Translations under genes and position numbers: made by a program | The notes under the pieces: model-generated | Databases searched by the model: none | Told to the model about the DNA's origin: nothing | What the model saw: only the letters and a program-made list of their open reading frames with translations | Shown here: positions 1 through 20,869 of the stretch, in pieces | Numbering within the stretch: the stretch's first letter is position 1 | Layout: each line of letters starts with the position of its first letter | IMG/VR virus record: IMGVR_UViG_3300032282_001007 | Span: 1-20,869 of that record | Length of the DNA: 20,869 nt | DNA from: a virus | Strand: one strand, 5' to 3'

Positions 1-738
1 AACAGCGGTTCACCCAACGTGAACACAAGTATTTGGCAACTGCCCGTGCGTGTTTTAGTCGCGCAGTTGCCTGTCAGAACGGCTGTGCTGTCTGACGTCA
101 ACAACCTGCCTGAAGTGCTGGTCGAAGATTTGGCCTTGGAATTCGCCCAGCTTGAGGGCGCGTCTATGGTCGGCAATAACGATCAAGCAGGAAGCACTAC
201 GACCAGCACCGGCGCAACGAACGGTCTGCGCGGTTTGGATATGTACACCAGTGCCTCAACGAGCGCATTCGGCACGTCCGGGACGGCAATCACCAGCGGC
301 ATTCACAGCATTGCCACCGTGTCCCTGAGTGGCGGCGCGGTCGCCTACAACAGCATCGTGTCGATGGTCAACGCTCTGCCCCCTCAATACTGGGCATTGG
401 CTGGTACGGCTTGGCACATGACCCCGGCGATGATTCAATCCCTGCGTCAACTGAAGGACAGCCAAGGTCTGCCGTTGTTCTTGGAAATCGGCGAAAAAGA
501 CGGGGCCGCTATCGGTCATGTGTTCGGTTTCCCGGTCATCCCCAACCCTTACCTGTCATCTGCTTTCCCGATCTACCTTGCCAACTGGAATCGCTTTTTG
601 ACCATTGGCGACACCGAGGAAATGAATGTTCAGATGTATGAGCAAAGTGCCCCCGGTTTCATTACACTGTACGCTGAAAAGCGTGTTGTAAGCACCGTGC
701 GTGATCCGTTTGCCGGTGTTCGTATGTCTGCCGCCTAA
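1..738 (+). CDS. Major capsid protein, HK97 fold (5' end missing)
   Basis: This is the C-terminal part of a phage major capsid protein that builds the icosahedral head shell. The reading frame is open from base 1, so the gene starts before the window. About 245 residues remain. An early segment with ALEFAQLEGASMVGNN resembles the part of HK97-type capsid proteins where a helix ending in a glutamate-phenylalanine-alanine stretch leads into the glycine-rich loop. A Gly/Thr/Ser-rich region follows, then the mixed alpha/beta core with WHMTP and the FGFPVIPNP motif, typical of the P-domain end of this family (compare 'G.PV...'). The C-terminus TLYAEKRVVSTVRDPFAGV matches the usual closing beta strands. 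Head-completion genes follow directly, as expected. The prohead protease, portal and terminase would lie upstream. The family call is from pattern recognition, without a database search. Confidence 0.85.
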   Translation, partial: NSGSPNVNTSIWQLPVRVLVAQLPVRTAVLSDVNNLPEVLVEDLALEFAQLEGASMVGNNDQAGSTTTSTGATNGLRGLDMYTSASTSAFGTSGTAITSGIHSIATVSLSGGAVAYNSIVSMVNALPPQYWALAGTAWHMTPAMIQSLRQLKDSQGLPLFLEIGEKDGAAIGHVFGFPVIPNPYLSSAFPIYLANWNRFLTIGDTEEMNVQMYEQSAPGFITLYAEKRVVSTVRDPFAGVRMSAA

Positions 739-749
739 CAGGGGGTTTC

Positions 750-1418
750 ATGTCTGTTGAAGCTGTTGGATATTTGAACTTGGGCGCGCCCACGCGCAAC
801 CCGTTCAACTATGAAAAAATCGAGCAGATCAATCGTGACAACGAAACTGCTTGGTTGACCCTGAATGAAATCACCGATCAGTTGAACCTGTTTGGTGACG
901 AGAGTCAGGACAGCTATGTTCAGATGCTGGATTTGGCTGTGCGACAGGCCATTGAGGACTACCTTGGCATGTCGATCTTTGCCACGTCTTACCGGGTTTG
1001 GTACAACGCCGCAAGCCTGTATGGCGCGCCTTTGACCCTTGATTTGCCCGCAGTGAGCCAGAACGTCAATCCCGGAATGCCGGGGGTCACGGTCAGCGCA
1101 GTGAAATATTGGACGAACGACACGCCCCCGGTGTTGAACACAGTTGACCCCACGGAATACTATTACGACCCGTCTGGCAACAAAATTGTGCTGGCTAACC
1201 TGCCAACCAACCTCAATATGTCGATGACATCGCCGGTGTTTTGCGAATACACCTGCGTTGACAACCCGATTGCCGCATATCCCGTGGTGAAAATGGCTGG
1301 CCTGCTGTTGGTGACGCACTTTTACAACAACCGCAGTAACACGACCGATCACAACCTGAAGGAAATTCCGTTTGGGATTTCAACCTTGTTGCGCCCCTAC
1401 AAACCTTTGGTGATGTGA
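750..1418 (+). CDS. Head-tail connector protein (gp6-like)
   Basis: A 222-residue protein in the position of the HK97 gp6 / phiE125 gp8-type head-tail connector, which forms a ring under the portal. The N-terminal part is helical: WLTLNEITDQLNL is followed by a second helix around QMLDLAVRQAIEDYLGMSI, the usual connector pattern of 'L.eak.hL' then 'LI..A...iE...g'. The middle is beta-rich with YYDPSGNKIVL, and the end returns to a helix (AYPVVKMAGLLLVTHFYNNR), matching 'ik.Ail.lva.lYenR' in this family. A strong ribosome site (AGGGGG) lies 4 bases before the ATG, and 11 bases separate it from the capsid stop. It is longer than the classic 100-residue HK97 gp6 but similar to the phiE125 gp8 type. 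Confidence 0.75.
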   Translation: MSVEAVGYLNLGAPTRNPFNYEKIEQINRDNETAWLTLNEITDQLNLFGDESQDSYVQMLDLAVRQAIEDYLGMSIFATSYRVWYNAASLYGAPLTLDLPAVSQNVNPGMPGVTVSAVKYWTNDTPPVLNTVDPTEYYYDPSGNKIVLANLPTNLNMSMTSPVFCEYTCVDNPIAAYPVVKMAGLLLVTHFYNNRSNTTDHNLKEIPFGISTLLRPYKPLVM

Positions 1419-1419
1419 C

Positions 1420-1764
1420 ATGGCGATTGCACGATTTGAGAACATTCAAGTCAACAATCTCACCTTTGGGAAGAATTCATTTGGTGAGCAAACTACTACA
1501 CAGACAAAGTGGTTCGACACCCGTGCGCGCGTCCATGCGGTCGCCAACAGCCTGAAAATTTCCGAAAAATACCGGCTGTATCAGGGCCTTGTGAACTTCA
1601 CTTTGAATTACACGCCCAACACAAAGCTGATGGCGAACACTCAACACGCATATTCCATCACTTGGAACGGTGTTGATTGGCGCATTGATGATGCCCGTGA
1701 AGCCGATGACAGGATGACCGTCCTGTTTCTGTGCTACCACAACGACCCACAAACGGCGGCATAA
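1420..1764 (+). CDS. Probable head closure protein
   Basis: A 114-residue basic, beta-rich protein that starts one base after the connector stop. Size, place and sequence style (several strands, then ITWNGVDWRIDDAREADDR near the C-terminus) fit the head closure or head-tail joining family (SPP1 gp16, HK97 gp9, PF05521), where a similar 'G..y.I......d.r...l.l.c' strand pattern occurs. Head closure proteins sit between connector and tail terminator and stop DNA leaking before the tail joins. No clear ribosome site is visible, so translation is probably coupled to the upstream gene. The family assignment rests mainly on position and general pattern. Confidence 0.6.
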   Translation: MAIARFENIQVNNLTFGKNSFGEQTTTQTKWFDTRARVHAVANSLKISEKYRLYQGLVNFTLNYTPNTKLMANTQHAYSITWNGVDWRIDDAREADDRMTVLFLCYHNDPQTAA

Positions 1765-2184
1765 ATGGCACAAAACAATCCAGTTGTCATTGGCGCGGCG
1801 ATTCAGTACCAACTGGCGCAGATCGTCACGCCTGTGCCGGTGTATGCGTCTTTCAACCGGAACTATGCGACCGAACCGAAATTCCTGACTTGGAATCTGC
1901 GCAACGTCCACCAGCCGGTCTACACGGGCCAGACACAAGACAACAAGGGCATCGACACCCCGATTTTTCAGGTTTCCATCTTCACGACTCAGATAGAAGA
2001 CGGTTTCACAATTTCCAATCAAATACTACAATCGCTTCATGGGTACAGCGGCACGTTTGGCAACCCGTCAAACGGCGGTTTTTTCGTGGCGAAAGCCGAT
2101 GTTATGTGGCTCTACAACAGCTACGATAACAACGAAAAGCTGGCCCAAATTTTCTTGGACTGCACGTTGTACATTCCAACCTGA
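1765..2184 (+). CDS. Probable tail completion / tail terminator protein
   Basis: A 139-residue protein whose ATG follows the previous stop codon without a gap. The middle (PIFQVSIFTTQIEDGFTISN then ILQSLHGYSG) resembles the strand-plus-helix pattern of DUF3168/gpU-like tail terminators, in which a strand '.vqv.v.a.....a..l...v...L.g' is diagnostic. These proteins form a hexameric ring that ends tail-tube polymerisation and docks the tail to the head. It lies between the head closure and tail tube genes, the standard place. The second half, FVAKADVMWLYNS, continues the beta core. Identity is inferred from order and weak pattern; a general neck protein is the alternative. Confidence 0.55.
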   Translation: MAQNNPVVIGAAIQYQLAQIVTPVPVYASFNRNYATEPKFLTWNLRNVHQPVYTGQTQDNKGIDTPIFQVSIFTTQIEDGFTISNQILQSLHGYSGTFGNPSNGGFFVAKADVMWLYNSYDNNEKLAQIFLDCTLYIPT

Positions 2185-2223
2185 TAAGACAAGATTTCAA
2201 CCAACTTTGCAAAGGAAATCAAA

Positions 2224-2754
2224 ATGGCTTTAATCAACAAGGTTTTACCCGGTTATACAGCAACGCTGTGGTGTCAAGACGATGCCTCTCCCACGCCCTT
2301 GACTGACGCGCAACTGTCTACTTGGACGGGCCAAGTCGCTCAGATCATTGGCACGTCTGCTGGCGGCACTGGAACTCCCACCACGGGCCTGCAAGTGCCT
2401 GTTGAAACAATCCCCCCGTTTGGTGCTGATGACGCCGTGGCGGCTTATGCTGTTGCTGGCGCACGTACTGGCGCGAAGATCACCACGCAGAACCAAGTGA
2501 CCTCTTTGGCTGTGGTTTGCGCTTGGAACCCGGCTGATCCGGCTCAGTTGCTGATTCGCGCTGACGGCTACAACGGCACGACCATTCGCACCTATGTTGT
2601 CGCTGTGTATGACGGCACCAACACGGTTGCTTATTCGTTCAACGCTCGCGTTGGTGGTATGTCTTGGGACATGAACACCAGTGCTGAAGGCAAATTCAAC
2701 TTTACCCTTCACCCTGTTGGCGGCAACAGCTACGGCTGGTCCAACAACACTTGA
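2224..2754 (+). CDS. Major tail tube protein
   Basis: A 176-residue, beta-rich protein low in charge and rich in Thr, Ala and Gly. It is the likely major tail protein that polymerises into the tail tube. It has the best ribosome site of the head-tail block (AAGGAA, 7 bases before the ATG), fitting a protein needed in high copy. It follows the tail terminator and precedes the chaperone pair and tape measure, the classic order in siphophages. A strong hairpin follows its stop codon and may limit transcription or protect the upstream mRNA. No sheath gene accompanies it, supporting a non-contractile tail. The sequence is too divergent for me to name a Pfam family. Confidence 0.7.
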   Translation: MALINKVLPGYTATLWCQDDASPTPLTDAQLSTWTGQVAQIIGTSAGGTGTPTTGLQVPVETIPPFGADDAVAAYAVAGARTGAKITTQNQVTSLAVVCAWNPADPAQLLIRADGYNGTTIRTYVVAVYDGTNTVAYSFNARVGGMSWDMNTSAEGKFNFTLHPVGGNSYGWSNNT

Positions 2755-2765
2755 TCCGCAACCAA

Positions 2766-2787
2766 CCCTCACCCTACGGGGTGGGGG
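2766..2787 (+). terminator. Strong intergenic hairpin with UACG tetraloop
   Basis: Bases 2766-2774 (CCCTCACCC) pair with 2779-2787 (GGGTGGGGG) as a 9-bp stem with one G-U pair, closed by a C(UACG)G tetraloop, an exceptionally stable loop type. It lies 12 bases after the tail tube stop and 18 bases before the next ATG. There is no U-tract after it, so it is not a standard Rho-independent terminator. A partial attenuator or a 3' mRNA stabiliser for the abundant tail tube transcript is more likely. Confidence 0.6.
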
Positions 2788-2805
2788 CTTAACACAAGAG
2801 AATAT

Positions 2806-3039
2806 ATGACGCCCCACGAAGTCAGGAACACAGACGATCTGTTGGCATTTCTGGACAAGGCCGCTGAAAAAGACGGCAAACAATGGTTCGGTTTTCTCCA
2901 ACAGAAGATGACAGGCATCAGCCTTGTCCATCAGATCGCGGCCCGTCACGCCGACAAAATGACCCCCGATGAGATTGTTGACTACGTCAAAGCACTCAAC
3001 AATTCCATTTACACACGAATGATCCGGGGGGGAATCTGA
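2806..3039 (+). CDS. Small helical protein of unknown function in tail operon
   Basis: A 77-residue charged, mainly helical protein between the tail tube and the tail chaperone genes. Segments such as NTDDLLAFLDKAAEKDGKQW and MTPDEIVDYVKALNNS predict three helices. There is no signal peptide or membrane segment. The ATG has a modest AAGAG upstream and the stop lies 1 base before the next ATG, so it is part of the same operon. I do not recognise the family. By place it could be an accessory chaperone or small tail protein. Confidence 0.6.
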   Translation: MTPHEVRNTDDLLAFLDKAAEKDGKQWFGFLQQKMTGISLVHQIAARHADKMTPDEIVDYVKALNNSIYTRMIRGGI

Positions 3040-3040
3040 C

Positions 3041-3559
3041 ATGGCAATCGCAACCAAGTTGGGCCAAAATTACGAGGCCATTCGGGCGGCGGCTCGATTC
3101 AAAGCAATCAAAGTCAAATTCAACGATGTGGAATTTGAATTGAAAGTCCGAATCCCGGTCAAGCGTGAACTGGAAGAAATAACAGCGGCTATCACAAGCC
3201 CCGACAAAGAATATGTGGACAAAATCTATGACGATTTGTCCCGGCCTCTGTTGGCAAGCCTCAAAGACGCCGGTGACGGTTTTCTCGATGCTTTGAATCA
3301 GGATGGCGAAAAAATCAAGATGTTGGACAACGACATTCTTGTGGATGGAACGTCCATCCGGCAGGTAGCGCAAATGTCTGGCGTATGGCACAAGCAGGTT
3401 GAACGGTATTTTTCCCTGCTTCAGTCTGCTACTGGCGAACCGATCAACGAAACCTTTGAGGAAATCTCAGAGGAATTCCCTGAACCGATCATCAGGGAAA
3501 TGGTTGAAAAAATTGAGCAAGCCATTCGACCCAGTTACAAGGAAGTCAAAAAAAACTGA
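3041..3559 (+). CDS. Tail assembly chaperone, short (gpG-like) form
   Basis: A 172-residue acidic protein that should coat or shield the tape measure during tail assembly, as lambda gpG does. The start has a strong upstream GGGGGGAA ribosome site. The N-terminus is a beta segment (KFNDVEFELKVRIPVKREL), followed by helical regions ending in EPIIREMVEKIEQAIRPSY. The last codons before the TGA are AAA AAA AAC, a canonical -1 slippery site, followed by a hairpin, and the reading frame continues in the -1 frame to base 3927. Most ribosomes should stop at 3559 to give this short form; a fraction should slip to give a fusion of about 295 residues. Position just before the tape measure region agrees with the role. 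Confidence 0.8.
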   Translation: MAIATKLGQNYEAIRAAARFKAIKVKFNDVEFELKVRIPVKRELEEITAAITSPDKEYVDKIYDDLSRPLLASLKDAGDGFLDALNQDGEKIKMLDNDILVDGTSIRQVAQMSGVWHKQVERYFSLLQSATGEPINETFEEISEEFPEPIIREMVEKIEQAIRPSYKEVKKN

Positions 3560-3597
3560 GACGATCATTGCGGTCACAAGTCCAAGCCGCAATGATC
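3550..3597 (+). promoter_or_regulatory. Programmed -1 ribosomal frameshift site
   Basis: The heptamer A AAA AAC occupies 3550-3556 in the correct phase (X XXY YYZ) of the gene starting at 3041, immediately before its TGA (3557-3559). After a 6-base spacer, bases 3563-3573 (GATCATTGCGG) pair perfectly with 3587-3597 (CCGCAATGATC) to form an 11-bp stem with a 13-base loop. Loop bases 3580-3584 (GTCCA) could also pair with 3614-3618 (TGGAC), making a pseudoknot possible. Heptamer, spacing and stem are all within the range known for efficient -1 frameshifting, and siphophage tail chaperones are the classic place for it. Confidence 0.88.
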
Positions 3598-3927
3598 TTC
3601 AACGGTCACACAATGGACACCATCGAGCAGATTGACGAAGAAACACTGTCTGAAATCTGCGTGATGTACGCTGACGGCCTTTTGGGTAGCAGAAGCGTTT
3701 ATGAAGCCCTGACGCCCCTGACAACGGCTGTGTTCAACTATATGCGTCCACCTAATGGGCCGCAATATAAATCAACACAGATTTTCCCTTGGGTCATAGA
3801 ATACGACCAGAACCCCGACTTGGATCAAGACAAGGCCCAAGCCGGTCTAATGGCTTTCATGACTTCAGCCCCCGGCTTCAGCATGGAGAGGATCAAAAAT
3901 GGCGACAGTACAAGCGTTTCAAATTGA
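3556..3927 (+). CDS. Tail assembly chaperone extension (T part of GT fusion)
   Basis: This is the -1 frame continuation of the chaperone gene, adding about 123 residues to the upstream protein after slippage at 3550-3556. The reading frame is open right up to the slippery site. Inside it the only independent starts are a TTG at 3568 and an ATG at 3592, neither with a ribosome site, and both fall inside the hairpin, so independent translation is unlikely. The added domain contains IDEETLSEICVMYADGLLGS, then FPWVIEYDQNPD near the end. In lambda the T domain binds the tail tube protein while G binds the tape measure; the same division is inferred here. The 3' end overlaps the next gene by 29 bases. 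Confidence 0.75.
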   Translation: MRRSLRSQVQAAMIFNGHTMDTIEQIDEETLSEICVMYADGLLGSRSVYEALTPLTTAVFNYMRPPNGPQYKSTQIFPWVIEYDQNPDLDQDKAQAGLMAFMTSAPGFSMERIKNGDSTSVSN

Positions 3928-4420
3928 AGGGTTTGAAGAACTGTTCAAGCACATGGAAGACCTCAAGCAAGAAGTGGGGCAAGGCAAAACCGACCGAATC
4001 TGGCGTAATTCCCTGATGTTTGCTTTTTACCCCGTGTTGGAGCGCGCCAGAGCACTTGCGCCGCACGACACCGACCAACTCCGGGATCACCTGTACATCA
4101 AGGTTCATAAGCCCAAAGGCCGCGACAAGGGCGGCAAATATTATGAAGGCGAAATGTACATGGCCCGTGTCACGCTCAACCCCAAGCGAGAGGATTCAAC
4201 ATCCCGAGTGATTTTGAACCGGCGCGGGAAATTTCAGACCATCAATTACAACCGGCCTGTTGGTCTTGCTCAAGAATTTGGGACGGCAAGCAACGGCGGC
4301 GGCAAGCCATTTTTGCGGCCTGCGCTCCAATCGAATGCTAGTGAGGTGGTTGAACGTCTTGGGCGCAAACTCTGGAGCGAACTGAACTCCGGCAAATTCA
4401 CAAAATGGGATCAAAAATAA
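3899..4420 (+). CDS. HK97 gp10-like tail/neck protein
   Basis: A 173-residue protein with the marks of the HK97 gp10 family (PF04883). The N-terminus has GFEELFKHMEDL, followed by a helix that runs into ARALAPHDTDQLRDHLYIKV, corresponding to the family's 'A...aP..tG.L..si...'. Near the end, GLAQEFGTASNGGGKPFLRP then ALQSN matches the family signature 'a.y.EfGT.....qPFlrPA'. A good GGAGAGG ribosome site precedes the ATG at 3899, inside the chaperone extension gene. The location is odd: in HK97 and most relatives gp10 lies between the head closure and tail terminator genes, whereas here it follows the chaperones and touches the tape measure. The role is probably still neck or tail completion. 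Confidence 0.75.
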   Translation: MATVQAFQIEGFEELFKHMEDLKQEVGQGKTDRIWRNSLMFAFYPVLERARALAPHDTDQLRDHLYIKVHKPKGRDKGGKYYEGEMYMARVTLNPKREDSTSRVILNRRGKFQTINYNRPVGLAQEFGTASNGGGKPFLRPALQSNASEVVERLGRKLWSELNSGKFTKWDQK

Positions 4421-6841
4421 ATGGCACAGATCGGCTCACTATCAGTCAAGTTGGGGCTTGTCACCGTTGGGTGGGATCAAGCGACCGACAAGGCCAAACA
4501 GCAGGCCAAACAGCTTCAAAAGTCTTTTGAAGACCTCGGGGGCGGCCTCAAGAAGTTGCAGGACGCATGGAAAACGCTCGGAGGAAGTGTCGGTGTAGGG
4601 TCGCTTGGGCTTGGTGCTTTAATCGCGCAGACGGCATCATTTGCTGACAAGATTGATGATCTTGCGAAAGGGTTTGGGGTCAGCACCGGGTTTGCCCTGC
4701 AATTCAGTCATGCGCTTCAGCAAGCAGGATCGTCCGGCGAGGCGGCTGGCAAGATCATTGGCAAGCTGTTTGAGAACATCGAATCAGCCAAAGAAGGCAA
4801 TCAGCAAGCGGTTGACGGTTTCCGCAGGCTTGGGATCGGGTTTGACGAGATCAAGCGGCTCACGCCTGAAGACGCCATTCGGCGAGTGATTGACGCGCTG
4901 AGTCAAATCCAAGACCCGATTGAGCGCGCCGCACAGTTACGCAAACAGCTTGGCAAAGGCGGTTTGGGGCTTGACCTTGAAGAAGTCAATTCCATCATCA
5001 AAGGCGGCGTAGGCGGTTGGCAGAAATACGGTGACAACCTTGAGCGCGTGAGCAAGATCAAGGACAACCTCACGACAAGCCTGAACAACCTGATGATCGC
5101 ATTCAGCACGTTCATTGGGCCTTTGGCCCGCGATGGAACAGTGTCTGTTGAAAAATTCCAAGGCGCATTAGCAGGCGTTGCTGTTTATTTTGCGGCCTCA
5201 AGATTTGTTGCGGCGGCTCAAGGGTTCATGGCGATTGCTTCAGCCATCAAGGCGACAACAGCGGCGGCTGTCGCTTTCAATGTGGCGACCATCGCAACAC
5301 CTATTGGCGCGTTGTTGAAGCTGGCGGCGGCTGGAACAGCCTTTTTGATCTACCAAAGGGAAACCAAAGGCAAAACAGAGAGTGTTGATGATATTGCGTA
5401 TGACGCAATGGGCAACCCGATCTATTCTGGGGCGTCTGGCTCTGCGACCCCGAAAAACAGCCGTGGCAAAGGCTTTGATGACCCGAGGCTTGCCAAATCC
5501 AATTCATCGTCTGACGCTGGCGCAACATCAGGATTGACTGCTCAAGAAATCGCGGCTGGCGCGGCCCTTGCGGCTGAACGCATCAAAACAGCGAATGCTG
5601 AAGCATTGGCAGGCATCCCGATATGGGATGAGTATTCGCAGAAAGTCGCTGGCATTGGTGTTGAGGCATCTAATGCTCTTGCCGGGTTGAACACACAGCG
5701 CGCTCAATTACAAAATCAATACAAAGACAGCCCGATTCTGCTTGGCATTGAGTTGTCCAAACTCCATCAGCAAGAAAAACAGATCATCATCAATCGTGAC
5801 AGGAAACTTGCTGAAGCCAGAATCACCAAAGATATTTTGGACACAGAAACAGAGCGCGTTCGCCAAGAGGGCTACCTACAAGGCAAGATCAAGCTCACTG
5901 AAGATTTACAAAAGCGGCGACTGGCTACCAACAAGGCAATCCTTGACACGCAGATCAAGGAAATTGATTACGCAACCGAATTGCTCAACATACAGATTGA
6001 GCAGAACATGGCGTTGAACGACAACGAAAAAGCAAGGGCCAAACAGACTGTTGACTATCAGGCAAGCATCGAAAAACTCAGGAAACAGCTTGAGGCTTTG
6101 CCTTCATTCATTGAGGCGTTGCCTGATGAGGAACTGTCGGCTGAAGCCGAGGCCAACAACAATCGAATCATCGCCATACAAAAACAAATGGAGTTTGAGA
6201 AGGCGCGGCACGATTTGCGTATGGGCCAAATGGAAAAAGAACGCACGTTTGAATATGGCCTCGAAAAAGCCGTGAACCAAATCCTTGACCGAGGAACCAA
6301 TGCCGCGCAGATCGCAAGCGATATGGCCAACAGCGTGTTTGGCAACATGGAGGCCGCAATAGACAATTTCGTCAAAACCGGCAAATTTGCTTTTGGCGAT
6401 TTTGCCAAGAGCGTCATCCGGGATTTGATCGCCATTCAGATGAAAGCTCAAGCAGTGGCGATGTTGCGTATGGCGACCGGCGGTGGCGGCGGCATTTTTG
6501 GTTCGCTGTTCGGCGGCGGTTTTAAGAACGATGCTGGCGGCATGGAGGTCGCGGGGTCATTGGGTTTTGCCGATGGCGGCGACCCTCCGGTCGGCAAAGC
6601 AAGCCTTGTGGGAGAGCGCGGCCCTGAACTGTTTGTTCCCAAATCAGCCGGGACAATCATCCCCAACCATTCGCTTGCTGGCATGATGGGCGGCGGTCAG
6701 ACCATCAATTACAACGGCCCGTTTATCCAAAGCATGAACGCAATCGACACGCAGTCCGGGATTCAATTTTTGTCGCGCAATAAACAAGCAGTTTGGGCCG
6801 CAAATCAATCCGCACAGCGTTCATTACCCGTGAGCAAGTGA
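4421..6841 (+). CDS. Tail tape measure protein
   Basis: At 806 residues, this sets tail length and is probably ejected with the DNA. The N-terminus is helical (about 20-60), then comes a segment with FADKIDDLAKGFGVSTGFAL typical of lambda/HK97-type tape measures. Residues about 245-313 form an Ala/Val-rich hydrophobic stretch that could span a membrane. Residues about 430-620 are long charged helices suited to coiled coils. The C-terminus has FAKSVIRDLIAIQMKAQA, a glycine-rich run, and VGERGPELFVP followed by GTIIPNH around residues 730-752, the hallmark end of many tape measure proteins. It starts right after the gp10-like stop with no visible ribosome site, suggesting coupling. About 1.5 angstrom per residue implies a tail near 120 nm. 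Confidence 0.92.
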   Translation: MAQIGSLSVKLGLVTVGWDQATDKAKQQAKQLQKSFEDLGGGLKKLQDAWKTLGGSVGVGSLGLGALIAQTASFADKIDDLAKGFGVSTGFALQFSHALQQAGSSGEAAGKIIGKLFENIESAKEGNQQAVDGFRRLGIGFDEIKRLTPEDAIRRVIDALSQIQDPIERAAQLRKQLGKGGLGLDLEEVNSIIKGGVGGWQKYGDNLERVSKIKDNLTTSLNNLMIAFSTFIGPLARDGTVSVEKFQGALAGVAVYFAASRFVAAAQGFMAIASAIKATTAAAVAFNVATIATPIGALLKLAAAGTAFLIYQRETKGKTESVDDIAYDAMGNPIYSGASGSATPKNSRGKGFDDPRLAKSNSSSDAGATSGLTAQEIAAGAALAAERIKTANAEALAGIPIWDEYSQKVAGIGVEASNALAGLNTQRAQLQNQYKDSPILLGIELSKLHQQEKQIIINRDRKLAEARITKDILDTETERVRQEGYLQGKIKLTEDLQKRRLATNKAILDTQIKEIDYATELLNIQIEQNMALNDNEKARAKQTVDYQASIEKLRKQLEALPSFIEALPDEELSAEAEANNNRIIAIQKQMEFEKARHDLRMGQMEKERTFEYGLEKAVNQILDRGTNAAQIASDMANSVFGNMEAAIDNFVKTGKFAFGDFAKSVIRDLIAIQMKAQAVAMLRMATGGGGGIFGSLFGGGFKNDAGGMEVAGSLGFADGGDPPVGKASLVGERGPELFVPKSAGTIIPNHSLAGMMGGGQTINYNGPFIQSMNAIDTQSGIQFLSRNKQAVWAANQSAQRSLPVSK

Positions 6842-6842
6842 C

Positions 6843-7523
6843 ATGAGCCTACAAACAATCCTTTCAATCTGTGAGTCGGTTGGGATCAATGACCAGCGAT
6901 TTGTCGGTCAGACGGTAAGCCGCAACCAAAAAATCACTACGTCAGAAATTTTGACTGTTGTGCCTTTTGCGTTTGAGTTGTCGCCGATGAGTTACCTGCT
7001 GTATTCACAGAACAGGACAACGCTCAACAGCCTACGCATCCCGGACAAATCACTGACTCAGTACCTGAATTTTGGGCAAACAGGCTGGCTGAATTACATC
7101 AAGTACCAAGGCGATATGACAAGCGTTCAGATTGCCGCCTGTCAATGGCAAACCGCAAGCGCAAACAAAACCTTGGTGCTTGGTTCATTGCCATCAATTG
7201 ATCCTGCCGCATATCTTTTCCGGATTGGCGATTTCGTTCAGGTCGGTCTGTATTCCTACATCGTCACAGCCGATGTTGTGCGCGGAAGCGGATCAACCGT
7301 CAATGTCCCTGTACACCGCAACTTGATGGTTGCTCTTGGTTCGTCCGTTGCTTGTGTTGCGGGAGAGTTTGGAACCACTGTAAGCATGGGCGGCACCAAC
7401 TACACAGGCGTGACATTTCCTGTCGTATTGCGCGAATACCCGACCTACACGCTTGTGCCCATGACCAATGACTCTTACATTCGCTGGAATGGCACGTTCA
7501 AAGCGTTTGAGATCGTCCTATGA
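6843..7523 (+). CDS. Minor tail protein, tail-tip complex (gpM-position)
   Basis: A 226-residue, beta-rich protein starting 1 base after the tape measure stop, where lambda carries gpM and other phages carry the distal tail protein. The N-terminal third includes VSRNQKITTSEILTVVPFAF and FGQTGWLNYIKYQGDM; the C-terminal part has strands such as AYLFRIGDFVQVGLYSYIVT ending in YIRWNGTFKAFEIVL. The GDFVQVG...YIVTADV region is like small OB or hub domains that read 'GD.vqi....y.VtadV'. This suggests a hub or distal tail ring component joining tube to tip. I do not recognise a named family. It overlaps the next gene by ATGA, implying coupled translation. Confidence 0.55.
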   Translation: MSLQTILSICESVGINDQRFVGQTVSRNQKITTSEILTVVPFAFELSPMSYLLYSQNRTTLNSLRIPDKSLTQYLNFGQTGWLNYIKYQGDMTSVQIAACQWQTASANKTLVLGSLPSIDPAAYLFRIGDFVQVGLYSYIVTADVVRGSGSTVNVPVHRNLMVALGSSVACVAGEFGTTVSMGGTNYTGVTFPVVLREYPTYTLVPMTNDSYIRWNGTFKAFEIVL

Positions 7524-8125
7524 ACATCATCCCACCAGTTGACGGCACAAGCAACATCCGAATTGCGGATTTCATTCGCATTAACACCGGTGTTGCTACT
7601 TACAGATTCACGACTGCCCCAAACAACATAACGGTTTCAGCTATTGACTCACAGCCCTTCAATGCGGTCGGTACACTCATGAAAGTCGGCAACGTACAGC
7701 GCGACATCAAAAGCACGGCAAACGAAACCACCGTGACTTTGGTGGGAATTGATACGTCAATGCTTGGTTGGGTGCTTGGACAGCGTGTCAAAGGTTCTGC
7801 CATACAAATGTGGCACGGGTTTTTTGACACCAATGGCTCGCTCATGACTACTGGCGGCACTGGCGGCTTGTATCAATTTTTTGACGGCATCGTCACATCG
7901 TTCGCCATATCCGAACAATGGATGGAAGAAGTCAGGATGTATGTCGGCACGATCACCGTGTCTGCATCATCTATCCAGCTCATATTGCAAAACAGGATCG
8001 CCGGTCGATACACCAACAACAATTCTTGGCAATTCTTCAATAACGGCGATACGTCAATGAATCGTGTTAGCTTCATCGAAACAATCAACTATGCGTTTGG
8101 CAAAGATGCGCCCGCAGGTTCGTAA
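7520..8125 (+). CDS. Minor tail protein, tail-tip complex (gpL-position)
   Basis: A 201-residue protein overlapping the upstream stop by ATGA. It is beta-rich, with a short strand pattern YQFFDGIVTSFAISEQW and then LILQNRIAGRYTNNNSWQFF and GDTSMNRVS. The closing 'gRy.n..swQ.f..gDtsm.rv' is a pattern I associate with phage tail proteins of the DUF2163 / gpL-like position, where a GRY-type motif lies near the end. The gene lies between the tape measure block and the tip attachment protein, so it is probably part of the tail hub. No iron-sulphur cysteines as in lambda gpL are visible. The last 20 bases overlap the acetyltransferase gene. Confidence 0.5.
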   Translation: MNIIPPVDGTSNIRIADFIRINTGVATYRFTTAPNNITVSAIDSQPFNAVGTLMKVGNVQRDIKSTANETTVTLVGIDTSMLGWVLGQRVKGSAIQMWHGFFDTNGSLMTTGGTGGLYQFFDGIVTSFAISEQWMEEVRMYVGTITVSASSIQLILQNRIAGRYTNNNSWQFFNNGDTSMNRVSFIETINYAFGKDAPAGS

Positions 8126-8561
8126 AACATCGCCCTTTGACGTCCCGGCAATACTCGACCTGTTGCGCGAGTATCGGGCCAATATGCCCTATGGGTTTCT
8201 GCAAGACGCAGATGATGCCGAATATGTGACGCAAATGATTACCGAATTGTCTGCTGGCAAAGGTGTTGTCCTTGTGGCAGATGTAGATAACGAAATTGTC
8301 GGCGTGTTGATTGCTGGCATCATGCCAAGCATCTGGTCGCCAAAGCATTTTTTGCTTTCAGAATTTGCCTACTACGTCAAGCAAGAGCATCGAGGCGGCA
8401 CAGCCGGATTTCGCTTGTTGTCTCGCTACCTTGAGGAAGGCGCGAAACTGAAGGAAGACGGGCGAGTGACCAACGTGTTTATAAGCAAAATGGTAAACAG
8501 CCCCGATCTGAATTACGGTCGGTATGGCTTTCAAAAACTTGAAGAATTTTGGGTGATGTAA
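8106..8561 (+). CDS. GNAT family N-acetyltransferase
   Basis: A 151-residue protein of the GCN5-related acetyltransferase fold, which transfers an acyl group from CoA to an amine. From the chosen start the N-terminus reads VRKTSPFDVPAILDLLREY, the usual beta1-alpha1 pattern. A strand VVLVADVDNEIVGVLIAG (54-71) is followed by the acetyl-CoA loop VKQEHRGGTAGFRLL (about 91-105), a variant of R/Q-x-x-G-x-G/A with Thr for the middle Gly. The end, YGRYGFQKLEEF, is the typical 'Y.r.GF' closing. I chose ATG 8106 because it puts beta1 at residue 3; a GTG at 8064 and an ATG at 8091 are alternatives and none has a good ribosome site. It sits inside the tail-tip operon, where lambda has the NlpC/P60-type gpK. 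Its substrate is unknown. Confidence 0.82.
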   Translation: MRPQVRKTSPFDVPAILDLLREYRANMPYGFLQDADDAEYVTQMITELSAGKGVVLVADVDNEIVGVLIAGIMPSIWSPKHFLLSEFAYYVKQEHRGGTAGFRLLSRYLEEGAKLKEDGRVTNVFISKMVNSPDLNYGRYGFQKLEEFWVM

Positions 8562-11500
8562 ATGCCGGGTTCAATTATTGCCGCAAGTGTTTTTGGTTTT
8601 GTGTCGGGCACGTTTGCCTACTATGCGACAGCATTCGCCATCAACATGGTGGCATCTTCAATCATCAGCAAAGCATTCGGTGCTCAAGGCCCCAACACGA
8701 ACGATTCAACGCCTAATCCCGGAAACAATCAGCAACTGCCGCCTGCTGGCGATAACAAATTGCCTGTTGTGTATGGCACAGCATACGTTGGCGGGATAGT
8801 CACCGACCTTAGCATCACGAACAACAACCAAAAAATCTACTATGTGTTGGCTCTGTCTGAGGTTACCAACACAGAGAGTGACGGTACGCCTGACACGATC
8901 ACGTTTGGCAATGTGTATTGGGGCGGCAAGCGTTGCGTGTTTGATCCAACAGACCAATACAAAGTGACCGGGTTGCTTGATGAATCAACTAACGTCACAG
9001 ACACAACGGTTAACGGCAAGCTCAACATTTATCTGTTTGAAAACGGCTCTGAAAATGGCGCAAACACGAACTTGACCGCCATCCAGATCATGCAGAACCC
9101 CGATCTGGTGTACACATGGGACAACACCAAGCTAATGAGCAACTGCGCGTTTGCGATTATCGAAATCACATACAGCCAGTCTGCGAATTTGACCGGATTG
9201 CAACAAACAAGATTCCAGATCACTAACAGCCGACACAAGCCCGGAGATTGTTTTTCAGACTACTTGTTTTCAACGCGCTATGGCGCGGCATTGGACAGCA
9301 CTCAAATCAATACAAATTCTTTGACGGCCTTGAATGATTATTGCGATCAAACAATGGCCTACACAACGTATGAGGGCGGCAGTGCAACGCAAACTCGGTT
9401 TCGTTTTGACGGGATGTTAGAAACGAACAACACAATCATGACCAATATGCAAACCATGGCGTCATGTTGTGATTGTTTGATTAAATTCAACGAAATTACC
9501 GGTCAATGGGGCGTGATTGTTCAGTCGCCTACATACACGATTGCGATGGACATCAATGACAGCAACATGGTGTCGGCAATTCAAATCACTCCGATTGATC
9601 TTGCCAGTAGCTACAACATTGCTGAAGTGAAATTTGCCGATGGCACGGCAAAAGACACGTTCAATTCTGCTACGTTTGATCTTGCTGTTGTCAATCCGTC
9701 TTTGTTGTATCCAAACGAACCCGTCAACAAACAAACCATCAGCTTGCCTCTGGTGAACAACAGTGTTCGCGCTCAATACCTTGCCAACAGATTCTTGGAA
9801 GGTGCGCGCGAAGATTTGCAGGTCAAGGTAGATGTCAACTTTGCCGGCATTCAGCTTGAGGCTGGCGATATTGTGACAATCACAAACATCAATTACGGTT
9901 GGGCGGCGAAATTGTTTCGAATCAGCCAAGTTGTAGAAACATTTGGCGATGACGGGCAGATCACGGCGTCATTGACCCTGATGGAATACAACCCCACGGT
10001 CTATGATGATGTGAACGTCACGCAATTCACTCCGGCCCCCAACACTGGCATTGGATCGCCTCTTGGCTTTGGAGCGTTGACAGCACCTACCATAGTGAAC
10101 AACAACTCAACTGCGGCTATCCCGTCTTTTGGCGTGTCTGTAACAGTGCCATTGGCAGGCATCACGCAGTATGCGGAAATTTATTATTCAGCATACCAGT
10201 ACCCAACAGACGCGCAAAGAGTGTTTGCTGGTGTGACCGCGGTCAATCCCGGTGGCAACCCCTACGATCCCGGAACACTCATCCCAACAGCCACGCTGAT
10301 AAACATCCCCGATGGCGATTGGTATTTTTCCGCAAAGATGGTCAACGCTTTGGGTACAAGCGATTTCACGCCATCGTCTGCCCTTTTGCGTTGGCGTCCA
10401 TACACATTTCAATACACAGATCGTTATTTGATTGTCGCCTACGCCGACAACATCAATGGCGGCGGTTTCAGCCTCGATGCTCGATACAAGGCTTATTTTG
10501 GGCTGTTGAATCTGCCCACAAACAACATCAGCACCAATCCCGCTGACTACACATGGTATTTGGCGACTCCCTCATTTGGGGCGAATCAATATTTGTTGTT
10601 TTGTAACAGGACAAATCGCAAATTCACTTTTGCCACAGGCTCTGCCACATACGCCGCGACCAACAGCACGTTTGTGCCAAGCGACACATCAACGTATGAC
10701 AGAACGATTTGGAGTGCCATGCTTGATGGCGTGAACTACATCGACCTAGACAAGCGCACAGGGCAAGTGGTTTCGATTGGGACAAGCTCTGGGACGATCT
10801 ATGACGGGACATTGAACATCACAAACAACACATCAGGCTCAATGCAGGTTCAGCTTGATCGCTTTTTGAATTTTGGCCCCGGCATCAGGCAAGCGACATT
10901 CAATGCGGCACAACTGACTGTTGACATTTATGGGCGAGTGGTTGGATTCTCTGCGCCAGACGAATTTTTCTTCACCAATCAGGTGTTCATTGCGACATCA
11001 GGTCAAACCGTATTCACCATCACGCACATCCTTGGAAATATGCTGATATTCCGGGATGGCGTAATGCTTGATCCTTCTGAATACTCAGAAACAACAAGCA
11101 ATTTCACATTGAATGTTGCTTGCTCTGCTGGCGAAACAATCGTTGCGTTGAACATGAAGGCGGTCAGCACAGGCGACTACTATGAGCCCTTGAACATTTA
11201 TGTTGGTTCAGTTGCGTCTAATGTGGTCACTTACACGGGCTTGCCGTATCAGAAAATCAACGCTGGCGACCTTATTACATTCATTGCGACCGGGACGCCG
11301 ACCCAATACACGGTGTCATCAGTCAACTACAACACAAAACAAATCACGTTCACAACAACGGTCGCGGCAATCGACAACCAAGTGATTTATCGTTTCCGTG
11401 GCGCGGGGTTGCCATACACGGCATTCAGCCGGTGGGATGTTGATTTGGTCGCGCAAACTGAATACACGCCAGACACGTTTTACATTCCCAACGGTTTTGA

Positions 11501-11858
11501 GTACCTACACATCAACGGCGTGTCGCTGAATGAGATTGATTACGACTATGCCGCCGGAACATTGAACGGGTTTCCCGGAACAATCACTGGGCGATTTTCT
11601 ATCATCGTGTTTGCCGCGAGCAATACGGGCCAGCCGATTTCTCAACAAACAAACACGATCATTTATTCAGTAAATGGTCAGACTGTGTACAGTTTCAATT
11701 CCAATCCCTTGTCGTTGCTTCTGTATGCGAATGGCGCATTGTTTGCTACCGGCACTGAGTACACGGCGACTGCAAACGATTACACGCTAACCACGGCGTT
11801 CAGCAATGACGTCACCTTGATAAACCAACAAACTTTTGCCAGAATAGGGGCGGCGTAA
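8562..11858 (+). CDS. Tip attachment protein J-like central fibre
   Basis: A 1098-residue protein forming the tail tip and probably binding the host. It begins immediately after the acetyltransferase stop. Residues 1-40 are hydrophobic (a gpI-like start), then LPVVYGTAYVGGIV opens the hub domain. Residues about 409-483, with NRFLEGAREDLQVKVDVNFA, LEAGDIVTITN and a final LMEYNPTVYDD, match the J-like / PF13550 'phage tail protein' region. Fibronectin-like strands follow. From about 800 to the end come several beta modules, including two that read SGQTVFTI...FRDGV and NGQTVYSF...LYANG. The protein is about the length of lambda gpJ (1132). The distal modules are likely the receptor-facing part. 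Confidence 0.85.
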   Translation: MPGSIIAASVFGFVSGTFAYYATAFAINMVASSIISKAFGAQGPNTNDSTPNPGNNQQLPPAGDNKLPVVYGTAYVGGIVTDLSITNNNQKIYYVLALSEVTNTESDGTPDTITFGNVYWGGKRCVFDPTDQYKVTGLLDESTNVTDTTVNGKLNIYLFENGSENGANTNLTAIQIMQNPDLVYTWDNTKLMSNCAFAIIEITYSQSANLTGLQQTRFQITNSRHKPGDCFSDYLFSTRYGAALDSTQINTNSLTALNDYCDQTMAYTTYEGGSATQTRFRFDGMLETNNTIMTNMQTMASCCDCLIKFNEITGQWGVIVQSPTYTIAMDINDSNMVSAIQITPIDLASSYNIAEVKFADGTAKDTFNSATFDLAVVNPSLLYPNEPVNKQTISLPLVNNSVRAQYLANRFLEGAREDLQVKVDVNFAGIQLEAGDIVTITNINYGWAAKLFRISQVVETFGDDGQITASLTLMEYNPTVYDDVNVTQFTPAPNTGIGSPLGFGALTAPTIVNNNSTAAIPSFGVSVTVPLAGITQYAEIYYSAYQYPTDAQRVFAGVTAVNPGGNPYDPGTLIPTATLINIPDGDWYFSAKMVNALGTSDFTPSSALLRWRPYTFQYTDRYLIVAYADNINGGGFSLDARYKAYFGLLNLPTNNISTNPADYTWYLATPSFGANQYLLFCNRTNRKFTFATGSATYAATNSTFVPSDTSTYDRTIWSAMLDGVNYIDLDKRTGQVVSIGTSSGTIYDGTLNITNNTSGSMQVQLDRFLNFGPGIRQATFNAAQLTVDIYGRVVGFSAPDEFFFTNQVFIATSGQTVFTITHILGNMLIFRDGVMLDPSEYSETTSNFTLNVACSAGETIVALNMKAVSTGDYYEPLNIYVGSVASNVVTYTGLPYQKINAGDLITFIATGTPTQYTVSSVNYNTKQITFTTTVAAIDNQVIYRFRGAGLPYTAFSRWDVDLVAQTEYTPDTFYIPNGFEYLHINGVSLNEIDYDYAAGTLNGFPGTITGRFSIIVFAASNTGQPISQQTNTIIYSVNGQTVYSFNSNPLSLLLYANGALFATGTEYTATANDYTLTTAFSNDVTLINQQTFARIGAA

Positions 11859-11866
11859 GGAAACAC

Positions 11867-12280
11867 ATGACACAAGCCTTCAACCTTTCACAACTTGCCA
11901 ACAACCTTGATTCAAGCGGTCGCTTGGATGCGGCTGACGGCTTGGTCAATGCTGTTCCAGTCGCCAACGGAGGGACGGGTCAGGCTTCGCTAACAGCAAA
12001 CAACGTGGTTATCGGGAACGGTACAAGCCCGGTTCAGTTTGTTGCGCCCGGCCCAAGCGGCAACGCCTTATTGTCCAATGGCTCAACTTGGGTTTCCGGG
12101 CCAAACGTGTCTGGCGCGACCGGCGGCGGCACAGACAGCGTGTTTTATTTGAATGACCAATATGTCACAACGAGTTACACTATCCCGGTCGGTAAAAACG
12201 CTGTGACTGCCGGGCCGATTCAAATCAACACTGGGGCAACCGTCACAATCTCCACGGACTCAACTTGGGTCGTAGTTTAA
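11867..12280 (+). CDS. Short tail fibre protein
   Basis: A 137-residue Gly/Asn/Thr-rich protein. The segment VPVANGGTGQASLTANNVVI then GNALLSNGSTW is a widespread phage tail fibre motif. The last 45 residues (YTIPVGKNAVTAGPIQINTG followed by a strand ending in STWVVV) form a module also found at the end of the collagen-like fibre at 15878-18379, suggesting a shared tip or trimerisation cap. An AAGGAAA ribosome site lies directly after the upstream stop codon. It begins the accessory fibre cassette. Probably a side or tip fibre or a virion decoration. Confidence 0.7.
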   Translation: MTQAFNLSQLANNLDSSGRLDAADGLVNAVPVANGGTGQASLTANNVVIGNGTSPVQFVAPGPSGNALLSNGSTWVSGPNVSGATGGGTDSVFYLNDQYVTTSYTIPVGKNAVTAGPIQINTGATVTISTDSTWVVV

Positions 12281-12289
12281 GGAAACATC

Positions 12290-12658
12290 ATGGCAGGAAC
12301 AATCGTAGCTGATACAATTAAATCAAGCCTGAGTGCCCCGCCAGTTTTTCAGAACACAAGTGGCACTCAGGTCGGTACATTGTGCCGGGCGTGGGTATGT
12401 TTCGATTCTCAATCAACTACCGTATATGCTTCGTTCAACGTCAGTAGCGTTACGTTCACAAGCCAAGCTGACCACACTGTGAATTTCATTAACGCGTTTG
12501 CGGATGCCAATTTCGCCACCGTTATTGGAGGCGCAAACCCATCTGGTGATCCTTACGGGCGTTTGTACTGGTTGAATGGGCAAACCACATCAACCGTGCG
12601 TCTGACTGGTACAAATGCTTCATATACCGGCGTAGCTGCCGTTGCTTGCTTCCGCTGA
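12290..12658 (+). CDS. Small fibre-associated protein, paralogue A
   Basis: A 122-residue beta-rich protein. The core has GTLCRAWVCFDSQST, then ASFNVSSVTFTSQADHTVNF, and a Cys-containing C-terminus. The same pattern (AWV.F, NVSS(I/V)T, G.(F/H)T(I/V).F) occurs in the next gene, so the two are diverged paralogues. It has the same leader, TAAGGAAACA, as the preceding gene. Proteins with this pattern are known to me from fibre regions of other tailed phages, but no function is established that I can name. A receptor-binding or decoration role is inferred from place only. Confidence 0.65.
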   Translation: MAGTIVADTIKSSLSAPPVFQNTSGTQVGTLCRAWVCFDSQSTTVYASFNVSSVTFTSQADHTVNFINAFADANFATVIGGANPSGDPYGRLYWLNGQTTSTVRLTGTNASYTGVAAVACFR

Positions 12659-12668
12659 AAGGTAAATC

Positions 12669-13064
12669 ATGCCCGGAACACTAACAATCTCGACTCTCAG
12701 CGATGGCACAAACAGCACATCAGCAACCAACTGCATCCAAGGTTCTGCAAAGGCTTGGGTGAGATTTACCGTGTCTGGAACTACGCCGACCATTAACGGG
12801 TCGTACAATGTAAGCTCCATTACCTATGTCGCCGGTGGGCAATTCACAATAACTTTTACAACGGCGATGCCAAATGCATCGTATAACGCCGTGGGTGGCG
12901 GCTCTATCAATACATCACTGAATGCTTATTGCTCTCCAATGATATTTGCACAAGCCGCCTCTCCCTATGCGCTTGCGCCTACAACTACCTCAATGTCTGT
13001 TCTGTTTACAAATTTCAGTGCCAACCAAAACCCATACTATGGCAACATTACTGTTTTTGCTTGA
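12669..13064 (+). CDS. Small fibre-associated protein, paralogue B
   Basis: A 131-residue beta-rich protein, paralogue of its upstream neighbour. It has CIQGSAKAWVRFTVSG, then GSYNVSSITYVAGGQFTITF and TAMPNASYNAVGG. Lengths and order of these segments agree with the 122-residue protein at 12290, while the C-terminal halves differ, as often happens in receptor-binding domains under selection. An AAAGGT ribosome site precedes the ATG. No membrane segment or signal peptide. Likely displayed on the virion with the fibres; the exact role is unknown. Confidence 0.65.
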   Translation: MPGTLTISTLSDGTNSTSATNCIQGSAKAWVRFTVSGTTPTINGSYNVSSITYVAGGQFTITFTTAMPNASYNAVGGGSINTSLNAYCSPMIFAQAASPYALAPTTTSMSVLFTNFSANQNPYYGNITVFA

Positions 13065-13086
13065 TTGATAAACCAAAGGAACTAAC

Positions 13087-13503
13087 ATGACAACTAACAA
13101 AATCATCGTTTACACCAACGACAACGGCGGCGTTTCTGTCTGCGTCCCTACTGGCGAACTCAGCATTGAGCAAGTGCAGGGGAAAGATATACCCGCTGGC
13201 AAACAGAGTTTCATTGTTGATGCGGCATCATTGCCTGAAGCAGACAACGACTTTTTCAACGCTTGGGAACAAGCCAATGGCGTAGTCACGGTCAATCTGG
13301 ACAAAGCCAAAGGCTTGACGAAAGAGCGTTTGCGGCGCGAACGTGCGCCGTTGCTCGCGGCGCAAGACGTTGCTTTTCAGCGCGCCTTGGAGTCGGGTGC
13401 AGACACATCGGCAATCGTTGCGGAAAAACAGCGTTTGCGTGACATTACCATGTTGGCTGATACTTGCACCAGCACCGCAGAACTTCGCGCCTTGAGCGCG
13501 TAA
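13087..13503 (+). CDS. Probable fibre-associated or fibre-assembly protein
   Basis: A 138-residue protein unlike its beta-rich neighbours. The N-terminal half has strands (KIIVYTNDNGGVSVCVPTGE, IPAGKQSFIVDAASLP) and the C-terminal half is charged and helical, with AKGLTKERLRRERAPLLAAQ, DVAFQRALESG and VAEKQRLRDIT. This arrangement is common in a small protein family found beside tail fibre genes, and the 'R..R...L...D......l' helix resembles the C-terminus of tail fibre assembly proteins (Tfa / caudo_TAP). A chaperone for fibre folding is a reasonable inference, but a structural role is possible. A good AAAGGAA ribosome site lies 8 bases before the ATG. Confidence 0.6.
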   Translation: MTTNKIIVYTNDNGGVSVCVPTGELSIEQVQGKDIPAGKQSFIVDAASLPEADNDFFNAWEQANGVVTVNLDKAKGLTKERLRRERAPLLAAQDVAFQRALESGADTSAIVAEKQRLRDITMLADTCTSTAELRALSA

Positions 13504-13512
13504 GGAATCAAA

Positions 13513-13902
13513 ATGGCAGTCACAATCAGTGGAACCAGCGGTATCAATCAAGACAACATTGGTACTGCGCCGATCAAATCTTTCACATCTGCAACTCAAA
13601 ACTGCCCAACTGCGACTTCTCAGGCATACACCGTTACACATACTCTTGGTGCCGTCCCGCGAATTGTGCGGCTGGTAGCTGTTTGCACCGTAGCAAATAA
13701 CGGTTGGGCGGTTGGTGACGAATCTGAAGTGATGATTAACGGCGTTGATAACGGTGCATATCAACAGATGCCTTGGTGCAATTCAACACAGATTGGCTGG
13801 TCTAGTGGTTCTCAGATGGTCATTTCGAATAGAACTAACTGGTACAACTTGGGCTTGATCAGCAACACCAACTTTGTTCTCAAAGTCTACGCATTTGCTT
13901 GA
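13513..13902 (+). CDS. Small fibre-tip-like protein
   Basis: A 129-residue beta-rich protein with a Trp-rich second half. The stretch YTVTHTLGAVPRIVRLVAVC followed by GWAVGDESEVMING is like the distal domains of phage fibres ('H.LGa.PR.v...l.C....Gy..GDev'). It ends in a strand FVLKVYAFA. The leader TAAGGAA just after the upstream stop repeats that of the other cassette genes. It probably forms a stand-alone receptor-binding or fibre-tip unit. No similarity to the two paralogues upstream beyond the general beta style. Confidence 0.6.
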   Translation: MAVTISGTSGINQDNIGTAPIKSFTSATQNCPTATSQAYTVTHTLGAVPRIVRLVAVCTVANNGWAVGDESEVMINGVDNGAYQQMPWCNSTQIGWSSGSQMVISNRTNWYNLGLISNTNFVLKVYAFA

Positions 13903-13938
13903 ATTTTGGTTTTCTTCGACAATACAAGACATCCGTAG

Positions 13939-13956
13939 CCCTGTGAGTACATAGGG
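13939..13956 (+). other. Short intergenic hairpin
   Basis: In the 82-base gap before the gene at 13985, CCCTGTG (13939-13945) pairs with CATAGGG (13950-13956) around an AGTA loop, with one G-T pair. No U-tract follows. It may be a processing or attenuation site between fibre sub-cassettes. No convincing promoter was found in the same gap. Confidence 0.35.
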
Positions 13957-13984
13957 AGCGTCACCACCCGAGACAGGGGAAGAC

Positions 13985-14473
13985 ATGGCTGTATTTAACA
14001 AAAACACCTTGACGCAGGTGTCCGGGTTCGACAACCCGATCATTGCTGGTGAGTTGGTCTGGCAACAGAAAACTTACTGGAATCTGAACATGACGGCTGA
14101 TGATGACATCACGCCGATTAACCTGACTGATGCCGCCATTGATGCGCAAATCATTCGGCGCGAACTCACCAACATCCAAGACTCTCGCAACGGCTTGACG
14201 TTTGACATTGGCAACTACACGCCAACGCCCCCGTCTATCCCTTTGAGCATCGTCAACCGGGATGACGTCAACGGTTTTTTCACGCTGGTGATTGATGATT
14301 CGGCTTGGGATTTGATTGACACCGACCCAGAACTAGACATCAACGCACAGGATTGTGTTGGGTTTTCCGGGCGCATCAAAATCAGTTTCCCGGCAGACTT
14401 GTCTAACCCGCCTGATGACGCCATCATTTTCTTGCTGTTCTTGGTGCGCTCTGACGGCATCGTTGTGGAGTAA
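13985..14473 (+). CDS. Conserved phage structural protein, unknown role
   Basis: A 162-residue acidic protein. It begins with FNKNTLTQVSGFDNPIIAGE and then LVWQQKTYWNLNM, a beta-sandwich-like start, and has LTDAAIDAQIIRREL in the middle. The end, FSGRIKISFPADLSNPPDDA followed by LLFLVRSDGIVVE, is a well-formed set of strands. The layout recalls small upper-baseplate or fibre-adaptor proteins (BppU N-terminal-like 'L.gaki.a.ir.' pattern), but this is only a general resemblance. Good AGGGGA ribosome site. It heads a sub-cassette with the next three genes. Confidence 0.55.
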   Translation: MAVFNKNTLTQVSGFDNPIIAGELVWQQKTYWNLNMTADDDITPINLTDAAIDAQIIRRELTNIQDSRNGLTFDIGNYTPTPPSIPLSIVNRDDVNGFFTLVIDDSAWDLIDTDPELDINAQDCVGFSGRIKISFPADLSNPPDDAIIFLLFLVRSDGIVVE

Positions 14474-14475
14474 CC

Positions 14476-14721
14476 ATGCCAAGTATTGCTGTACGGGTCA
14501 ATGACGCCAACAACATCACGGCAAAAATCACCCCTTTGCCAAGCAACGTAATCGCGCTTAATCGCGGGATTGTTGGGCCTCCCGGCCCATCAGGAGAATC
14601 CAACATCGGTGGATACCCAATCGACTTGGGAATCTGTCACAACTATGACGCGCTGATGTGGCTCGATGGCAAGTGGACAAATGTGCCACAAACCGAAATC
14701 ACCGATGGTGGAAACTTTTAA
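14476..14721 (+). CDS. Small protein with collagen-like GPPGPSGE motif
   Basis: An 81-residue protein starting 2 bases after the upstream stop with a GGAG ribosome site. The N-terminal strand region (SIAVRVNDANNITAKI) leads to IALNRGIVGPPGPSGES, a very short collagen-type run, and then GICHNYDALMWLDGKWTNVP. The final 'll.wdG.kW.N' is frequent near the end of phage fibre proteins. It is probably a small virion attachment or fibre component. I know no named family. Confidence 0.5.
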   Translation: MPSIAVRVNDANNITAKITPLPSNVIALNRGIVGPPGPSGESNIGGYPIDLGICHNYDALMWLDGKWTNVPQTEITDGGNF

Positions 14722-14736
14722 TCTGGAGTAACAATC

Positions 14737-15840
14737 ATGTCCAACACAATCCGAATCAAACGGCGCGCCTCTGGTGGCGGTGCTGGCGCACCCACAACAC
14801 TAGCCAATGCCGAATTGGCATTCAACGAGCAAACAAATGTGCTGTACTACGGCACCGGCACGGGCGGCGCAGGCGGCTCTGCAACGTCCATCATCCCGAT
14901 TGCAGGCAATGGTGCGTTTGTTGACACAAGCACTAACCAGACCGTTGGCGGCATCAAGACTTTTTCCAGCACCATTGGCGGCTCGATCAATGGCAATGCC
15001 AACACAGCAACTACGCTGGCGACTGGTCGCACGATCAGCATCACCGGCGATATGGCCTACACCAGCGGGTCTTTTGACGGTAGCGGCAATGTCACCGGCA
15101 CGGGCACTCTGGCAACGGTCAACTCCAACATTGGCACGTTCACCAAGATCACAATCAACGCCAAAGGTCTTGCGACTGCTGGCGCGAATGCGATTCTGAA
15201 TGACATTGGCGCGCCGACCAGCGCATACAGTTTCAACAGCCAGAACATCACAAATTTGCTTGACCCGGTCAACGCACAGGATGCCGCGACAAAGAACTAC
15301 GTTGACAACGTGGCTCAAGGTTTGGACACCAAAGCATCTTGCGTGGCGGGCACTACCGGAAACATCACGCTGTCCGGCCTTGCAACTCAATCCGGTGGTG
15401 ATTGGGCGTCTGCGTTGACGGCGGGTGATCGTGTTTTGGTTAAAAACCAAACGGCGGCGGCTGACAACGGAATTTATGTTGCGAGCGCAACTGCTTGGGC
15501 ACGTTCATCTGACATGAACCAATGGTCAGAATTCCCGTCTGCCTACACGTTTGTTGAAAGCGGCACCACGTTAGCGGATACAGGTTGGGTCTGTACGTCC
15601 AACGCCGGAGGCACTCTTGGCACGACCGCAGTTACTTGGGCACAATTCTCTGGTGCTGGCTCATACACGGCTGGCACAGGATTGACGCTCACAGGGACAA
15701 CCTTCAGCATCACCAACACCGCAGTGACTGCTGGCTCTTATGGCACTGCGACTGACACGTTGCTTGCGACTGTCAATGCTCAAGGTCAACTCACTTCATT
15801 GGCTACGACACAAATCAACGTGGACGGCGGCACTTACTAA
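14737..15840 (+). CDS. Tail fibre protein
   Basis: A 367-residue Gly/Thr/Ala-rich fibre. The N-terminus (TIRIKRRASGGG, then PTTLANAELAFNEQTNVLYY) is a module also present at the start of the collagen-like fibre, so it is probably the virion attachment end. Then come repeats of the kind GNANTATTLATGRTISITGD and a stretch with DPVNAQDAATKNYVDN, the common fibre motif before a coiled shaft. Around 200-300, GDRVLVKNQTAAADNGIYV then WARSSDMNQWSE and DTGWVCTSN form a domain widespread in phage fibres. The end is a beta repeat (TAGTGLTLTGTTFSITN). Ribosome site GGAG. Confidence 0.8.
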   Translation: MSNTIRIKRRASGGGAGAPTTLANAELAFNEQTNVLYYGTGTGGAGGSATSIIPIAGNGAFVDTSTNQTVGGIKTFSSTIGGSINGNANTATTLATGRTISITGDMAYTSGSFDGSGNVTGTGTLATVNSNIGTFTKITINAKGLATAGANAILNDIGAPTSAYSFNSQNITNLLDPVNAQDAATKNYVDNVAQGLDTKASCVAGTTGNITLSGLATQSGGDWASALTAGDRVLVKNQTAAADNGIYVASATAWARSSDMNQWSEFPSAYTFVESGTTLADTGWVCTSNAGGTLGTTAVTWAQFSGAGSYTAGTGLTLTGTTFSITNTAVTAGSYGTATDTLLATVNAQGQLTSLATTQINVDGGTY

Positions 15841-15877
15841 AACTTGCCCTGCTACATAGCAACAAAGGGGATGCCAC

Positions 15878-18379
15878 ATGGCAAATAAAATTCAGGTGAA
15901 GCGGTCGGCTGTTCTGGGTAAGCAACCTACGACAGCCGATCTTGATCTTGGCGAGTTGGCTATCAACACGCGAGATGGAAAGCTGTTCATCAAGCAAGAC
16001 AACGGCACTCAACAGATCATTCAGATTGGCGCGACCGGACCCACTGGACCGACTGGTGCAGGTGGTGCGCTTGGTTATTATGGTTCGTTCTACGACACCA
16101 CAAACCAGACGGCGGCAAATACAACGACCGCCTATGTGCTGAACATCAACTCCATTACCGGGAACAATGGCGTCAGCATTGTCAGCGGAAATCAACTCAC
16201 GTTCACTTACGCTGGCACATACTCGATTACGATAAGCGTTCAATTTATCAGCACAGATACGTCAATTCATGACGCTAATTTGTGGCTTCGCAAAAATGGC
16301 GCAGACATGGCTGATTCAAACAGCGTGTTTAGCGTACCGAACAGTCATGGCGGCGTGAATGGCGGTTTGATTGGAACGGTAAATTATGTGTTTACTGTGG
16401 CGGCTGGTGACTACATTCAATTTGTGTGGTCTGTGACTAACGTCAACGTCAGCATTCAAACTGTTCCGTCTAAAGTCAGCCCAACTGTGCCTCGTACGCC
16501 TGCCGTTATTTTGACGGCGCAACAAATCATGTACACACAAGTTGGCCCAACTGGCCCGACTGGTGCGACAGGCCCAACGGGAACTGCGGCAAGCATCGCC
16601 ATCGGCCCTACCACGACAAGTCCGGCGGGTGGTTCTGCAAGCGTGACGAATAGCGGGTCATCTAGCGCGGCTGTACTGAATTTCACTATCCCGACCGGCC
16701 CGACCGGCCCGACTGGCCCGACTGGCACAGCGGGAACGGCGGCGACCGTCAGTATTGGATCAACATCAACACTGATTGCTGGCTCTCCCGCAAGTGTTGC
16801 CAACTCTGGCACATCATCTGCCGCTGTTTTGAACTTTGGCATCCCAGTCGGCCCAACAGGATCAACAGGCCCGACTGGCCCCACCGGCCCCACAGGGCCC
16901 ACAGGGCCGGGAGGCTCTCCGGGGTCTGCCGCAACAATATCTGTTGGAACGACTAGCACTTTGACTGCGGGATCGCCTGCGACTGTTAGCAACAGCGGAA
17001 CATCAAGTGCGGCGGTGTTTAACTTTGGCGTCCCGGCTGGCCCGCAAGGAGCAACGGGGCCACAAGGGCCTCAAGGAATTGCGGGGCCAACGGGGCCAAC
17101 GGGGCCGGGAGGCCCTCCGGGGCCTACGGGGCCTACGGGGCCAACAGGGCCTACGGATTATTCCACCACTGCCGCGCCTTGGTCATTATCCGGCGGTGGT
17201 TCAGTTACTTGGAGTTCAAGCACAGGTGTGGTGTCTTGGAGTGCGCGAGTTATCGCCATCCCGGTTAACAAATCTTTTGGATCGTCTGGCTATTTTGATA
17301 TTGGTCCAGCGTCTTACACCATGTCGGCATGGTCAACGCTGTATTACGTTCCAACATCTGGCTCTGCTTACACTTACAACTCTGGTTTTTTTGTGTTGAA
17401 GGTTTACACAGATAACCAAGTTATTGCCGCAAACTGGATTCCAATTTGTACTTGGAACGGCGACACAAATGCGCTCCGTTGGAATCCCGGTTTCACGGAC
17501 ATTCCAAACGGCGGCACATACACTTCTTCAACGGCGCAACGCTCTTGGGCTATTGGCCCAACCGGCCCCACTGGCCCAACCGGCCCCGGTGGCGGGATTG
17601 GCCCCCCAGGGCCTCCGGGTGGCCCAGGCACGGCGGCAACAATAACTGTTGGCACGACAACAACTGGCCCGGCTGGTAGTTCAGCGGTTGTTACAAACAC
17701 CGGCACGTCTAGTGCGGCTATTTTCAATTTCACAATTCCTACTGGCCCGACCGGCCCGACTGGCGGGACAGGCCCCACAGGGCTCACGGGGCCGACAGGC
17801 CCGACAGGGAGTCCGGGGCCGACAGGGAGTCCGGGGCCAACGGGGCCAACTGGTTCTACTGGTTTGGGGTATGCAAGCACTACCTCAACAAGTTCTGTGG
17901 TTGTTGGCACCGGGTCTAAAGTCTGGTCTGTTGCTAATACCGGAGCTTTTATTGTTGGTGACCGTGTTCGCGTAATTGCCGTTTCTACCGTAACTTGGGT
18001 GGAAGGCAACATCACTGCACTAACCACAAACTCATCTATTACGGTAAACGTAGATGCTTTCAATTTGTCCGGTGGCCCCACGTTTACATCTTGGGCATTT
18101 TCTATTGCGGGCATTTCTGGAACCCTTGGGCCAACGGGCCCCACTGGCCCCACAGGCCCCACAGGGAGTCCGGGCCCCACAGGCCCCACAGGCCCGGTCG
18201 GGCCTCCGGGTTCAGGGGCTAGTGCGGCGGCTGGTGGTGCTGTGTGGGAAAACACTCAGACGATTTCCGCAAACTACACAATGACTACCAACTACAACGG
18301 CGTTTCTGCTGGTCCAATTACGATTGCCACCGGGGTTACTGTTACGATACCAACCGGATCGTCTTGGTCTGTTGTTTGA
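15878..18379 (+). CDS. Collagen-like tail fibre protein
   Basis: An 833-residue mosaic fibre. Residues 1-50 ([26 protein letters not shown]) resemble the start of the preceding fibre. After a short Gly-X-Y run comes a jelly-roll-like domain (about 64-220; [37 protein letters not shown]) similar to C1q/TNF-type heads. Seven further Gly-X-Y blocks, mostly Gly-Pro-Thr, alternate with four exact 36-residue repeats (16586-16693, 16739-16846, 16928-17035, 17633-17740) and two globular inserts (about 427-558 and 664-750; the latter with [17 protein letters not shown]). About 65 Gly-X-Y triplets in total. The last 45 residues match the C-terminus of the fibre at 11867. Triple-helical trimers are expected. 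Strong AAAGGGGAT ribosome site. A 2OG oxygenase gene follows 10 bases later. Confidence 0.88.
16028..18216 (+). repeat. Eight Gly-X-Y (collagen) blocks
   Basis: Blocks at about 16028-16063, 16544-16585, 16697-16738, 16850-16927, 17039-17155, 17555-17632, 17744-17866 and 18128-18216. Gly-Pro-Thr is the main triplet, with some GPQ, GPP, GSP and GAT. Proline is almost always in the X position; only about nine triplets have proline at Y. Codon choice changes by block (GGC-rich in some, GGG-rich around 17039-17155), and 15-base DNA repeats are visible near 17805-17835. Confidence 0.85.
16586..17740 (+). repeat. Four 108-bp (36-aa) repeats within the collagen-like fibre
   Basis: Copies lie at 16586-16693, 16739-16846, 16928-17035 and 17633-17740, all exactly 108 bases and in frame. 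Each encodes AA(S/T)(I/V).(I/V)G.T.T...G..A.V.N(S/T)G(S/T)SSAA(V/I).NF.(I/V)P and is flanked by Gly-Pro-Thr blocks. The DNA has diverged more than the protein, so the duplications are old and the protein is under selection. They look like beta-hairpin knobs along a collagen rod. Confidence 0.85.
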
Positions 18380-18389
18380 AAGATAAGAT

Positions 18390-18938
18390 ATGACACAACA
18401 TTTGCCAATTTGGTATTTGGGGGCAATCGCCCCTGAAATGTGCGACAAAGCAAAACAAGACATGATGTCTTTGCCTATGGTCGATGCCGCTATGGGTATT
18501 GATGGCGATGTCAAAATTGAATCACAGCGCAACACTGATGTGGTGTTTGCGCCATTCGATTTTTGGCTTGCCGACTATATGGAACAGTTTGCTTCAATCG
18601 CCAACGCCGAAAGTAATTGGGGCTATGAAATACCGGGCAGGGAGGCAATTCAATTTGCCCAGTACGGTGTCGGGCAACACTACGATTGGCACGTTGATTA
18701 TTTTCCTCTGGCTGGCAAAGACACCGACCGCAAAGTCTCTGTGGTTTGCCTGTTGAACGACCCGTCAGAATTTGAAGGCGGCGAATTCCAGTTGCGGCTG
18801 TACTCTCAATACACCGCACCACTGGTCAAGGGAAGCATCATTGCTTTCCCCTCAATCCTTGAGCACCGTGTCACGCCCGTTACAAGCGGTGTTCGTTATT
18901 CAGCCACGATGTGGTTTCACGGGCCGAGGTTCAGATGA
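18390..18938 (+). CDS. 2-oxoglutarate/Fe(II)-dependent oxygenase, prolyl hydroxylase-like
   Basis: A 182-residue dioxygenase that should use Fe(II), O2 and 2-oxoglutarate to hydroxylate a substrate. The metal triad is His101 and Asp103 (in HYDWHVDYFP) and His159 (in FPSILEHRV). Arg169, ten residues after the distal His in SGVRYSATMW, is the usual 2-oxoglutarate anchor. SVVCLLNDPSEFEGGEFQL lies between, as in PiuC/prolyl-4-hydroxylase-type enzymes. Full length for the compact phage type, with all key residues present, so it should be active. It begins 10 bases after the collagen-like fibre gene and overlaps the next gene. Proline hydroxylation of that fibre is an attractive inference; many phages carry related enzymes of unknown substrate, so this is not proven. 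Confidence 0.9.
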   Translation: MTQHLPIWYLGAIAPEMCDKAKQDMMSLPMVDAAMGIDGDVKIESQRNTDVVFAPFDFWLADYMEQFASIANAESNWGYEIPGREAIQFAQYGVGQHYDWHVDYFPLAGKDTDRKVSVVCLLNDPSEFEGGEFQLRLYSQYTAPLVKGSIIAFPSILEHRVTPVTSGVRYSATMWFHGPRFR

Positions 18939-19111
18939 TGGCAACAATCAACGAAACAGAGGCAAGGCTGAACTCACACGAAGCTGTGTGTGCTTTGCGG
19001 TATGAGCAAATCAATGCGCGCCTCAAAAGGCTTGAGGGCATCTTGATTAAGGCTTGTGGCGTCATGTTGGTTGGTATGGCTGGCGTCATCTGGACTTCAC
19101 TACACAGGTGA
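18935..19111 (+). CDS. XhlA-like small membrane protein, lysis region
   Basis: A 58-residue protein with a charged helical N-terminus (ATINETEARLNSHEAVCALR, INARLKRLEGIL) and one C-terminal membrane segment (ACGVMLVGMAGVIWTSL). This is the layout of haemolysin XhlA-type proteins (PF10779), which assist holins. It begins at ATG 18935 (or the next ATG at 18938) overlapping the oxygenase stop, so the two are probably coupled. It opens the lysis module. Function as a holin partner is inferred from topology and place. Confidence 0.65.
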   Translation: MMATINETEARLNSHEAVCALRYEQINARLKRLEGILIKACGVMLVGMAGVIWTSLHR

Positions 19112-19140
19112 TTTGAATAGACCCGATCACGGCATTCGCA

Positions 19141-19671
19141 ATGGTTCAGGGGGCCATTAGTGGCGTCCGAAAATTGTGTGCCGTGGTCAAAGAGGCGCAA
19201 GCCGCAGGAAAAGAAGTTGCCGACCTTACAAGTCAGGTAACAGGGTTTGTGAGCAAGGTTCTTGAGGGCAATGACAAACTTCAAAAAGCCGAACAAGAAC
19301 TCAGGATCAACCCCCCCAAAGACAAGAGCTTACAGGTACTGGCCTTTGAAGAAGTGTCCAGAAAACTTGAGCTGAAAAAACAATATGCTGAGTTGCGGAA
19401 CATGATTATTTATGAACTGGGTTTGCCCGGCGGGTTCTGGGCAGACTTTGAAGCAACTTTGCAACGCATGGAGGAAGATGACAGGATCGCCAAGGAAGAA
19501 GCAGAGTTGCAAAGGGTTCATGAGGAATGGCAACGCAAAGAGGCAAAAGACAAGCTGGTAACGGGCGCGGGGCAGGCGGCGGTGGTTCTGCTTGGGGCGG
19601 CGTATCTCGCTCTGCTTCTATGGGCAATTCGCCTGCATCGGGAGAATCAGTTGTCATTACCTTGGGGTTGA
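19141..19671 (+). CDS. Coiled-coil protein with C-terminal membrane segment
   Basis: A 176-residue protein from ATG 19141. It begins with an amphipathic helix (GAISGVRKLCAVVKEAQAAG), continues with long charged helices (about 40-135, e.g. AELQRVHEEWQRKEAKDKLV), and has one membrane segment near 145-162 (AAVVLLGAAYLALLLWA). The ATG has no ribosome site. Upstream in frame the sequence reads IDPITAFA from an ATA at 19117, preceded by a perfect AGGTGAT ribosome site at 19106-19112 and a TGA stop at 19114. Proteins I recall of this type begin M-DPITAFA, so the true start may be the ATA. Related proteins occur in phage lysis or tail-end regions but I know no proven role. Confidence 0.65.
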   Translation: MVQGAISGVRKLCAVVKEAQAAGKEVADLTSQVTGFVSKVLEGNDKLQKAEQELRINPPKDKSLQVLAFEEVSRKLELKKQYAELRNMIIYELGLPGGFWADFEATLQRMEEDDRIAKEEAELQRVHEEWQRKEAKDKLVTGAGQAAVVLLGAAYLALLLWAIRLHRENQLSLPWG

Positions 19672-19805
19672 TCGTATGTATGTTGTGCCTTGTTGGATTT
19701 ATTACGCTCACTGGTTTTCTGTATGCTGACTTACAAGCGGCCCGTGGCGCAAACAAGCTGATTGAGCGCAAAGTCAAAGACGTTATTGAAAGGTGTGACA
19801 AATGA
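19620..19805 (+). CDS. Small single-span membrane protein
   Basis: A 61-residue protein with one strong membrane segment (VVITLGLIVCMLCLVGFITL) near the N-terminus and a basic/acidic tail (ANKLIERKVKDVIERCDK). The first 52 bases overlap the previous gene in another frame. An ATG at 19527 would extend it by 31 residues of Gly/Arg-rich sequence that looks like a frame shadow, so I prefer 19620, though no ribosome site is seen. The stop overlaps the next start (ATGA). A small holin-like or accessory membrane protein is the best guess. Confidence 0.55.
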   Translation: MGNSPASGESVVITLGLIVCMLCLVGFITLTGFLYADLQAARGANKLIERKVKDVIERCDK

Positions 19806-20113
19806 GTGAAGAATTCAAAGCCAAACATGAGCTGATTGAAAAGGCGGCGTTTGCTGTGCTGCCAATCATGTTTACTTGCGTGGTGTATTTGATGTCTGCA
19901 CTCAACACATTGAATCATGAAGTCACGGTGTTGAATAACAAAATCAGTTTGGTAGTGACAAGCGACAACAAGCAAGCCTCCAACACTGGTGCTGAATTGG
20001 CGCGTGAGAAACTGCGGCAAGACCTTGAAAAAGAAATACAAAAAAACCGTGATGACATTGCACACAATCGGCAAGACATTGCGGTGATTCATGAACGACT
20101 GAAAGGCAAATGA
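19802..20113 (+). CDS. Membrane protein with coiled coil, possible inner-membrane spanin
   Basis: A 103-residue protein: a short charged N-terminus, a membrane segment (AAFAVLPIMFTCVVYLMSAL, residues about 15-34), then a coiled-coil tail (LAREKLRQDLEKEIQKNRDD, IAVIHERL). This N-in, C-out layout is that of Rz-type i-spanins, which join inner and outer membranes at lysis, but no lipoprotein partner with a lipobox was found nearby. It overlaps both neighbours by ATGA-type junctions. An alternative is a holin accessory protein. Confidence 0.55.
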   Translation: MSEEFKAKHELIEKAAFAVLPIMFTCVVYLMSALNTLNHEVTVLNNKISLVVTSDNKQASNTGAELAREKLRQDLEKEIQKNRDDIAHNRQDIAVIHERLKGK

Positions 20114-20616
20114 TGGAATGGCTTAAACAACTTGCGCCCACAGCGGCGACTTTGCTTGGAGGCCCTTTGGCCGGGATGGCTGTTGATGCGATTGGCAAAG
20201 CTATCGGGCTGACTGATGCCACCAAAGATCAAGTCAAAGATGCTTTGTCGTCCGGGACGTTGAATGCTGAACAGATGGCGGCAATTAAGCAGGCAGAGGC
20301 CGATCTGGTGCTCAAGGTCAAACAACTTGACATTGATATGGAAAAAGTCCACGCCGGTGATCGAGCGTCTGCGCGAGAAATGGCTGTCAAAACTGGCGAT
20401 ATTTGGACGCCTCGGATAATCGCAGGGGTTGTGTTCATCGTATGGGGAGCCGTCAACTGGAAGCTGTTTAACGGCACGATCAGTGGCGATATGCGAGAAC
20501 TTGTTGCCCGAGCTTTGGGGACACTTGATGCAACGCTGATGGCAGTGATCTATTATTATTTTGGATCGTCTGCTGGTAGCAAAGACAAAACTGATGCGAT
20601 TGCGAGCAAAAAATGA
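20110..20616 (+). CDS. Holin, GTA 3-TM type
   Basis: A 168-residue protein resembling the 'holin of 3 TMs, for gene transfer release' family. Marks: N-terminal WLKQLAPTAATLLGGPLAGM; acidic helices; the conserved DRASARE; membrane segments at about 104-120 (IIAGVVFIVWGAVNWKL) and 144-154; and the ending YYYFGSSAGSKDKT. It should form or trigger membrane lesions that let the endolysin reach the wall. It overlaps the upstream gene by 4 bases and the endolysin start by ATGA, the usual holin-endolysin order. Confidence 0.8.
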   Translation: MMEWLKQLAPTAATLLGGPLAGMAVDAIGKAIGLTDATKDQVKDALSSGTLNAEQMAAIKQAEADLVLKVKQLDIDMEKVHAGDRASAREMAVKTGDIWTPRIIAGVVFIVWGAVNWKLFNGTISGDMRELVARALGTLDATLMAVIYYYFGSSAGSKDKTDAIASKK

Positions 20617-20869
20617 ATTTGTCCCAACATTTCACCCTTGAAGAATTGACCCATACCGATCACCGGGATTTGGACAACACCCCCAACGATGCTGAACTTG
20701 CGAACCTCACACGCCTTGCCGAATTTCTGGAAGAAGTCAAAACAGTCCTTGGTGGCAAACCTGTCATGGTCAACAGTGCTTTCCGATCAAAGGCTGTCAA
20801 TGATGCTGTGGGGAGCAAAGACACTAGCCAGCATCGTGTCGGCTGTGCTGCTGACATTCGGATACCGGG
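20613..20869 (+). CDS. Endolysin, peptidase M15 family (3' end missing)
   Basis: The gene starts by ATGA overlap with the holin stop and runs off the end of the window; 85 residues are visible. The N-terminus HFTLEELTHTDHRDLDNTP is the usual opening of M15 (DUF882/peptidase M15_3) D-Ala-D-Ala carboxypeptidase-type lysins. VNSAFRSKAVNDAVGSK then SQHRVGCAADIRIP gives the zinc motif S-x-H-x-x-G-x-A-x-D with His74 and Asp81. The last zinc His would lie beyond the window. It cleaves peptidoglycan peptide stems at lysis. Confidence 0.9.
   Translation, partial: MNLSQHFTLEELTHTDHRDLDNTPNDAELANLTRLAEFLEEVKTVLGGKPVMVNSAFRSKAVNDAVGSKDTSQHRVGCAADIRIP

Follow-up and report, generated by a model that had tools for sequence, protein, structure and literature searches.

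A predicted −1 ribosomal frameshift in a tail chaperone gene pair of an environmental phage, and divergent slip-site signals among its relatives

Introduction

Are the two overlapping reading frames that precede the tape measure gene in this phage DNA joined into one protein, and if so, by what kind of slippage? In phage lambda, the tape measure gene is preceded by a pair of overlapping ORFs linked by a −1 shift at the end of the first, yielding G and a longer G-T product. Such G/GT frameshifting of tail assembly chaperones is well known in tailed phages and has been reviewed, with the original work of Xu, Hendrix and Duda cited there (PMC5009743). Here, we examine a candidate pair of this kind in the window, by which we mean the whole stretch of DNA analysed (20,869 nucleotides of the virus record IMGVR_UViG_3300032282_001007). 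An initial annotation of this DNA had proposed a −1 frameshift cassette in the tail chaperone gene, just before its stop, a proposal that comparison with relatives strongly supports through reading phase, slip motif and coding constraint ahead of the first ATG of the second frame. We conclude that the window very probably carries the G/GT pair of a long-tailed phage, with a predicted −1 ribosomal frameshift that would draw on an SD-like site, a slippery heptamer and a stem.

Results and discussion

Reading frames and predicted products

The two frames and the site at which they would be joined are as follows.

3041..3559, + strand: gene G, a putative tail assembly chaperone of 172 aa by standard decoding; its ATG has a strong SD (−10 kcal/mol), and it has hundreds of relatives
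3556..3927, + strand: T, an extension of 123 residues read in the −1 frame and joined to G in a predicted 295-aa product; synonymous codon pattern before its first ATG
3550..3556, + strand: slippery heptamer A_AAA_AAC, in the zero frame and directly 5' of TGA; kept as A_AAA_AAC/T or swapped for another slippery motif in relatives
3548..3555, + strand: run of eight A holding the slip site, the sole A run of at least eight in the window, from a run count and comparison with relatives that have nine A

The G ORF ends in GTC AAA AAA AAC TGA, with TGA at 3557-3559, and the −1 frame is without a stop from 3517 until the one at 3927. The coordinates bear out the 172- and 295-residue products foreseen in the initial annotation (172 and 172+123 residues, with the junction ...EVKKN-LRRSLRSQ...), and its description of A AAA AAC in phase before the stop with a 6-base spacer is exact (heptamer 3550-3556; spacer 3557-3562, 6 nt). 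As a bare motif, AAAAAAC is no more frequent in the whole window than chance would have it (7 found, 7.6 expected).

Directly 5' of G lies a 77-aa ORF (2806-3039) that has no profile match and a homologue in 149 of the 155 distinct loci described below. A run of seven G near its end (3026-3032, CGG GGG GGA) is the strong SD of G; the in-frame reading there is G_GGG_GGA.

Signals around the slip site

Around the heptamer, the window holds the following candidate signals.

3539..3545, + strand: AAGGAAG, a putative SD-like stimulator upstream of the slip site; anti-SD duplex −5.4 kcal/mol
3563..3574, + strand: 5' arm of the stem (11 Watson-Crick pairs and one U-G), beginning 6 nt after the heptamer
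3586..3597, + strand: 3' arm of the stem, which is stronger than under synonymous recoding (p<0.01)
3580..3584, + strand: proposed pseudoknot arm, GTCCA, complementary to TGGAC at 3614-3618; present, unsupported

SD-like site, slippery heptamer and stem are all present (3539-3545, 3550-3556, 3563-3597), the first of them having been overlooked in the initial annotation. The perfect 11-bp stem described there is reproduced exactly, with GATCATTGCGG (3563-3573) perfectly paired with CCGCAATGATC (3587-3597) and a U3574-G3586 wobble adding a twelfth pair. This stem is stronger than those of dinucleotide shuffles (z = −2.96) and of sequences recoded synonymously in the −1 frame (z about −3; helix p<0.01). 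The 5-bp pseudoknot arm suggested alongside it is a different matter: the complementarity of 3580-3584 with 3614-3618 is there, but it is no better than chance under synonymous recoding (p = 0.22) and is significant in 4% of relatives, and we reject the pseudoknot. An Rfam search of the window returned no match.

Gene neighbourhood and protein identity

Downstream of T, two further genes place the pair within a tail module.

3899-4420: tail-completion gene (gp10-like, phrog_5), which shares 29 nt with T and precedes the tape measure gene
4421-6841: lambda-type tape measure gene, downstream of G (3041-3559) and T (to 3927)

It is the position before the tape measure gene, together with the frameshift, that makes a chaperone pair the likely identity of G and T, with the fold comparison being suggestive. 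When an AlphaFold2 model of G (pLDDT 82.5, pTM 0.73) was compared with solved structures using Foldseek, the HK97 tail chaperone 2ob9 came at rank 2 as a weak match (prob 0.35, E 0.99), and comparison with BFVD gave several named chaperones whose prob of about 0.9 went with E-values no better than 0.06; for T, no match to the model was found among solved structures. Pfam, PHROG and PDB sequence searches gave no name for the G or T of the window and no chaperone profile match, while in two relatives there is a match to PF23789 Pre_tape_measure (best E 5.7e-5). As known tail assembly chaperones share little sequence (PMC5009743) and no profile was matched, our claim is one of lambda-type kind rather than of a profiled sequence family: the pair appears to represent a new family within the known G/GT kind, one that existing profiles do not cover.

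Several other features of the window deserve mention in their own right. A GNAT acetyltransferase domain (8100-8561; PF00583, 8.4e-6) lies within the tail module, an 833-aa protein with collagen-like GPT repeats (15878-18379; PF01391, 3e-19) is probably a fibre, and a 2OG-Fe(II) oxygenase domain (18390-18938; PF13640, 1.5e-20) is found near tail-fibre genes. Two small ORFs of 92 and 103 aa (19527-20113), with no convincing profile match, are possibly lysis genes; the first overlaps the end of an ORF of 176 aa that lies in a different frame.

Conservation of phase and slip motif among relatives

The relatives come from viral contigs, the annotated phage P19250A and two MAG contigs, the last being all that a genome scan contributed; several loci are overlapping pieces of one contig, and the 377 loci collapse to 155 distinct junctions. 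T stands at −1 to G in every locus holding both parts, 169 of 169 initially and 377 of 377 in the enlarged set, and across these loci and junctions the second frame is nearly always accompanied by a slippery motif at the stop of G. In the first set (n=123), the motif before this stop is A_AAA_AAC or AAT at 80 junctions, G_GGA_AAC at 36 and something else at 7, these last comprising five A_AAG-type sites, one A_AAA_AAA and L107, which has lost the usual G stop with A_AAA_AAC still in place. Codon choice within the motif is strict: both Lys codons of the slip site are AAA in 73/73 cases, and the Gly codon of the G-type sites is GGA in 36/36, though GGA accounts for only 73 of the 548 Gly codons there. 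Conservation of the heptamer in homologues had been named as a check in the initial annotation, and we find that it is either kept or has given way to a different slippery motif.

A tree of the joined G and T proteins divides the family into two sides. On the first are the G_GGA_AAC, A_AAG-type and R-K-N groups, whose slippery heptamers are mostly G_GGA_AAC; on the second is the clade of the window, with K-K-N slip sites. The G_GGA_AAC group makes up one side of a branch (97/98). Gene order differs as well, with the gp10-like gene placed before G in 31/31 G_GGA_AAC loci, as it is in P19250A (L001 5347-5901), and following T, ahead of the tape measure gene, in 55/55 of those K-K-N loci in which all of these genes could be placed.

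A covarying stem in the sister clade

All 36 members of the G_GGA_AAC group share a stem formed by positions 7-18 with 40-51 after the stop. Taken together with the A_AAG-type group, and with the row from phage record L001 left out of the folding alignment, this 12-bp stem is 99.7% paired and shows changes on both sides at 4 pairs (covariation). The G_GGA_AAC group is also enriched for an SD-like site about 13 nt upstream (mean −5.74 vs −2.97 kcal/mol for recoded sequences), in the same place as the AAGGAAG of the window; no such enrichment was seen for the A_AAG-type group. The G_GGA_AAC sister clade has no A run at its slip site.

Nine-A runs and eight-A exceptions in the clade of the window

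Slip sites in the window's own clade are of another make. Among the K-K-N junctions of the first set, 70 of 73 carry a run of nine A, where codon usage predicts a third-position A in 22.5, and in the larger set the run is exactly nine A in 100/106 (third-position A in 101/106). No other run of at least nine A is present in 502 kb of these loci, compared with 45 in one first-order Markov simulation. The nine-A relatives have a mean SD-like energy of −0.92 kcal/mol, with just 1 of 100 at −4 or lower, and their folding is slightly stronger than that of recoded sequences (z = −0.95, se 0.11); in the clade, only about one-third have a helix better than recoding. The idea that the window-type stem is common to its clade was rejected. 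When its conservation was checked, as the initial annotation had advised, the stem turned out to be shared only with close kin and with a minority of the clade, and to be 59.8% paired with no covariation in the wider clade.

Within this clade the window is an exception, having eight A, the SD-like AAGGAAG and the strongest stem score. The three eight-A junctions of the first set (the window, its near-copy and L108) have the three strongest helices, and three further enlarging scans produced two new ones, L180 and L196, each of which combines an SD-like site with a significant stem, though for L180 one mismatch in the stem has to be allowed. With near-copies counted once, an SD-like site and a strong stem are found in 4/4 eight-A lineages. 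A further locus, L063, has lost the run by another change and carries A_AAA_AAA with seven A only; it has a significant helix, no SD and a folding z of +0.5. Counting L063 with the eight-A rows, an SD-like site at −4 or lower is present in 4/5 vs 1/100 of the nine-A rows (Fisher p = 5e-6), and the helix score differs between the two with p = 0.0008, both comparisons ignoring kinship. The association of the stem with eight A was tested on held-out data, and that of the SD-like site was noticed only after the larger set had been assembled. In a quick tree, the eight-A rows (L063 included) are not one clade: starred branches force at least two changes, and the tree needs four. The apparent trade-off between nine-A run and SD-plus-stem is statistically clear as a count, though drawn from few lineages whose independence is not proven. 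What is new here is a dichotomy within one family, with a heptamer and a covarying stem (and an SD-like site in the G_GGA_AAC group) on one side and a run of nine A with neither SD-like site nor shared stem on the other.

Ribosomal or transcriptional slippage

The foremost alternative for the window is that RNA polymerase adds an extra A within the run of eight or nine, fusing G and T in some mRNAs with no need for a ribosomal slip. A length-conserved run of nine A has been taken as very likely purposeful transcriptional slippage (PMC1088944), and A runs longer than 7 are used as, or listed for, the same (PMC3711429), so the relatives, in which such a run is kept far above codon-usage expectation, avoided elsewhere and unaccompanied by SD-like sites or a shared stem, fit published criteria. 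The window itself, however, has eight A rather than nine, plus an SD-like site and a strong stem, and the sister clade has no run whatever. Even the nine-A members fold slightly better than recoded sequences, and with nine A the ribosome is offered two slip sites (A_AAA_AAA and A_AAA_AAC) instead of one, which would need no polymerase slippage. We thus regard polymerase slippage as an improbable account of the window.

For the nine-A relatives, transcriptional slippage and a doubled ribosomal slip site are both plausible readings of the sequence. The conserved run suggests transcriptional slippage there, while L063, with seven A only, favours ribosomal slipping at least in that locus. We tentatively suggest, while holding it somewhat doubtful, that lineages with this one orthologous gene pair switch between a ribosomal signal and a nine-A run working largely by RNA-polymerase slippage, and that the window is among the few lineages of the nine-A clade that have or keep the ribosomal signal.

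Separate initiation or a broken gene

T could also be a separate protein made from an internal start (TTG 3568, ATG 3592 or ATG 3613) with no frameshift. An ATG equivalent to 3592 is present in 103/121 relatives, and the depositors of P19250A annotated T as its own gene from the equivalent ATG. Consistent with the initial annotation, which saw in the open downstream frame no plausible start of its own, the candidate starts in the window have SD energies of only −1 to −3 kcal/mol, as opposed to −10 for G, and some relatives have CTT, GTC, GTT, ATC or GCC where others have the ATG. Moreover, codons 2-11 after the slip, all of which precede the T frame's first ATG, evolve as −1-frame coding sequence: of the codons differing by a single base, 83% are synonymous when read in this frame vs 11% and 4% in the others, and no −1-frame stop occurs there in 121 sequences. 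As this stretch between slip and ATG is constrained in the −1 frame, lacks an SD and is followed by no start in some relatives, internal initiation cannot explain its conservation. The slip motif is conserved too, and we consider a separate T very unlikely.

That G and T were once a single gene now decayed, or are one gene split by a sequencing error, with an indel in an A run of the kind prone to indels in both replication and sequencing, is refuted by the comparison of 377 loci, in which the −1 phase is universal across many samples and across sites with and without an A run, with coding constraint on both sides, and this reading retains practically no likelihood.

Proposed mechanism

Classical −1 ribosomal frameshifting with three elements looks to be the simplest reading of the window. 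The elements are present, the −1 phase is universal and T is under coding constraint upstream of any start; counting against this reading, the exact stem of the window is not conserved in its clade and eight A could also permit transcriptional slippage. Under ribosomal frameshifting, most ribosomes would terminate at TGA 3557-3559 and release the 172-aa chaperone G, while a minority decoding AAA-AAC would shift back one base onto AAA-AAA and read on in the −1 frame, giving the G-T fusion of 295 aa. The slip would be promoted by the SD-like AAGGAAG just upstream and by the hairpin of 12 pairs that starts 6 nt downstream. G, in excess, and the less abundant G-T would then chaperone the tape measure protein and the major tail protein during tail assembly. 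We infer both the ribosomal nature of the shift in this phage and its efficiency, and the chaperone role of G and G-T would follow from gene position and established knowledge of lambda.

Comparison with known systems

While the arrangement is that of lambda G/GT, the window differs in having A_AAA_AAC directly before the stop, in showing no detectable sequence similarity to profiled chaperones and, with its clade, in having a gp10-like gene between T and the tape measure gene. The E. coli dnaX −1 signal consists of an SD-like site, a slippery heptamer and a stem, in that order. The window has elements of all three kinds, likewise in that order, but its heptamer is A_AAA_AAC rather than A_AAA_AAG, and its shift would lead to the longer product. 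Transcriptional slippage at nine A is used by Thermus dnaX and IS elements (PMC1088944, PMC3711429); the nine-A relatives are like these in having exactly nine A in a two-frame gene and avoiding such runs elsewhere, whereas the window combines eight A with an SD-like site and a stem.

Among annotated phage records, relatives of both G and T were found in Methylophilaceae phage P19250A (KX815270) alone. Its genes P19250A_0013 and _0014 (L001 5911-6722) have the same −1 arrangement as the window and are annotated as separate hypothetical proteins, with no frameshift noted; our comparison indicates that they are a G/GT frameshift pair. They differ from the window in an A_AAG-type slip site before TAG, a distal stem as in the G_GGA_AAC group and the upstream placement of the gp10-like gene.

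Conclusions

With these results, a large and unprofiled family of environmental phages joins those for which G/GT frameshifting is predicted. Where the pair is annotated as two separate genes, as it is in P19250A, the fusion is overlooked. There is also a natural experiment in this family, in which the same fusion is apparently reached either by a run of nine A or by an SD-like site plus stem, and in which the trade-off between polymerase and ribosomal slippage may be compared in close relatives.

Follow-up and report, generated by a model that had tools for sequence, protein, structure and literature searches.

A collagen-like tail fibre and a probable phage prolyl hydroxylase form a recurrent gene pair

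Introduction

Does a tailed phage that encodes a collagen-like fibre also encode the enzyme that modifies it? The question is raised by a locus in which a fibre gene rich in Gly-X-Y triplets is followed immediately by a 2OG/Fe(II) oxygenase gene. The locus lies in a 20,869-nucleotide stretch of viral DNA (IMG/VR record IMGVR_UViG_3300032282_001007), referred to here as the window. A preliminary description of this DNA proposed that the two genes form an enzyme-substrate pair. Accounts of bacterial collagen-like proteins mostly present them as unhydroxylated (PMC8968730). Among openly licensed papers, we found no title or abstract opening on phage collagen hydroxylation that describes a fibre-oxygenase pair, which is weak evidence of novelty.

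Results

The features relevant to this question all lie on the plus strand of the window, in which tRNA and Rfam scans found nothing.

13985..14473, +: conserved gene g18, 162 aa, upstream of the fibres, without a Pfam family; used as a neutral marker for relatives
14737..15840, +: second tail fibre/structural protein, 367 aa, immediately upstream of the collagen-like fibre (ORF, PHROG)
15878..18379, +: collagen-like tail fibre, 833 aa (ORF, PF01391, PHROG tail fibre families)
16028..16090, +: Gly-X-Y run 1, 7 triplets (runs 1 to 8 by triplet count in the fibre ORF)
16544..16588, +: run 2, 5 triplets
16697..16741, +: run 3, 5 triplets
16850..16930, +: run 4, 9 triplets including one Gly-Ser-Pro
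17039..17155, +: run 5, 13 triplets including one Gly-Pro-Pro
17555..17635, +: run 6, 9 triplets including two Gly-Pro-Pro and one Gly-Gly-Pro
17744..17869, +: run 7, 14 triplets including two Gly-Ser-Pro-Gly-Pro-Thr
18110..18217, +: run 8, 12 triplets including one Gly-Ser-Pro-Gly-Pro-Thr and one Gly-Pro-Pro
18390..18938, +: 2OG/Fe(II) oxygenase, 182 aa, with His101/Asp103/His159 triad and Arg169 (Pfam, PHROG, alignment, predicted fold)

The fibre, whose 833 residues are as first described, belongs to the collagen-like protein family (PF01391 Collagen, 69 bits against a curated Pfam cutoff of 27.2). It contains 74 Gly-X-Y triplets, all in eight runs of at least five with other segments between them; the repeat noted in the preliminary description stands, and its figure of about 65 triplets does not. 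When the residues were shuffled 1,000 times, at most 10 such triplets arose. Proline sits mostly in the X position, as had been reported, with 47 X-position and exactly 9 Y-position prolines (about nine had been estimated) and 36 exact Gly-Pro-Thr triplets.

The oxygenase ORF begins exactly 10 bases after the fibre ORF, the spacing originally given. Its HxD...H iron triad and the basic residue for 2-oxoglutarate, Arg169, are intact, in agreement with the preliminary description, and invariant in 27/27 aligned sequences. The protein falls in the 2OG-Fe(II) superfamily (PF13640 2OG-FeII_Oxy_3, 74.4 bits, cutoff 27) and matches PHROG 61, the 2OG-Fe(II) oxygenases of cyanophages, with 127.8 bits. 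A predicted model (pLDDT 93.7) has the double-stranded beta-helix fold, and the best 50 solved structures align to it with Z scores of 15.9-19.2 (VIA-align), prolyl hydroxylases occupying the top 16 of these 50 rows. Closest are Pseudomonas putida P4H (4iw3, Z 19.2) and PHD2 with substrate (up to Z 18.6), although their substrates are EF-Tu and HIF rather than collagen repeats; an algal P4H with (Ser-Pro)5 reaches Z 18.4. The fold margin is narrow, because PiuC, a named iron-uptake factor, comes next at Z 17.3. On this model, the predicted fold is that of peptidyl-prolyl hydroxylases (P4H/PHD type). A PDB sequence search ranks the PKHD-type proteins PiuC (9ghl, 9qn1) and 3dkq best (E 2.3e-9 to 5.5e-7), over residues 89-177 only; at 225-243 aa, these proteins are longer than the oxygenase.

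Animal-type collagen P4H uses Lys, not Arg, to bind the 2OG C5 carboxylate and has a separate peptide-binding domain and a PDI subunit. These features are absent here, and because Arg169 is invariant and the enzyme is a single domain of 182 aa, we do not class it as an animal-type collagen P4H. The substrate context of the animal-type enzymes, X-Pro-Gly within Gly-X-Y, is present in the window fibre at its nine Y-position prolines.

We then consider how regularly the two genes occur together. With an alignment of the oxygenase clade, 80 clade loci were retrieved from viral contigs; several contigs recur across scans, and duplicates were removed by protein identity. In 71 of the 80, a same-strand Gly-X-Y fibre lies no more than 4 kb away; eight lack a fibre but have a short flank, and one (L399; L-numbers are locus labels) lacks one. 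Where more than 2.5 kb is available on both sides, a fibre is found within 4 kb on either side in 48/49 loci, and in 37/37 once enzymes 95% alike are removed; with more than 4 kb on both sides the figure is 35/35. Short-flank loci that have a fibre are counted as informative in the ratios 71/72, 53/61, and 64/67 and so inflate them; with both flanks above 2.5 kb the ratios stand at 48/49, 36/44, and 31/34. In L399, the gene abutting the oxygenase contains a five-triplet stretch of 15 residues, under the fibre threshold. Pro-rich fibres are upstream of the enzyme at 53 loci and downstream at 11 (80-locus set). A Gly-rich protein also occurs within 4 kb in 16/80 loci and is nearer than the collagen-like fibre in L386 and L389.

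In the oxygenase tree, a clade of 27 rows (SH-aLRT 100) has a Pro-rich fibre within 5 kb in 26 rows, with one undetermined, and another clade of 25 rows has a Pro-rich fibre in none. Pro-rich fibres accompany 38 rows of the tree, 12 of them outside the clade, and 9 of those 12 were fetched via the Gly-Pro-Thr pattern. The pairing exceeds chance, and on its account we reject an auxiliary metabolic gene acting in host metabolism as the main reading.

Relatives were also sampled independently of both genes. Phages gathered by g18, a third gene, comprise 12 with Pro-rich fibres, 10 with Pro-poor fibres, and 13 without Gly-X-Y; the clade oxygenase is present in 8/12, 0/10, and 0/13, respectively (p=2.1e-5). 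Together with the 48/49 paired clade loci, these counts (8/12 Pro-rich versus 0/23 others) pass the test, set in the preliminary description, of co-occurrence across related phages. Oxygenases outside the clade occur in 3/10 Pro-poor and 1/13 fibre-less phages of this sample. The g18 tree offers only four independent pairs for the oxygenase on supported branches, which puts significance out of reach: between the members of these pairs, Gly-Pro-Thr either varies in the expected direction or stays the same, and Y-position proline mostly stays the same, with a few pairings opposite. Class counts in this test do not come from an unbiased sample, as loci sampled by g18 are mixed with loci sampled by enzymes; the counts from g18 sampling alone supply the unbiased version.

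Two further samples were drawn. The first, 80 loci gathered by an M15 peptidase, is uninformative for the oxygenase: no match exceeds 60 bits, only 4/80 have a Gly-X-Y fibre, and all three Pro-rich ones carry a GT2-TPR gene. A (Gly-Pro-Thr)3 DNA pattern retrieved at least 120 loci, with the clade oxygenase in none of the 120 listed within the truncated stretches examined, which makes its absence there a weak result. Among the loci listed, an oxygenase match, weak ones included, occurs in 19 records (7/49 and 5/40 records searched whole, plus 7/31 remaining loci within the stretch), and a glycosyltransferase or methyltransferase match at 22 loci. Because at least 79 of the 120 listed loci match none of the modifying enzymes sought, Gly-Pro-Thr fibres in general need no such enzyme.

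Bacterial genomes yielded 13 relatives, only one of them close (64%, betaproteobacterium MAG contig). A phage isolate collection gave 374 matches, all below 60% identity, with the best 60 of the 374 at 30-40% and reaching 40.3%; a second query gave 368 records, again all below 60%. Many cyanophage relatives among these best 60 overlap a uvsW or helicase annotation, not a fibre.

The modifying enzyme matches the repeat type of the fibre. The four of 12 Pro-rich g18-sampled phages that lack the clade oxygenase all carry a GT2-TPR enzyme and none of the 12 carries both, in a comparison whose enzyme queries were chosen from loci of the same g18 sample, so that its p-values are post hoc; the GT2-TPR enzyme is likewise absent from all 80 clade oxygenase loci. 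Its predicted fold is nearest to that of the peptide glycosyltransferases SunS/ThuS (7msn, 7msk; E 3.6e-13). SunS and ThuS are glycocin glycosyltransferases that act on small bacteriocin peptides; for the GT2-TPR enzyme, gene position alone suggests the substrate. In related phages with Gly-[Tyr/Phe]-Ser fibres, a methyltransferase/glycosyltransferase cassette lies alongside. A cultured phage with this backbone, the Methylophilaceae phage P19250A (KX815270), combines a Gly-[Tyr/Phe]-Ser fibre with methyltransferase/GT2 genes. On three contigs, L440 and the identical L447 and L450, chimeric fibres join the two repeat types, and both sets of enzymes are present.

Fibre composition shifts along with the enzyme, most strongly at the Y position. 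Proline occupies Y in a mean of 12.5% of triplets in 42 clade oxygenase-linked fibres versus 1.0% in glycosyltransferase-linked fibres, a twelvefold difference (p=3.6e-12), and Gly-Ser-Pro accounts for 109/2132 versus 3/4466 triplets. Charged residues make up 0.3% versus 2.9%. The preliminary description had doubted that the rare Y-position prolines were relevant, yet it is Y-position proline that best separates the two kinds of fibre. The enrichment is not a general property of Gly-X-Y fibres that neighbour PHROG 61 oxygenases: 12 fibres linked to non-clade oxygenases average 4.1% and show no enrichment (p=0.79) over 92 oxygenase-negative fibres (93 counted; L210 shares a contig with L002). 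Nor does it extend to every clade locus. Y-position proline is absent from the Gly-X-Y runs of oxygenase-linked L021, L022, L023, L404, L429, and L441 and from the short stretch of L399. The proposed enzyme-substrate pair is partly supported, by the pairing of the genes; these few fibres offer no Y-position proline target in their runs.

Discussion

Taken as a whole, these observations make it likely that the oxygenase is a phage peptidyl-prolyl hydroxylase acting on the neighbouring fibre, one of several interchangeable enzymes in a fibre-modification slot. During infection, the enzyme would hydroxylate prolines in the Gly-X-Y blocks of the fibre, preferentially the Y-position proline of [Ser/Ala/Pro/Gly]-Pro-Gly, typically in Gly-Ser-Pro-Gly-Pro-Thr, with the X-position proline of Gly-Pro-Thr as a possible further target. 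We infer that hydroxylation would precede winding of the three chains and give a stabler triple helix in the fibre shaft. In relatives with Gly-Pro-Thr fibres poor in Y-position proline, the slot is filled by a SunS-like peptide glycosyltransferase, and in phages with Gly-[Tyr/Phe]-Ser fibres by a methyltransferase and glycosyltransferases. Several observations weigh against this reading: most Gly-Pro-Thr fibres retrieved by the DNA pattern match no modifying enzyme, fibres beside non-clade oxygenases show no Y-position proline signal, some Pro-poor or fibre-less phages carry non-clade oxygenases, Gly-rich proteins lie near the enzyme at some clade loci, independent pairs are too few, and the enzyme of the top fold match acts on EF-Tu.

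Because a few oxygenase-linked fibres lack Y-position proline, X-position proline or another target is possible. In the strict form of this alternative, the enzyme would hydroxylate only the X-position proline (giving Gly-Hyp-Thr) or the Y-position threonine of Gly-Pro-Thr, and the Y-position proline excess would be incidental. No triplet is more frequent in oxygenase-linked fibres than Gly-Pro-Thr (45% of 2132), and it is present where Y-position proline is not, as in L399. Stabilization by X-position hydroxyproline was reportedly observed in a Gly-Hyp-Thr peptide. According to Bann and Bachinger 2000, the triple helix can be stabilized by 4-hydroxyproline in X, and in Pro-Pro-Gly peptides the Bacillus anthracis P4H acts on prolines at both positions, favouring Y (PMC8968730). 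However, glycosyltransferase-linked fibres, which have no such oxygenase, also carry Pro at 48% of X positions and Thr at 57% of Y positions; it is Y-position proline that differs twelvefold. The fibres of L386, L388, and L389 contain just two Gly-Pro-Thr, yet Gly-Pro-Pro-Gly-Pro-Pro recurs in them. We regard exclusive use of Gly-Pro-Thr as unlikely.

The enzyme might instead modify a host protein, such as EF-Tu, or another phage protein, its position reflecting the gathering of late accessory genes near the fibre. The best structural match of the predicted model, P. putida P4H bound to EF-Tu, would fit such a role, as would the uvsW/helicase overlap of many cyanophage relatives (best 60 of 374). 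Against it are the fibre pairing in 48/49 loci, the occurrence of both gene orders, the replacement of the enzyme along with repeat type, and the Y-position proline shift, and we consider this reading improbable.

More doubtful still, and to our minds very unlikely, is that fibre and oxygenase simply travel together in a tail module and are not enzyme and substrate. The arrangement is common to close relatives, few independent pairs are supported, and the 27 clade phages merge into one gene-content group at two shared proteins. At four shared proteins, however, they form seven groups; the fibre lies on either side of the enzyme, chimeric fibres come with both enzyme sets, and the composition shift is strongest at Y. 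That a nucleic-acid or small-molecule 2OG oxygenase has been mistaken for a protein hydroxylase is hardly credible: weak matches to PHROG families annotated as DNA endonuclease or ferrochelatase point that way, but the high-confidence predicted model aligns with peptidyl-prolyl hydroxylases along almost all of its length, on which ground DNA/RNA modification was rejected.

A broader scheme is somewhat favoured, in which each block type would have its own modifier: a prolyl hydroxylase where Gly-Pro-Thr is interspersed with [Ser/Ala/Pro/Gly]-Pro-Gly, a SunS-like glycosyltransferase where it is not, and a methyltransferase-GT2-GT9 cassette for Gly-[Tyr/Phe]-Ser. Chimeras would carry both sets, and hydroxyproline and glycosyl-threonine would be alternative stabilizers of one Gly-Pro-Thr triple helix, arrived at independently of animals.

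Parts of such a system are known elsewhere. The virus-encoded vCPH of Paramecium bursaria Chlorella virus 1 (5c5t) has a prolyl-hydroxylase fold (Z 18.6 to the oxygenase model), but it comes from a Chlorella virus, not a phage, and is 20% identical in the structural alignment. Structures 3itq/5hv0 (216-226 aa in PDB), which we take to be the prolyl 4-hydroxylase of B. anthracis, whose spores carry the collagen-like protein BclA, match the window oxygenase weakly in sequence (E 0.014-0.016). The B. anthracis gene is chromosomal and spore-related, not a fibre-linked phage gene. In Mimivirus, a giant virus of amoebae rather than a tailed phage, lysyl hydroxylation and glucosylation are reportedly performed by one bifunctional protein. 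PMC8968730 describes Mimivirus as having collagen-like proteins that it can hydroxylate and glycosylate (citing Luther et al. 2011). Gly-X-Y stretches within tail fibres are likewise found in PHROG 5073, 8745, and 1806 and in E. coli prophage collagens (PMC3368898), of which recombinant EPclA is unglycosylated and rich in charged residues, whereas oxygenase-linked fibres are almost charge-free.

If the proposed reading is correct, tailed phages would modify their virions in a way that parallels the processing of animal collagen. The effect of hydroxyproline on phage triple helices, and the positions that matter, would become directly testable, and recombinant collagen production would gain a small hydroxylase that comes with its own substrate. 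The pairing also hints at what oxygenases and glycosyltransferases of unassigned function beside other fibres may do.

A collagen-like fibre precedes a 2OG/Fe(II) oxygenase

The structural region of the virus record (20,869 bases) is siphovirus-like and includes the following genes:

Capsid protein (PF05065)
Head-tail adaptor
Tape measure protein (PF09718)
8562-11858, tail protein of 1098 aa
15878-18379, collagen-like fibre of 833 aa, with 74 Gly-X-Y triplets in eight runs
18390-18938 (+), oxygenase of 182 aa, beginning 10 bases past the fibre end (PF13640, 74.4 bits; PHROG 61, 127.8 bits)
Also in the region: several small genes, a second fibre, and an M15 peptidase

Residue shuffles of the fibre (n = 1000) gave at most 10 such triplets versus the 74 observed, of which 47 carry proline in the X position (X-Pro), 9 carry it in the Y position (Y-Pro), and 36 are Gly-Pro-Thr. 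The preliminary description had estimated about nine Y-Pro triplets and had placed the oxygenase 10 bases after the fibre with H101, D103, H159, and R169 intact; our counts agree on each point, and the four residues are invariant across 27 aligned oxygenases.

The closest solved proteins by sequence are PKHD-type hydroxylases and next, weakly, a bacterial prolyl 4-hydroxylase. An AlphaFold2 model based on the 27-sequence alignment (mean pLDDT 93.7) best matched the fold of the Pseudomonas putida prolyl hydroxylase (Z 19.2), followed by PHD2 with bound HIF peptides (Z up to 18.6), the Chlorella virus viral collagen prolyl hydroxylase (Z 18.6), and an algal enzyme with bound (Ser-Pro)5 (Z 18.4). 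Because PiuC scores only slightly lower (Z 17.3), this ranking among prolyl hydroxylases and PiuC is not sharp.

Five successive genes of 122-138 aa each, without a Pfam family, occupy 11867-13902; BLAST kinship is recognisable for the second and third only. A homologue of the fourth lies between fibre and oxygenase in two other contigs (L002 and L004), and this gene may encode a fibre assembly chaperone. At their C-termini, the first small protein (12209-12277 for the motif) and the collagen-like fibre (18308-18376) carry similar 23-residue motifs.

Related oxygenases occur with proline-rich fibres

A search of 2.9 million viral contigs with the window oxygenase protein yielded 132 loci, of which 80 were kept. 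In a tree of 92 rows, including oxygenases from other scans, the window's closest relatives form a single clade of 27 rows (SH-aLRT 100). A Pro-rich Gly-X-Y fibre lies within 5 kb in 26 of these, the remaining contig (L016) ending too early, and in all 17 rows with more than 2.5 kb on both sides. Pro-rich fibres also occur in 12 tree rows outside the clade, although 9 of these rows were obtained via a Gly-Pro-Thr pattern. Another oxygenase clade has Pro-rich collagen in 0 of 25 rows and a Gly-rich adhesin-like gene in 22. In rows of this set such as L041:5888-6859 and L063:4857-5798, the distance between the oxygenase and this glycine-rich (GGGGG) protein of ~300 aa is ~1-3 kb, and the protein may represent another type of fibre that pairs with the oxygenase family.

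With the clade alignment as the query (80 of 427 loci kept, contigs partly shared with the first scan), a same-strand Gly-X-Y fibre was found within 4 kb in 71 of 80 loci (64 Pro-rich, 7 Pro-poor overall). Eight of the other nine are fibre-less but short-flanked; the ninth, L399, is fibre-less, though the gene next to its oxygenase contains five consecutive Gly-X-Y triplets (15 residues). The co-occurrence across related phages that the preliminary description had made its test is thus borne out: 48 of 49 clade loci with more than 2.5 kb on both sides hold a Gly-X-Y fibre, as do 35/35 with more than 4 kb and 37/37 at 2.5 kb once 95%-alike enzymes are removed. The Pro-rich fibre is upstream of the oxygenase in 53 cases and downstream in 11. 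By gene content, the clade phages form seven groups at four shared proteins and one at two.

Related phages were also sampled through a neutral marker, the conserved 162-aa gene g18 (13985-14473, + strand), with near-duplicates removed and 6 kb downstream required (35 of 80 kept, 19 too short). The clade oxygenase accompanies 8/12 Pro-rich fibres, 0/10 Pro-poor Gly-X-Y fibres, and 0/13 phages without Gly-X-Y (Fisher p = 2.1e-5 for Pro-rich fibres versus all others, 0.0017 versus Pro-poor Gly-X-Y). Among the Pro-poor phages, 3/10 carry a different member of the oxygenase family, as does 1/13 of those without Gly-X-Y. A second neutral marker, the M15 peptidase, retrieved 80 loci, and in none did an oxygenase score over 60 bits. 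The backbone tree holds four supported independent pairs for the oxygenase, placing significance out of reach; across pairs the Gly-Pro-Thr trait never runs in the opposite direction, and the Y-Pro trait does so in a few pairings.

Other enzymes take the slot when the repeat differs

The remaining four Pro-rich fibres of the g18 sample occur with a TPR-repeat glycosyltransferase of the GT2 type (GT2-TPR), which abuts the fibre in three phages and lies 5.7 kb from it in the fourth; these four phages have no clade oxygenase. Directly after the fibre, all 6 phages with Gly-[Tyr/Phe]-Ser repeats encode a methyltransferase and a GT2-like enzyme, and 5 of the 6 a GT9-like enzyme as well. Queries with these enzymes found no match in the 13 phages without Gly-X-Y or in the 4 with other Gly-X-Y repeats. 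Fibre type and enzyme are associated across the 35 phages (Fisher p 1.2e-9 and 6.2e-7, with queries drawn from the same sample).

When GT2-TPR was the starting point, 36 of 44 loci with more than 2.5 kb on both sides held a Pro-rich fibre; from the other GT2, 31 of 34 held a Gly-X-Y fibre, both pairings being slightly looser with strict flanks than on first count. Every one of the 64 fibres that the latter scan found has Gly-[aromatic/Ile]-Ser repeats, and none of its 80 loci has a clade oxygenase or GT2-TPR. GT2-TPR is absent from all 80 oxygenase loci, and an oxygenase occurs in 1 of 80 GT2-TPR loci (L470, clade-profile score only 61 bits). The GT2-TPR model (pLDDT 85.9) is nearest in fold to SunS/ThuS peptide glycosyltransferases, its second half being TPR-like.

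In L440 and in L447 and L450, whose fibres are identical to each other, Gly-[Tyr/Phe]-Ser repeats and a Gly-Pro-Thr/Gly-Ser-Pro block are combined in one fibre, and the genome encodes the oxygenase together with the methyltransferase/GT2/GT9 set. Both sets also occur in L442, although only 766 bases of contig precede its oxygenase. The fibre of L226 is mixed too and comes with the oxygenase, at which point the contig stops.

The tail protein of P19250A, a cultured Methylophilaceae phage, is 52% identical over 98% to the window's, so the window's host may be a Methylophilaceae methylotroph. P19250A encodes 281 Gly-X-Y triplets, Gly-Tyr-Ser in type, with genes for a methyltransferase and a GT2 enzyme behind them. 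Methyltransferase and GT2-like genes likewise directly follow Gly-[Tyr/Phe]-Ser fibres in L216:11928-13992, which also has the GT9-like gene, and in L544:19729-21258; the L216 GT2-like protein scores below the Pfam cutoff and the P19250A homologue above it. In L274, a phage with a Gly-Tyr-Ser fibre, a 382-aa protein (7766-8911) directly upstream of g18 has a C-terminal PF13640 domain and weak N-terminal similarity to phytanoyl-CoA dioxygenase.

Oxygenase-linked fibres are enriched in Y-position proline

We compared de-duplicated Pro-rich fibres, 42 linked to the oxygenase and 42 to GT2-TPR. Mean Y-Pro was 12.5% versus 1.0% of triplets (p = 3.6e-12), and at least one Y-Pro occurred in 39/42 versus 19/42 fibres; in the g18 sample alone, the difference had p = 0.016 (8 versus 4 fibres). 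X-Pro was likewise higher (69% versus 49%). Gly-Ser-Pro made up 109/2132 triplets versus 3/4466 (totals over all 46 oxygenase-linked and 42 GT2-TPR-linked de-duplicated fibres), and the most frequent Y-Pro context was Gly-Ser-Pro-Gly-Pro-Thr. Charged residues were rarer in oxygenase-linked fibres (0.3%, 50 fibres, versus 2.9%, 47 fibres). Gly-Val-Gln-type fibres of L386, L388, and L389 retain Gly-Pro-Pro-Gly-Pro-Pro segments, although the nearest neighbour of the oxygenase in two of them (L386 and L389) is a Gly-rich protein, with the collagen-like fibre farther off.

We read this Y-Pro enrichment, a compositional signal, as selection for X-Pro-Gly sites in oxygenase-served fibres. Against a strict rule, Y-Pro is absent from runs in L021-L023, L404, L429, and L441, and from the short stretch of L399. 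The 12 fibres linked to non-clade oxygenases carry no Y-Pro signal. A collagen-like protein in L283 (9137-10786), adjoining a non-clade oxygenase (11029-11652), is X-Pro-poor and Y-Pro-rich (25/115 triplets, Gly-Asn-Pro and Gly-Ser-Pro among them), which points tentatively to Y-Pro as the target.

Possible roles of fibre modification

Viral collagen modification in mimivirus and a bacterial P4H active on collagen peptides are described in PMC8968730. A Chlorella virus collagen prolyl hydroxylase is known, and there are separate precedents for collagen-like fibres and for 2OG oxygenases in phages. Among the titles and abstract beginnings that searches of openly licensed literature listed, none describes a systematic fibre/oxygenase pairing, peptide-glycosyltransferase exchange, or repeat-type matching. 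The contigs compared are metagenomic and many are fragmentary; at least 79 of the 120 loci listed for a Gly-Pro-Thr DNA pattern match none of these enzymes in the stretches examined.

The oxygenase is probably a phage prolyl hydroxylase whose substrate is the adjacent collagen-like fibre. In animals, collagen hydroxylation precedes trimerisation; the phage enzyme would work on nascent fibre chains before trimerisation in the host cytoplasm, which would supply iron, oxygen, and 2-oxoglutarate. Protease protection or receptor binding are possible alternative roles of the modification. As for stabilisation, 4-hydroxyproline in the X position can reportedly contribute too, in work ascribed to Bann and Bachinger in 2000. 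Collagen is stabilised by Y-position hydroxyproline according to PMC8968730, and glycosylated threonine is another stabiliser according to PMC3368898. Since each of these modifications can stabilise, an oxygenase and a peptide glycosyltransferase next to a Gly-Pro-Thr fibre would solve by different chemistry the same problem, that of shafts poor in charged residues.
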